The notes under the pieces were generated by a model. The model had not been told where the DNA came from, did not search any database, and worked only from the letters and a program-made list of their open reading frames with translations. From positions 1 through 49,460 of IMG/VR virus record IMGVR_UViG_3300022687_000028: 49,460 bases of DNA, one strand, 5' to 3'. Both the position numbers and the translations under genes were made by a program. Origin of the DNA: a virus. Shown piece by piece: positions 1 through 49,460 of this stretch (positions are counted from its first letter, which is position 1; each line of letters starts with the position of its first letter).

Positions 1-1104
1 TCATTTTTCGCCCTTTGAATTCATTGCTTTTTTCGGTTTCAATCCCTCACCGGATCCAAGGTGAGGGGCTTGTCCGGCCATGATTTGTTCCGCAACGATC
101 CGGCTGCCCTCGATCCCGAGGCGATCCCGGTTGATGCTGCGGGTGTAGATTTCGGCCGTTGCCAGATTGGTCCAACCATATTGCGCCATCAGGTGATGGC
201 TGCCCGCGCCGCCCTCGGCGGCAAGCGTGGCGCTGAGCTTGCGCAGGCCATGGGCCGACTTCTCAACGCCGGCTTCACGGCACCGTTCCGCAAACCAGTT
301 TCCGAATCCTTCCTTCACGAACGGCTTGCCATGGCTCGTTTCGATAAAGTGAAGACCGGTGCGGGGCGTGGCGTTGATCATGTCCATGAGCGGGCCGGGG
401 ATCTCGACCGTGATTTTCGCTCCGGTCTTGGCGGTTTGCAGCGACAGGACGTTTCCGCGCATGTGCTGGCGGCCGGCCAGCACCACGTCGGATCGCCGCA
501 GTCCGATCAGCAGCATGAGTTCCATGGCCAGGCGGGGCATGGTGCCAACCGGATGCCTATCGCGGAATGCTGAGACGTCTTCCATAGTCCAGGGCTTGTG
601 GCCCGGCGTCTTCCACTTCGGCCTCTCGACACCTGTGCACGGATTCTCTGCGACCAGGCCCATTCGCAGCGCCCAGGAAAACAGGCCAGACATGGTCTTG
701 AGGAAGTTGACGGCCGCCGCCGGCGTCTCGTGACGGCGATCCATCCCGGCCTGGATGGTCTGCTTGGTGATCTTGTGCAGGCTCGACTTCCCGGCACTCT
801 TGAGAACATGGGCCATGATCAGCGATTGCTGCTTGCGCGTGGCCGGGCTGTATGCACGCCAGCGTACACACTCCCGGGTGTAGGCATCCCAAAGCCATTG
901 CAGGGTGCCTCGAGCGGGTGCAGCGACCTCCAGCGGCTTGCCAAGCAGCGCCGCCTCATAGGCTGCTTTGAAGTCGGGGTGGGTTGGCGCAGGCAATCGG
1001 ATACGCTTGCCCTTCCCCCGACGGAAATAGAACACCACGGCGCCGTGTCGCGTGGTCTGTCGGGTCACATGCAGGGGCAGCTTTCTGGGCATGTCTCCAA
1101 TCAT
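1..1104 (-). CDS. int: Phage tyrosine recombinase (integrase)
   Basis: The 367-residue protein should carry out site-specific integration and excision of the prophage. An N-terminal arm and SAM-like core-binding domain (about residues 60-160) precede the catalytic domain. Visible catalytic residues are R203 in GLRRSD, K226 in AKTGAK, H285 and R288 in HGLRK, W311, and the nucleophile Y320 in AEIYTR. The start codon overlaps the stop of the next upstream gene (ATGA, 1101-1104), so it is the last gene of the leftward early operon and has no visible promoter of its own. The window begins at its stop codon, so the attachment site presumably lies just outside to the left. Confidence 0.95.
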   Translation of the reverse strand: MIGDMPRKLPLHVTRQTTRHGAVVFYFRRGKGKRIRLPAPTHPDFKAAYEAALLGKPLEVAAPARGTLQWLWDAYTRECVRWRAYSPATRKQQSLIMAHVLKSAGKSSLHKITKQTIQAGMDRRHETPAAAVNFLKTMSGLFSWALRMGLVAENPCTGVERPKWKTPGHKPWTMEDVSAFRDRHPVGTMPRLAMELMLLIGLRRSDVVLAGRQHMRGNVLSLQTAKTGAKITVEIPGPLMDMINATPRTGLHFIETSHGKPFVKEGFGNWFAERCREAGVEKSAHGLRKLSATLAAEGGAGSHHLMAQYGWTNLATAEIYTRSINRDRLGIEGSRIVAEQIMAGQAPHLGSGEGLKPKKAMNSKGEK

Positions 1105-1280
1105 AGGACAGGCTCCGGCTCGTCAATTGGCCGCTGGTCCTGTGGAGCCTCTGTGTGGATATTGGGGATAATCCGGATTTTGATGTTGCCCGCCTCGATC
1201 TCGATGGCGCAGCCGTGCCGGTTTGCTACTTTCGCAGCGCGGGACAGGTCGGCTTGGGAGACGAGAGCGGGTGTCGTCAT
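1101..1280 (-). CDS. Small hypothetical phage protein (59 aa)
   Basis: I do not recognise a family. The short protein begins MTTPALVSQADL and has an AAKVANRHGC segment that could be a helix, followed by a beta-rich KIRIIPNIH stretch. The start is set by a four-base ATGA overlap with the upstream gene (1277-1280), and its stop overlaps the integrase start. Translational coupling on both sides supports expression. A small DNA-binding or excision-control role next to int is possible but is inference only. Confidence 0.6.
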   Translation of the reverse strand: MTTPALVSQADLSRAAKVANRHGCAIEIEAGNIKIRIIPNIHTEAPQDQRPIDEPEPVL

Positions 1281-1843
1281 TCGGGGTTCACCTTTCGGAT
1301 CGCGCCGCCGGTGACCACGTCGAAGAAACCCCTTGTGTCCCGCCTCAGCGTAAGCGTGACCAGGCCATCCTTGGGGACGTTCACCCGCGAATTGAGGTGC
1401 AGCGTCTTGACTTGGAACTGTGTCACAGCGCGCTCCCGCCCTTGGTAAAGGGTAACCAGGCCGCAGTTGTTCTGTACCCAGTCGACCAGCGAATCGCTGC
1501 GGATCTGGCGCTTGGCGGCTTCGCGCAGGCATGTGGCGTAGCGGTAGACCGAGCTCCGGTTGTCGACGCCGTCAAGCACAAACCGGCAGACAGTGACCGG
1601 AATGTCCGACCCGAGTTCCACGTAACGCCGGCCCTTGCCGTTGTTACATTGGTTCCGAATATTCACCGAGACGGCGATTTCTTCGCGCAACTGGTCTTTG
1701 AGCCCGTCGCGCTCCACCAGTTCGCAGATGGCCAGACAATCGGCGAGCAGCCGGTAGAGCTCGGAGTCCTTTCGCCGAGCTGGAACGCCCGACCGAAGGG
1801 CAAGATCGCGCGCCGCATGCAGTTTGTCGGCGAGGCTGCTCAC
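1277..1843 (-). CDS. Conserved hypothetical phage protein (188 aa)
   Basis: Function unknown. It is a soluble 188-residue protein with a mixed alpha/beta look and no signal peptide or membrane segment. It is rich in charged residues, with a helical first half (MSSLADKLHAARDL) and a C-terminal part suggestive of beta strands. It overlaps both neighbours by four bases, so it is translated as part of the int operon. Cysteines are scattered and form no zinc motif. Confidence 0.7.
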   Translation of the reverse strand: MSSLADKLHAARDLALRSGVPARRKDSELYRLLADCLAICELVERDGLKDQLREEIAVSVNIRNQCNNGKGRRYVELGSDIPVTVCRFVLDGVDNRSSVYRYATCLREAAKRQIRSDSLVDWVQNNCGLVTLYQGRERAVTQFQVKTLHLNSRVNVPKDGLVTLTLRRDTRGFFDVVTGGAIRKVNPE

Positions 1844-2967
1844 TGGCTCACCTCCGGCATGGCGTTGTGCTCGATGCCGTCGAGGAGGCGGCCGGCGGTT
1901 TGGGTTCCGATGTTCTGGAATGCAAAGTGTTCGAGCTCATCTGAGATCGCCCACAAACCATCATCCCATTTTGGATCCTGATCCATGTCATCCGGAAATA
2001 AGGCGTGGTGATCCTCGCTGCGCCCGTTCTGCGCTCGCCAGCAGGGGCCGTGTTCGGGTTCCCATGGCAACCAGTTGCCCCATTGCTTGAAAAAGAACGG
2101 CACGCCCGCTTCCTTGCACTGGTCGCGGATCGCGCGGGCCCAGTCCGGATGCATGGGCCTGGCACCGGAGCCGGATTCGCCGCCGACGATGACCCAGTCG
2201 AGACACTCGCGGCCAACGTGGTTGTTCTTCCAGATCGCGCTGATGCCGTGAATGCCCTGCGCTCTGAGCGTCCCAAGATGATCGATATTTTTCAGATCCA
2301 CCGGCCCCAGCAGCGGCTCGGCGCTGATGAACCGGATCGCGGCCGGTGTGGCCAGAAGATCGGGGATGCGCTCATCGGCGCGGGTCTGGTCCTCGACGCT
2401 GACACCGAGCCATACATTGGGGAGGGGCCACGTCCTGAGATCGAGTGCTGGCGTGTTGTGGCGGCCTGTGGCGGCGATAAGGGCGGCATAGTCCATGGCA
2501 GGATGATGGCCGTTCGGGTTTCTGCGATCCATGTACTCCCGCATCCGGGCCGAGCGCTTGGTCAGGATCTGGTAGGTGTGCCTGGCAAGAGGCGTGGAGC
2601 GGCTTTGCCGCGACGGGGACTGGAAAGCAGTGAGCGCCATAACGGCAAAGACGCGGTCGATCACCTGGTCGGGCACGTTCTCGTGAAACAGGTCGGATGT
2701 GGAATTGACGAACCACATGGCCGGAGCTTTGATGCGCAGCGGTTCGAGGAACTTTGCGTCGCCGGCGATACCGATCTTGCCGGTCCAGACATGGCCCGCC
2801 TTCGAGGGCTCCACCGTTCCGTGATACTGCGGCGTGGCGGGATTTGCGGCCAGCCTGGGCGCAACGCGGCGCATGGCGTAGCAGTTGGTGCAACCGGGCG
2901 AGACCACGGAGCAGCCGGCAATCGGATTCCATGTCCGCTCGGTCCACTGGATCTTGGTTTCAGCCAT
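1840..2967 (-). CDS. Gp37/Gp68 family (DUF5131) protein, three-Cys motif
   Basis: The 375-residue protein begins TKIQWTERTWNPIAGC and carries the signature C19-x6-C26-x2-C29 (SPGCTNCYA) typical of the phage Gp37/Gp68 (DUF5131) family. The Cys cluster resembles radical-SAM proteins, although the reaction is not established. Later conserved blocks include FVNSTSDLFHE, LTKR, NVWLGVSVEDQ and FISAEPLLGP, then GGESG near residue 260 and FFFKQWG. In some genomes the family is paired with a three-Cys-motif partner protein, and none is seen here. It lies between the clamp gene and int genes and overlaps the next gene by four bases. Confidence 0.88.
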   Translation of the reverse strand: MAETKIQWTERTWNPIAGCSVVSPGCTNCYAMRRVAPRLAANPATPQYHGTVEPSKAGHVWTGKIGIAGDAKFLEPLRIKAPAMWFVNSTSDLFHENVPDQVIDRVFAVMALTAFQSPSRQSRSTPLARHTYQILTKRSARMREYMDRRNPNGHHPAMDYAALIAATGRHNTPALDLRTWPLPNVWLGVSVEDQTRADERIPDLLATPAAIRFISAEPLLGPVDLKNIDHLGTLRAQGIHGISAIWKNNHVGRECLDWVIVGGESGSGARPMHPDWARAIRDQCKEAGVPFFFKQWGNWLPWEPEHGPCWRAQNGRSEDHHALFPDDMDQDPKWDDGLWAISDELEHFAFQNIGTQTAGRLLDGIEHNAMPEVSQ

Positions 2968-2970
2968 CTC

Positions 2971-4128
2971 TCAAACCCTCATCGGCATCAGCACGAATGT
3001 CATGTCGATCTCGTCATCGTCGGCGTGCACCGGGGCGAAGCGGGCGGGGTCTCCGCCGGTGGCGAGCGCCATGGTGGCGGCACCCGGAATGTGAGCCAGC
3101 ATCTCGGCCAGGTATTTAGCGTTGAAGCCGATCGTCACGTCCTCGCCATCGTCCGACGTCACATCCACGGCGTCCTGGCCTTCGCCGGCATCCGGGTTGC
3201 TGACCAGGAGCTCGACGGCATCCCGCCCCCAGACCATCTTCACCGCGCGCCCGCGTTCGCTCGAGACGATCGAGACGCGCTCGGTGGCGCTCAAGAGGGC
3301 GGCCACGTCGAAGCGCCAGCGGTTCGGGTTGTCCTGCGGGATCACCCGCACATAATCGGGATAGGTGCCGTCGATCAGTTTGGAGCCGATGGAGACCGCG
3401 CCAAGTTCGAAGCCGATCCGGTTCTCGCTCACGCTCACCGAGAGGGCGGCTTGTTTGTCCGCAGCTTTCAGCGCGCTCGCCAGCAGGCCCACGGTCTTGC
3501 GCGGAATGATCACGCCCGGCATGTCGGCCCAGAAGCTGGATTGGCCGCCGCTGGCAGACCAGATGGCCCGGGCCAACCGGTGGCCGTCGGTCGCCACCGT
3601 GATCAGCTGATTACCCGCAGCATGCAAATAAACGCCGTTGAGGTAGTAGCGCGTCTCCTCGGTGGAAATCGCAAAGGCGACTGCGGAGAGCATGGCTGCG
3701 AACTTGCCGGCCGGGATCTCGAAGCGCGCCGCCGGCGGTTCCTTCTCCACTAGCCGCGGCCAGTCCTCGCCGGGCAGAGTGGCGAGCGCAAAGCGCGACC
3801 GGCCACAGGTGAGCGCCATCTGGCCGGAAGCTGCGGTCTTCAGCGTCACCTCGGCCTTCGGCGGCAGCTTGCGCAGAATGTCGTTCAACAGGGCGGCCGG
3901 AAGGGTGATGCCCGCCTCGGGCATCGCTGTCATTTCGACGGCAGTCTCGACCGATGTCATAACGTCGAGGTCGGTGCCCGAAAGCCGCAGCGTGCCGCTG
4001 TCGGCTTCGTCGAGCAGCAAGTTGGCCAGCACGGGAATCGTGTTCTTGCGCTCCACCGGGGCAAGCGCGGTCTCGACGGCCGAAAGCAAGGTCTCGCGCA
4101 GGGTTGTGAGGGCGAATGTATCAGCCAT
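2971..4128 (-). CDS. dnaN: Phage-encoded DNA polymerase III beta sliding clamp
   Basis: The product is a homologue of the bacterial beta clamp, the ring that tethers DNA polymerase III and other enzymes to DNA. The 385 residues are close to the usual clamp length and fit three repeated domains. Recognisable segments are RKNTIPVLANLLLD, GTDLDV, the second-domain block TRYYLNGVYLH and ATDGHRLA, and the C-terminal VLMPMRV that forms part of the partner-binding pocket. An ATG at 4132-4134 exists, but the AAGGA at 4136-4140 sits at proper spacing for the ATG at 4128, which I prefer. A phage clamp could redirect host polymerase or compete for clamp-binding partners; this is inference. Confidence 0.93.
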   Translation of the reverse strand: MADTFALTTLRETLLSAVETALAPVERKNTIPVLANLLLDEADSGTLRLSGTDLDVMTSVETAVEMTAMPEAGITLPAALLNDILRKLPPKAEVTLKTAASGQMALTCGRSRFALATLPGEDWPRLVEKEPPAARFEIPAGKFAAMLSAVAFAISTEETRYYLNGVYLHAAGNQLITVATDGHRLARAIWSASGGQSSFWADMPGVIIPRKTVGLLASALKAADKQAALSVSVSENRIGFELGAVSIGSKLIDGTYPDYVRVIPQDNPNRWRFDVAALLSATERVSIVSSERGRAVKMVWGRDAVELLVSNPDAGEGQDAVDVTSDDGEDVTIGFNAKYLAEMLAHIPGAATMALATGGDPARFAPVHADDDEIDMTFVLMPMRV

Positions 4129-4152
4129 TGCCATATCCTTGTGGAGTTGGGG

Positions 4153-4183
4153 CCCGCGCGCGGCTTGGGAGATCGCGCGCGGG
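4153..4183 (-). other. Strong intergenic hairpin upstream of dnaN
   Basis: CCCGCGCGCG (4153-4162) and CGCGCGCGGG (4174-4183) form a perfect 10-bp stem with an 11-base loop. It lies between the DUF2303 gene and the clamp start. No T-run follows in the leftward direction, so it looks more like an RNA-processing or partial attenuation element than a standard terminator. Confidence 0.6.
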
Positions 4184-4194
4184 ATGAGGCGGTG

Positions 4195-5133
4195 TCAGGC
4201 GGGCTCGGGCTTGCCGATAAAGCCGGGGAGGGTTGTGGCCTCCATGGCGTCTTCGTAGTCTTCGAGCACACGCTCCGTCACCGCCACGTCGGGCCGGTAG
4301 ATCTGATAGAACCAGACCGTCGAGCCCTCGCGGATGCGGTAGCGCAGCCGCACCGGAACGCGCTGGGCTTCGCCCATGTGGAACAGCGGGATTTGCAGCA
4401 TGAACAGGCCCGGCACCTTCAGGCTCTTGCCATCCGCGCCCTGGTGCGCCTCGTCCCAGGCAATCTGGCCCTCGCCGGTTTGCAGCACGACACTCGACAC
4501 CGCCTTCGACGCCACATGCACGGCCAGCCCGCGCGACAAAGCCACCAACTCCGAAGGCGTGGCGATCTTGGTGGCGAACTTCGCCTCGTAATCGGTCACC
4601 TCCATCACTTCCGGCGAGGACAGGTCGGCAATGTTGTCTTCGATGAACTGGGCGAAGTCCGACTGGTTCATCGGCTTGCCGTTCATCGCCACCCATGTCT
4701 TCCACTGCTCGGACAGCGGAAAGGCATAGTGGATGCGATGCTTGAGCCATTGCGCATCTGTGCCTTCGGCCTTGTGATAGTCGACCACGGTGGTCAACGC
4801 CGGGGCCTTCCAGTCGGTGTTGGCGAAAATCGCGCTGTCGGCGGTCTTGTGTCGGTTGGTCAGGTCGATGAATGACCCCAGCGCGTCCACCTGCGCTGTG
4901 CCGGTCTTGCGTTCCGGGAGCAGCCGCCATTCCTCGGCCAGGCGCTTCAGGCTGCTGAACTCGGGCGTCTCGCCATGCAGCTTGGCGATCGGCACCTGCT
5001 TGGGCAGGCCTTTGACGTCAAGATTGAGTTCAGTGATTTCGAGGCCAGCGGCTTCGCGCGCCAGCTTTGCGATCGCTTCGATGTGGTCGGTCTGGTTCGC
5101 CGGTTCGCCGGCGAGAGGGTCGGTCTTGGCCAT
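4195..5133 (-). CDS. DUF2303 (YfdQ-like) phage protein
   Basis: The 312-residue soluble protein matches the DUF2303 family, which includes YfdQ of E. coli prophage CPS-53. Supporting segments are GSFIDLTNRHK, SAIFANTDWKAPALTTVVDYH, HRIHYAFPLSEQWKTW and FAQFIEDNI, with a C-terminal FYQIYRPD block. Biochemical function is not known. Its neighbour at 6036-6734 is YfdR-like, and YfdQ and YfdR are neighbours in CPS-53, so the association is conserved across distant phages. A recombination or replication accessory role is plausible but unproven. Confidence 0.88.
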   Translation of the reverse strand: MAKTDPLAGEPANQTDHIEAIAKLAREAAGLEITELNLDVKGLPKQVPIAKLHGETPEFSSLKRLAEEWRLLPERKTGTAQVDALGSFIDLTNRHKTADSAIFANTDWKAPALTTVVDYHKAEGTDAQWLKHRIHYAFPLSEQWKTWVAMNGKPMNQSDFAQFIEDNIADLSSPEVMEVTDYEAKFATKIATPSELVALSRGLAVHVASKAVSSVVLQTGEGQIAWDEAHQGADGKSLKVPGLFMLQIPLFHMGEAQRVPVRLRYRIREGSTVWFYQIYRPDVAVTERVLEDYEDAMEATTLPGFIGKPEPA

Positions 5134-5160
5134 TGGTGTGGTCCTTCAGTGGGTGAGGGG

Positions 5161-5511
5161 TTAAACGGCAGGCTCGGCGGTTCGCGCCTTGGTGTCGCGC
5201 GGGCCGGTGAACATGTCGGTCTGCTGGGGATGCTCGGTCGAGAGCGTGCCTTCTTCGGTGATCCAGTAGAAGGTGCGGGCGCGGGGGCGCTTGGGCGTCT
5301 TCGACTTGATCTCGGAGGAAATCGTGACTGCGCCATTCTCGGCCGACAGGATGATCTTGAGATCGACTTCGCCCTTGAACGACTTCTTCACGTCCTCGGT
5401 CGACATGGTGTGCAGCTCGCGCAGCACGGTGGAAAGCTCGTGGCTGAGCGAGCGGTTGAGCTCCCCGCCCTCCAGCGCGCCGAGCAGGATTGAGGCTTCA
5501 CGGATCTGCAT
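5161..5511 (-). CDS. Small hypothetical early protein (116 aa)
   Basis: Unrecognised family. The chosen start gives MQIREASILLGALEGG; an upstream extension would read through low-complexity sequence. A GGAA-rich ribosome site (GGAAAGG type) precedes this ATG. The protein is soluble, with an N-terminal helix and a beta-rich middle (VDLKIILSAENGAVTISSEI). It has been kept beside DUF2303, suggesting a shared operon function. Confidence 0.7.
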   Translation of the reverse strand: MQIREASILLGALEGGELNRSLSHELSTVLRELHTMSTEDVKKSFKGEVDLKIILSAENGAVTISSEIKSKTPKRPRARTFYWITEEGTLSTEHPQQTDMFTGPRDTKARTAEPAV

Positions 5512-5530
5512 TGGATGGTTCCTTTCCGGG

Positions 5531-5773
5531 TTAGATTTCCACGCCAAGTGCGCGGAGCTTTTCGTCTGCCTCGGCGATCTGGGAGGTGAGCGCTTCACGC
5601 AGGCTTTCGTCGACCAGACGCTGCAGTGAAGGCGGCATACCGATTTCGATGGAATCGGTGCCAATGCCGAGCACAAGGCGTGGGTTTGTTTTGTTCATGC
5701 GCTCAAGGATGGCCGTGTTGCGTTCGCGCCCGGCGGCCAGCTCGCGGATTGCGTCGAGGTTCTCAAGCTTCAT
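5531..5773 (-). CDS. Small hypothetical protein (80 aa)
   Basis: Family not recognised. An 80-residue soluble protein starting MKLENLDAIREL, mostly helical (ERNTAILERM, LQRLVDESLREALTSQIAEADEKL). The ATG at 5771-5773 overlaps the stop of the upstream gene (ATGA), which fixes the start and implies coupling. Confidence 0.65.
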   Translation of the reverse strand: MKLENLDAIRELAAGRERNTAILERMNKTNPRLVLGIGTDSIEIGMPPSLQRLVDESLREALTSQIAEADEKLRALGVEI

Positions 5774-6033
5774 GACCGGGCCTCCGCTGCGAGCTTCGCC
5801 AGCAGCCGCTCGGTCTTCTTCAGCGTGCTGAAAGCGCCGCGCGGGCGCTTGCGTTTGCCCGAGTAGCGCATCGAGTCGTAGTGCTTCGGCCTGTGCGTGT
5901 GGCGGGCAAACCGGCGCTCGTGCTTCTTCTCGCTCATGCTGTGGGCCGGCGCGCCGAGCGGCACGACGGCGGCAAGCCGGGCGATGGCGGAGCCGAGGCC
6001 GAGGATTCGGCGGAGACCTTGTGGTCGGTGCAT
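5770..6033 (-). CDS. Small basic hypothetical protein (87 aa)
   Basis: Highly basic protein rich in Arg, Lys and His (for example KKHERRFARHTHRPKHYD), which suggests nucleic-acid binding. The start MHRPQGLRR lies two bases after the HD gene and has a GGAAAGG ribosome site. An internal ATG giving MSEKKHERR is a possible shorter start of 55 residues. No family recognised. Confidence 0.6.
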   Translation of the reverse strand: MHRPQGLRRILGLGSAIARLAAVVPLGAPAHSMSEKKHERRFARHTHRPKHYDSMRYSGKRKRPRGAFSTLKKTERLLAKLAAEARS

Positions 6034-6035
6034 GG

Positions 6036-6734
6036 TCAGTCCTTTCCGATGAGCGCCACATGGGCGGCGTGACATGAGCGTTGGTCTTGAAGCAGGTCGT
6101 CGCCGATGAACCGCTTGGCGCAGGCGATGAACCGCTCCTCGGCCTTCATCGCCGCCCAGGGCTTGATGCCGCCCCTGAGCTTGAGCGGGGCGACGTGGGA
6201 AACGGGAATCGCCTGGGCGCGCGCCGCCGGGCCGAACAGCGCCAGCATCTCGGCATTGCACATGCGGCGGTCGTAATCGTCGATCAGGCCCTGCTGCGCC
6301 ACGCTGGGCAGCCCGATCCCGGCGGCCAGCCATCCGGCTTCGCGCCATTTCTGTTTGATCCAGTTCCAGTGCCAGTGAATGGCGCTTCCTCGTCCGGGCC
6401 CTCCAGCCTGTTCTGTGTGTTCCACCAGCAGCCGCTGCGCCGGCGTCGGCTTGTCGCCGAGCAGCGCTTCCTCGCCGTCATGCAGCAGGAAGAAGGCCGC
6501 CAGCCGGTCGTCGCCGGTCTCGTTGAACACGGCTTCTGCCCCCATCACCGAGTGTTGCGCCACCGAATAGGCCACGCCAGGATTGGAGCCGTTGAAGCGG
6601 GCGATCTTCGACAGCGCATTGGCCATAGCGAAGAAATCGATTTCCGCCGGGTCGGGTGCTGCCAGATCGCGCACCGTGCCATCGGGACGAAACGACCAGA
6701 CCGGTTCCGGGGCGAGGCGGGAGAGCTTGCTCAT
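6036..6734 (-). CDS. HD-domain nucleotide phosphohydrolase (YfdR-like)
   Basis: The 232-residue protein carries the HD-superfamily signature: H61 in SVAQHSV, then H85-D86 in FFLLHDGEEALLGD, and a later Asp in LIDDYDRRM. Such proteins bind divalent metal and hydrolyse phosphoester bonds of nucleotides; the YfdR/YfbR-like branch acts on deoxynucleoside monophosphates. It is longer than YfdR of CPS-53. It may adjust nucleotide pools during replication, which is inference. A four-base overlap links it to the upstream gene. Confidence 0.85.
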   Translation of the reverse strand: MSKLSRLAPEPVWSFRPDGTVRDLAAPDPAEIDFFAMANALSKIARFNGSNPGVAYSVAQHSVMGAEAVFNETGDDRLAAFFLLHDGEEALLGDKPTPAQRLLVEHTEQAGGPGRGSAIHWHWNWIKQKWREAGWLAAGIGLPSVAQQGLIDDYDRRMCNAEMLALFGPAARAQAIPVSHVAPLKLRGGIKPWAAMKAEERFIACAKRFIGDDLLQDQRSCHAAHVALIGKD

Positions 6735-7078
6735 GCCGCATCCCCTTGTGCCTGCGCCGTAGCCGCTTCCGGGTTCTGGCTTGCGAGATAAAGTTCGATA
6801 GCGTGCGCGGAGTATCCCTTCCGCGTGATGTCGGCCATGTCGGCATAGCCACGTTGCGATCGTGCCTCGTCGATGCGGTGGCGCATGTCGCCCTGCATTG
6901 CCGCCCAGAGCCGGGGCGATATCTCGGTGAAGCGCGCCATCATGGCGGCCAGATGGCTGGCGTCCTCGCGGGCGGCTCGCTGTGCGGCATCGGAGCCCTC
7001 GGCCAGCGCATCAGCAAACAGCCGCGCATTGGCCTCGTCGCTCGGACCGGGGATGAAAATGCGGGTGAGGTCGGTCAT
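6731..7078 (-). CDS. Hypothetical early protein (115 aa)
   Basis: Soluble, largely helical 115-residue protein starting MTDLTRIFIPGPSDEANAR. The start ATG overlaps the stop of the preceding small gene (7075-7078) and its own stop overlaps the HD gene. No motif recognised. It resembles small accessory proteins found beside HD hydrolases in phage early operons, but no function can be assigned. Confidence 0.65.
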   Translation of the reverse strand: MTDLTRIFIPGPSDEANARLFADALAEGSDAAQRAAREDASHLAAMMARFTEISPRLWAAMQGDMRHRIDEARSQRGYADMADITRKGYSAHAIELYLASQNPEAATAQAQGDAA

Positions 7079-7224
7079 GATGTGGCCTCGCGCGGCGCAC
7101 CACTCGCTTCGCTCGCTGCCGCTCCGGCGGGGCGGCAAACGGTTGCCGGCGTCCGGTCGGACGCTGGGGAAAGAGTCATCACGGTCAGTGCATGGAGTTG
7201 AAGGAGCGGATGCAGCATGTTCAT
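7075..7224 (-). CDS. Possible small protein (49 aa)
   Basis: Short frame starting MNMLHPLLQLHAL, with its ATG two bases after the stop of the membrane-protein frame and its stop overlapping the next gene. Coupling on both sides is the main support. The C-terminal half is low complexity, so it may be a leader or not expressed. Confidence 0.4.
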   Translation of the reverse strand: MNMLHPLLQLHALTVMTLSPASDRTPATVCRPAGAAASEASGAPREATS

Positions 7225-7226
7225 GC

Positions 7227-7367
7227 TCACGCCCCCATGCCAATCGCGACGAGGCCCGCCGCGATGAAAAACAGGATCAGCGCTGCGAGTGCCGCCAGCG
7301 CTGGAGCATCGGTACCGCGGGCCGCCTTGGCGCGCTCCTCGGTCAGCCGGGTGCCGTCGATGACGGT
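7227..7367 (-). pseudogene. 5'-truncated small membrane protein
   Basis: The frame encodes a convincing end of a small protein: TVIDGTRLTEERAKAARG, then a membrane helix ALAALAALILFFIAAGLVAI, then stop. No ATG, GTG or TTG occurs in frame before the sequence runs into the oppositely oriented secreted-protein gene and its promoter (7399 onwards). The simplest reading is that insertion of that gene removed the start. A non-canonical start is the alternative. Confidence 0.5.
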
Positions 7368-7398
7368 GAGGGTGGAGGGTGAAGCTGTCGCCTTTTTC

Positions 7399-7426
7399 TT
7401 GACACACGTTTTTGGCGCGTCAGAAT
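7399..7426 (+). promoter_or_regulatory. Predicted promoter of secreted cargo gene
   Basis: TTGACA (7399-7404) is a perfect -35 element, followed 16 bases later by CAGAAT (7421-7426). It points rightward toward the gene at 7455, against the surrounding leftward operon. This makes that gene an independently transcribed lysogenic (moron) unit. Confidence 0.55.
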
Positions 7427-7454
7427 AAGACGTTGCAACCGGGAGACTGATGGA

Positions 7455-7781
7455 ATGATACGGATGATGATCGTCGCTGCGGCCTTGTCCATTGCAGCCA
7501 GCGGGGCGCTTGCGCAGGAAAAAATACTCGGCCAGCCTGGTGAAGGCATTGTCCTTGTATGGAGAGACAGCGACGCGCATAGCGAGGGGGTCAATCTTAT
7601 TGTGGCCGGCGTCCACAAAACCAACCCTTCGCTGGTCATGCAGCTCTTGGCTTGTATTGCTCAGCCTGGTGACAGGGCTGTCGTTACAGACGGCGGCTTC
7701 TTCTCCAGCACTATCCTGATAACCAGCGGCAAGCAGACCGGGTGCCGCGGCGTAATCACAAACGAGGACTTCCGGCGATAG
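7455..7781 (+). CDS. Small secreted protein, lysogenic-conversion candidate
   Basis: The 108-residue product has a clear Sec signal peptide (MIRMMIVAAALSIAAS..., likely cut after ALA-20) and a mature domain with two cysteines (C67, C97) that could form a disulfide in the periplasm. I do not recognise the family. It lies opposite to all neighbours, has its own promoter and a GGGAG ribosome site, and no cotranscribed partner. These are hallmarks of a moron that changes the lysogen rather than the phage cycle. What it does is unknown. Confidence 0.75.
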   Translation: MIRMMIVAAALSIAASGALAQEKILGQPGEGIVLVWRDSDAHSEGVNLIVAGVHKTNPSLVMQLLACIAQPGDRAVVTDGGFFSSTILITSGKQTGCRGVITNEDFRR

Positions 7782-7846
7782 GTGTTTGATTGGACACTCC
7801 CGAGTGGCGACGTCCTGCCCGTCCCTGTTCAGGAAAAAGATGAAAC

Positions 7847-8068
7847 TCATGCCACCCTCCGCACGCTCTGGCGGCGGGCGCGGGCGATGGCCTCGGCCGA
7901 CAGGCGCTTGACCGTGGGCAAGGTCCAGCCGCGCTGCACCAGGGTTTCGGTGCTGACATTCTCACCGGCAAAGGCCATCTCGCGCATGTCGCTGGCCATG
8001 CGGTCAACGAGCGAGGTGTGGCAGGGTGTTGCGGATGGTCGGGGTGATGTGACTTGATAGCGGAACAT
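7847..8068 (-). CDS. First gene of the leftward early operon (73 aa)
   Basis: Small soluble protein starting MFRYQVTSPRPSATP, with a helical middle (SLVDRMASDMREMAF) and a basic C-terminus (AIARARRQSVRRVA). The ATG at 8068 has a GGAG ribosome site eight bases upstream. It is the first gene after the predicted leftward promoter, in the position of lambda N or other early regulators, but shows no arginine-rich N-like start. Function unknown. Confidence 0.65.
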   Translation of the reverse strand: MFRYQVTSPRPSATPCHTSLVDRMASDMREMAFAGENVSTETLVQRGWTLPTVKRLSAEAIARARRQSVRRVA

Positions 8069-8153
8069 CGGTGTCTCCGGAGAAAAAGGCGAGGCGCATT
8101 CGCGCGCCCGGCCAGGTGGGGAGGTCTCAAAGCCACTGGGGGGTGACCGCCAA

Positions 8154-8183
8154 AACATGGCGTAAATCGCTATATTATGTCAA
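8154..8183 (-). promoter_or_regulatory. Predicted leftward early promoter (pL-like)
   Basis: On the minus strand TTGACA (8183-8178) is followed after 18 bases by CATGTT (8159-8154). An operator of the repressor family fills the spacer, just as at the rightward cro promoter. The -10 match is weak, so the exact start site is uncertain. Confidence 0.6.
8157..8173. promoter_or_regulatory. Repressor operator OL1
   Basis: ATGGCGTAAATCGCTAT, an imperfect 17-bp palindrome of the same family as the four other immunity operators. It occupies the spacer of the leftward promoter, so bound repressor would block RNA polymerase. Confidence 0.75.
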
Positions 8184-8191
8184 CCCAAAAA

Positions 8192-8208
8192 ATGGCGATA
8201 ATCGCCAT
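8192..8208. promoter_or_regulatory. Repressor operator OL2 (perfect palindrome)
   Basis: ATGGCGATAATCGCCAT: perfect 8-bp arms around one central base. Its centre is 35 bp from OL1, the same distance as between the two operators at the cro promoter. It also lies just upstream of the SWIM gene and could control it. Confidence 0.85.
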
Positions 8209-8267
8209 ATTATTAAATGAGCGCTTTGGTAGCGTGTTTGGACGGCGCAATCAGGGGTGGGCGGGTC

Positions 8268-8906
8268 ATGATCAAGTTGCTGGTGAAAGGTTCTGCCAAG
8301 GAGCCCTACAAGATCACTGCCGAGGGGAGTGGCGATGCCTTTCGGATCTTCTGTAACTGTCCAGCAGGCAGGAAGGGTGGCAAGTTCTGCAAGCACGCAG
8401 CTGCCATACTTATGGGTGATGTGACCAACCTTATGTCGCCGGCAGGGGACGTGGAGGCGGTAAAGGTGATGGCTGAGGGGAGTCCTCTTCTTGGGGCGGC
8501 GCTCAATCATGTTCCCGCCAAACCCAAATCAGCGCACGCTTACGGATATGCTGGCCTTGCGGACCTGTTTCAGGACATAGAGAAGGATCTGGAAGAACGC
8601 GGCTGGATTCCAAAGCTAGTGGAGCCGGATTCGGACGGCGATGAAGCGTTAGAGCTTTACGAACTTATCAAAAGCGGAAAGCGACCTTACAAGTGGCCAA
8701 GCGTTGTGCTGTATCGCGAGAACTCCGAGTATGATTACATAGCTCAAGAAGATGGATCGACGCTGGTGGTAAAGGGGCATCCTCGGTCTCGGCCTTGGGG
8801 TCTTAGAACCAAGGACAAGACCAATACTTGGGGCAGCTTAGATCGTGCCTTGCCGGCGTTTTTCGAAGTTGCTCGAATGCCGGCTTACTCTGGGCGAAAT
8901 GAATAA
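8268..8906 (+). CDS. SWIM zinc-finger protein in the immunity region
   Basis: The 212-residue product has a SWIM-type motif C29-x-C31-x9-C41-x-H43 (FCNCPAGRKGGKFCKH), a zinc-binding fold known for DNA or protein binding. The rest is an unrecognised acidic/aromatic domain with WIPKLVEPDSDGDEALELYELIK and WPSVVLYRENSEYDYI. I prefer the ATG at 8268, which has AGGGG upstream, over the ATG at 8217, which has none. The gene converges on the repressor gene (22-base 3' overlap) and sits between the two immunity promoters, the place of rexAB in lambda. A role in the lysogen, such as exclusion of other phages, is possible but is inference. Confidence 0.85.
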   Translation: MIKLLVKGSAKEPYKITAEGSGDAFRIFCNCPAGRKGGKFCKHAAAILMGDVTNLMSPAGDVEAVKVMAEGSPLLGAALNHVPAKPKSAHAYGYAGLADLFQDIEKDLEERGWIPKLVEPDSDGDEALELYELIKSGKRPYKWPSVVLYRENSEYDYIAQEDGSTLVVKGHPRSRPWGLRTKDKTNTWGSLDRALPAFFEVARMPAYSGRNE

Positions 8907-9511
8907 AGCACGCGCCCGACAATCCGGACCGTATCACCATCGTCGCCGTTTAGCTCTATTGGTTGTTGGTGGCGCGGGTCAGTAGACTCTGGCATGAGCC
9001 AAAGCTTGTTGGTGTCATCGAGAAACAGGGTCTTGACTGTGTCCTCGCGAAGGCCATCTGCTCTTTCCCTCTGAACAATGTATCGCTTACCCGGTTTGAT
9101 TGTCTCCTGGCTCTCGATGAGTGGGGTGAAAATCAGGATGGTGCCCTCGGGGTAAACCTTGTTCATAGACGAACCCCGGGTCTCCGCCCCGTAGAGGTTT
9201 ACACCTTCCAATTCGCGTGACGCGGGGATGGCCACTTCATACCAATCATCTTCTTGCCATTCGTAGGACTCCGCCCATACTCCGGCCTCCACGTGCGCCC
9301 GAACGCGAACCTTGATTGTCTTGCTATCATCGGAAATCAAGTCCTTCGGGTCCACTCCGAGGATATCAGCTATGTCCTTCATTTTGGCGTAGGTGAGATT
9401 GACCTTGCCGTTCTCCAGACGATTATAATTGGTCAAGTCAATGCCCAGCTTGGCGGCAATCTCTGCCTGCGTTAGCCCAGACGCTTTCCGAATCTTCTTT
9501 AATCTCAGCAT
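8885..9511 (-). CDS. S24/LexA-type prophage repressor
   Basis: The 208-residue protein has an N-terminal HTH (residues 2-57, SGLTQAEIAAKLG...NYNRLENGK) and a C-terminal S24 peptidase domain. Autocleavage features are visible: an Ala-Gly pair at 76-77 (VEAGVW), catalytic Ser115 in RGSSMNK and Lys160 in EDTVKTLF. It should hold lysogeny by binding the 17-bp operators and be inactivated through RecA after DNA damage. The ATG at 9511 follows a TATATT box by six bases and has no ribosome site, so the message is probably leaderless. A longer TTG start at 9562 would run through two operators and is rejected. Confidence 0.93.
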   Translation of the reverse strand: MLRLKKIRKASGLTQAEIAAKLGIDLTNYNRLENGKVNLTYAKMKDIADILGVDPKDLISDDSKTIKVRVRAHVEAGVWAESYEWQEDDWYEVAIPASRELEGVNLYGAETRGSSMNKVYPEGTILIFTPLIESQETIKPGKRYIVQRERADGLREDTVKTLFLDDTNKLWLMPESTDPRHQQPIELNGDDGDTVRIVGRVLYSFRPE

Positions 9512-9517
9512 GTTATC

Positions 9518-9523
9518 AATATA
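9518..9523 (-). promoter_or_regulatory. Repressor promoter (pRM-like) -10 box
   Basis: TATATT on the minus strand, six bases before the repressor ATG. No good -35 lies upstream (the matching position reads CATATT), as expected for a promoter that is weak or needs activation. The operator at 9521-9537 overlaps the box. Confidence 0.55.
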
Positions 9524-9537
9524 GCGTTTTTCGCCAT
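9521..9537. promoter_or_regulatory. Repressor operator at the repressor promoter
   Basis: On the minus strand it reads ATGGCGAAAAACGCTAT, one base different from the operator at the cro promoter (9581-9597). It overlaps the pRM -10 box by three bases, so binding should repress the repressor gene. Confidence 0.75.
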
Positions 9538-9545
9538 CCCTAAAT

Positions 9546-9562
9546 ATGGCGATAAGCGCCAA
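9546..9562. promoter_or_regulatory. Central repressor operator
   Basis: ATGGCGATAAGCGCCAA, near-palindromic member of the family, between the repressor and cro promoters. Its centre is 25 bp from the operator at 9521-9537 and 35 bp from the one at 9581-9597. Confidence 0.75.
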
Positions 9563-9569
9563 ATGTCGC

Positions 9570-9600
9570 TTGACAGTAATATGGCGAATAACGCTATATT
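9570..9600 (+). promoter_or_regulatory. Rightward early promoter (pR-like)
   Basis: TTGACA (9570-9575) and CTATAT/TATATT (9594-9600) with an 18-19 base spacer. The spacer is filled by an operator. The predicted start is at or next to the cro ATG (9607). Confidence 0.75.
9581..9597. promoter_or_regulatory. Repressor operator at the cro promoter
   Basis: ATGGCGAATAACGCTAT between -35 and -10 of the rightward promoter, overlapping the -10 by three bases. It is the mirror copy of the operator at the repressor promoter. Confidence 0.78.
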
Positions 9601-9606
9601 ACGCCT

Positions 9607-9864
9607 ATGAGATTGAATGAGTGGCGAATTGCGTCGGAAAAGACGCTTGGTGAATGTGCGGTGCTTCTCGGCTTGAGCGGTGCCCGGACATACCACCGCT
9701 ATGAGACCGGCGAAAACCGAGTTGATGCGGATTTGGTCGATGTCATCATACGGGTGACCAACGGAGCGGTGACCGCCGCTGACATGCATGCCACGCGTCT
9801 TGACTGGCTCAAGGCCAACCGCCCCGAAAAATTCGCGGGCCTTGCTCCGGAGGCCGCCGAATGA
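9607..9864 (+). CDS. Cro-like HTH regulator
   Basis: Small 85-residue DNA-binding protein with an XRE-like helix-turn-helix (about residues 10-45: KTLGECAVLLGLSGARTYHRYETG). It is divergent from the repressor and first in the rightward operon, which is the position of cro. The ATG lies six bases after TATATT with no ribosome site, so the transcript is probably leaderless. It should compete with the repressor at the operators to favour lytic growth. It ends about 20 bases before the tRNA. Confidence 0.85.
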   Translation: MRLNEWRIASEKTLGECAVLLGLSGARTYHRYETGENRVDADLVDVIIRVTNGAVTAADMHATRLDWLKANRPEKFAGLAPEAAE

Positions 9865-9884
9865 AGGCCTCCCGAAACAAACAC

Positions 9885-9960
9885 TGCAGGATGGAGAAGA
9901 GGTCATCTCACGTGGCTCATAACCACGGGATCCCCGGTTCGAATCCGGGTCCTGCAACCA
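9885..9960 (+). tRNA. tRNA with CAT anticodon (Met type), CCA encoded
   Basis: A complete 76-base cloverleaf. The acceptor TGCAGGA (9885-9891) pairs with TCCTGCA (9950-9956). The D stem is GAGA/TCTC with GG in the loop. The anticodon stem CGTGG/CCACG holds loop CTCATAA (anticodon CAT at 9918-9920). The variable loop is GGATC and the T arm is CCCGG-TTCGAAT-CCGGG. Discriminator A and CCA (9958-9960) are encoded. Position 1 pairs with 72 and the initiator GGG/CCC anticodon stem is absent, so it is an elongator-type tRNA. It may read AUG, or AUA if the C is modified to lysidine. It lies in the early rightward transcript. Confidence 0.94.
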
Positions 9961-9980
9961 GACACCCAGGAGGCCGCTGA

Positions 9981-10559
9981 ATGACCCGGTCGCTCTTCCG
10001 CCGTCTTGACGATGCGCTTTGCGCCTTTGCCACCGGCCACAGCCGGCGCGATCTTGATCGGACGCGGCGGCGGCAGGTGGCGCTGCATGGGCTGCGCTGC
10101 TCCCGGGGCCTGATCCACTATGCCGATCTACTCGACGAGCCCTGGCGGGAAGACGGTCTGCCAAGCGGGATGGGCAAATGGGACCGTTCACGGGCGAAGA
10201 CGGCGAAGCGCCTTGCGCGCCGCCTGGTCCAGGGATCCTGCCGCGCTTCCGAAGCCGCGCTGCGCCAGATTGTTCATATCCAGCCCGAGGGCCGCAGTGT
10301 GCGGGCCCGCGACCGCATTCAGAGCTGTGCGGACCGGGAACTCTCGGACGATCTGCTTGATATTGTCGACCGCGCGGTCACAGGCCGCGAAATCGAAACG
10401 GCCGAACGCAACGGCCATTTCTACCAGGGCTTCCTTCAGAAGAAGGCATTCGACCTCCTTCACGACAAGCTGCTCGGCCGGCGATGGTATCGGCATCGGA
10501 TGCATCCTTTCCTGTTTTACGGGCTGCAGCTCTTCATGCCGCTGCGCGCTCCGCCGTAA
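9981..10559 (+). CDS. Hypothetical early protein (192 aa)
   Basis: Strongly basic 192-residue protein of unknown family (SLFRRLDDALCAFATGHSRRDLDRTRRRQ...). The ATG follows an AGGAGG ribosome site, and the gene lies in the rightward operon just after the tRNA. It is Arg-rich throughout and ends with a hydrophobic patch (HPFLFYGLQLFMPL). A reverse-strand frame (10188-10505) is less likely because all neighbours run rightward. Confidence 0.6.
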   Translation: MTRSLFRRLDDALCAFATGHSRRDLDRTRRRQVALHGLRCSRGLIHYADLLDEPWREDGLPSGMGKWDRSRAKTAKRLARRLVQGSCRASEAALRQIVHIQPEGRSVRARDRIQSCADRELSDDLLDIVDRAVTGREIETAERNGHFYQGFLQKKAFDLLHDKLLGRRWYRHRMHPFLFYGLQLFMPLRAPP

Positions 10560-10585
10560 CTGGCCTGATCAAACCATCTGAATGG

Positions 10586-10604
10586 CTTTCCCACTACGGG
10601 AAAG
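10586..10604. promoter_or_regulatory. Palindromic operator 1 (CTTTCCC-N5-GGGAAAG)
   Basis: Perfect 7-bp inverted repeat with a five-base spacer, 37 bases upstream of the regulator gene at 10642. It shares the TTTCCC-N5-GGGAAA core with the site at 10615-10631, so it is probably a binding site for the adjacent regulator. Confidence 0.7.
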
Positions 10605-10614
10605 TGAACCGGGT

Positions 10615-10631
10615 TTTCCCGGAACGGGAAA
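10615..10631. promoter_or_regulatory. Palindromic operator 2 (TTTCCC-N5-GGGAAA)
   Basis: Second copy of the same 6-bp inverted repeat, centred 28 bp from the first and ending ten bases before the regulator start. It also covers the ribosome site region, so binding could block initiation. Confidence 0.7.
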
Positions 10632-10641
10632 GGATTGCCCA

Positions 10642-11127
10642 ATGCTCAAGAATGCCTGGTTTTACCGCATCAAGGCGGCGCAGCGCGATCTGATCAATCT
10701 GTCGGGCGGCATCGAGCGCGTGGCCGAGATCACCTCGATCTCGAAAAGCCATGTCGGCCGCTGGAACAACGCCCAGGACACCGACCTGATGCCGATCAAC
10801 GCGGTGCTGATGCTGGAAGAGAATTGCGGCGTGGCGCTGATCACCAGCGTGATGGCGGAGCTCAATGGCCGCAGGCTTTCGGATGAAACCGAGCACGGCC
10901 AGCGCAATGCCGATGTGCTGTCGGCCTATGCCGAAACGGTGCGCCATGCGGGCGAGGTGATGAGCGCCGGTGCGTTGGCGCTGGCCGACGGCACGGTGAC
11001 GCCGGCAGAAGCTCTCAATGTCGACCGCGCGGTCTCGGTGCTCGAGCGCGGCCTCTCCGAGTTGCGCCAGACGCTTGCCCATGTGCGGGCGGGCGATCTG
11101 AAGGTCGTGGCCGGGGAGGGCAGGTGA
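10642..11127 (+). CDS. Small DNA-binding early regulator
   Basis: The 161-residue product has an N-terminal HTH-like segment (residues 5-50: RIKAAQRDLINLSGGIERVAEITSISKSHVGRWN) and a helical C-terminal half ending in a likely oligomerisation helix (ALNVDRAVSVLERGLSELRQTL). This resembles CII-like or phage regulatory proteins of alphaproteobacterial phages. The ATG at 10642 has GGAAAGG upstream. Two palindromes directly precede it and suggest autoregulation. The exact promoter it controls is not known. Confidence 0.75.
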   Translation: MLKNAWFYRIKAAQRDLINLSGGIERVAEITSISKSHVGRWNNAQDTDLMPINAVLMLEENCGVALITSVMAELNGRRLSDETEHGQRNADVLSAYAETVRHAGEVMSAGALALADGTVTPAEALNVDRAVSVLERGLSELRQTLAHVRAGDLKVVAGEGR

Positions 11128-11399
11128 TGTCTCTCACGGATAGACCAGTTTGTTGCGGACGGGACCGAGACCCCTTGTCGGCAGCAAGGGGCGGCGGAGG
11201 GCGAGCTGTCGCGCTTCTCCGCCGCCAGCTCGGCTGGCCCCATGCATTTCCGGGCGCTGCCGTGCCCTCGTTCCACACAGCCGGTCGCCGCCTTCCGCTT
11301 GCCGATGTCGCCGCCATGGACGCGGTCGAGGGCAGGGCAGTATTCGAGCGAGCATCAGCCACGAGGTTTGCATCTGTAACTGCGGGCGAGGGGCGATGA
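11127..11399 (+). CDS. Possible small protein (90 aa)
   Basis: Starts MSLTDRPVCCGRDRD. The ATG overlaps the upstream stop (TGATG) with a GGAGGG ribosome site, and the stop overlaps the next start (ATGA). This coupling is the best evidence. The sequence is Arg/Gly/Ala-rich with no motif recognised, so coding status is moderate only. Confidence 0.5.
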   Translation: MSLTDRPVCCGRDRDPLSAARGGGGRAVALLRRQLGWPHAFPGAAVPSFHTAGRRLPLADVAAMDAVEGRAVFERASATRFASVTAGEGR

Positions 11400-11602
11400 T
11401 CGACGACGAAAAGCCCACAGGCCTGCATTGCCCCGGTTGTGGAAAGCGCATGTTCAAGACCGTTGACAGCCGCCCGGCCCATGGCGGTCAGCGCCGGCGG
11501 CGGGTGTGCGTCTCCTGCGGCTTCAAGGTCATCACGCTCGAAACCATCATCAAAACTGCGCAGCCCGGCCCGGGACGCCTCAAGAAAGAGGTGGTGCGAT
11601 GA
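11396..11602 (+). CDS. NrdR-like stand-alone zinc ribbon
   Basis: A 68-residue protein with CxxC pairs at 12/15 and 38/41. The segment between them, TVDSRPAHGGQRRRRVC, and the following CGFKVITLETI closely follow the N-terminal zinc ribbon of the ribonucleotide-reductase repressor NrdR (VDSRPA...RRRREC..CG..F.T.E). The ATP-cone that normally follows is absent. It may bind NrdR-box-like DNA or antagonise host NrdR to raise dNTP supply; both are inference. Coupled by four-base overlaps on both sides. Confidence 0.75.
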   Translation: MIDDEKPTGLHCPGCGKRMFKTVDSRPAHGGQRRRRVCVSCGFKVITLETIIKTAQPGPGRLKKEVVR

Positions 11603-12189
11603 GCGCGCTTCCTCCTGGTCCGTTCAATGTCATCTATGCCGATCCGCCCTGGCGGTTCGAATCCTGGTCCCTCCGCGGCGAGGACCGCAGCGCCACACAG
11701 CATTATGAGTGCATGGACCTCGCCGCCATTGCTGCTTTGCCGGTGGCTGATATCGCGGCAAAGGACGCGGCGCTGTTTCTCTGGGTGATCCAGCCCATGC
11801 TGCCCGAGGCGCTGGAGCTGATTGAGGGCTGGGGCTTTACCTACAAGACGGTGGCTTTCGGCTGGGTGAAGATCAAGGGTGAACCTCGACAGCAATTCCT
11901 GTTTGCCGATTCAGGCTCGGTCCGCAAGGGCATGGGCTACCACACGCGCGCCGGCATGGAGCAATGCTGGCTGGCCACGCGGGGCCGCGGCTACGAGCGG
12001 CTGACGAAAGGCGAGGCGCAGGTTCATCTCGAAGGTGTGCGCGAACACTCCCGCAAGCCTGACCACTTTGCTGACGCCATCACCCGGCTGACCGGTGATG
12101 TGCCGAGGCTCGAAATGTTCGCCCGCACCACACGGCCGGGTTGGAGTGTCTGGGGCAATCAGGTCGACAAGTTCGGGGAGGTGGCGTGA
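11599..12189 (+). CDS. MT-A70 family adenine-N6 DNA methyltransferase
   Basis: The 196-residue protein begins MSALPPGPFNVIYADPPW, placing the catalytic DPPW motif at residues 15-18. Other family blocks are LFLWVIQPMLPEALELIEGWGFTYKT, FGWVK and SRKPDHFAD, ending in the C-terminal LEMFARTTRPGWSVWGNQ. It transfers a methyl group from S-adenosylmethionine to adenine N6. In phages this family protects against restriction. The start overlaps the upstream stop (ATGA). Confidence 0.93.
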   Translation: MSALPPGPFNVIYADPPWRFESWSLRGEDRSATQHYECMDLAAIAALPVADIAAKDAALFLWVIQPMLPEALELIEGWGFTYKTVAFGWVKIKGEPRQQFLFADSGSVRKGMGYHTRAGMEQCWLATRGRGYERLTKGEAQVHLEGVREHSRKPDHFADAITRLTGDVPRLEMFARTTRPGWSVWGNQVDKFGEVA

Positions 12190-12482
12190 TGCCGAAGCTC
12201 AGCACAATGGCGCAATTGATCCTCGCCACGCACTTCGCTTGGGGCGACGACGCCACGCTGACCATGGGTAACGAGGTGAGCCGGATGACGGCGCTCAGCC
12301 GCAAAGCCATGTCCGAATTGATCATGGCTGGAATCATCCTCGCGTCAAAGGCCGACGATGGGCGGGCAGAAAGCATCACTTATCGCCTGACGGAAAAGGG
12401 CAAGAAACTTGATCGCCGAAAGTCGTCCGAATGGATGGCGAAGCACGGCCAAGTCCCGTTCGCAGAAAAGATCAAGCCATGA
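12189..12482 (+). CDS. Small winged-helix-like protein (97 aa)
   Basis: Starts MPKLSTMAQLILATHFAWG at a TGATG junction with the methyltransferase gene. The pattern (LTMGNEVSRMTALSRKAMSELI then YRLTEKGKKLDR) looks like a winged-helix DNA-binding domain with wing and final helix. Function unknown; it probably regulates early phage genes. Confidence 0.65.
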   Translation: MPKLSTMAQLILATHFAWGDDATLTMGNEVSRMTALSRKAMSELIMAGIILASKADDGRAESITYRLTEKGKKLDRRKSSEWMAKHGQVPFAEKIKP

Positions 12483-12832
12483 GCCCCCGCCTCACCATCA
12501 TCACCAATCACCCGCGTCGCGCGGTTCTCGCCGTCCTCGGTGTCGAGGCTGCGCCGACCTGGTGCCGGGTGATGACCCGCATCGACGAGGTGCGATTGCT
12601 GCCATCCGGCGCGAAGGTGATCGGATCGTGGTTCGAGCCACGCAAGTTCCGCTCGGCGCTTGAGTGGGCCTTCATCGAGCGGCGGGGGCTGGGCGATCTC
12701 GTCGGGTTATCGGCCGAGGATCTCGACAAACTGGCCGAATGGGCAGCGCGGAACCACGCACAGTCCGGGCTTGATTCAAGCCTCGCAGCCGCCGTGGGCG
12801 GCATGGTGATCAGTGAACGGAGGATCTCATGA
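12479..12832 (+). CDS. Hypothetical early protein (117 aa)
   Basis: Starts MSPRLTIITNHPRRAVLAVLG at an ATGA overlap. Soluble, with a beta-rich first half and a helical second half (SALEWAFIERRGLGDLVGLSAEDLDKLAEWAAR). No family recognised. Overlaps at both ends place it in one translationally coupled run from 10642 to 19162. Confidence 0.65.
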   Translation: MSPRLTIITNHPRRAVLAVLGVEAAPTWCRVMTRIDEVRLLPSGAKVIGSWFEPRKFRSALEWAFIERRGLGDLVGLSAEDLDKLAEWAARNHAQSGLDSSLAAAVGGMVISERRIS

Positions 12833-13056
12833 GCGTGCGACTGATAACCGGCAAGCCCGCGCGCGGCTTTCCATTCCAGGTCAAGCAGCATGCCATCGTG
12901 CTGCTCTGGCAGTTTGGCTACACCCATGAACAGATTGCCGCTGCTGTCGATCTTCATGAATCCAACATCGCTCGCGTGCTCGATCTGGTGCGGCGCCACA
13001 CGGGAGCCTTGCGGCCCGTTGATGCCCACGGAACGGGCCCGGAGGTGGTGCGATGA
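12829..13056 (+). CDS. Small HTH protein (75 aa)
   Basis: 75 residues with a helix-turn-helix pattern VLLWQFGYTHEQIAAAVDLHESNIARVLDLVRRH (about residues 24-57), similar to small phage DNA-binding proteins. Starts at an ATGA overlap with the upstream stop. The target is unknown. Confidence 0.7.
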   Translation: MSVRLITGKPARGFPFQVKQHAIVLLWQFGYTHEQIAAAVDLHESNIARVLDLVRRHTGALRPVDAHGTGPEVVR

Positions 13057-13655
13057 ACGGCTGCGGAAGCTCATGGTTCATCGGGCCGTTTCCGCATATT
13101 CCGGCGCGGTTGCCTGCCGGATATTTCGGCGATCCCGCGTCCATTGCGCCGAATTTCGAGGGTATGGAGCCTGCCGAGCGCAAGGCAGCGGTCAATCTGA
13201 TGCTGGAAGCCGGCGAGGGGCTGGAAGACATTGCGAAGGCGTTGGCCATGGATGTGGGCAGCATCGAAGCAATCCGGGACATGCGCTGTCGGCCGATCGC
13301 GCCGCGTGGCGAGCCAGATGAGACCAAGCGAAAGCCGGGGTCTGACCTGCTGAGGCGTCCAGTGCCGAAGAAGGCGGTAGAGCGGGCGCTCGATGAGGCG
13401 TTGCTGGCGGTCGATGCGCTGAGGGCGAAAGCCGGTAGTGGTCGCGAGCACCCGTTCGACATGACATTCGACGTGCTCTGCCAGGCCTGTGGCTTCGGTC
13501 TTGAAACGGCCCGAAGGCGCTTTCGCGAGCTCGAAAGCCGTAAATGGGTGCGCCGCAAGCTCCGCCCGGGATTGCCGCCACAGGTGACGATCACACTCGC
13601 AGGGCGATGCCGACTCGATGCGCTTGCCGAGGCTGGGCGGAGGGGAAAGCCATGA
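13053..13655 (+). CDS. Hypothetical protein with two HTH-like segments
   Basis: The 200-residue protein has a first HTH-like stretch EAGEGLEDIAKALAMDVGSIEAIR (about residues 52-75) and a C-terminal winged-helix-like region (TFDVLCQACGFGLETARRRFRELESRKWVRRKL, about residues 142-175). The middle is basic. It begins with an ATGA overlap. A DNA-binding role in replication or early regulation is likely; specific function is unknown. Confidence 0.7.
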   Translation: MNGCGSSWFIGPFPHIPARLPAGYFGDPASIAPNFEGMEPAERKAAVNLMLEAGEGLEDIAKALAMDVGSIEAIRDMRCRPIAPRGEPDETKRKPGSDLLRRPVPKKAVERALDEALLAVDALRAKAGSGREHPFDMTFDVLCQACGFGLETARRRFRELESRKWVRRKLRPGLPPQVTITLAGRCRLDALAEAGRRGKP

Positions 13656-13978
13656 TGGCCCGGATCACCCCTGCGCAGCGCCCGCTCTACATCATCGCGC
13701 CCTCGCTGTGGCACTGTCACCAGGCGGCAGTCGCGCACGGCCTGCGGCCGGACAGGCTGGAGAATATGCGCTGCATCACTTCCGCCTATCAGCTGCGCGG
13801 CACACGCCCCGGCACGCCCTTCATCACCCACGCCCGAGAGAGCTGGGTGCGCGCGGAGCCCCACATCTACGATCTCGACCAGGCCATCGATGCGCTTGTC
13901 CGCATCGGCCGCCTGCGCGTGGCCGGGGCCGATGATCTGTCGGCGGTGGCCGGAGAAAATGCGGAGGCTGCGGAATGA
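13652..13978 (+). CDS. Hypothetical early protein (108 aa)
   Basis: Starts MMARITPAQRPLYIIAPSLWHCH at an overlap with the previous stop. The middle SAYQLRGTRPGTPFITHARESWVR could be a compact nucleic-acid-binding fold. It ends in overlap with the cytosine methyltransferase start and may be translationally coupled to it. No family recognised. Confidence 0.65.
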   Translation: MMARITPAQRPLYIIAPSLWHCHQAAVAHGLRPDRLENMRCITSAYQLRGTRPGTPFITHARESWVRAEPHIYDLDQAIDALVRIGRLRVAGADDLSAVAGENAEAAE

Positions 13979-16062
13979 CCCGTCCTATCATCATCGACTG
14001 TTTTGCTGGCGGCGGCGGGGCTTCCACAGGCATCGAAATGGCGCTCGGGCGGTCGCCGGACTATGCGATCAACCATGATCCGGTCGCAGTCGCCATGCAT
14101 GCGGTCAACCATCCCGACTCGGTGCACCTCTGCCAGAATGTCTACCAGGTCGATCCGCTCGACCACTTTGCGCGGGCCCATATCGGGTTTGCCTGGTTCT
14201 CGCCGGACTGCAAGCATTTCTCGAAGGCCAAGGGCGGCGCGCCTGTGCAGCGGAACATCCGCGATCTGGCGTGGATCATTCCGGGCTGGATCGAGCGCAT
14301 CCAGAAGTCCGGCGGCCGCGTCGACGTGGTAGCGATCGAGAATGTCGAGGAATTCCAGACCTGGGGGCCGCTTTTGGTCACCGACAAGGGGCTGGTGCCG
14401 GATCCCGAGCGCAAGGGGGAGACCTTCCAGAAATGGTGCAGGAAGCTTCGGCAGCTGGGCGGCAAGATCGATATTCGGGAGCTTCGGGCGTGTGACTATG
14501 GCGCGCCGACGATCCGCAAGCGGGTGTTTATCCTTATCCGGTTCGATGGCCGTAAGATCGTCTGGCCGGAGCCGACTCATGGCAGCCCGGACAGCGAGGC
14601 AGTGATCAGCGGCAAGCTCAAACCGTGGCTCACGGCGGGCCGCGACGTGATCGACTGGTCGATCGTCTGTCCATCGATCTTCGACAGCAAGGCGGAGATC
14701 CTGCTCAAGCACAATCTGCGCGCGGTGCGGCCGCTCGCCGACAACACACAGGCCCGGGTGGCGCGCGGCATCAAGCGCTATGTGCTTGATGCCGCAAGGC
14801 CGTTCCTGGTGAACCTGACCCACGGGGCCAGGCTGGAAGATGCCAGTGAGCCCATGCGGACCGTGGCAGGGGCGAACCGTGGCGAAAAGGCGGTGGTAGC
14901 TCCGTCACTTGCCGCATACTACGGCCAGGGAAATGGCGGAGAGGATCGCAGCGCCGATCCATGCGACCCGCTTAAGACCGTGGTGACCGAGAATCGGCAT
15001 GCAGTTGTCGCGCCATCGCTCACCCGGTTCAACTCCGGCGCCACGGGTGCGGCGATGGATGAGCCGGTACCGACGGTGACCGCGAACAGCTTCCACAAGC
15101 GCCCCGGCGGTGCCGCGCCGCTCGGGGTTATTTCGCCGCACCTTATGACCATGCGCAACGCTGGCAAGCCGTTCCAGGGCGCGGATGAACCCGCGCACAC
15201 CGTGACTGCTGGCGGGGCGGGGCAGACATGCGTCGCGGCATCGTTGGCCCAGACGGGATATGGCGAGCGGCAAGAGGCGCGGAACGAAGCGACCGGGAAG
15301 ACGATCAAGGCGCAGGCACCAAGGGCGCTCGATCCCGACGCGCCGCTCGGCACGGTGGTTGCGGGTGGCGTCAAGCACGCCCCGGTCGCGGCGTTCATGG
15401 CGCAACACAACAACGACAGCCGACGCATTGGTGGTGTCAATCCAGGCCGGAGCGCGGATGAGCCGTCGTCGACTGTCACGGCTTCCGGCGCGCAGCAGGG
15501 CGTGGTTGCTGCACACATGCTTTCGATGAAGGGCAGCGGCAGGCGCGCGAGCGGAGCCGTCGAACCGGCGCGGGTGGCCTGCACCGGAGGAGGGCAATCG
15601 GGTCTCGTGGCTGGCGCGCTGACCAAATATTACGGCACTGGCGACGGACAGGAACCATCGGACCCTCTCCACACAGTGACAACAAAGGACCACTTCTGTC
15701 TTTCTCAGGCGGCCTTGTGCGCGCCGCCCTTCGGGCCGGAACATCATGCCCGTGCCCGCGAGGTGGCGGCGTTCCTGCGCGCGCACGGCTTCTGGGATGA
15801 GCGGGAATTCGTGACGCTGGAAATCGAGGGTGTGACGCTGGTGATGGTCGACATCGGCATGCGGATGCTCACGCCGCGCGAGCTGTTCAACGCGCAAGGC
15901 TTTCCGTCCGATTACGAGATCGACAGGGACGGCGAAGGCAACCTGTTTTCGAAATCCGACCAGGTGGGCCGCGCCGGCAACAGCGTATGCCCTCCGCTGG
16001 CCGAAGCCATCACACGGTCCAATGTGCCGCACCTTTTCCAGCTGCAGGAGGCGGCGGAATGA
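13975..16062 (+). CDS. Cytosine-C5 DNA methyltransferase with repeat-built TRD
   Basis: The 695-residue enzyme has the C5-methyltransferase signature: FAGGGGAS (motif I, 10-17), SPDCKHFS with catalytic C79 (motif IV variant), ENV (122-124), TIRKRVF (motif VIII, 179-185), AQGFP (640-644) and GRAGNSVCPPLAEAI (motif X). Between motifs VIII and IX, where the target-recognition domain sits, about eight copies of a loose unit occur at residues 292-581: (E/D)P-x2-TV(T/V)A followed by a (V/L)VA..(L/M) strand. The enzyme is therefore much longer than a single-domain C5 methyltransferase. It probably protects phage DNA from restriction. Confidence 0.95.
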   Translation: MTRPIIIDCFAGGGGASTGIEMALGRSPDYAINHDPVAVAMHAVNHPDSVHLCQNVYQVDPLDHFARAHIGFAWFSPDCKHFSKAKGGAPVQRNIRDLAWIIPGWIERIQKSGGRVDVVAIENVEEFQTWGPLLVTDKGLVPDPERKGETFQKWCRKLRQLGGKIDIRELRACDYGAPTIRKRVFILIRFDGRKIVWPEPTHGSPDSEAVISGKLKPWLTAGRDVIDWSIVCPSIFDSKAEILLKHNLRAVRPLADNTQARVARGIKRYVLDAARPFLVNLTHGARLEDASEPMRTVAGANRGEKAVVAPSLAAYYGQGNGGEDRSADPCDPLKTVVTENRHAVVAPSLTRFNSGATGAAMDEPVPTVTANSFHKRPGGAAPLGVISPHLMTMRNAGKPFQGADEPAHTVTAGGAGQTCVAASLAQTGYGERQEARNEATGKTIKAQAPRALDPDAPLGTVVAGGVKHAPVAAFMAQHNNDSRRIGGVNPGRSADEPSSTVTASGAQQGVVAAHMLSMKGSGRRASGAVEPARVACTGGGQSGLVAGALTKYYGTGDGQEPSDPLHTVTTKDHFCLSQAALCAPPFGPEHHARAREVAAFLRAHGFWDEREFVTLEIEGVTLVMVDIGMRMLTPRELFNAQGFPSDYEIDRDGEGNLFSKSDQVGRAGNSVCPPLAEAITRSNVPHLFQLQEAAE

Positions 16063-17330
16063 GCGAGATTCTCGAGCTTTTCGTCGCCCGTGCCCGCGAG
16101 GTGTCCATTGCGGAGGCAGCGCCCCGCCTTGGGATCGCGCTCAAGGGCCGGGCAGCGGAGCAGGCTATGCCGTGCCCGCGCTGCGGCGGCAAGGATCGCT
16201 TTGCGCTCAACACGGCCAAGAACAAGTGGAACTGCCGGGGCGGCGCCATCGGTGGCAACGATGCGATCGGCATGGCCGCGCATCTGCATGGACTTGAAGT
16301 GAGCCGCCGCGGCGAGTTTCTCGAAGCCTGCGGCGCGGTGTTGGGCGAGGCGGTGCCCGACGGGGCCGAACGGCTGACCGATGAACGACGCGCCGAGATC
16401 GAGGCCGAAGCGCAGAAGCTCAAGGCACGGGCCGAGACCGAGGCAGCGGAGCGCCAGAAGCAGGCCGGCGATTTCCGCGAGAAAGAACTGGCGAAATGCC
16501 GGGGCATCTATGAGGCGGCCGATGCGTCATCGCGTAAAGCGGCGTTTCACTATCTTCGCCTCCGCTCGGGCCTGTCGATCGAGGCCGGGGCCCATTGCTG
16601 CAAGGCGATAAGGTTCGAGCCGAAGCTCACTTACTGGCACGGAAAAGACGAGCGCGGCTTTGCCCGCGACATCTGGTACGGCCCGGCCATGGTGCTGCCC
16701 TTTGTGGATGGTGCGGGCCGCCTGATGGGCATCCACCAGACCTGGATCGATCTGCGCGAAGGCCCGAAATTCCGGCCGAATCTGGTCTGCCCCGGTACTG
16801 GCGAGTCCTTGCCGAGCAAGAAGATGCGCGGCTCGAAGAAGGGCGGGCTGCTGCCGATTGCGTGCGAGATGAGCGCCCCGCGCTGGGTGGTGGGCGAGGG
16901 GATCGAGAATGTTGCCGCCTGGTTCGCGGCCGAACTGGACGATGACAAAGAGACGGCGCTTTCGACCTTCTACGCCGCCGCCGGCGACATCGGCAACCTG
17001 GCGGGTGCCGCCGCGCGCACCGGGCGTTTTGCCCATCCGACCGCCACGAAGCTCGATGCGAAAGGCGTGTCGCGGCCGGTGATGATGCCAAGTCCGGATC
17101 CGGACCCGGAGCGGCTGGATGAGGGGTTCCCGCTTGGACCCCATGTGCGTGAGCTGCTGTTTCTCGGTGACGGTGATTCCGAACCGGTCTGGACCGCTGC
17201 CCACATGGCCCGTGCCGAGGCTCGCGCTCGCCTGATCGCGCCAGGTGTCGAGGTTGGCACCGTCTGGCCGCCGCGAGGGCATGACTGGGCCGAGATCATC
17301 GTCACAGCGCAGCGGGGTGAGGCGGCATGA
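16059..17330 (+). CDS. Phage primase with zinc ribbon and Toprim-like domain
   Basis: The 423-residue protein starts MSEILELFVARAREVSIAEAA at an ATGA overlap. A zinc-ribbon CPRCGGKDRFA (C39, C42) and WNCRGG (C59) resemble DnaG/P4 primase zinc fingers. After a charged coiled coil (about 125-165), a Toprim-type domain follows with VLPFVDGAGRLMGIHQTW, VVGEGIENVAAW and FLGDGDSEP. It should make RNA primers for phage replication with the helicase encoded next. It overlaps the helicase gene by four bases. Confidence 0.88.
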   Translation: MSEILELFVARAREVSIAEAAPRLGIALKGRAAEQAMPCPRCGGKDRFALNTAKNKWNCRGGAIGGNDAIGMAAHLHGLEVSRRGEFLEACGAVLGEAVPDGAERLTDERRAEIEAEAQKLKARAETEAAERQKQAGDFREKELAKCRGIYEAADASSRKAAFHYLRLRSGLSIEAGAHCCKAIRFEPKLTYWHGKDERGFARDIWYGPAMVLPFVDGAGRLMGIHQTWIDLREGPKFRPNLVCPGTGESLPSKKMRGSKKGGLLPIACEMSAPRWVVGEGIENVAAWFAAELDDDKETALSTFYAAAGDIGNLAGAAARTGRFAHPTATKLDAKGVSRPVMMPSPDPDPERLDEGFPLGPHVRELLFLGDGDSEPVWTAAHMARAEARARLIAPGVEVGTVWPPRGHDWAEIIVTAQRGEAA

Positions 17331-19162
17331 ACAATCATCTGAAACTCCCCGCGGCCGTCCAGGCGCAGCTTGATGCGATGGGGCATAAGCCCGGCGGAGG
17401 CGAGCCGGCGCAGGAAAACCCGGACCCCACATCAGGTCCAGCTGCTCCCCGGCCCGTGAGTTCTCCCTCGCAGCCCGATCCGGATACACCGGAACTGACG
17501 GCCGAAGAGAAGCTCGCCGAATGCGCCTGCGAGCCTGAGACCGACATCGGCAACGGAAGGCGGCTCCTGATCCGCTATGGCAACCGCATCCTCCATGTGG
17601 CGCGTGTTGGCTGGCATGGCTTTGACGGCAAGCACTGGAAGGAAGATGAGGACGGCTCGGTGGTGCGACCGCTGGCGCAGAAGGTTGCCGAGTTCATCGA
17701 TGACGAGGCCATGGCCATGTCGGCGACCGAGGAAGAGGCGACGCTGATCGAGGCGGGCCAGGCCGCGCGCAAGGAGCGGATCAAGATGGGCCGCCCGGCC
17801 AAGGACTGGTCGGCAGAAAAGTCGCAGCGCTGGCTGGAGCTTGAACAGACCGAAGAGGCGGGCGATGACGCGCTCAAGACCGTCAAGGGCCGCCGCTCGG
17901 CGCGGCACCGGTTTGCCAAATCCTCCGCCGGCACCTCGAAGATCAACAACCAGCTGACCGAGGCGGCGCCGCATGTGGCGCGTATGGTCAACGATATGAA
18001 CACCGATCTCTATGCCTTCAACTGCCTCAATGGCACCTTGCGTTTTGTGCGGGTGGAAGATGAAGAGAGCGATCCGGCCGATCCGCGCTATCGCTGGGAA
18101 GCGCGGATCGATCCGCACCGGGCGAGCGACTACATCTCCAAGCTCGGCCAGGTGGCCTATGTGCCAGATGCGCTGGCGCCGGAGTTTCACAAGTTTTTCC
18201 AGACCGTGCAGCCTGACCCCGCGGTGCGGCTCTTCCTGCAGCGGTTTTTTGGCTACAGCCTGCTGGGTCTGACCAAGGAGCAGTGCCTGCTGTTCTTCTA
18301 TGGCGCGGGCCGCAACGGCAAGTCGACCTTCATCGATCTGATAGCGGATGTGATGGGCAATTATGCCGTCACGCTGTCGGTTGACAGTTTCGCGGGCGAA
18401 GGACGGCGCTCTGGCGCCGAGGCCACCCCTGACCTTGCCCGGTTGCCCGGCGCGCGGATGGTGGCGGCCAGCGAGCCCGAGAGCGGCGTGCATCTGAAGG
18501 AATCGCTGATCAAGACCCTGACAGGTGGCGAGCGCATTCCGGTGCGGCGGCTGCAGCAGGAATTCATCGAGGTCATCCCGCAGTTCAAGATCGTCATGGT
18601 TGGCAACCACAAGCCGGTGATCCGCGACACGTCTGACGGTATCTGGCGACGGGTGCTGTTGGTGCCCTGGGAGATCCAGATCGAGCAGGGCAAGATCGAT
18701 CGGCTGTTGCCGGAAAAACTACGGGCCGAGCGCGAGGGCGTGTTTGCCTGGCTGGTTCGCGGTGCGCTGGATTATCTCGAACTGGGCCTTGCCGTGCCGG
18801 AACGGGTGAGTGCGGCAACCAGTGAATATCGGGAAGACAGCGACCCGATAGGGGCGTTCATCCGCGCCGGCTGCATTGTCACCGGGCAGGAGCATGATTC
18901 CGCGACGCCTGATGACATCTGCATCGGTTATGCCAACTGGGCGGCGCGTGAGGGCCAGCCGGAATTCAAGAAATCGACCCTGATGCGGCGCTTTCCCGAC
19001 TATGCCCGAAAGCAGTGGGAAGGGCCTGACGGCCTGATGCGGGCCTTCCGCAAGCACAAATCCTCGACCACGCGCTATGTCGGCATCACGGTGCGGGAGG
19101 AATATCTGAGGCCACGCGGTTCGGACAGCCCGCCCGGAGGGGATGGTTATGGCGACCAGTAA
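17327..19162 (+). CDS. P4/D5-type superfamily 3 replicative helicase
   Basis: The 611-residue protein has a Pro-rich N-terminus, a D5_N-like region, and an SF3 helicase domain with Walker A GAGRNGKST (326-334), an acidic Walker B-like stretch (MVAASEPESGV) and the sensor-type VGNHKPVIRDTSDGIWRRVLLVPW block. This family, often called phage/plasmid primase P4 C-terminal, unwinds DNA at the origin. With the primase upstream it forms the phage initiation module, and a repeat-rich region follows directly. Confidence 0.95.
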   Translation: MNNHLKLPAAVQAQLDAMGHKPGGGEPAQENPDPTSGPAAPRPVSSPSQPDPDTPELTAEEKLAECACEPETDIGNGRRLLIRYGNRILHVARVGWHGFDGKHWKEDEDGSVVRPLAQKVAEFIDDEAMAMSATEEEATLIEAGQAARKERIKMGRPAKDWSAEKSQRWLELEQTEEAGDDALKTVKGRRSARHRFAKSSAGTSKINNQLTEAAPHVARMVNDMNTDLYAFNCLNGTLRFVRVEDEESDPADPRYRWEARIDPHRASDYISKLGQVAYVPDALAPEFHKFFQTVQPDPAVRLFLQRFFGYSLLGLTKEQCLLFFYGAGRNGKSTFIDLIADVMGNYAVTLSVDSFAGEGRRSGAEATPDLARLPGARMVAASEPESGVHLKESLIKTLTGGERIPVRRLQQEFIEVIPQFKIVMVGNHKPVIRDTSDGIWRRVLLVPWEIQIEQGKIDRLLPEKLRAEREGVFAWLVRGALDYLELGLAVPERVSAATSEYREDSDPIGAFIRAGCIVTGQEHDSATPDDICIGYANWAAREGQPEFKKSTLMRRFPDYARKQWEGPDGLMRAFRKHKSSTTRYVGITVREEYLRPRGSDSPPGGDGYGDQ

Positions 19163-19284
19163 GCCCGCCAACCCGCACCCTTCGAAGGTGGGTCGGTCCA
19201 TTTCTCGCCGCCAATCCCTCATTCCCCGGGAAGCTGGCGGGCAGCGAGGGAGGGTAGCGGAGATTTTTCCGGCTTGCCTCCCGC

Positions 19285-19382
19285 TCAAAGGGTCAGGGAT
19301 ATCAATGTTTTATGCGGCTAGGGAGGATAGGGAGGGTAATTGCGGCGCGCGCGTATGCGCGTGTCTGTTCAAAGGGTCAGGG
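19285..19382 (+). repeat. 14-base direct repeat pair
   Basis: TCAAAGGGTCAGGG occurs identically at 19285-19298 and 19369-19382, spaced 84 bases. It flanks the left arm of the inverted repeat. Confidence 0.85.
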
Positions 19383-19447
19383 TGACCGGATCAATCACGT
19401 CAAAGCCTTGTATGCGTACGCAGTCCTTATCCTCCCTATCCTCCCTA
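19319..19447. repeat. 17-base perfect inverted repeat
   Basis: TAGGGAGGATAGGGAGG (19319-19335) is matched by its exact reverse complement at 19431-19447. The arms are about 95 bases apart and enclose an alternating GCGC-rich stretch and the palindrome at 19413-19422. Confidence 0.9.
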
Positions 19448-19515
19448 CCTACCCTGCGTCTTTTTCAACAATCAACAATAACAACAGGATAGCCGAAGGC
19501 TACAGGAAGGGATCA

Positions 19516-19578
19516 GGGAGGCAAGCTTCCGAAAATGGGAAGCAAGGGCCGGAATTTGGGAAGCAAGCACTCGAAACA
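19516..19578 (+). repeat. Three 21-bp iteron-like repeats
   Basis: GGGAGGCAAG at 19516, then GGGAAGCAAG at 19537 and 19558, each exactly 21 bases apart (two helical turns), with GAA conserved near the end of each unit. If translated with the open frame they give a loose heptapeptide repeat, so a coding origin cannot be fully excluded. Confidence 0.7.
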
Positions 19579-19590
19579 GGACAAAATGCC

Positions 19591-20385
19591 ATGAAACAGA
19601 TTGCCATCATCCAGCTGCTCGAATGGGCCTATAGGCATGAGCTGCCAAAGGCGGAGCGGCCCGGCGGCGGGCTCGGCGCTTCCACGTCTTCCTCATGGGG
19701 CATGGTCTATGAGCTCGGCATTCTCGGCACGGTCATCGATGCGTCGATCAACGGCTATGGCGTCGTGCCGGCTTACATGGATGAGGGCGAGCCGCACCCG
19801 GATGCGCTTCTGGTCGGTGAAGCGGTGGCGGGCCTCGCCGATGCGCGGATCTCGATCGGCGAGGACTGGTCGCCGTTTCCTGAGTGGTCCGATGCCGATG
19901 GGCTCGTGGCCGCATGTGTCGCGCGGGTGTGTCCGCGGTTGGCCGCCATGAGCGGACAGGAAATCCAGGCGATGCTGATCGCCCGCGCGGTGCTGGGCCG
20001 CAAACCGGACTGGCGCGGTGAGGAGCCGGGACGGGCGATGGTGATGCGGGGAGGCAAGCCGGCATGGTTCATGAAGGAAATCGGGAAAGACGCCTATGGC
20101 AACTCGGTCGAGCGCGAGGTGGATGGCTTCAATCCCCGCAGCAGGCGTCCTCGCCCAGGCGCTTATCGCAAGTATCGCCTGACCGAAGATGTTGCCGGTC
20201 TGGCGATTGACCGGTTTCGCCGCACCGTCTGGGCTCTGGCCGTGCGCCATGTGGCGCAAGAGGTGGCGGGACGGCTTTCAAGTCATCAATTGACCGCAGA
20301 GGTCCCCACGATCGCGCCATGGACAGCTACAGCAGGTCTGGTCCCTCGGGCAGACCCCCCTCACGCCGTGTCGCTTTTTTCTTGA
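19591..20385 (+). CDS. Conserved hypothetical early protein (264 aa)
   Basis: Family not recognised. Starts MKQIAIIQLLEWAYRHELPK, with CAGGA nine bases upstream. The middle reads as a soluble mixed fold with a helix-rich ALLVGEAVAGLADARISIGEDW and a late EIQAMLIARAVLGRKPDWRG. It is the last gene before the terminator at 20437 and so ends the early rightward transcript. Late-gene control, as with antiterminators in this position in other phages, is a guess. Confidence 0.75.
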   Translation: MKQIAIIQLLEWAYRHELPKAERPGGGLGASTSSSWGMVYELGILGTVIDASINGYGVVPAYMDEGEPHPDALLVGEAVAGLADARISIGEDWSPFPEWSDADGLVAACVARVCPRLAAMSGQEIQAMLIARAVLGRKPDWRGEEPGRAMVMRGGKPAWFMKEIGKDAYGNSVEREVDGFNPRSRRPRPGAYRKYRLTEDVAGLAIDRFRRTVWALAVRHVAQEVAGRLSSHQLTAEVPTIAPWTATAGLVPRADPPHAVSLFS

Positions 20386-20436
20386 CCTGCGACCAAAAGT
20401 TGACAATGGTCATCTCACCCTGAAAAGGAAAAGTTC

Positions 20437-20473
20437 AACCCGCCTCGGCCCACACGCCGCTGGCGGGTTTTTT
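20437..20473 (+). terminator. Rho-independent terminator, end of early region
   Basis: AACCCGCC (20437-20444) pairs with GGCGGGTT (20462-20469), followed by a run of six T (20468-20473). It separates the early operon from the late genes. Confidence 0.8.
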
Positions 20474-20489
20474 ATTAGCCGAGGTGTCA

Positions 20490-21071
20490 ATGTCGCTCCA
20501 GATCAGATGGCAGGATGTCGAAAGCCTCAACCGGTTCGACAATGCGCTCAATGCGCTCGGTTCGAAGAAGATGGGCCAGGCCGCAAACCGGGCCGTCAAC
20601 CGCGCGGGTGATATGGCGCGGACACAGGTTCGCCAGAAGCTCACGCGGCAGACCGGGCTGAAACGTCCGACCATCGTCAAGGCGGTGAAGGTTTCGCGGT
20701 CGAGCCCGCAAACGCTGGTCTACCGGATGAGCGCGCATGGCGGCGATGTCTCGCTGAAGTATTTCGGCGCTCGGGAAACGAAGGCAGGCGTGAGTGCAGC
20801 GCCATTCGGCAAGCGCAAGGTCTTCGCTTCGACGTTCATGCGTGCAGGCTGGTGGCCCACCCGGGTGGTGAAGCCGAGCTGGAACGGTCAGGTGTTTGCC
20901 CGGGCTGGCGCTGCCAGGTTTCCGATCGAGAAACAGAAGTCAGGCGTCGTCATCCCCAACGAGATGGTGCAAGGCGAGACCCGCGATGCATTCCGCTCAA
21001 CGGTCGCCCGCGTGCTGCCCCAGCGTCTCGACCACGAGATCAACCGCCTGACCAAGGGCGTCGTCAGCTGA
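20490..21071 (+). CDS. Phage minor tail protein, GpZ-like
   Basis: The 193-residue protein resembles prophage minor tail protein Z (GPZ family): an N-terminal helix LNRFDNALNALGSKKMGQAANRAVNRAG, a TGLKRPTIVKAV segment and a basic fold ending IEKQKSGVVIPNEMVQGETRDAF. The ATG at 20490 is preferred over the GTG at 20484. Its place before the terminase genes is unusual, since lambda Z lies in the tail genes. It is the first late gene after the terminator. Confidence 0.75.
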   Translation: MSLQIRWQDVESLNRFDNALNALGSKKMGQAANRAVNRAGDMARTQVRQKLTRQTGLKRPTIVKAVKVSRSSPQTLVYRMSAHGGDVSLKYFGARETKAGVSAAPFGKRKVFASTFMRAGWWPTRVVKPSWNGQVFARAGAARFPIEKQKSGVVIPNEMVQGETRDAFRSTVARVLPQRLDHEINRLTKGVVS

Positions 21072-21182
21072 TCAACCCGGCCCGGCGCCCCACCCCCCGG
21101 GGTTAGGGACCGTTTCACCCCTCCCATCCCGCGCGGGCGGGAAAGCTCCCGGAAAACGGCCAGTCAGGCTGTCCGCAAAGTT

Positions 21183-21222
21183 GGGTTGTCAGGGTTGTCA
21201 GGCGAGTGGGGCGGGTTGTCAG
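21183..21222 (+). repeat. Three GGGTTGTCAG repeats before terminase
   Basis: The 10-mer GGGTTGTCAG occurs at 21183, 21192 (sharing one G) and 21213, within the 180-base gap just upstream of the small terminase. It could be the packaging-recognition (cos/pac) site. A GC-rich hairpin-prone stretch (21090-21115) precedes it. Confidence 0.65.
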
Positions 21223-21251
21223 ATTGAACAAGGAAACTGGTGAAAGGCGTC

Positions 21252-21845
21252 ATGGATCAGATCATGGTTGCGCCTGCCCATGTTGCCGCGCGTGACGGCG
21301 TAACCAAGCAGGCGGTCACCAAACTGGTGCGCGACCTGGCCGAGAAGTCGGGCTTGCCAGTTGAACGCGACGGGCGCGGGCGGATCGTCCGGTTCAGCCT
21401 GGCGCATTTCGATCATCTGCGTGAGCGGTTCGCATCGTCGGAGAAAGTCTCCGCGGCGCGTGCGTCGTCGCCATCCTCCGCCGGTTCAAAGCCGCAAGGC
21501 GGCCCGGCCGAGAACTCGCGCGACGAGGCATTGCGCCAGGAGGCCTGGCTGAAGGTCGGGCGGGAGCGGCTACGCCAGCAGGAAGTTGCGGGCAACCTGG
21601 TGCGCGCCGACATGCTGGCGGAAGCGCTCGTCCGGGCCGGTCGCGAGATTCAGACCACGGTCGCAAGGCTGCCGAACTCGGCTGACGATCTTGCGCTCGC
21701 GGTCTCGAAGGAAGGCGCGCACGGGTTGAGGGTTGCGCTGCGGGAGAAGGCGTTCGAAGTGAACACGAAGATCGCCGAGCTCCTGGCCAATCTCGCGGTC
21801 CAGGCGCGAGAGCATGATCCGGCAATTGAGGAGACCGAGGCGTGA
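21252..21845 (+). CDS. Terminase small subunit
   Basis: The 197-residue protein starts with a winged-helix/HTH-like segment (VAPAHVAARDGVTKQAVTKLVRDLAEKSG...GRGRIVRFSLAHFDHL), followed by a long charged helical region, as in Nu1-like small terminases. It recognises the packaging site and loads the large subunit. The ATG at 21252 with AAAGG is chosen; a GTG at 21240 is the alternative. It overlaps the large subunit gene by four bases and sits beside the repeat cluster. Confidence 0.88.
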   Translation: MDQIMVAPAHVAARDGVTKQAVTKLVRDLAEKSGLPVERDGRGRIVRFSLAHFDHLRERFASSEKVSAARASSPSSAGSKPQGGPAENSRDEALRQEAWLKVGRERLRQQEVAGNLVRADMLAEALVRAGREIQTTVARLPNSADDLALAVSKEGAHGLRVALREKAFEVNTKIAELLANLAVQAREHDPAIEETEA

Positions 21846-23839
21846 CCGTCCACGTCATTCGTCACCCTGGCGCCGAGCGTCTGGCGTTCGCATCACTTGC
21901 CGAGGCAATCCGGCCGACACGGCCGGAGACGTTTCGGAGCTGGCTGGGCAAAAACATCATTCTGGTGGACGGCCCGCTCAAGGGTGAGCTGTGGTCGGCA
22001 GCTGATGCGCCATACCTGCTTGAGATTGCGGACTGCCTGTCGATCGAGCATCCGTGCAATCATGTGACGGTCCGAAAGGCGCAGCAGACCGGGGTGTCGA
22101 TCCTCGGTCTGGCGTGGTCGCTCTATCTGGCCGAGGTGTCGCCGGACAACATCCTGTTCGCGGTGCCGGGCATCGACGCGCTGCAGGACATGAATTCGGG
22201 CAAGCTGCAGCCGCTCATCGACGAGTGGCAGAAGCACACCGGCAAGGATGTCATCTATCCGTCCACCAGCCGGTCGGGCGTCGGATCCACGACCTATGAG
22301 AAGAAGTTTGCCGGCGGCGCCATCTATCTGGGCAATGCCAACACGGTGATGGACCTGTCGTCGAAGACCTGCCGGTTCGGGGTCAAGGACGAGGTCAGCA
22401 AGTGGAAGGAACTGCCCAACGGCGCTGATCCGGAAACGCTCTACTTCGGGCGCTTCACGGCGTTCCGGCGAACCAAGTCCTACAAGATCTTCGCGCTTTC
22501 CACGCCGGAGATCGACACGGGAGAGAAAGATGGGGACGGGCCGGGGCATTGCCGGATTGACCGGGATTTCCAGCGGTCTGATCAACGGTTCTGGAACATC
22601 CGCTGTCCGGAGTGCGGGTTCGAGCAGGTTCAGTTCTTTGAGAACCTGATTGTCGACAAGGACCATCCACACCGGTCGCGATATCTGTGCGAGAACTGCA
22701 CGCATGAGATCTCGGAGACCGAGCGCGTCGTTGCAGTCCGGGCCGGTCGCTACATTGCCACGGCTCCGGGCCCGGACCGGGAGCCGGGATTTCATGTCGA
22801 CGCCTTCATCAGTCTGATGATGAGCTACGAGGCGATTGCGGAGGATTATCTGGAGTCGCTCGGCAAGGGGGAGGCAGGGGCGAAGGACTTCTCGAACCTC
22901 TACAAGGCTCTGCCTTATGCGATGCGCGGCAACGCGCCCGATCATCAGCGGTTGATGGAGCGGCGCGAGGACTATCAGCAGCGGGTTATCCCTGCAGAAG
23001 GTCTGCTCTTCGTGGGTGCTGCGGATGTGCAACATAAGGGCATCTACGCCGAACTGGTGGCATTCGCAGAAGACCGGCAGTCCTGGACGGTCGACTACGC
23101 CTATTTCGAAGGGGCGACAGACAATCCGCAGGCTGGTGCGTGGTTCGACCTCGACGCTTACTGGCGTCGGCCGGTGCTCGATGCCTGGGGGCGTGAGCGG
23201 TTTATCGATGCCTTCGCTGTGGATGCTGGCGATGGCGGCCGCACCAACCAGGTGATGGAGTGGTGCCGCCGGCGGCCGAATACCTACGCGATCAAGGGGC
23301 AGCCCGGTCGCGGTGTGCCGGCCATCGGTGTGCCGGCCAACAAGTCTGTGACCAAGCGCGGCAAGCGCAAGAAGTTCGGCTCCGCTCGGGTGTGGGCCGT
23401 TGGTACGTGGTCGCTCAAGAGCGAGTTCTACGCCAATCTGCACAAGACCGGGCAGGCCGCTGGTGAACCGTTCGATCCGCCCGGCTACTGCCACTTCGCC
23501 AAATGGCAGGGCGAGGAATACTTCAAGCAGATCACTGCGGAGTATTTTGAGCAGAAGATGAAAAACGGCCGCTACCATGAGGAATGGAAGCGGATCCGCA
23601 GCGACAACCATCTGCTCGATTGCCGCGTCTATGCGATGGCGATGGCCGAGCATCTTGGCCTGACCAGGATGACCAAGGCGGAATGGGAGGCGCTGCGCTC
23701 GCGGTTGCTGCCTTCGCCGGACACGGATCTGCTTTCGCCCCAGGCACATTCGGTGCAGCGGGCCGCGCCTGAGAAGGCGGTTGAACCGGTGCGGGATGTG
23801 CCTGCACGACCTCGAACCAAGTGGAAAAGTTATTCATGA
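21842..23839 (+). CDS. Terminase large subunit (GpA family)
   Basis: The 665-residue protein belongs to the GpA family (lambda gpA-like). A Walker-A-like VRKAQQTGVS (77-86) corresponds to the deviant ATPase motif of the family. A zinc-ribbon-like pair CPEC...CENC is near 255-285, and the nuclease half contains VGAADVQHKGIYAELVAF. The C-terminal tail is Pro/Arg-rich. It cuts concatemers and powers DNA packaging. A large reverse-strand open frame over this gene is a shadow. Confidence 0.96.
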   Translation: MTVHVIRHPGAERLAFASLAEAIRPTRPETFRSWLGKNIILVDGPLKGELWSAADAPYLLEIADCLSIEHPCNHVTVRKAQQTGVSILGLAWSLYLAEVSPDNILFAVPGIDALQDMNSGKLQPLIDEWQKHTGKDVIYPSTSRSGVGSTTYEKKFAGGAIYLGNANTVMDLSSKTCRFGVKDEVSKWKELPNGADPETLYFGRFTAFRRTKSYKIFALSTPEIDTGEKDGDGPGHCRIDRDFQRSDQRFWNIRCPECGFEQVQFFENLIVDKDHPHRSRYLCENCTHEISETERVVAVRAGRYIATAPGPDREPGFHVDAFISLMMSYEAIAEDYLESLGKGEAGAKDFSNLYKALPYAMRGNAPDHQRLMERREDYQQRVIPAEGLLFVGAADVQHKGIYAELVAFAEDRQSWTVDYAYFEGATDNPQAGAWFDLDAYWRRPVLDAWGRERFIDAFAVDAGDGGRTNQVMEWCRRRPNTYAIKGQPGRGVPAIGVPANKSVTKRGKRKKFGSARVWAVGTWSLKSEFYANLHKTGQAAGEPFDPPGYCHFAKWQGEEYFKQITAEYFEQKMKNGRYHEEWKRIRSDNHLLDCRVYAMAMAEHLGLTRMTKAEWEALRSRLLPSPDTDLLSPQAHSVQRAAPEKAVEPVRDVPARPRTKWKSYS

Positions 23840-25473
23840 ACCTGGCAAAGAGAGCGCTGAATCTGCTGCTGCCAGCTTCGTCTGTCGGGCAGAGTGCAAG
23901 CCCAACCAAAGCACGAATGCGCTACATGGGGCACGATAATGCAGGTGTCCTGTCCATGCGGCGAGCCGTGACCCGGGATGTGAAGGTTGACATTCGTGAG
24001 GCAGTCCGGCGGTCATTCGCCCTTGCATTCGACTTCATGCAGAATTCGGGCTGGATTGCCGGGGCAGCTGACCAGATCATCGTCGACACGATCGGCGTTG
24101 AGCTAAAGCTCAATGCCCGGCCTGACCTGTCCAAACTTGGTTATAAAGACGAAGAGCGTTCCGCGTTTTGCCGCCAGGTGGAAGACGAATGGCGGCGCTA
24201 CGTCTGGAATCCGGCCGAATGTGATCTTGCGGGCAAGTCTACAGTGGCTGAAGCGCTGGACGGCGTGATGCGGTATTACCTGGCTTCCGGTGAAGGGTTC
24301 GGGATTCTCGACTTCATGGATGCGGCCACTCGAGCTCGATACGGTTTGAAAACCGGAACCAAGGTAAGCCTCGTGTCGCCGCACCGGGTTCCGCACAAGA
24401 CCAGCCTGGTCGAGGGGTGGGACGGTGGCGTCTATCATGACGAGATCGGCAGGGTGCAGGCCTACAGGTTCCGCCGGAATGAATCGGGCGTCGAGCGTGA
24501 AGTTGACGTGCCCGCCCGCTTCGGCAACGGGCTGACCAAGGTGCTGCATGTGATGGACCGGGGAGCCACGCCGAACAGTCCGCGTGGCATCTCGCCGATG
24601 ACGCCGTGCTTCAAGACGATCGCTCAGAGCGATCAATTGGCAGATGCGACGTTGACCACTGCGCTGTTGCAGACAGCATTTGCCGCGACGATCAGAAGCC
24701 CGGAAGCATCAGCCGAGGCGTTCGAGGGCCTGCAATTGCTCCAGGAAAGCACGAGCATTAAGGGAGCCCAGGAACTTGTATCGGACCTTCTGGAGGTCTG
24801 GAACCACCGGATTGACGCGCTCAAGAACAAGACCCTGTCTATCGGTGGGGACGCGAGCCAGATAAATCATCTCGGTCCCGGCGAGGAGCTCGAGATCCAC
24901 GGCACCAAGACACCCGGTCCGCAATATGTACCGTTCCAGCAAAACATGCAGAGGGAGATCGCCCGCTGCCTGGGGATCACTTTCGAGAACCTGACAATGG
25001 ATCACTCGGATGCATCCTACAGTTCGACACGCATGAGTGTGGCTTCGATCTGGCCGATTGTAACCCGCCGTCGCGAGCGGATCGCAGCGCCATTCGTGCA
25101 GGGAATTTATGAAGCTTGGCTCGATGAGATGATCGGCACCGGCCGCATACCCTTCAAGGGCGGTTATCGCGCATTCCGCGCCAACTTCGAGCGTGTGGTT
25201 GATGCTGAATGGCGCGGCCCGGAAAAGCCCGAGGCTGATCCGTACAAGGCTGCTCTGGCCAACAAGATTGAGCTGGAATCGGGAACAGCCACGCTTCAGC
25301 GCATCTACGCGGCCAAAGGGCTCGACTGGGAGGAGGAGACCGACCAGATCGCCCGCGAGGTCAAGAAGCTGGGCGGGGTCATTGCGGCTCCGCATGGACG
25401 TCGGATCGGCGGGGACGGGGCAGGGCCCAATGGCGCTGCGGCTGAAGGCATGAGGGAACCGGCAAATGGCTGA
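23836..25473 (+). CDS. Portal protein (lambda gpB-like)
   Basis: The 545-residue portal forms the dodecameric ring at the head vertex through which DNA passes and to which the tail attaches. Family segments visible are VRRSFALAFDFMQNSGWIAG, SLVSPHRVPHKTSLVEGW, HVMDRGATPNSPRGISPMTPC and YVPFQQNMQREIARCLGITFENLTMDHSDASYSS. The ATG at 23836 overlaps the terminase stop (ATGA). It overlaps the gpW-like gene by eight bases. Confidence 0.95.
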   Translation: MNLAKRALNLLLPASSVGQSASPTKARMRYMGHDNAGVLSMRRAVTRDVKVDIREAVRRSFALAFDFMQNSGWIAGAADQIIVDTIGVELKLNARPDLSKLGYKDEERSAFCRQVEDEWRRYVWNPAECDLAGKSTVAEALDGVMRYYLASGEGFGILDFMDAATRARYGLKTGTKVSLVSPHRVPHKTSLVEGWDGGVYHDEIGRVQAYRFRRNESGVEREVDVPARFGNGLTKVLHVMDRGATPNSPRGISPMTPCFKTIAQSDQLADATLTTALLQTAFAATIRSPEASAEAFEGLQLLQESTSIKGAQELVSDLLEVWNHRIDALKNKTLSIGGDASQINHLGPGEELEIHGTKTPGPQYVPFQQNMQREIARCLGITFENLTMDHSDASYSSTRMSVASIWPIVTRRRERIAAPFVQGIYEAWLDEMIGTGRIPFKGGYRAFRANFERVVDAEWRGPEKPEADPYKAALANKIELESGTATLQRIYAAKGLDWEEETDQIAREVKKLGGVIAAPHGRRIGGDGAGPNGAAAEGMREPANG

Positions 25474-25702
25474 GAAAGACTGGTGCCAGGAGGCGATCGA
25501 TCTTCGCCAGCTTCGCCGTGACCTGGCAACCGGTCAGGCGGTTTCAGAAACGCGCTTTGGCGAAGACATGGTCAAGTTCGCCAAGGCAGATCCGGCGGCG
25601 CTTGATCGGCTGATCGCCGAGGCGGACCGCAAATGCGATGAAGCGAGCGGCAGGAAGACACGCCGTCGCTATGCGATCGGTGTGAGACACCGGCCTTACT
25701 GA
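25466..25702 (+). CDS. gpW-like head-tail joining protein
   Basis: A 78-residue protein that matches the size and place of lambda gpW, between portal and protease. It has the helix pair expected (IDLRQLRRDLATGQAV, DPAALDRLIAEADRKCDEA) and a basic C-terminus. gpW lies under the portal and helps connect the tail. In lambda W precedes the portal, so the order is slightly changed. Confidence 0.75.
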   Translation: MAEKDWCQEAIDLRQLRRDLATGQAVSETRFGEDMVKFAKADPAALDRLIAEADRKCDEASGRKTRRRYAIGVRHRPY

Positions 25703-25715
25703 AGGAAATCATCAA

Positions 25716-26759
25716 ATGGCTTGTATTCTTGACGGCGGTCAACTGACGTTGACCGGCTTCGTTGGCGATAGCTTTTGGGACGACGGCTTCACCCAGGGCG
25801 AAGTGCTGGTGGCGCTGGCGCAGATTGACGATGACGCTGATCTAACAGTCCTGATCAATTCGGGTGGAGGTTACGCGACCGAGGGTGCAGCGATCTACGC
25901 CATGCTTGGGCGCAGGTCCGGGCAAACCAACATCGTGGTAGACGGCATCGCGGCATCGGCAGCCTCTCTGATCGCGATGGCTGGCGATACCATCACCATG
26001 TCTGCCGGCTCGGTGATGATGATCCACGATCCTGCCGGCATGACCTTCGGCAACTCCGCAGATCACGCCAAGACCATTGAAGGACTGGAGGCTTTGGCCA
26101 CGTCCTATGCGCGGGTCTATGCCGCGCGCTCCGGCAAAACCATTGATGAAGCCCGCGACATCATGAAGGCCGAGCGGTGGTTCGGGCCCGATGAAGCTGT
26201 GGCCGAAGGCTTCGCGGATGAGATCGGCGAGGCCAAGGCCAAGGCCGTCGCCGCGTTCGACTACCGTCTCTATGCTGCCGCGCCCAACCGGCTGGTGGCT
26301 CTTTCGAAATCAAAGAAATGGGATCTGAACCAGGTCTCGCAAGAGCCGAAGGCATCCGCCCCGGCGTCACCCTGTCAACCGAAGGAGATTGACATGACGG
26401 ACAAGGAACGGGCGGACAAGCTGGCCGCCGAACTCGAAACCCTCAAGGCTGAGAATGCCACCATGAAGGCTGAGAAGGACGATCGCGATCGTCGCGATGC
26501 GATCATGGAGCTTGAGGAAGCCAAGGGCCGCGAAGATCAGGCAAAGCTGCTCGCGGACAATGGCGTCGCTGTTGAAAGCGCCAAGGCCATTCTGGCGGCC
26601 GCACCCGCGGGCGATAACAATGACACCGAGGACAACCCGTCGACCTACGAGCGCCAGCGCCTTGATGGCGCCGGAATGAATCGCGGTGGCGGAAAGCCGG
26701 AGGCCAAGAGCGGCCTTTCCGAGCTCATCACCGCCAGGATCGAGCGCAAGCGCGCCTGA
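25716..26759 (+). CDS. ClpP/S14-type head maturation protease with scaffold tail
   Basis: The 347-residue product has an N-terminal Clp-fold protease: INSGGGYATEG, catalytic S81 in VDGIAASAASLI, and H104 in MMIHDPAG. A linker (about 200-226) is followed by a highly charged coiled coil (227-275), the layout of lambda gpC with its scaffold tail. It trims capsid components during maturation. An internal in-frame ATG at 26394 with a strong ribosome site begins a separate scaffold protein. Confidence 0.93.
   Translation: MACILDGGQLTLTGFVGDSFWDDGFTQGEVLVALAQIDDDADLTVLINSGGGYATEGAAIYAMLGRRSGQTNIVVDGIAASAASLIAMAGDTITMSAGSVMMIHDPAGMTFGNSADHAKTIEGLEALATSYARVYAARSGKTIDEARDIMKAERWFGPDEAVAEGFADEIGEAKAKAVAAFDYRLYAAAPNRLVALSKSKKWDLNQVSQEPKASAPASPCQPKEIDMTDKERADKLAAELETLKAENATMKAEKDDRDRRDAIMELEEAKGREDQAKLLADNGVAVESAKAILAAAPAGDNNDTEDNPSTYERQRLDGAGMNRGGGKPEAKSGLSELITARIERKRA
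26394..26759 (+). CDS. Nested capsid scaffold protein (Nu3-like)
   Basis: Codon 227 of the protease frame is an ATG with AAGGAG (26382-26387) six bases upstream, a stronger ribosome site than needed by chance. Translation from it yields 121 residues: coiled coil MTDKERADKLAAELETLK..., then a Gly/Pro-rich part and a basic end. The lambda C/Nu3 pair has the same nested plan. The protein should template head assembly and be removed afterwards. Confidence 0.8.
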   Translation: MTDKERADKLAAELETLKAENATMKAEKDDRDRRDAIMELEEAKGREDQAKLLADNGVAVESAKAILAAAPAGDNNDTEDNPSTYERQRLDGAGMNRGGGKPEAKSGLSELITARIERKRA

Positions 26760-26834
26760 CCCGGTTTCCCTTCAAAATCCCAAGCTCGCAGCGCCTGTAA
26801 TCAAGCGTAGCGCGAGCCATCAGGAGACATTGCC

Positions 26835-27527
26835 ATGCTTCCCTTCTACTCCCACACCGCTCCCGGCCGCGAGAGTGACCTGCTCAAGCAGGAATATGAT
26901 CCGCAGTTCTGCCGCGAAAACTATACGCTCAAGGCCGGGTCCGGCTCCGAGCGCAAGGTCTATCTCGGCACGCCGCTGATGCTTGACGTCGCCACCGCCA
27001 ATCTCGCGGCTGCGGCCGCAGCTGTCGCCGGCAACACCGGCAACGGCACGATTGCCCTTGCTGATCCTTTCTACACGACCGTCAAGGCGGTTCAGGAAGG
27101 CCGCTATACGGTGCGCTGCACCACCGGTGGGGCTGATGCCACATCGAAGTTCCAGGTCGAAGGACCGGATGGAAAGACGATCGGTGAGGCAACCGGCGGC
27201 GCGGCTTTCGCCAAGCAGGTAAAGTTCACGATCAGCGGCGGTGGTACCGACTTCGTTGCTGGCGACAGCTTCGTGATCGATGTCGCCATCGACCAGGAAG
27301 ACCCGACCAACACCCGCGTGGCCTGGGTTCCGGGCGATGGCGAAATCATCGGCTTGTCGCTGCGCAGCACCACGGCGCCCGATGGTGTTGCAGTCGAGGG
27401 GCTGTCTCTCGATCGGGGACCGGCAATCCTTTCCGCCGATAAGATCGTCTGGCCAGACGGGATCACCGCCACGGAAAAAGCTGCCGGCATCGAAATGCTG
27501 AAGCAGATCAACATCATCCAGCGCTGA
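26835..27527 (+). CDS. Head decoration protein with inserted domain (lambda gpD-like)
   Basis: The 230-residue protein starts MLPFYSHTAPGRESDLLKQEYD and ends with EGLSLDRGPAILSADKIVWPDG, the two halves of a gpD-like decoration fold. Lambda gpD is about 110 residues; here a beta-rich module (about residues 65-155, GRYTVRCTTGG...KFQVEGPDG...FTISGGGTDFVAGDSFVIDV) is inserted between them. Decoration proteins stabilise the expanded head. The ribosome site CAGGAG precedes the start. Confidence 0.85.
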   Translation: MLPFYSHTAPGRESDLLKQEYDPQFCRENYTLKAGSGSERKVYLGTPLMLDVATANLAAAAAAVAGNTGNGTIALADPFYTTVKAVQEGRYTVRCTTGGADATSKFQVEGPDGKTIGEATGGAAFAKQVKFTISGGGTDFVAGDSFVIDVAIDQEDPTNTRVAWVPGDGEIIGLSLRSTTAPDGVAVEGLSLDRGPAILSADKIVWPDGITATEKAAGIEMLKQINIIQR

Positions 27528-27535
27528 GCAATCGG

Positions 27536-27556
27536 GGCGCGGGTTTACTCCGCGCC
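27536..27556 (+). other. Hairpin between decoration and capsid genes
   Basis: GGCGCGG (27536-27542) pairs with CCGCGCC (27550-27556), followed by only TTTG. It could be a weak terminator or a stabilising structure setting the capsid message level. Confidence 0.55.
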
Positions 27557-27611
27557 TTTGCCATCCACCCATTGACGAGCGTGGCGTGCCGCCGCGCCGC
27601 AGGAGACACTC

Positions 27612-28655
27612 ATGTTCGACTATCTCTACACCAGCACGGACTTGACCCAGGAGGTCAACCGTCTTCCCAACGAGTACGGGCTTCTGAACGCGCTCGACCT
27701 TTTTCCGATCGAGACGCTCGGCTCGCGCTTCGTGCGGGTCGATTATCGCAACGGTCAGATCTACGTTCTCGGTGCCAAGGCACCCGGTGCGCCCGGCGAT
27801 GTCGGTGGCACAGATGAGGAAGAGGGTGGCGTCATCCTTCAGATCCCGCATTTCCCTCATCTCGAGCGCATTTCGGTCGATGACGTGGATGGGCTGCTTC
27901 AGGTCTTCAACGGCCAGGTTGAGCCCCGATCGGTGGACCGTGAGACCGCTCGCAAGCTGGACCTCATTCGCCGCAACCATTCGATCACCCTTGAGTTCAT
28001 CCGCCTTGGGGCGCTCAAGGGCCTTATCAAGGATGGCCGCGGCAAAACGCTCTATGATCTCTACACCGTCTTCGGGATCACCAAGAAGGAAGTGGATTTC
28101 GTGCTTGGAACGGACGATACCGATGTCCGGGAGAAATGTGAGGAGGTCATCGATCACACGATGACCAACCTCAAGGGCGAAACAAGCTCGGGCGTCGAGG
28201 CCGTGGTGGACTCGAAGTTCTTTGGCAAACTGATCATCCATCCTAAGGTCGAAAAGTTTTGGCTCAACGCGCAGAACTCGAGCGAGCACAAGATGCTCAA
28301 TCGCGAGAACCGCGCCGGCAACTGGGGCCGGGCCTTCGAATTCGGGGACATTGTCTGGCGCGAATACAAGGGTGGTCTGCCGGTGCGCGCAGCCAATGGC
28401 ACGATCACCACCGAGAAGAACATTGCCGACAATTCCGGCACTGCCTATCCGATCGGCACCCAGTCGATGATGCGGACTTTCGAGGCGCCGGTGCATCACA
28501 TGGATCTCGTCAACCAGGCCCCCGACGCCGACACGATCTACATTTCGGTCGAGATGCTGAAGCACGGCAAGGGTGTGGAGTTGGAATCCCAAACCAACCG
28601 TCTCGCCGTGAACAAGCAGCCCGAGTGCGTGGTTCAGGTGAAGACTTCGAACTGA
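27612..28655 (+). CDS. Major capsid protein (lambda gpE-like)
   Basis: The 347-residue protein is the main building block of the head shell, HK97-like fold. It follows the decoration gene as in lambda. Segments typical of the gpE family are TQEVNRLPNEYGLLNALDLFP, GQVEPRSVDRETARKL, FIRLGALKGLIKDG and the C-terminal VHHMDLVNQAPD...LESQTNRLAVNKQPECVVQV. An AGGAGA ribosome site precedes the start. Confidence 0.95.
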   Translation: MFDYLYTSTDLTQEVNRLPNEYGLLNALDLFPIETLGSRFVRVDYRNGQIYVLGAKAPGAPGDVGGTDEEEGGVILQIPHFPHLERISVDDVDGLLQVFNGQVEPRSVDRETARKLDLIRRNHSITLEFIRLGALKGLIKDGRGKTLYDLYTVFGITKKEVDFVLGTDDTDVREKCEEVIDHTMTNLKGETSSGVEAVVDSKFFGKLIIHPKVEKFWLNAQNSSEHKMLNRENRAGNWGRAFEFGDIVWREYKGGLPVRAANGTITTEKNIADNSGTAYPIGTQSMMRTFEAPVHHMDLVNQAPDADTIYISVEMLKHGKGVELESQTNRLAVNKQPECVVQVKTSN

Positions 28656-28661
28656 CGACTT

Positions 28662-28678
28662 GAGCCGGTATCCGGCTC
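28662..28678 (+). other. Hairpin after the capsid gene
   Basis: GAGCCGG (28662-28668) and CCGGCTC (28672-28678) form a perfect 7-bp stem with a three-base loop, followed by TTGG. It may reduce transcription beyond the highly expressed capsid gene. Confidence 0.6.
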
Positions 28679-28700
28679 TTGGTGAAACGCGGAGACCGCC

Positions 28701-29081
28701 ATGACAGCGAATTACCAATCGATCCGGGAGCGGACCACCCGGGCGGTTGATGCTGTCATGGCGGAAACCGTGAAGCAGTTTCCGTTGAAAAAGGGAGCAC
28801 CGGATCCATCCCGGCAAGTATGCGAGTTTCAAGCCGTTCTCAGGACCGGCGGGACCAAGAACAGCAGCATGAGCGGAGGGGTGGGACGCGACTGGATGGT
28901 GCGAATCGCAGCCGGCAAGGCTCAACTGCATGTCGATCGTGTTGCAAATCCCGCGATCACACTTGAGGTCGGCGACAAGATTCAGGCAATATCGCGGGCT
29001 GACAGCCCAAGATTTGAAATTCTTGAGATTGATGATCGTGGCCACTCTCGACTGGTCGCCGAGCTGGGTCAAACGTCATGA
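28701..29081 (+). CDS. Hypothetical head-completion protein (126 aa)
   Basis: No family recognised by eye. The protein has an N-terminal helix (QSIRERTTRAVDAVMAETVKQFP) and a beta-rich remainder (DWMVRIAAGKAQLHVDRVANPAITLEVGDKIQAI). Position between capsid and tail genes and size suggest a connector/stopper protein. It overlaps the next gene by four bases. Confidence 0.7.
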   Translation: MTANYQSIRERTTRAVDAVMAETVKQFPLKKGAPDPSRQVCEFQAVLRTGGTKNSSMSGGVGRDWMVRIAAGKAQLHVDRVANPAITLEVGDKIQAISRADSPRFEILEIDDRGHSRLVAELGQTS

Positions 29082-29893
29082 GTCTGGTGAGAATAGCAGC
29101 GCGCCTGGCCATCGTTCGCGCACTTCGCGGTGCAACCACAGTTGGCGATCATGTTTTTGACAGCCTGATTGGCGGGATCCAGGTTGATGCACAAGGTAGA
29201 CTGAATATCGGGGAGGGCGAAAAGCGTCCGTTCATTACGGTATTCACGGACGGGTCAAAGAACGAAAAGCCGGAGCTTCGATCTTTTTCCGAAGGCGGGA
29301 TGACGGAGATTGTCATCGAATGGGGGATCTCGCTCGGGATGGTCGAGACCGATCCCGAAACTGGCGCAAGCTATATCGTTGCGGGTCTTCTCTCCACAGA
29401 CGATGCAATGGAGTTCACGCTTGATCTGATCGGTCGGGAAATCGCCGACGCCTTGAACGATCCTAAAAACGAGTGGGCGGAGATCTGGCGCTCTATTGCG
29501 TCAGGTGGCTTCATCAAGACCGAGCGAGCCCGAACGTCGAATGCAAAGGACGGCATCCGGCTTGCTGCGCATCAGATGCGTGTCACCTCGATGCTTATGG
29601 ATGAGCCGGGTAAGGGAGAGGATCTGCCTGATCCTTTCCCTCTATTGTTCGAGAAGCTCGCGGCGTCAGAGGACGCCCTGGACAATAAGATCGGAACCAT
29701 GATGGCTGCTGTTCTCGGTCCATCCGACGCGGACTGGCTGGCGTTGCAGCGTGAGCGCGGAATGACTGCGGGAGAGCTGCTCGCCGTCGGTCTTGGACCG
29801 ATCGAGGGTGATGAGGACCGAGATACGCCCGACATGACCACCGGAACTCTTGTGGTCAATGATGGGGAGCCGATCGAGGTGAGCGATCCATGA
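29078..29893 (+). CDS. Hypothetical tail-completion protein (271 aa)
   Basis: Family not certain. The protein reads as a mixed fold with repeated FITVFTDGS...LRSFSEGGMTEIVIEWG strands and a helical C-terminal half. Its place between the head connector and the baseplate gene gpV fits a tail terminator or completion role, which is inferred only from position. Overlaps on both sides link it to the tail operon. Confidence 0.7.
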   Translation: MSLVRIAARLAIVRALRGATTVGDHVFDSLIGGIQVDAQGRLNIGEGEKRPFITVFTDGSKNEKPELRSFSEGGMTEIVIEWGISLGMVETDPETGASYIVAGLLSTDDAMEFTLDLIGREIADALNDPKNEWAEIWRSIASGGFIKTERARTSNAKDGIRLAAHQMRVTSMLMDEPGKGEDLPDPFPLLFEKLAASEDALDNKIGTMMAAVLGPSDADWLALQRERGMTAGELLAVGLGPIEGDEDRDTPDMTTGTLVVNDGEPIEVSDP

Positions 29894-30399
29894 AGCTGAC
29901 AGACAATCTGCTCGCGATGAGCGCTGATCTTGCCATGCTCAAGACCGCGTTCGGCAACTCGCTCAAGGTCGGGCCGATCGAGGAAGTCGACCCGGTCAAA
30001 GGGTATCGCGCCAAATGGGGCGAGATAGACGGCAAACCTTATCTGTCGCCATGGATTCCACATCCGGAGAGCGGCAAGACATCAGTGCCGCTGGAAAAGG
30101 GCGATATCGTTGGCGTCATAAGCCCTTCCGGCGATCCCCGTCAGGCCGTGATGTTTCGTGCTGGGTATTCCGGTCCGCGGCCAAGTCCCAATGATGACAT
30201 GAGCGCCAATGTGTTTGAAGCCGCGGGTGTGCGGATCATCGTTGCGGGTGGCTTGGTCAAGATCGTCGGTAATCTGCTGGTCGAAGGCAATGCCGATTTC
30301 AACGAAGGCCACTTGCAGGCTCACGGCAAGAATGTCGGCCATGACCATAGACACAAGGATGTAGAGCCGGGCCCGTCGAACACGGGCGTACCAGTCTAA
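29890..30399 (+). CDS. Baseplate spike protein (gpV family)
   Basis: A 169-residue gpV-like protein. The N-terminal OB-fold region includes VKGYRAKWGEIDGKPYLSPWIP and KGDIVGVISPSGDPRQAVMF. The C-terminal end has AHGKNVGHDHRHKDVEPGP, matching the histidine-rich tip that binds iron in P2-type spikes. It starts the P2-like baseplate module (V-W-J-I) and overlaps the previous gene by four bases. Confidence 0.93.
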   Translation: MKLTDNLLAMSADLAMLKTAFGNSLKVGPIEEVDPVKGYRAKWGEIDGKPYLSPWIPHPESGKTSVPLEKGDIVGVISPSGDPRQAVMFRAGYSGPRPSPNDDMSANVFEAAGVRIIVAGGLVKIVGNLLVEGNADFNEGHLQAHGKNVGHDHRHKDVEPGPSNTGVPV

Positions 30400-30415
30400 C
30401 CGATCAGGAGAGATC

Positions 30416-30625
30416 ATGGAAAAGCAAACCTATGTGGTGGCTGAGGGGATCCCGGCCATCAACGGCAAAGCCGTGCCTGCGAACCGCGAGGTTGATCTGA
30501 CCGAGCGGGAAGCCCTGTTTGACCTGTCGCTGGACCGCATCAAGCGGAAGCCGTCTCGGGTCAGTGGGAGGAAGTCCAGGGTGGAGCCAGACCCGGCCAG
30601 TGATGACGTGAGCGACGAAGGCTGA
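30416..30625 (+). CDS. Small hypothetical tail-region protein (69 aa)
   Basis: Starts MEKQTYVVAEGIPAINGKAV with an AGGAGA ribosome site. Compact N-terminal domain and a charged tail (SRVSGRKSRVEPDPASDDVS). It lies between gpV and gpW. Similar short proteins occur in tail operons, possibly related to the one at 35418-35606. Function unknown. Confidence 0.65.
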   Translation: MEKQTYVVAEGIPAINGKAVPANREVDLTEREALFDLSLDRIKRKPSRVSGRKSRVEPDPASDDVSDEG

Positions 30626-30630
30626 CGTAG

Positions 30631-31026
30631 ATGGCGGGAATCGACCGACGTACCGGCAGGATCATCAGCAATTATGACAGCGCTCTCCAGGCCGTCGAAG
30701 TCATCCTGTCGACGCGCATCGGCAGCCGTGTCATGCGGCGTCAGTTTGGTGGCGGTGTCGCTGAGCTCCTCGGCCGGGCGGTAACGCCGCCCTTGTTCGC
30801 ACTCTTCCTGCAGCTGGTGGCGACCGCAATCGATACCTGGGAGCCGCGCTTCCGGGTTCGCCAGGTCATACCGCTCGGGACTGTTGATGAGATCAGGGCA
30901 GGGCAGGTGGGCGTGCGGTTTGCTGTTGACTACCGGCCGCGCGGGCATCTCGGCGATCTCACCGTGGAACGTGTGCTGAGCTTCGGACTGAGCTTCCGTG
31001 CCGGTGGGTTGAAGGTGGTGGCATGA
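30631..31026 (+). CDS. Baseplate assembly protein (gpW / gp25-like)
   Basis: The 131-residue protein has the gp25-like pattern: YDSALQAVEVILSTRIGSRVMRRQFGGGVAELLG followed by FRVRQVIPL and VGVRFAVDY. It is the wedge component that nucleates sheath contraction in P2-type baseplates. The stop overlaps the gpJ start. Confidence 0.93.
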   Translation: MAGIDRRTGRIISNYDSALQAVEVILSTRIGSRVMRRQFGGGVAELLGRAVTPPLFALFLQLVATAIDTWEPRFRVRQVIPLGTVDEIRAGQVGVRFAVDYRPRGHLGDLTVERVLSFGLSFRAGGLKVVA

Positions 31027-31937
31027 CAACTGTTATCGACCTGACCCGGATCGGCGCGCCGTCCGCGATCGAGGTCCTGTCCTATGAAGAGCTTCTGACA
31101 GGGTTCAAAGAGCGGTTCCAGACTTTCTGGGAAGAGGCCAGGCTGGTTGATTCCAGCTTGCCCGCCTATGACGTTTCCATGCTCGAGACGGACCCGGCCA
31201 TCATTGCCGGACAGGCGTGGTCATGGCTCCGCCTGCTTGATCGAGGCCGCGTGAACGATGGGATCAGAGCACTGCTCGGTCCGTTGTCGACACGCGCGAA
31301 TCTGGACAATCTGGTAGCCGGCCGGAACATCGTCCGTCTGGAAATCACACCGGCTGATGGCGACACGCCAGCCGTTATGGAAAGCGACTTCCAGCTTCTG
31401 CGCAGGTATCTGCTTTCATTCGATGCGCAGGCATCGGGATCGGCGGGCCGGTATCTTTTCGACGCTTATGCGGCTTGGCCTGCCATGCTTGACGCCCGCG
31501 TGATCGGCTTCGATACCCATGGCCGCCGCGGCGACACAGATGTTGTGATCATCGGTCCTGCCGGTGCGCTGCCGACGACTGAGCAGCGGGACGCGGTGAG
31601 CGCGGCCGTGCGCCATGTCAACCGGATGCCAGAAGGCGTGGCGATCGCGATCTTGGCGGCAACGCGGGATGAATACGACGTCGATCTGACAATAGAGGTA
31701 CCTGCCATCGGGCCGGCGCCGGCTGTCCTTGTGGCGGAAGCAACGACGCGGGTGCGCGCTGCAGGCGACGAGCGGACGCTGATAGGCGGCGAGGTTCCCG
31801 CCGGGTTCATGGCGGGCGCTGCTTACGGGCCGAACATCCTGAAGGTGCGCGACAATGCACCGGTGGCGATCGATCCCGATCCTTACAAGGTGCCGGTGCT
31901 TGGCACGATCACGATCGGGTTTGAGGTGCGGGGATGA
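31023..31937 (+). CDS. Baseplate J-like protein
   Basis: The 304-residue protein matches the Baseplate_J family: IEVLSYEELLTGFKERF, YDVSMLETDPAIIAGQ, LDNLVAGRNIVRL, then YLFDAYAAWPAMLDARV and the late RVRAAGDERTLIGGEVPAGFMAGAAY. It is a baseplate wedge protein. In P2-type phages gpI follows at once, but here a 459-base insert intervenes. Confidence 0.93.
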   Translation: MTTVIDLTRIGAPSAIEVLSYEELLTGFKERFQTFWEEARLVDSSLPAYDVSMLETDPAIIAGQAWSWLRLLDRGRVNDGIRALLGPLSTRANLDNLVAGRNIVRLEITPADGDTPAVMESDFQLLRRYLLSFDAQASGSAGRYLFDAYAAWPAMLDARVIGFDTHGRRGDTDVVIIGPAGALPTTEQRDAVSAAVRHVNRMPEGVAIAILAATRDEYDVDLTIEVPAIGPAPAVLVAEATTRVRAAGDERTLIGGEVPAGFMAGAAYGPNILKVRDNAPVAIDPDPYKVPVLGTITIGFEVRG

Positions 31938-32122
31938 GCGATGCGACAACAGGACGTGCGGTCGAGTTGCCCCGGCCAGCAATCATTGTTGAGTTGCACG
32001 CGGCAATTGCCGCCGCGCGCCGGGATCTAGAAGCATCATCGTCAATGTTGTCGAAAAGACCGCGCCGCAAGAGCCTGCGTTCGGAAAGAAAACTTGGCTC
32101 ACCTCGTCGAGGTGTGACATGA
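31934..32122 (+). other. Possible leftover 5' end of the original gpI
   Basis: An ATGA overlaps the gpJ stop, as expected for the original start of gpI. The frame (MSDATTGRAVELPRP...) soon becomes Arg/Ser-rich and stops at 32122. The reverse-strand gene fully overlaps it. It is best read as a remnant of the start replaced by the insert, not as a protein gene. Confidence 0.4.
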
Positions 32123-32315
32123 ACCGCGTCTTATCAAAATTGCCTTCATCAAGTGTGTCTATCAGCGCAACGAAAGCGCCCATGGTCGCGAGGTTTTGCT
32201 CTTCCACGACGGCTAGGATTGTGGCCTGGCGAGCCGCTGTTTCGCTCAGTGCTTTCCGTAGCGTAGCTACTTCTACCTTCAATTGTTCAACATCTCTGCT
32301 CATATCAATATCCAT
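31983..32315 (-). CDS. Reverse-strand insert (moron) in the tail operon
   Basis: A 110-residue protein on the minus strand starting MDIDMSRDVEQLKVEVATLRKAL. The first half is a heptad-like coiled coil and the second a helical stretch (VEEQNLATMGAFVALIDTLDEGNFDKTRF). The ATG at 32303 is an alternative start. It sits between gpJ and gpI, against the direction of all tail genes, so it is expressed separately, probably in the lysogen. Function unknown. Base composition looks less GC-rich than its neighbours. Confidence 0.7.
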   Translation of the reverse strand: MDIDMSRDVEQLKVEVATLRKALSETAARQATILAVVEEQNLATMGAFVALIDTLDEGNFDKTRFMSHLDEVSQVFFPNAGSCGAVFSTTLTMMLLDPGARRQLPRATQQ

Positions 32316-32396
32316 TGCTAGTAAGTGGGTGAACGAGTTTTGCCGCCATTGCGAGCAGAGTCGAGTCAATACTCGTGCTCTATGGAGGCTGTCTGT

Positions 32397-33062
32397 ATGA
32401 GCACCGTCGGCGACATCCTGCCAAGCAATTCGGATACGTTCGAAAAAGCGCTGGCGCATGCCATGTCCGATGAACTGCCCGTGCCTTACGCGCAGATCAT
32501 GGACCCGTATCAGACGCCGGTTGCCTGGCTGCCGTGGCTGGCTGCGCACTATTCGGTTGATCTCTGGTTCGACGATTGGGCCGAGGCCACCAAGCGCGAG
32601 ATGATTGCGCAGTGCGCCGGCCTGTCCGAAACCTATCCGGGCGAACAGCTTGGCGACCTAAAAGGCACATTCGAGGGCCTGAAGCGATATCTCTGGTTTG
32701 TCGGCGCCACTGTGGTCGACCGCATTGCCTACCCGGCCAAGTTCGTCATCGGCCAGTCGGCCGTAAGCATCAACCCGATCCAGCACCCCCCTTACAAGGC
32801 GCGGTATCTGATCAAGGTGACGCTCGGTCTTCCGGGCAACGCCTTTGTCGTCGGCCGCTCCGGCGTCGGCCTTGGCGCGATCCGCCCACCGTCGCGGGAG
32901 CCGATCATTCGCGCCAAGCGCGCCGCGCGCATCGCGAAGTTCGAGCACGCTGAATACACCGTTTTATTCACCCATCGTCGCCCGCTCCGGTTCGGCGATG
33001 CACCACTTCTCGACGGCAGCCTGACCTTTGGCTCCTTCGTTGACCGAACCTCGCTGACCTAG
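32397..33062 (+). CDS. Phage tail protein I (gpI)
   Basis: The 221-residue protein starts MSTVGDILPSNSDTFEKALAHAM and has the gpI motif PVAWLPWLAAHYSVDLW, then REMIAQCAGLSETYPG and FEGLKRYL. It is a baseplate component placed between J and the fibres in P2. The ATG at 32397 has GGAGG eight bases upstream. The C-terminus carries an extra basic domain (RAKRAARIAKFEHAEYTVLFTHRR). Confidence 0.9.
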   Translation: MSTVGDILPSNSDTFEKALAHAMSDELPVPYAQIMDPYQTPVAWLPWLAAHYSVDLWFDDWAEATKREMIAQCAGLSETYPGEQLGDLKGTFEGLKRYLWFVGATVVDRIAYPAKFVIGQSAVSINPIQHPPYKARYLIKVTLGLPGNAFVVGRSGVGLGAIRPPSREPIIRAKRAARIAKFEHAEYTVLFTHRRPLRFGDAPLLDGSLTFGSFVDRTSLT

Positions 33063-33070
33063 AGGGCACC

Positions 33071-35410
33071 ATGCACAAGATTGTCGAATTCAATGACGCC
33101 GAGATCGCGGCCGCGGACGACTGGTCGGACATCGGCGTTTACGGCCGCGAGGCTGTTGACGGAATCACCGGCACCGCCCTTGGCTGGCCGAACCATTGGG
33201 GTCGGATGACGGTCGCCCAGGAGTCGACGACCAAAATCTCGATCACCGCCGGCGAGCTTTATGACGACGGGATCGTCTACCGGATGGACGAGGCTGCCAC
33301 GCTCGACCTTCAGAGCTTTTCTCCGGTCATCGTCACCGACGATCGCTGGTTGGCAATCATCGCGCGGCCGGCGACCGAAACCGTCAATGCGCTTCGCAGC
33401 CTTGAGACTGGCGAGCAGCCGCTTGTCGAAAGCGTGCCGGTCGAAACCAGCATGCCGAAGGTCAACCGGCGCTATGTGACTTTCGTGATTCAGGCCGGGC
33501 TTGTAGGCCCGGCGCCGCAGGACAAGCCGACGGTCAACGCCGGCGACACGGCGGTTGCCTATGTGCGAATTACCACGGCCGGCATTCAGGAACTCGTGCC
33601 TGGTGAAAACTGGCGCGTGAAGTCGGTCTATGAGCTCGATGGCCGTGTGACGGTCCTTGAGGGACGGCTGGATGCCACCATTCAGCGCACGGCCACACTC
33701 GAAACCGATCTGGCGAACATCGCAGTGCGGATGAACGACATCCCGCGCGTCGAGATCATCCGGCAGATGCAGCGCGACATCGGCGCAACGCGGCGCCAGC
33801 TTGATCTGCCGGACACCGCCCGTGCCTACTGGTTCGACAACGGGCTGCTGCAGGATGAATGGGATACCGCCCACGGCGCGTTCACTGCGCGCATCAGGGA
33901 GGGCATTCGCTTCGCCTACACGCAGATCGTGGATGCTCAGCTTGGTCTCGCTACACCGGCCGACCCGAAGCTGACCATCACCGGCAACTTGGCGCTGCCG
34001 AAGTACGCCGAAGAAACCCGACTTGAAGTCGATGGCGCCGTCAACGCCTCAACGGATATTTCGGACCAGGTTCACACCGTCACGACGGCCGTCGCCCGAA
34101 CGGTATCCGGCACATCGATCTCTTACGGCCCTTCATTCAGTGCATGTGAAAACACGGCTGGATGGTCGAACCTCAGCGACTATGCGCGCACCGGTGCCGT
34201 GTTCAACGTCAACGGCCAAGCTTACGTCTCGTCCGGGCTGTCGGCCGGATCGCTGCCAAGCGTTGCGAACGGCGGCGCCATTGTTGATGTTGGCGGTTGG
34301 AATGCGAGTCCGGCGTCGGAAGGTCATAAGGGCTACACGGTCCAGAATGTCCAATATGACAGTTGGTCTTACACCTATTGGGACTATCACAAGGAAGAGT
34401 TTGGCGTTAACGGCTCGATATACGGGCAGACGTTCCTGTGGTCACAGACAGCCATCGCGACATCGATCGAGTTGAAGTTCACGCGGAAGGCCGCCACCGG
34501 CAACGTGCATCTTTTCGTGTGCGAGGTCAGCGAAACCGGTGCGCCTCAGTTCACCAAGGTCATCGCAAATGCGGAACTGACACCCGCCGAAATCGCTGTC
34601 GGCTGGGTCAATTTCCCGCTGGCTCAGCCGACGCTTCTCGAAGCCGGTAAGCGGTATGCCTGGTACACCGTCACCGTCGGCAATCACGCCATCGCAACCG
34701 TGTCGGGGAACAAGTTTGCGCAAGGCTCGCGGTTCTGGGCGACCGATGGCGTATGGGCACAGGGCGACAACCTGCTCGACTTCTGTTTCCGCATCAAGGC
34801 GGCGAAGTTCGAGGCGACCCGCACAGTCATCGACTTCAACCCGCTGACTTGCACGGGCGGCATGAGCGAGTTGCAGTTGCTCTATTCTGGCTTCGCGCCT
34901 GCCGGGACGTCTGTCGCCTGGGAGATCAAGCCGGTCGGAGACACCGTCTGGTATCCGATCCTGACAGGAGATCCTACGCCGCTCGAATCCCTGCCGGCGC
35001 AGGTGAGCCTGCGCGCCACCCTGATCGGCACGACCGATCTGGCGCCGGCGATCAAGCTGGATAACACCGCCCGCGGCGTCGGCATGCGGGTTGGCGGATC
35101 GGCTGTTGCTGTTTCGGATGACCTGGCGCTGGGCGTGTCCTCTGAGACGATCGTGACCGTTGCGGTGCTGGATCAGTTCGACCCGACCTATCACGCCTAC
35201 ACCCCGAAGATCATGGATGGGGCGACAGTGATCAACGCCGATACGGTGGAGACCGAGATCGACTACGACCGCCCGACAAGGCGGAAGGTCACAGCGACTT
35301 TCGACCTGACGGGTTCCGCAGTGACGTCGGTTCGCGTGCGGCCGGAGTTCACAACGTCGGACGCCACCAAAGCCTGCTTTGTGCAGGATATTTCCATGCA
35401 CGCCCTGTGA
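33071..35410 (+). CDS. Tail fibre / host-recognition protein
   Basis: The 779-residue protein lies in the gpH position. The N-terminal part (GITGTALGWPNHWGRMTVAQE, then YDDGIVYRMDEAATLDL) looks like a baseplate-attachment domain, and a coiled coil is near 190-250. The distal part is beta-rich and Tyr/Trp/Gly-rich (YDSWSYTYWDYHKEEFG, FTRKAATGNVHLFVCEV), as expected for a receptor-binding fibre. It probably determines host range. The precise receptor is unknown. Confidence 0.82.
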   Translation: MHKIVEFNDAEIAAADDWSDIGVYGREAVDGITGTALGWPNHWGRMTVAQESTTKISITAGELYDDGIVYRMDEAATLDLQSFSPVIVTDDRWLAIIARPATETVNALRSLETGEQPLVESVPVETSMPKVNRRYVTFVIQAGLVGPAPQDKPTVNAGDTAVAYVRITTAGIQELVPGENWRVKSVYELDGRVTVLEGRLDATIQRTATLETDLANIAVRMNDIPRVEIIRQMQRDIGATRRQLDLPDTARAYWFDNGLLQDEWDTAHGAFTARIREGIRFAYTQIVDAQLGLATPADPKLTITGNLALPKYAEETRLEVDGAVNASTDISDQVHTVTTAVARTVSGTSISYGPSFSACENTAGWSNLSDYARTGAVFNVNGQAYVSSGLSAGSLPSVANGGAIVDVGGWNASPASEGHKGYTVQNVQYDSWSYTYWDYHKEEFGVNGSIYGQTFLWSQTAIATSIELKFTRKAATGNVHLFVCEVSETGAPQFTKVIANAELTPAEIAVGWVNFPLAQPTLLEAGKRYAWYTVTVGNHAIATVSGNKFAQGSRFWATDGVWAQGDNLLDFCFRIKAAKFEATRTVIDFNPLTCTGGMSELQLLYSGFAPAGTSVAWEIKPVGDTVWYPILTGDPTPLESLPAQVSLRATLIGTTDLAPAIKLDNTARGVGMRVGGSAVAVSDDLALGVSSETIVTVAVLDQFDPTYHAYTPKIMDGATVINADTVETEIDYDRPTRRKVTATFDLTGSAVTSVRVRPEFTTSDATKACFVQDISMHAL

Positions 35411-35417
35411 GGATGAG

Positions 35418-35606
35418 ATGGCAAAAGAGACAACCATGACCTTCGAGCCTGATGCCGAGTACCGGGTGAAGCTGACGCGGCCCGTCACTGTCGCCGGCGG
35501 CAAGGTGATCCGTCCGCTGAATGAAGTCGTCTTCCGTGGCGCATACCTGACCAAGCTGGTCGCGAAGGAGGGCGTCGATGCCATTGACACCGCCGACCGC
35601 ATCTAA
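35418..35606 (+). CDS. Small protein between fibre genes (62 aa)
   Basis: Starts MAKETTMTFEPDAEYRVKL after a GAGGATGAG ribosome site. Short beta-rich body (VTVAGGKVIRPLNEVVF) and helix. It overlaps the next fibre gene by 29 bases. It might act in fibre assembly or attachment; no family assigned. Confidence 0.65.
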   Translation: MAKETTMTFEPDAEYRVKLTRPVTVAGGKVIRPLNEVVFRGAYLTKLVAKEGVDAIDTADRI

Positions 35607-36651
35607 CGACTACCAGCTTACGGCCGCCCATACGCTCAATCACGAGCTTTGGAACGCGGTTCTTGCCAGCCTGCAGACCCGACTGAATGCGGCCGAAGCG
35701 GCGCTCGCGGGCTATGAGTCGGCGGTCAGTACCGAGGCGCTGGCGATCGCCCAAGGCGCGGTTGACGATACGATTGGGCCGCAGATCGCAGCGCTGCAGG
35801 ACACAATCACAGCCCTAGAGGCCGCAATTGCCACGGCTGAAGACCAGCTTGCGGCGCTGCAGGCCGGCGGGGTGCCAGCGGCAAGCGTGCCGGTGAGCGA
35901 ATATAGCATCATCGGCGCAGGCAACAACGCTGATGAGGCGTTTGCTATCGTCGTTGATGCTATCGCGGCGGAGGTGGCGGCCAGAATTGCTGCTGATTCT
36001 GCGCTTTACTCGGCTATTCCGGCAATTGCCAGCCAGGCTGAGGCCGAGGATGGAGAGAACAACGCCAAGTTCCTGACGCCGCTTCGGGGATCGCAAGCGA
36101 TTGCTGCGCAGGTGGTGCCAACTGTGAGGTCGGTTGTCACCAGTGTTGAGTTTGAAAACGACGCTGCGGCTGAATTTGACATTCCGTCGGATGCGAAAAA
36201 ACATGTTTTTGAATTATCGAGCGTGATACCGGCGACGGATGCGCAGTGGTTACTGCTGCTTGCATCAACCGATAGCGGGACGAACTATAATGTCAGCATT
36301 CACGCCCATGCTATCAAGGCAAATGAAGGCGGTACGACCGCCAACGCAACCTATACCGCCGCAACAACGACAGGGGCGATGATTACAGGCAGCGCCAACT
36401 CAGGTCAGGGTGCTGCCGGTTCAAGCGCAAACGAGTTCGGTATTAACGGCACATACACGTTCTCACAGCGACCGGGCAGCTATGGCTATCTGGTTGGATT
36501 GATCAACGTTCACGGCAGCGGGGGGCTGGTAGTTCCGACATTCATCACGGCAATTATAGAGACGACATCCACCATCACCAACCTCCAGTTCAAATTCCAG
36601 GCTGGGGCGATCGAGGATGGTGAGATCGTGCAACTCCGGGAGGACTACTGA
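35578..36651 (+). CDS. Second tail fibre-like protein
   Basis: The 357-residue protein starts at an ATG with AAGGAGG seven bases upstream, inside the previous gene. Coiled-coil segments (residues 25-100, LQTRLNAAEAALAGY and ALQDTITALEAAIATAEDQLAAL) lead to a beta-rich, Ser/Thr/Gly-rich C-terminal domain (GSANSGQGAAGSSANEFG). This suits a trimeric fibre shaft with a distal binding head. Confidence 0.72.
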   Translation: MPLTPPTASNDYQLTAAHTLNHELWNAVLASLQTRLNAAEAALAGYESAVSTEALAIAQGAVDDTIGPQIAALQDTITALEAAIATAEDQLAALQAGGVPAASVPVSEYSIIGAGNNADEAFAIVVDAIAAEVAARIAADSALYSAIPAIASQAEAEDGENNAKFLTPLRGSQAIAAQVVPTVRSVVTSVEFENDAAAEFDIPSDAKKHVFELSSVIPATDAQWLLLLASTDSGTNYNVSIHAHAIKANEGGTTANATYTAATTTGAMITGSANSGQGAAGSSANEFGINGTYTFSQRPGSYGYLVGLINVHGSGGLVVPTFITAIIETTSTITNLQFKFQAGAIEDGEIVQLREDY

Positions 36652-37085
36652 TGCCATTCACTTGGATTGGTGGGGAGCGCGTCGAAATCTCCCAGGCTGA
36701 ATTTGATGCGCGAACAGCGCCGCCACCGCCGCCGACGCCCACGCCAGCCGAAGTCATCGCCGAACGATCCCGCCGATTCTCGCTCGGTTTCGACTACGAT
36801 TTTGGCGATGCGCGCGGCGTTCACCATATCGGCACGACGCCCGAAGACCTGGCCGGATGGGATGAGGTTACAACGCTGTCGAACGCGCTGATCAACCTCG
36901 GCAACGGCAGCGCCACCATCGATATCGTGACAAACACCGGGCCAGCCACCGTTACGGCGACTGAGTGGCAGTCGATCCTTATCGCCGCCGGTACGTTCCG
37001 GCAGCCGATCTGGGCGGCGTCATTTGCCCTGCAGGCCATGGACCCGATCCCGACTGACTTCGCGGACAACAGCTACTGGCCGTAG
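36651..37085 (+). CDS. Tail fibre accessory protein with DUF4376-like domain
   Basis: The 144-residue protein starts at a TGATG junction (MPFTWIGGERVEISQAEFD), has a Pro-rich linker (APPPPPTPTPAEV) and a DUF4376-like region (RSRRFSLGFDYDFGDARG...TLSNALINLGNGS...EWQSILIAAG). Such proteins sit after fibres in many prophages and are thought to be fibre components or assembly factors. Confidence 0.75.
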   Translation: MPFTWIGGERVEISQAEFDARTAPPPPPTPTPAEVIAERSRRFSLGFDYDFGDARGVHHIGTTPEDLAGWDEVTTLSNALINLGNGSATIDIVTNTGPATVTATEWQSILIAAGTFRQPIWAASFALQAMDPIPTDFADNSYWP

Positions 37086-37111
37086 CCGCTGTTCAAACCT
37101 GACATCTGATC

Positions 37112-37133
37112 AACCCGCTTCGACGGGTTTTTT
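37112..37133 (+). terminator. Rho-independent terminator after fibre genes
   Basis: AACCCG (37112-37117) pairs with CGGGTT (37124-37129) around loop CTTCGA, followed by TTTTTT. It separates the baseplate/fibre genes from the sheath gene. Confidence 0.85.
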
Positions 37134-37183
37134 GTTGCCCGAACCGGCCGGTGGCGCGGCTTTTCAAATGAATGGAGACTATC

Positions 37184-38416
37184 ATGAGTGCACCTCAATT
37201 CGGGATGCAGTTCTCGCGCCCGGCTGATGAGCCGGTTCCCGTCCTCGGCGCGGATTTTTCCAAGTTCCTCTGCATCGAGACATCGGCTGATGCATCCGCC
37301 CTCGAGATTCCCGCTGACACGCCCGTGCGCGGCTCGTCATCGGATCCGGACTTTGTTGCTGCCCTCGGCACCGGCCTTTTGGCCGACCAGGTGCGGGGCA
37401 TCAACGATCAGCTGACCGGGCTCAATTCCGGTGCGGACGTGACCGTCGTTCGTGTCGCCGAGGGGGTGGATGCGGCGGCAACGGCAGCCGCGATCGCGGC
37501 CATCGTCAACGGACTGACCTCGATCCCTTCGGCCGTCAACGCCACACCGCGCATCGTGATTGCGGGCCGCACCGCCTGGCGTGCCGATCTCGACACCACC
37601 AATCCGGTGGTGGCTGCGCTGCAGGCCAATCTCGGCAAGATCCTCGCCATCGCTCCGGTGGATGTCGATGACACGTCCGCAGCCAACGCGATCGACGCCC
37701 GCGAGACCATGTCTTCCGAGCGGTTGATCCCAATCGGCGTGGCGGCGAAGGTGTATGAGGGCGAGACCCTTGTCACCCGGCCTATGGCGCCGCGTGTTGG
37801 CGGTCTCATGGCCAGGGTCGATAACGAGAACCTCGGCAAGCCGTTCAACCCGATTGCCAACCGGCCGCTTTATGGCCTGGCCGGGCTGTCGCGCAAGATC
37901 CCGTTTTCGCTGCTCGACGGTTCGACCGAAGGCCAGCAGTTGCTGGCGGCCAATGTCTCGATCGTGGCCGAGGGCGAGGTTGGCGTTGACGGTTCGGTCG
38001 CCGATGGCGGCTTCGTGTTCATCGGCACCGACAATGCCCAGACCGGCGAGTTGTGGGAGCAGTTCCACCAGGTGCGCGGCACGGATTATCTGGTGGTCAA
38101 GATCATGCAGATCACGCGCCAGTTCCTGGGTGGCAAGATCTCGGCCGACAAGGCCGAGGCGTGGATCAACTCCATCGCCTTCATGCTGCGTGACCACAAG
38201 GCCGATGACGATATCCTCGGCTACACCCCGGCCAACCAGATGTTCAAGGCGAGCCGCAATTCGCCGGAGAACATCCGGCTCGGCTCACTGACCCTCAACA
38301 TCGGTATCGAGCCGGCGCCGGTGTTCAAGCTCGCCAACCACGAGATCCGGCGCTACCGCCCGGCGGTCGAGGGTCTGGTCGAGGAAATCATCGCCCGCCT
38401 CAATGCGGCCGCCTGA
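37184..38416 (+). CDS. Tail sheath protein (FI)
   Basis: The 410-residue protein is the contractile sheath. Recognisable family blocks are DTPVRGSSSDPDFVAALG, RVAEGVDAAATAAAI, PRIVIAGRTAWR, then SERLIPIGVAAKVYEGE, RPLYGLAGLSRKIPFSL and FLGGKISADKAEAWINSI. The ATG at 37184 with GGAG six bases upstream is preferred over 37172. It proves a myovirus-type contractile tail. Confidence 0.95.
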   Translation: MSAPQFGMQFSRPADEPVPVLGADFSKFLCIETSADASALEIPADTPVRGSSSDPDFVAALGTGLLADQVRGINDQLTGLNSGADVTVVRVAEGVDAAATAAAIAAIVNGLTSIPSAVNATPRIVIAGRTAWRADLDTTNPVVAALQANLGKILAIAPVDVDDTSAANAIDARETMSSERLIPIGVAAKVYEGETLVTRPMAPRVGGLMARVDNENLGKPFNPIANRPLYGLAGLSRKIPFSLLDGSTEGQQLLAANVSIVAEGEVGVDGSVADGGFVFIGTDNAQTGELWEQFHQVRGTDYLVVKIMQITRQFLGGKISADKAEAWINSIAFMLRDHKADDDILGYTPANQMFKASRNSPENIRLGSLTLNIGIEPAPVFKLANHEIRRYRPAVEGLVEEIIARLNAAA

Positions 38417-38440
38417 TCCGCGCTTTCAAAGGAGACTGAA

Positions 38441-38953
38441 ATGCAAAATCTCTACATGCTGACGGCGGTGGATGTGCGCCGCGCCGAGGTGGCGGGCTCA
38501 AGCCGGGCCACCACCATCGAAAAGCTCACCATCCCGCCGATCAAGTTCATGACGGCGGGCCACAATCCCGGTGGCGGCGTGATGAGCGTCGATTTCGTGC
38601 TGCCGCGTATCGAGGGTCTGGAGCCGGCATTCTCCGTCAAGGGCATCGACACCGATATCTTCGGCGGTATGGGCGTGGTCGACAAGTGGACCTTTGCCGG
38701 CGCCTATCGCGACAAGAAGACCAACAAGGCGGTGCCGGCCCGCGGCATCATCGAGGGCGCGGTGACCGAATGGGAGCCGGATGAAAGCGATCCCGGCGAA
38801 TTCCAGGGCTGCACCCATGCCTTCAAGGAAGTCACCCACTTCGAGTTCCTGCTCAATGGCCAGGAGCTTTGGTACATCGACTTCTGGGAACGGATCATCC
38901 GTCGCAACGGCGAGGACCTGTTCGCCGCCGACCGGCTGGCGCTTGGGGCGTAA
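38441..38953 (+). CDS. Tail tube protein (FII)
   Basis: The 170-residue major tail tube protein begins MQNLYMLTAVDVRRAEVAG and contains PPIKFMTAGHNPGGGVMSVDFVL, FSVKGIDTDIFGG and the C-terminal YIDFWERIIRRNGEDLFA, matching P2 FII. It lies right after the sheath gene. A terminator-like hairpin follows it. Confidence 0.95.
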   Translation: MQNLYMLTAVDVRRAEVAGSSRATTIEKLTIPPIKFMTAGHNPGGGVMSVDFVLPRIEGLEPAFSVKGIDTDIFGGMGVVDKWTFAGAYRDKKTNKAVPARGIIEGAVTEWEPDESDPGEFQGCTHAFKEVTHFEFLLNGQELWYIDFWERIIRRNGEDLFAADRLALGA

Positions 38954-38979
38954 GCCGACAGACAGCATCAATCCAACCG

Positions 38980-39011
38980 CGGGCGCCTGACGAGGGCGCC
39001 CGTTTCTGTTT
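38980..39011 (+). terminator. Terminator-like hairpin after tail tube gene
   Basis: CGGGCGCC (38980-38987) pairs with GGCGCCCG (38995-39002) around a seven-base loop, followed by TTTCTGTTT. It probably lowers transcription into the less abundant tail proteins. Confidence 0.7.
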
Positions 39012-39029
39012 CAAACCGAGGACAATGCC

Positions 39030-39335
39030 ATGACTGAGAAACTCAAGAGCGTGACGGTGGAGCTGGACTTCCCAATCACCCATGAAGGGCGCGAGATCGC
39101 CTCGCTGACTTTCCGCCGCATGAAGGCGCGCGATGCGCTGGCGGGCGAAGATATCGAAAATCAGGTGCGCGCCGGCTACGCGATCTTCGCCACGCTTGCG
39201 GGCGTGGACATCGCTGTGATCGAGGAGCTCGACATCGAGGATCTGGCCAAGGTCGGAGAGGAGGTGAAGCCGCTCATGGGAAAGCGGTTCGCCGCGCTGG
39301 CGGAGAAGGCGAAGCCGTCTCCTGGCGTGAACTGA
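39030..39335 (+). CDS. Tail assembly chaperone (gpE-like)
   Basis: The 101-residue protein (MTEKLKSVTVELDFPITHEGREIASLTFRRMKARD...) is the tail assembly chaperone between tube and tape measure. A GGGAAAG heptamer near its end should send a fraction of ribosomes into the -1 frame to make the longer E/E' form. Such paired chaperones guide tape-measure folding and tube assembly. Confidence 0.9.
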   Translation: MTEKLKSVTVELDFPITHEGREIASLTFRRMKARDALAGEDIENQVRAGYAIFATLAGVDIAVIEELDIEDLAKVGEEVKPLMGKRFAALAEKAKPSPGVN

Positions 39336-39469
39336 TCATCCAGGTGGCGCGCCAGACCCATTCATCGCTTGAGGAAGTCAAGGAGATGGATGTCGACGAA
39401 TTCCTGGCGGACACCAGGGCTCTCGCCAAAATTACAGCCCGCGAAAACCGCCCGCGCAACCGGCGCTGA
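39030..39469 (+). CDS. Frameshift product gpE-E' (tail assembly chaperone, long form)
   Basis: After 85 codons of gpE, a -1 slip at 39278-39284 continues from 39284 in the -1 frame for 61 codons to TGA at 39467-39469, giving 146 residues. The extension includes SWRELIIQVARQTHSSLEEV and DVDEFLADTRALAK, a typical E'/GT-like tail. The gap between gpE stop and tape measure is thus coding. The extension has no start codon of its own that is needed. Confidence 0.85.
39278..39284 (+). promoter_or_regulatory. Programmed -1 frameshift site GGGAAAG
   Basis: The heptamer reads G GGA AAG in the gpE frame, the same slippery sequence used at the lambda G/GT junction. The -1 frame is open from here to 39469. 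Confidence 0.88.
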
Positions 39470-39483
39470 TTGAGGAACATCTC

Positions 39484-41877
39484 ATGACAACCATGACATC
39501 GAGCCTGATCCTGTCGCTGGTCGACCAGGTGACCGGGCCCGCTCGTGCCGCTGCCCGTTCGGTTGATGGCTTGAGGGCGGCGGCGGCCCGCAACGCGCAG
39601 CAGATGCAGGCTGTGCAGGGGCAGCTTCTGGGGGCAGTCGGCGCGGCCGTGGCGCTCGCGGCTGCCGTCCGTGCGCCCATCAAGGCGGCCATGGAATTCG
39701 AGGCGCAGATGGCGAGCGTGTCGACGCTGGTGGATACGTCGACCGAATCCATTGCCGATATGGGCCGGGAGGTGCTGGAAATCGGCAAGCGCACACCCGT
39801 CGCAATTGTTGATCTGACAGCCGGACTTTATGACGTCCGCTCGGCGGGTATCGCAGCGGGCGAGGCGATGTCGGTGCTGGAAGGTTCGGCACGGCTCGCC
39901 GTGGCGGGCCTTGGCACCACCAAGCAGGCGACCGATCTGGTTACATCGTCGATCAACGCCTTCAACATCCCTGCTCAGGAGCAGGCCCGGCTTTATGATG
40001 TGATCTTCAAGGCGGTGAAGAACGGCAAGACAACCATTGCCGAACTGAGCCAGGGCTTCGGTGCGGTGGCCGGTACTGTTGCCAATGCCGGCATCGAGAT
40101 CGATGAGTATTTCGCCTCGGTGGCGGCACTCACGACAGCGGGTCTCCCTGCTGCGCAGGCCCACACCCAGATCCGCGCAGCCATCGCTGGCCTCACGCGG
40201 GAGACCAAGCAGAGCTCGAAGATCTTCCGGGCGCTGGGCGTCAAGACCTTTGCGGAACTCGTCGAGAAGTCGGGAGGGATGGTCAATGCCTTCAGCCTGA
40301 TCCGGGAACAGGTGGGCGGCAATGATGCCGAGATGATCAAGCTGCTCGGCTCGGTCGAAGCTTACAACGCGGTTCTGGGACTTTCGGGTTCGCTTAATGG
40401 CAAATATGCCGAGACACTTGATGACATGCGCAATGGCGCGAATGCCGTGGATGACGCATTCCAGAAGCAGGCCGATACGTTTAACGGCGTCGTTCGTCTG
40501 TTTCAGAATTCCATGGCGGCCCTTGCCGTCAGTATTGGCGAGGCGCTTCTTCCTGCCGCGAATTCTGCTTTCGCCGCAATCGCTCCAATCATTGGGGCGA
40601 TCGGAGAATGGGCAAAGGCCAATCCGGCGTTGATCTCGTCGATAGTCGGTCTGGTCGCGGGTCTGGTGGGCTTCCGTCTGGTTACGCTTTCAGCACGTTG
40701 GGCGTTCCTGTTTCTCAAGGGCGGGGTTCTGGACGCGGCACTGGCCGTGGCTCGGTCATCCCAGGCGATCGTTTCCGCAGGTGGAAAAATCGCCAACTTC
40801 ACCCGTGTGGTCCGGCGGCTTGGACTATCGATGACGCTGCTGTCTGCCACCGGGGGAACCGGCATCATGGCAGGCCTCGTTAATGGGATGAGTGCTGCGC
40901 TCGGGGCCGTGGGTCCGATTGCCGCTTCAATAGGGGCGGCAATCGCGGGGATCAGCGCGCCGGTCTGGGGCGTTATCGCCGTTGTCGCCGGCCTCGCCCT
41001 GGCGGTCTACAATTACTGGACACCGATTTCCGAGTTTGTGACAGGCTTCGCTTCGGTCGTGGGGTCTGCCCTTGGGGAGGCGGTCTCGGCAATTGCAGGC
41101 GCTGGGGCGCGGATTGTCTCCGCTGTCGCTGGTTGGGCTGCGGACCGTGTCGTCAATATTGGTCAAATGCTTGGATTTGATCCGGCCGCCATCCGGTCAG
41201 CAATCGATAGCGCCGCGGCCAGTATCAGTGCTGGCGGCGCCGCCATCATCGCTGCGGTGAAGGCCATCCCGGCGGCGCTGGCCGGATGGGTCCGCGACAT
41301 CTTCACCATCAACCAATACTCCGAGCAGGCCACCGGGGAGTTCCGTTCGGCGGGTGAACGGGTCGGGCAGGCTCTGGTCGATGGGATCAAGAAGGAGTTC
41401 GATGCGCTCTGGTCCTGGCTCAAGTCGCTGCCGTCCAAAATCATTGCTGCGATTGGCAGGATAGACCTCTCTGGCCTGATCAAGTGGCCGTCCTTGCCGC
41501 GCTGGCTTGGCGGCGGGACGCCGAACCCGGCCAACGACAACGCAGCGATCGCCGGCACCCGCGCAGCCGGCGGCGCCATTGTCGGCGGGCGCACCTATCT
41601 CGTCGGCGAGTACGGCCCAGAACTCGTCACGCCCTCGCGCTCCGGCTATGTGCACGACGCGGAAACCACGGCGTCGATGCGTGGCGGTGGGCGCAGTGCT
41701 GCAGCGGGCGGTGCCGGCGGGCAAACCGTGCACCTGGGCGGCGTCACCATCCATGTGAATGCCCAGCCCGGAATGGACCCGCAGGCGATTGCCCGGGCGG
41801 TCAATGAGGCGCTCGGCCAGATTGCTGGTGATGCGTTGTCGGGCGGGCAGTTCGATCAGGGCTGGAGCGTGGCATGA
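39484..41877 (+). CDS. Tail tape measure protein
   Basis: The 797-residue protein sets tail length. The N-terminal region (SLVDQVTGPARAAARSVDGLRA) is helical; the TP901-type tape-measure core contains TKQATDLVTSSINAF, IAELSQGFGAVAGTVANAG and LTTAGLPAAQAHTQIRAAIAG. Hydrophobic segments near residues 385-405 and 485-525 could cross the membrane during DNA entry. The C-terminal part includes GGRTYLVGEYGPELVTPSRSG. It overlaps gpU by four bases. Confidence 0.95.
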   Translation: MTTMTSSLILSLVDQVTGPARAAARSVDGLRAAAARNAQQMQAVQGQLLGAVGAAVALAAAVRAPIKAAMEFEAQMASVSTLVDTSTESIADMGREVLEIGKRTPVAIVDLTAGLYDVRSAGIAAGEAMSVLEGSARLAVAGLGTTKQATDLVTSSINAFNIPAQEQARLYDVIFKAVKNGKTTIAELSQGFGAVAGTVANAGIEIDEYFASVAALTTAGLPAAQAHTQIRAAIAGLTRETKQSSKIFRALGVKTFAELVEKSGGMVNAFSLIREQVGGNDAEMIKLLGSVEAYNAVLGLSGSLNGKYAETLDDMRNGANAVDDAFQKQADTFNGVVRLFQNSMAALAVSIGEALLPAANSAFAAIAPIIGAIGEWAKANPALISSIVGLVAGLVGFRLVTLSARWAFLFLKGGVLDAALAVARSSQAIVSAGGKIANFTRVVRRLGLSMTLLSATGGTGIMAGLVNGMSAALGAVGPIAASIGAAIAGISAPVWGVIAVVAGLALAVYNYWTPISEFVTGFASVVGSALGEAVSAIAGAGARIVSAVAGWAADRVVNIGQMLGFDPAAIRSAIDSAAASISAGGAAIIAAVKAIPAALAGWVRDIFTINQYSEQATGEFRSAGERVGQALVDGIKKEFDALWSWLKSLPSKIIAAIGRIDLSGLIKWPSLPRWLGGGTPNPANDNAAIAGTRAAGGAIVGGRTYLVGEYGPELVTPSRSGYVHDAETTASMRGGGRSAAAGGAGGQTVHLGGVTIHVNAQPGMDPQAIARAVNEALGQIAGDALSGGQFDQGWSVA

Positions 41878-42311
41878 GCCTCTATGTCCTGGGCGGCGTG
41901 GTGATGGATACAAGGCCGTTCAATGCCGACACATTCGATCGCTCGGCCTCGGCCGACCTGGTGGAGAAGGCGGTGATGGGCGGGCTGAAGCCGTCGGAGT
42001 TCATGGGCGAGGGTGAGGATACGCTGACCATCACCGGCCAGCTGCTGCCGTTCAAGACCGGCGGCCTGGCCGAGTTCGATGTGCTCGACGAGATGCGGCG
42101 CACCGGGGCCCGGTTTCCGGTGATGCGCGGCGATGGCAAGCGCCTCGGCACCTATGCGATCACCCAGCTGTCCGAGCGGCACAACCAGCTGATGCGGAAC
42201 GGCGTCGGCTTCACGGTGCAATATTCGGTGAGTCTACGCAAAACCCAGGCCGACTATGACGGCGGCGCGATCATCGCGGCGCTGATTTCGATCTTCGACA
42301 GCTTGAGGTGA
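41874..42311 (+). CDS. Tail protein gpU
   Basis: The 145-residue protein (MSLYVLGGVVMDTRPFNADTFDR...) matches the Phage_P2_GpU family, which terminates or completes the tail. Key blocks are GLKPSEFMGEGEDTLTITGQLLPF and RFPVMRGDGKRLGTYAITQLSERH. It starts at an ATGA overlap with the tape measure gene, as in P2 (T-U-X-D). Confidence 0.93.
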   Translation: MSLYVLGGVVMDTRPFNADTFDRSASADLVEKAVMGGLKPSEFMGEGEDTLTITGQLLPFKTGGLAEFDVLDEMRRTGARFPVMRGDGKRLGTYAITQLSERHNQLMRNGVGFTVQYSVSLRKTQADYDGGAIIAALISIFDSLR

Positions 42312-42315
42312 GACC

Positions 42316-42534
42316 ATGGACACCGTGACCATCCGCGGCGAGGGCATCACCCTCGATCTGCTGCTGTGGCGGACCTATGGCGTGCGCGGGCAGCAGCTGG
42401 TGGAAGAGGCGCTCGACGTCAATCCCGGGCTTGCCGGTGTTGGCGCGGTGCTGCCGCTTGGCACAGTGGTGCGGATCCCGCCGCTGCCGGTTGAAACCCG
42501 GGCCCCGGCGCCGCTGATCACGCTGTTCGGGTGA
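42316..42534 (+). CDS. Tail protein gpX (LysM-like)
   Basis: The 72-residue protein shows the gpX/LysM-like pattern: GEGITLDLLLWRTYG, then LVEEALDVNPGLAGVGAVLPLGTVVRIP. It probably binds peptidoglycan or the tail hub. It lies between gpU and gpD as in P2, with a GAGGTGAGA ribosome site. Confidence 0.9.
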   Translation: MDTVTIRGEGITLDLLLWRTYGVRGQQLVEEALDVNPGLAGVGAVLPLGTVVRIPPLPVETRAPAPLITLFG

Positions 42535-42538
42535 ATTT

Positions 42539-43537
42539 ATGAGCTGGAAGAATGTCTGGTCGGTCGCCATCAACGGCGACGATATCTCCGCCGGTCTGCG
42601 CCCGCTCCTGATCTCGATCACCGTGACCGACAAGGACGGCACCGCCGGCGACACGCTGTCGATCACCGTCGATGACAGTGCCGGGCAGTTCCTGATGCCT
42701 GACGAGGGGGCATCCATCACTGCCGCGATCAACGGGGTGCGCGTGTTCGAGGGCACGGTGGACAAGGTGCGCAGCAAGGGATCGCGCGGGCAGGGGCTCA
42801 CGCTTTCGATCACGGCCAAGGGCTATGACACCAAGGGTCCGGCCAAACAGCCGCAGGCCTTCCACAAGGATGATGCGACGCTCGAGGAGTTTCTCGGCGA
42901 GGCGGCAAAGAATGCGGGTTTCTCGCTCACCATCGATCCGGAGCTCGGCTCGATCACTCGCGACTACTGGGCGGCGGACAATGAATCCTTCCTGCATCTG
43001 GGTGAGCGGCTGCAACGCGAACTCAATGCCACCTTCAAACTGCGGGGAGACAAGGCTGTTCTCGCCCTGCGCGGCAAAGACACATTGTCAGGGATTTCAG
43101 CATCCTACGGCGATAACCTCATGTCTTGGGACATCGCGCCGCTTTCGGGCCGGGGGCTCTACGCCTCGGGCAAGGCGCGCTGGCTCGATCGTGACAAGGC
43201 GTCCTTCGAGGAAGAGGAAACCGATTTCGGTTCCACCCGTCCGGCCCGGGCGGCCAACATCATCCGCACCGCGGTTCGCGACAAGGACCAGGCCAGGGAG
43301 GTCGGCAAGGCGCGCAAGCGGGAAACCGAGCGCGAAGCCGGCGAGGGCAGCGCCACGATCGACATCAACCCCGCCGCCCAGGCCGAAGCGCTCATCTCGC
43401 TCTCGGGCACACGACCCGGCATCGATGGCACCTACCGCATGGTCACGGTCACCCATTCGGGCGAGCGCAGCGCTGGCAATTCCACGAGCCTCGAGCTCAA
43501 ACAGCCCGGCGGCGGCGCGGGAACAGACAGCCGATAA
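42539..43537 (+). CDS. Late control protein D / tail hub (gpD)
   Basis: The 332-residue protein belongs to the P2 gpD (phage late control D) family, the baseplate hub that supports the spike. Blocks include WSVAINGDDISAGLRPLLISITVTDK, DSAGQFLMPDEG, ERLQRELNATFKLRGDKAVL and the C-terminal SGTRPGIDGTYRMVTVTHSG. It ends the tail module. Two hairpins follow. Confidence 0.94.
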   Translation: MSWKNVWSVAINGDDISAGLRPLLISITVTDKDGTAGDTLSITVDDSAGQFLMPDEGASITAAINGVRVFEGTVDKVRSKGSRGQGLTLSITAKGYDTKGPAKQPQAFHKDDATLEEFLGEAAKNAGFSLTIDPELGSITRDYWAADNESFLHLGERLQRELNATFKLRGDKAVLALRGKDTLSGISASYGDNLMSWDIAPLSGRGLYASGKARWLDRDKASFEEEETDFGSTRPARAANIIRTAVRDKDQAREVGKARKRETEREAGEGSATIDINPAAQAEALISLSGTRPGIDGTYRMVTVTHSGERSAGNSTSLELKQPGGGAGTDSR

Positions 43538-43541
43538 CGAA

Positions 43542-43603
43542 ATTGCCGGTCTGGCATTGCCGGCAATCCCCGCCCGCCAGACGCTCTCGATCGGCTGGCG
43601 GGC
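43542..43603 (+). other. Two adjacent hairpins between tail and lysis modules
   Basis: ATTGCCGG/CCGGCAAT (43542-43567, 8-bp stem) and GCCCGCCAG/CTGGCGGGC (43572-43603, 9-bp stem). No T-run follows either. They probably slow or process transcription before the endolysin gene. Confidence 0.65.
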
Positions 43604-43627
43604 ACCCAACCACATAAGGACATTGTC

Positions 43628-44338
43628 ATGCAGACGACACGCGATCTTCAGGAGCGCCTGAAGGCGCTCGGCTACAATCCGGGTATCATCGACGGCGCCT
43701 TGGGCCCGAACACGCGCAAGGCGGTTCGTGAGTTCCAGGCAGACCACGGGCTCGCAATCGACGGCGTTGCCGGTCCGCGCACCTGGGCGGCGCTGGACCG
43801 CGCGTTGACGCGGAAAGGCGCGCCGGCCGGAACATCGCGGCCGACACCGCCCTGGGTGGACGAAATGTTGCGCCGCAAGGGGCTGCATGAGAAGCGGGAC
43901 CACGCGGCACTCTCCGCATGGCTCCGGTCTGCCGGTTCCGCGGTCGATCCGGCCCGCACGCCCTGGTGTGGCGACGCTGTCGAAACGGCCATCCTGCGTG
44001 CTTTGCCTGACGAGCCGATCCCTGGCAACCCGATGGCCTCGATCAACTGGCTGAAGTTCGGGCGTGAGCTCAAGACCCCGGCCTTCGGTGCGGTGCTGGT
44101 GTTCTGGCGTGGCAGCAAGTCGGGCTGGCAGGGTCATGTCGGCTTCTATGTCGGCGAGGACGCCACGCACTACCATGTGCTGGGCGGCAACCAGTCCGAC
44201 GCCATCACCATCACCAAGCTGAAGAAGGGTCGTCTGCGCGATAGCGGCATCCGCTGGCCAGCCGGCTTCCCGCTGCCCACCGGCGGCCGGATCATTGCCG
44301 ATGGCGGCCGGCTGGTCGAAACCACGAACGAGGCTTGA
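43628..44338 (+). CDS. Endolysin: peptidoglycan-binding plus TIGR02594-type peptidase
   Basis: The 236-residue protein has an N-terminal PG_binding_1 domain (about 5-58, LQERLKALGYNPGIIDGALGPNTRKAVREFQ) and a C-terminal TIGR02594/NlpC-P60-like domain: C114 in TPWCGD, H170 in QGHVGFYVG and N188 in GGNQSD as likely active-site residues. No signal peptide is seen, so it should depend on a holin. It degrades the cell wall at lysis. Confidence 0.88.
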   Translation: MQTTRDLQERLKALGYNPGIIDGALGPNTRKAVREFQADHGLAIDGVAGPRTWAALDRALTRKGAPAGTSRPTPPWVDEMLRRKGLHEKRDHAALSAWLRSAGSAVDPARTPWCGDAVETAILRALPDEPIPGNPMASINWLKFGRELKTPAFGAVLVFWRGSKSGWQGHVGFYVGEDATHYHVLGGNQSDAITITKLKKGRLRDSGIRWPAGFPLPTGGRIIADGGRLVETTNEA

Positions 44339-44340
44339 TC

Positions 44341-44649
44341 ATGCTGGTTTACCTGCTGCGCGTTTTGGGTGTTGCGCCGCGCATCACCGGCAAGAGCGGC
44401 AAGCGCGAAGCGGCATGGTTGGTGTTTGCCTCTGCGATTGCCCTGACGATCGCTGCAATGTGGGTCGGCGTCGAGATGGTGAGCGCTATGACGGCGCTGC
44501 TGATGGTGATCTGGCCTGCGGCTCTTGGACTACTGGGGGCCGCCTACAAGCTCGAATTCGACAAGGTCAGGACGGAGCGTAAAGCTTCGCTGCCTGACGG
44601 CTGGCCCGAGGACATCGCGCCGCCGGAGCGCGGGGACGGGGGGCCGTGA
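44341..44649 (+). CDS. Small membrane protein, holin candidate
   Basis: A 102-residue protein with two predicted membrane helices (AAWLVFASAIALTIAAMWVGV and MTALLMVIWPAALGLLGAAY) and a charged C-terminus. It follows the endolysin gene directly, the usual holin place. The ATG at 44341 is preferred over the TTG at 44335. The family is not firmly recognised. Confidence 0.7.
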   Translation: MLVYLLRVLGVAPRITGKSGKREAAWLVFASAIALTIAAMWVGVEMVSAMTALLMVIWPAALGLLGAAYKLEFDKVRTERKASLPDGWPEDIAPPERGDGGP

Positions 44650-45125
44650 TGCTGGTTATCGTCACCCTTCTGAAATGGGGACTGCCCGCTCTCATTCTTG
44701 TGGCGCCATTGGTGGCTTCAGCCTGGTTTCCGCCGGCACGCCGTGTGCTGATGTTCGCCATCCCGATTCCACTCTTCGTCATTGCCGCAGCCGGCGCATG
44801 GCTGTGGCTCAACCAGGAGAGCGCGGTTCTTCATGCGGTGCAGGTGCGCGTCAAGGAGATGGTCGCCGGCGCCGAGATCGCGGCGCTCGAGGCCAAGCTC
44901 GAGGCTGAAGAAAAGATCAGTGCGGCCCGCGGGCAGGTGGCCGCGGAAGCCAACCGCCGCCTGATGGCCGAGATCGACGCCCGGGTGAACCTCTCACGGC
45001 GGCTGGCCGCCATCCAGACAGAAAACGAGATTCTCAATGACGACCTGGCAGATCTGCTTTCGCGCCCTGTCGCTCGCGATTGCGCTGTTGATCCTGATCT
45101 CCTTGGCCGGCTGCGCGCCAAGTAG
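44649..45125 (+). CDS. Inner-membrane spanin candidate (Rz-like)
   Basis: The 158-residue protein has N-terminal membrane segments (MLVIVTLLKWGLPALILVAP and LMFAIPIPLFVIAAAGAWLW) and then a long charged coiled coil (residues 75-140, EIAALEAKLEAEEKISAARGQ), the plan of an i-spanin although with two rather than one membrane segment. The lipoprotein gene begins inside its 3' end in another frame, as in Rz/Rz1 pairs. It would disrupt the outer membrane at lysis together with that partner. Confidence 0.72.
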   Translation: MLVIVTLLKWGLPALILVAPLVASAWFPPARRVLMFAIPIPLFVIAAAGAWLWLNQESAVLHAVQVRVKEMVAGAEIAALEAKLEAEEKISAARGQVAAEANRRLMAEIDARVNLSRRLAAIQTENEILNDDLADLLSRPVARDCAVDPDLLGRLRAK

Positions 45126-45396
45126 GTTCATTGCGGCGGAGCGGGAGCGGGCAAGTGCCCAACAGGTGGACAATGCCCTGGCCGTCGCGGAAGAGGCGCA
45201 GGCGATCGGGCGGAATCTGCCTGAGTATCCCGATCTCTGCCGCCGTGAGCATCGATCAGGAGTCTCGCAAGGCGACCGGCTCGATGCCGCTCTCGTCAAG
45301 ACAGACCGGGCGCTGTCCGGGGCGAACGGGCAAATCCGGGAATGCGCTGGATGGTATGACGAACTCAAGGCAGGCTTTGAAAGCGGGGCGCAATGA
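45037..45396 (+). CDS. Outer-membrane lipoprotein spanin candidate (Rz1-like)
   Basis: The 119-residue protein has a lipoprotein signal (ALSLAIALLILISLAGC, lipobox LAGC with C26). It starts within the Rz-like gene in a different frame and overlaps it by 89 bases, the classical arrangement for spanin pairs. Unlike many Rz1 proteins it is not Pro-rich and is longer. It overlaps the next gene by four bases. Confidence 0.72.
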   Translation: MTTWQICFRALSLAIALLILISLAGCAPSRFIAAERERASAQQVDNALAVAEEAQAIGRNLPEYPDLCRREHRSGVSQGDRLDAALVKTDRALSGANGQIRECAGWYDELKAGFESGAQ

Positions 45397-45779
45397 CAGG
45401 GGGCACCAGTCTCAACGACATCTATAGGTCCATCGGCGAACTGACGGGGGCTGTGAAGGCGCTCGGGGACAAGATCGAGGACAACGAGCGCCGCAATGTC
45501 GCGGCCATCGATCAAGCCAATGAGAGCCGGGCCACTGTGCACAAACGGCTCGACGACCTGGTGGATCGCGTCGGCCATGTCGAAGCCGATACAGCTGACG
45601 TCAAGCGCAAGGTCGAAGCTGTCGAAAAGGTCACGATCGAGGTGACGACACTGCGCGCCAAGGCCGAAGGGGCGGGCACGCTTGGTCGATGGCTGCTGAT
45701 CATCGGCGGTGGTGTTTTGTCAGCGGCCGGGTGGGTCATTGGCGCCTACACCTATCTGACCGGCCGCCCACCACCGTGA
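45393..45779 (+). CDS. DUF1515-like membrane protein
   Basis: The 128-residue protein has an N-terminal coiled coil (GELTGAVKALGDKIEDNERRNVAAIDQ...) and a single C-terminal membrane helix (GRWLLIIGGGVLSAAGWVIGAYTYL). This resembles the DUF1515 proteins of rhizobial phages. It could be an anti-holin or second holin because of its place in the lysis cassette; that is inference. Confidence 0.72.
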   Translation: MTGGTSLNDIYRSIGELTGAVKALGDKIEDNERRNVAAIDQANESRATVHKRLDDLVDRVGHVEADTADVKRKVEAVEKVTIEVTTLRAKAEGAGTLGRWLLIIGGGVLSAAGWVIGAYTYLTGRPPP

Positions 45780-45847
45780 GTGTGATCGGCTGCACAGAAC
45801 CCGCCACCGGGGCGGTTATCCCGGCTCAACCAACAAGGAGAAGACCC

Positions 45848-46081
45848 ATGTCAAAGGTACGCGCAAAGTTTTTCGTCAAGCAGATCATCAATCATCACAA
45901 CGGCGATCCGACTTCGGATCAGGCCGGCGAGGTGGTGCTCGGTCCTGTCTACGACGATGCCAACAAGGAATGGTCGAAGTGGACGCCGCAGGGTGAGATC
46001 AAGATGACCATCACCAACCCGGCCGCACTCGAAGCCTTTGAGCTGGGCGGCAAGTATTTCGTCGACTTCACACCAGCATAG
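45848..46081 (+). CDS. Small hypothetical protein (77 aa)
   Basis: Starts MSKVRAKFFVKQIINHHNG with AAGGAG upstream. Compact beta-rich protein (EVVLGPVYDDANKEWSKWTPQGEIKMTITN, then FELGGKYFVDF). Similar short proteins occur in alphaproteobacterial phages, with unknown role. Confidence 0.75.
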   Translation: MSKVRAKFFVKQIINHHNGDPTSDQAGEVVLGPVYDDANKEWSKWTPQGEIKMTITNPAALEAFELGGKYFVDFTPA

Positions 46082-46262
46082 GCTGATCTGGGCCGACGGC
46101 AGCAAGACGCTGCCGCCGTTCCCGGGCGGCCACGAGCCCTTGCAGGGGCTCACGACAGCGGGCCTATTGGAGTAGGACATCCCGCCCGACAGCACCAGAG
46201 ATACCGTCGCACCCGGGCCCTCGCGGGCGGAAGGGGTGTGTCAGAAAACGGGTCTCACCACA
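46082..46262. other. Intergenic stretch, no confirmed gene
   Basis: A GC-rich 181-base gap. One frame reads IWADGSKTLPPFPGGHEP and stops at 46174 but has no start codon, so it may be a gene remnant or a start too weak to see. Hairpin-prone GC runs are present. Confidence 0.4.
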
Positions 46263-47102
46263 ATGACCGATCTCTTTCCCTTCACAGAAGTTCGCCCGGT
46301 TGCGCCGCCGGCCGCCTATATCGGCGGCAAGAAGCAGCTGGCGCAGCGCCTGGCGTCGCTCATCGAGCAGATCCCGCATGGTATCTATGCCGAGCCGTTC
46401 GTCGGCATGGGCGGGGTGTTCTTCCGCCGGCGCATGGTGCTGCGGTCGGAAATCATCAACGATCGCTCTGGCGACGTTGTGACCCTGTTCCGGATCCTGC
46501 AGCGCCACTTCCCCCAGTTCATGGAAACGCTCAAGTTCCAGATCACCAGCCGTGCCGATTTCGAGCGCCTGTGCAGGACCGAGCCGGCAACGCTGACCGA
46601 CCTGGAGCGCGCCGCGCGGTTCATCTATCTCCAGCGGCTTTCATTTGGCGGCAAGGTCAGCGGCCGCACCTTCGGCGTCGATTACACCGGCGGCGCGCGA
46701 TTCAATATCAACAGGTTGGGAATCATACTTCAGGAAGTGCATGAGCGCCTTGCCGGCGTCACGGTGGAGAACCTCGACTGGAAAGCCTTCATCGAGCGTT
46801 ATGACCGGCCGGAGACATTGTTCTATCTGGATCCACCTTACTATGGCAACGAGGATGATTATGGAGAGGGTGTATTCCGGCGGAGCGATTTTGCCGAGAT
46901 GGCGCATGTGCTGGCCGGCATCAAGGGTCGGTTTGTCCTCTCGCTCAACGACCAGCCGGAGGTCCGCCAGGTCTTCGCCGGGTTTCGCTTCGCCGACGTA
47001 GGTCTGACTTACACCGTCGCCGGCGGCGTGGGCTCAAAGGTGGGCGAGGTAATCATCCTGGACAACAAGGAGCCGGGGGTGGCGAATCTGCCGCGGGGGT
47101 AA
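46263..47102 (+). CDS. Dam-type adenine-N6 DNA methylase
   Basis: The 279-residue enzyme has the D12/Dam-family motifs: YIGGKKQLAQRL (AdoMet-binding start), PFVGMGG (45-51), and the catalytic LDPPYYG (DPPY at 190-193). It methylates adenine N6 in a short target, probably protecting phage DNA or altering gene control. The ATG at 46263 is chosen over an upstream TTG-like start at 46236. It is the last rightward gene before the reverse-strand operon. Confidence 0.94.
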   Translation: MTDLFPFTEVRPVAPPAAYIGGKKQLAQRLASLIEQIPHGIYAEPFVGMGGVFFRRRMVLRSEIINDRSGDVVTLFRILQRHFPQFMETLKFQITSRADFERLCRTEPATLTDLERAARFIYLQRLSFGGKVSGRTFGVDYTGGARFNINRLGIILQEVHERLAGVTVENLDWKAFIERYDRPETLFYLDPPYYGNEDDYGEGVFRRSDFAEMAHVLAGIKGRFVLSLNDQPEVRQVFAGFRFADVGLTYTVAGGVGSKVGEVIILDNKEPGVANLPRG

Positions 47103-47124
47103 GCCGCGATGTGCAACGAAAAAG

Positions 47125-47313
47125 TTAAAAATTCTGTTTGGTTTCGCCACTCAGGGTAACAACTTCATATTGGCTACTGTCATCTATGGCTACGTAACGC
47201 ACCAAATTTGCAGTGGAATTGGTTTCTGCGAAGGTGACGTCCGGCGAAGAGCGCTCATAGACGGGCATGATATGCTGGTCACTTTTCAGCGGAACGACTT
47301 CATATTCATCCAT
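47125..47313 (-). CDS. Small partner protein of the SDH proteinase (62 aa)
   Basis: A 62-residue protein starting MDEYEVVPLKSDQHIMP and ending in polar residues. Its ATG shares one base with the proteinase stop (TAATG), so the two are translationally coupled. It has acidic and basic patches but no known motif. Substrate, adaptor or inhibitor of the proteinase are all possible; the sequence does not decide. Confidence 0.7.
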   Translation of the reverse strand: MDEYEVVPLKSDQHIMPVYERSSPDVTFAETNSTANLVRYVAIDDSSQYEVVTLSGETKQNF

Positions 47314-48329
47314 TAGTCTTCCTCCCATCCGTCGAAATGCACTGTTGTCTCTGCTGCCTGCACTAGCATTTGTGGCATGCCCGGAGCTGGATTCTGCTGA
47401 GATGTCACTTTTCGAATGTTGCCTTTGGTCTTCTTTATTATGCTAGGTCCAACGGTGCTTTCGATCAATACGCGTTGACACTCAAATGGTATTACCGGCT
47501 CTGGTCGGCTCTGGGCGATCAACATCGGGTCGAATCTAGTTCGGATTTCCATGTCCCGAGCGATGCTCTCATAGAGTTGGTTAATGCATTCGTAAAGATC
47601 CTGTGATGGGCTGACGATATTCAAGCCGAAATCTCGGGCTTCGCGGCGATTGATCGTCCGGTCATGACTGCCTGACTTGCTGCAGAGGAAGTCCACGATT
47701 CTCTGCTTGTCCGGATCCTCGATGCCTTGATGCCCCAGAAGAGTTTCGGCGAGTGTCTTGATCTGTGATCTCGATCGAAAAATCTGCCCCAGCACAAGAG
47801 GGTGAACTTGCGCTGAGAGGTTCTGCAACAAGCCCGCGAGCGCAACATCATTCGAAATGCCCATCTCGTTTTTTGCCAGATCTATGTAGCCTTGTACGGC
47901 CTCGACGCTGACTGGAACACGCTGATGTGGCGCATTTGGCACCGCTGGCGAAAGTGGCCCTGTCAGGCTGGGGTCAATCGGCCCCAAAGTAGCCTGTTTG
48001 GTCATAATAATTGTGTTGGCGCCGAGACTAATCAGGGTGCCAGCACTGTGCGCGCGGTTCGGGATCAGAACTTCCAACTCATCACAATAAATTCGAAGGA
48101 GGTTCACGATTTTCCAGGCGGCGGCGGTGTCTCCGCCAGCCGTGTGCAAGATCAAAGTAATGCGTTTGGTGGGCCAGATCTTATCAAGATGGTGGACAAA
48201 GAAGTCGAATGCGTCACCCTGAATCTGCGATTCCATGCCAGGACGGTCGCTGGTCGCATAAAGAAGGACTTTTGATTCTCGGTCCCGTTCAATAGTTTCG
48301 TAGAGAGGTAATCTATCGCTAAATGGCAT
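47313..48329 (-). CDS. Clp-fold serine proteinase, SDH family
   Basis: The 338-residue protein matches the SDH (serine dehydrogenase proteinase) Clp-crotonase-fold family: LILHTAGGDTAAAWKI (oxyanion-type GGD at 65-67), HSAGTLISLGA with likely nucleophile S95, and the family-typical TLGPIDPSL. It has no signal peptide or obvious N-terminal membrane helix. The ATG at 48329 with GGAG is chosen over a start 63 bases upstream. It heads a two-gene reverse-strand unit in sequence visibly richer in A/T than neighbours, which suggests horizontal cargo. Confidence 0.85.
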   Translation of the reverse strand: MPFSDRLPLYETIERDRESKVLLYATSDRPGMESQIQGDAFDFFVHHLDKIWPTKRITLILHTAGGDTAAAWKIVNLLRIYCDELEVLIPNRAHSAGTLISLGANTIIMTKQATLGPIDPSLTGPLSPAVPNAPHQRVPVSVEAVQGYIDLAKNEMGISNDVALAGLLQNLSAQVHPLVLGQIFRSRSQIKTLAETLLGHQGIEDPDKQRIVDFLCSKSGSHDRTINRREARDFGLNIVSPSQDLYECINQLYESIARDMEIRTRFDPMLIAQSRPEPVIPFECQRVLIESTVGPSIIKKTKGNIRKVTSQQNPAPGMPQMLVQAAETTVHFDGWEED

Positions 48330-48473
48330 GGTTGATTCTCCGGGTGTCACATTTGGATTGGTGGGGCTCTGCGAGTCAACCGTAGAGAGCATACTTCGGG
48401 GCGAGACACGGGTTCAGTTGACAGTTGAATCGACCATATAGTCCTGGAACCTCGGCTTTGGAGAATCGACGCG
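48330..48473. other. Divergent intergenic region
   Basis: 144 bases between the leftward proteinase operon and a rightward gene. TTGACA occurs at 48418-48423 but has no properly spaced -10. The region must hold two promoters but I cannot fix them. Confidence 0.45.
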
Positions 48474-48743
48474 ATGCCCGAGAACGATGAATCGATCCAG
48501 CTCCATACCTTCGGTGATCTTCTGCGCCACGGTTACCGGCTGACCGGCCATTGCCGCGGCTGTAGCGTGTTTCGCGAGATCGACCTGGCGGCGTGCCCGG
48601 CCGATCGGCCCTATGTGGGCGCTCGGTTCAAGTGCCGCACTTGCTCCGGCCGGGTCGATATTACTCTGAGCCAGATCGTGACCGGCGGGGGTGGCCATTT
48701 GCCTACGCTGGAGCGGTGGCGCACGAAAACAAATGCGCTATAG
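48474..48743 (+). CDS. Small zinc-binding protein (89 aa)
   Basis: The 89-residue protein has two CxxC pairs, C27/C30 (GHCRGCS) and C54/C57 (FKCRTCS), forming a zinc ribbon, with a basic stretch between. Similar proteins are common in rhizobial genomes and phages. Function unknown. Starts MPENDESIQLHTFGDLLRHG. Confidence 0.72.
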   Translation: MPENDESIQLHTFGDLLRHGYRLTGHCRGCSVFREIDLAACPADRPYVGARFKCRTCSGRVDITLSQIVTGGGGHLPTLERWRTKTNAL

Positions 48744-48763
48744 GTTGGGTCTCGGAGGTGGCA

Positions 48764-49006
48764 ATGACCCAATCGCCCAAACTGATCGTTGTTCAAGCCT
48801 TTGACCTCGATGATGAGGGATCGCCCCAGGTTGCCGGCGACCCGTTGCAGTTCGATTCCGAAGAGCGCGCGCGCCGCAAGGCGGTCGAACTTGCCGACCA
48901 GCATGCGGGCGTCATCGCCTGGTCGCGTGAGGCCAACCCTGATCTGGGCGAGTACGGCGAGCCGACGGTCATATTCCGGGCCGGGCAAATAGCGGATCTC
49001 GAATAG
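48764..49006 (+). CDS. Small hypothetical protein (80 aa)
   Basis: Starts MTQSPKLIVVQAFDLDDEG after a GGAGG ribosome site. Looks like a compact alpha/beta fold (RARRKAVELADQHAGVIAWSREANP). Family not recognised; similar proteins occur in Rhizobiales genomes. Confidence 0.7.
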   Translation: MTQSPKLIVVQAFDLDDEGSPQVAGDPLQFDSEERARRKAVELADQHAGVIAWSREANPDLGEYGEPTVIFRAGQIADLE

Positions 49007-49040
49007 ACATCGTGTGGGCGGGCCAATGGAGAAAGCCGCA

Positions 49041-49460
49041 ATGATCCGTATCATCTCGGCCGCATGGGTGGTCGCCGTCCTCGGTGCGCCGGCTGCAGCT
49101 GATCCGGCTTGCGGGCTCTACCAATACAAGGCCGATATCGTCCGTGTGATCGATGGTGACACGGTCGTCGCCGACATTGATTTGGGCTTCAATGTCTGGC
49201 GTCGCGACGAGCGCCTGCGTTTGTTCGGCATCGACACTCCGGAGCGCAAGAAAGCCACCATGGATGGATGGAGGGCAGCGAAGGAAGCGCTGGCCAGCCG
49301 CATCGAGGGTAGGGAACTCATCATCTGCACCGTGAAGAATAAACGGGGCGCGGAGGAGACCGGCAAGTTTGGACGGTACCTGGTGAAGATCTACGACGGC
49401 GAAGTCCTGGTGAACGACTGGATGCTCGAGCAGGGGCTCGCGGTTCCCTACGGAGATTGA
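49041..49460 (+). CDS. Secreted thermonuclease (SNase family)
   Basis: The 139-residue protein has a signal peptide (MIRIISAAWVVAVLGAPAAA) and an SNase domain with the expected catalytic pattern: VIDGDTV, RLFGIDTPE (Arg, Asp, Thr, Glu of the active site) and KFGRYLV (second Arg). It cleaves DNA and RNA in the periplasm or outside. The ATG at 49041 with GGAGAAAG is preferred over 49026. It ends at the last base of the window; whether it belongs to the phage or the host is unclear. Confidence 0.88.
   Translation: MIRIISAAWVVAVLGAPAAADPACGLYQYKADIVRVIDGDTVVADIDLGFNVWRRDERLRLFGIDTPERKKATMDGWRAAKEALASRIEGRELIICTVKNKRGAEETGKFGRYLVKIYDGEVLVNDWMLEQGLAVPYGD

Follow-up and report, generated by a model that had tools for sequence, protein, structure and literature searches.

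The window, a whole virus record of 49,460 bp, carries terminase, portal, tape measure, tail sheath (phrog_23) and baseplate genes, the latter including a baseplate wedge (phrog_6), and was therefore assigned to a myophage, as an initial sequence-only reading of this DNA had claimed. The genes of its immunity region and the integrase gene are as follows.

1-1104, strand not given: integrase gene, found by domain search
7847-8068, minus strand: first leftward gene after the promoter pL, a phrog_31312 match of unknown function
8217-8906, plus strand: SWIM zinc-finger ORF with an alternative start (ATG 8268), convergent with the repressor gene
8885-9511, minus strand: CI-type repressor of 208 amino acids, HTH_3 and Peptidase_S24, phrog_4 repressor
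9607-9864, plus strand: HTH protein of 85 amino acids in the Cro position, HTH_31 match below the curated cut-off
10582-11127, plus strand: CII-like regulator in the rightward early operon, phrog_101 (scanned from 10600), Phage_CP76 just below the cut-off

The leftward side holds the phrog_31312, DUF2303, DNA polymerase III beta clamp and integrase genes, the phage-encoded clamp (2971-4134, minus strand) having all three Pfam domains. An ORF at 7455-7781 on the plus strand, opposed to the direction of the leftward operon, has a signal-peptide-like start and no family match and is a possible moron. The SWIM ORF runs antisense to the repressor gene and overlaps its 3' end by 22 bp; it occurs at this place in the closest relatives only (the window and L006-L009), and a homologue search returned one distant relative only. 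Its position resembles that of lambda rex, but the strand is opposite. Directly downstream of the cro-like gene, and inside the predicted rightward early transcript, lies a tRNA-Met gene (CAT anticodon, encoded CCA; 9885-9960, plus strand), and similar tRNA-Met genes are found in Rhizobium phage RR1-A and Pseudomonas phage D3.

Five copies of a 17-bp site of the type ATRGCG-N5-CGCYAT are arranged on the two sides of the repressor gene, together with two TTGACA boxes and three candidate -10 boxes.

8154-8159, minus strand: pL -10 candidate CATGTT, 18-bp spacer, weak (relatives have CATATT)
8157-8173, no strand: OL1 operator ATGGCGTAAATCGCTAT, within the spacer and -10 of the leftward promoter pL, at a matching place in relatives
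8178-8183, minus strand: pL -35 box TTGACA; most relatives with a 34-36 bp spacing have TTGAC[AGT] at -18/-19 from the OL1 centre
8192-8208, no strand: OL2 operator ATGGCGATAATCGCCAT, 35 bp from OL1 and upstream of the pL -35 box
9518-9523, minus strand: -10 candidate TATATT of the repressor's own (pRM-like) promoter, with the ATG 6 bp onward
9521-9537, no strand: OR3 operator ATAGCGTTTTTCGCCAT, overlapping the repressor's own -10 box, 25 bp from OR2
9546-9562, no strand: OR2 operator ATGGCGATAAGCGCCAA, 35 bp from OR1, its centre preceding the repressor ATG by 43 bp
9570-9575, plus strand: pR -35 box TTGACA, in most relatives at -19 from the R1 centre, across operator classes
9581-9597, no strand: OR1 operator ATGGCGAATAACGCTAT, with its centre 18 bp before the cro-like ATG
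9595-9600, plus strand: pR -10 candidate TATATT, 19-bp spacer

Both a direct search and a matrix built from relatives recovered the sites starting at 8157, 8192, 9521, 9546 and 9581, all five of which the sequence-only reading had listed. Querying the whole window with ATGGCGATAATCGCCAT and allowing up to three mismatches gave matches at these sites only (seven strand-wise, 0.13 expected), and none of 100 shuffles gave seven matches. A symmetrised weight matrix was then derived from the operators of five relatives, leaving the window's own sites out of training, and in a scan of the 49,460 bp the five sites were the top five, scoring 25.99 (OL2), 24.59, 24.59, 24.59 and 21.43 bits. The genome scan proposed beforehand as a check thus confines the sites to the immunity region. 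The sixth-best match (14.5 bits, position 4820, within the DUF2303 gene) was rejected as an operator, as the best matches in 20 first-order Markov sequences of window length ranged from 8.6 to 19.4 bits. A minus-strand terminator call at 8192-8208 was also rejected, this stretch being one of five spaced copies; other palindromic words occupy the matching place in relatives.

Measured from centre to centre, the distances are 35 bp for 8157/8192, 25 bp for 9521/9546 and 35 bp for 9546/9581, confirming the second operator 35 bp upstream that had been described for both sides. Each 35-bp pair flanks a TTGACA, and the two boxes face outward in opposite directions, away from the repressor gene, so that the mirror-image promoters of the sequence-only reading are real. 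Its statement that one operator fills the -35/-10 spacer holds in so far as most of the spacer is covered, but the -10 box is overlapped as well. That reading did not mention that OR2 and OR3 are 25 bp apart, that the left -10 box is weak or that OR2 is located at -43 of the repressor promoter. With TTGACA-19-TATATT on the right and TTGACA-18-CATGTT on the left, neither pR nor pL was reported by a consensus promoter scan (16-18 bp spacers, 9/12 matches), because the spacers are 18-19 bp long and the left -10 box is weak, and the promoters were judged by cross-phage alignment in place of a sigma-70 scan. The weak left -10 box and the 19-bp pR spacer, which is long for sigma-70, are points against reading the locus as a switch. 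The repressor's own promoter shows no good -35 box. A TATATT lies 6-7 bp ahead of the ATG of both regulators (6 bp for the cro-like gene), and leaderless repressor and Cro mRNAs are therefore predicted. The centre of OR3 is 18 bp from the repressor ATG, a distance that is about 18 bp from R3 in the ATRGCG, TTGTCG and GTAGCC classes of relatives, and in most loci 16-20 bp separate the R1 centre from the ATG of the gene in the Cro position.

The product of 8885-9511 has the architecture of a CI protein of the lambda/LexA type, with an N-terminal Cro/C1-type HTH (HTH_3, E 3.5e-14) and a C-terminal S24 domain (Peptidase_S24, E 6.5e-10), as well as an Ala-Gly cleavage site and a Ser/Lys dyad, with A76-G77, S115 and K160 invariant across 24 sequences. 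In the AlphaFold model (mean pLDDT 88) the recognition helix is the third helix, residues 26-33 (LTNYNRLE). The first Foldseek matches of the model were the lambda-186 hybrid repressor and then the lambda repressor. Residues 1-60 match C1-type HTH structures with Z about 10-12, and the S24 part aligns with lambda CI from the RecA complex (Z 12.9, 122 residues, 3.0 Å) and with LexA (Z 12.6). The earlier assignment of this gene as the repressor is upheld by these domains and by the model, which aligns best to lambda CI and LexA.

We collected relatives by repressor search, obtaining seven in viral contigs, 13 in Hyphomicrobiales and other alphaproteobacterial genomes, and 47 in viral contigs (some repeats). 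The five close relatives, whose repressors are 57-65% identical, have the same five sites; they lie at matching places in L006-L009 and likewise in L010, though this locus lacks a SWIM gene between OL and OR. A loose one-mismatch pattern was discarded for relatives as too permissive, since it matched elsewhere at background level. When 48 non-redundant upstream regions were searched blindly for trios of palindromes that resemble one another, most regions scored 44-69, versus 36-44 in shuffled controls. The spacings depend on the repressor class, being 35/25 in ATRGCG, 36/24 in TTGTCG and GTAGCC, and 22/34 in ATGGGC, and other regions of the set show 24/34-35, 25/21-22 and 35/34. An Agrobacterium plasmid, pAtCFBP5507b, belongs to the TTGTCG class. 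In L032, L033 and L035 a sixth operator-like palindrome, ATGTCATTGATCGACAT, is present at 3663, after the repressor gene, where it makes up the stem of a hairpin that resembles a terminator and has a T run behind it.

The left operators can be found from the right ones. For 38 loci with a clear array, the window included, a matrix was made from the three sites preceding the repressor gene and applied to what remained of the locus (4-9 kb); in 35 of them the next two best matches lay beyond the repressor gene, paired at a distance of 18-40 bp. The other three are scan artefacts (identical R2/R3 with one copy unmasked in L047, off-centre windows in L059 and L062), and their OL pairs are visible in a separate analysis. 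In most loci the start of TTGAC precedes the OL1 centre by 18 or 19 bp and the OR1 centre by 19 bp. A held-out locus, that of Nostoc phage Nsp-JY10 (PP395642), which a protein search had brought up, has 35/24 sites before the repressor gene and a 35-bp pair with TTGACG behind it, which is the five-site layout of the window. By sequence comparison, layout and promoter positions persist while the word of the site varies, with about a dozen kinds.

For the spacings we chose by hand one representative per operator word. The resulting 41 spacings fall into two groups, 21-25 and 30-36 bp, with peaks at 25 and 35 bp (Rayleigh R 0.77 at 10.5 bp), that is, about one helical turn apart. Adjacent operators of lambda are spaced by 23-24 bp, within the shorter group. 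The pattern would fit a lambda-like side-by-side contact of dimers, with one extra turn of DNA in the longer group leaving room for the -35 box. An alternative is that the switch is the same but the 35-bp pairs are non-cooperative, OL2 and OR2 acting independently and the spacing being set by the fit of TTGACA. Since the long-spaced pair invariably encloses a TTGACA, this distance could be dictated by the promoter alone; yet the two groups occur in all four orders across operator classes (long-short, short-long, short-short and long-long), and the long spacing is also seen between R2 and R3 where there is no TTGACA (e.g. in L020, L058 and L065). We consider non-cooperative pairs possible but rather doubtful.

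If the repressor reads the five sites, its recognition helix should change with the word, and this is what the comparison of relatives indicates. Similarity of the word correlates with similarity of the recognition helix with a Mantel r of 0.83 (n = 35, p = 0.0005, the floor of 2000 permutations), a value to be read with the co-inheritance of the helix and the rest of the HTH domain in mind, from which descent is not fully separated. The partial correlation is 0.79 given the C-terminal domain and 0.49 given the rest of the HTH domain, and C-terminal similarity given the helix correlates with the word at 0.21. Repressors with similar C domains and different helices go with unrelated words (e.g. 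L051/L054, C-domain identity 78%). The helices read [D/H]LTNYN[R/K] in the ATRGCG class, [T/S]TENYNR in the TTGTCG class and HP[I/V]T[V/I]SK in the GTAGCC class.

We also reversed the approach: patterns that combined TTGACA with an operator word, and took no account of the repressor, were run against 2.9 million viral contigs. The expected helix type was present in 19/19 loci with an adjacent full-length homologue, some of whose repressors were new to the set (L074, L076, L094, L099 and L102). Beside matching words, L073/L093 and L104 encode more distant S24 repressors with other helices, and the word therefore does not dictate one helix. As a stand-alone detector the promoter-plus-operator pattern was rejected, as many matches have no family repressor nearby. 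Locus L074 (IMGVR_UViG_2829772224_000004) encodes a much more distant S24 repressor with the helix HWTNLSKIE and has ATAGCG operators with an outward TTGACA on both sides; this case suggests that the operator word is used beyond the repressor family of the window.

The tracking of word and helix is the strongest evidence from sequence that the repressor reads the five sites. Cro-like proteins also vary with the word, and the protein that selects it is not separated everywhere. One may thus propose that the sites serve mainly the Cro-like protein 9607-9864 and that the S24 repressor reads something else. CI and Cro of lambda share operator sites, and the helix region of the Cro-like protein follows the class in part, being NPARSLQRYE in GTAGCC phages and ARTYQRYE in ATRGCG and TTGTCG phages. 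Between the latter two classes, however, the Cro-like ARTYQRYE is nearly unchanged whereas the repressor helix changes from LTNYN to TENYN. Moreover, the sites overlap pL and the repressor's own promoter, as expected of a prophage repressor, and no other repeated palindrome was seen in the immunity region. We regard a main role for the Cro-like protein as very unlikely. Even less probable, and close to negligible in our estimate, is the option that a regulator of the host (SOS LexA or some other XRE protein) binds the sites and places the phage promoters under host control. Palindromes in promoter spacers could bind any dimeric regulator, but from one phage to the next different words stand at the same fixed positions, in keeping with the helix of the repressor that each phage encodes, and the word is unlike the alphaproteobacterial SOS box, GTTC-N7-GTTC.

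Against these alternatives, the five sites are very probably the operators of a phage lysogeny switch that the CI-type repressor 8885-9511 reads. The computed sites, geometry, conservation and covariation with the recognition helix support the lambda-like switch that had been proposed from the window alone; how it would operate we infer as follows. Repressor dimers on OL1 and OR1 would cover the -10 box and spacer of pL and pR and block RNA polymerase, with OL2 and OR2, which lie 35 bp upstream beyond the respective TTGACA, as putative cooperative partner sites. Lambda CI activates PRM from OR2 at -42, and with OR2 at -43 of a leaderless promoter that has no good -35 box, activation of the repressor promoter is plausible here, too. 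OR3, on the -10 box and spacer of that promoter, would mediate autorepression. During lytic growth, competition for these sites probably comes from the divergent Cro-like protein, and DNA damage would trigger S24 self-cleavage, releasing pL and pR. OL2 lies 9 bp ahead of the ATG at 8217 and may also silence the SWIM gene in the prophage. Looping between OL and OR over about 1.36 kb is possible, as the C domain is lambda-like; the OL-OR distance varies widely among relatives (about 0.65-2 kb), so that looping is not required by the data.

The locus shares with lambda the divergent cI/cro genes with three OR sites between them, operators that by sequence overlap pL and pR, a CI of HTH plus S24, a CII-like gene in the right operon, a leaderless repressor mRNA (predicted here), and the placing of two operators relative to the repressor promoter (OR2 near -42, OR3 near -18). 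It differs in having two OL sites and three OR sites versus three on each side, in the 35-bp spacing of OR1-OR2 and OL1-OL2 with a -35 box between the operators (versus 23-24 bp; OR2-OR3 is 25 bp), in an unrelated operator word, in a Cro mRNA that also looks leaderless, and in the presence, between OL and OR, of a SWIM gene that runs antisense to the repressor gene. Operator counts are 3+3 in lambda and 3+2 in N15 and phiKO2, and leaderless cI and cro mRNAs have been measured in the telomere phage PY54 (PMC4488713). Three OR and two OL operators thus liken the window to immB of N15 and phiKO2 (CB repressor; PY54 is a relative), from which it differs in operator words, hosts and lifestyle, the window having an integrase gene. 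Multi-operator immunity in an alphaproteobacterial temperate phage is also described for the C repressor of Rhizobium/Sinorhizobium phage 16-3, which we liken to the window by the description cited in PMC10460002. For the Hyphomicrobiales prophage BiPBO1 of Brucella, similar by its description in having a repressor-like gene divergent from a second gene, a cI/cro-like arrangement was reported with operators not predictable in silico (PMC4729917).

Switches of this kind are known, and as a correlation of Cro recognition helices with operator half-sites is already mentioned for lambdoid phages (PMC4488713), the principle is not new. Measured against the open-licence literature, new are the operator words, the 35-bp pairs astride a -35 box, and the use of one scaffold with about a dozen words. 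About as likely as not, in our view, is a broader proposal, namely that one immunity scaffold is common to a family of alphaproteobacterial prophages. Its operator pairs would occupy rungs of about 24 or 35 bp, with the -35 box placed on the long rung between cooperatively bound dimers, and HTH and word would be exchanged together to give a dozen specificities readable from sequence. For the window, the sequence-only reading had spoken of a complete, predictable repressor code; the five-site map stands, the wording was overstated. The myophage gains a full, testable operator map, and dozens of uncharacterised alphaproteobacterial prophages can be read by the same map, among them the Brucella/Ochrobactrum-type group, where operators had been reported as unpredictable. 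The pairs of helix and operator form a natural specificity series, in which the repressor helices of the ATRGCG and TTGTCG classes differ little, and with two spacing groups that are offset by one helical turn, natural variants allow a direct test of the classical question of cooperativity. From a list of helices and operators, homo- and heteroimmunity among prophages would be predictable, and the list would supply repressor/promoter parts.
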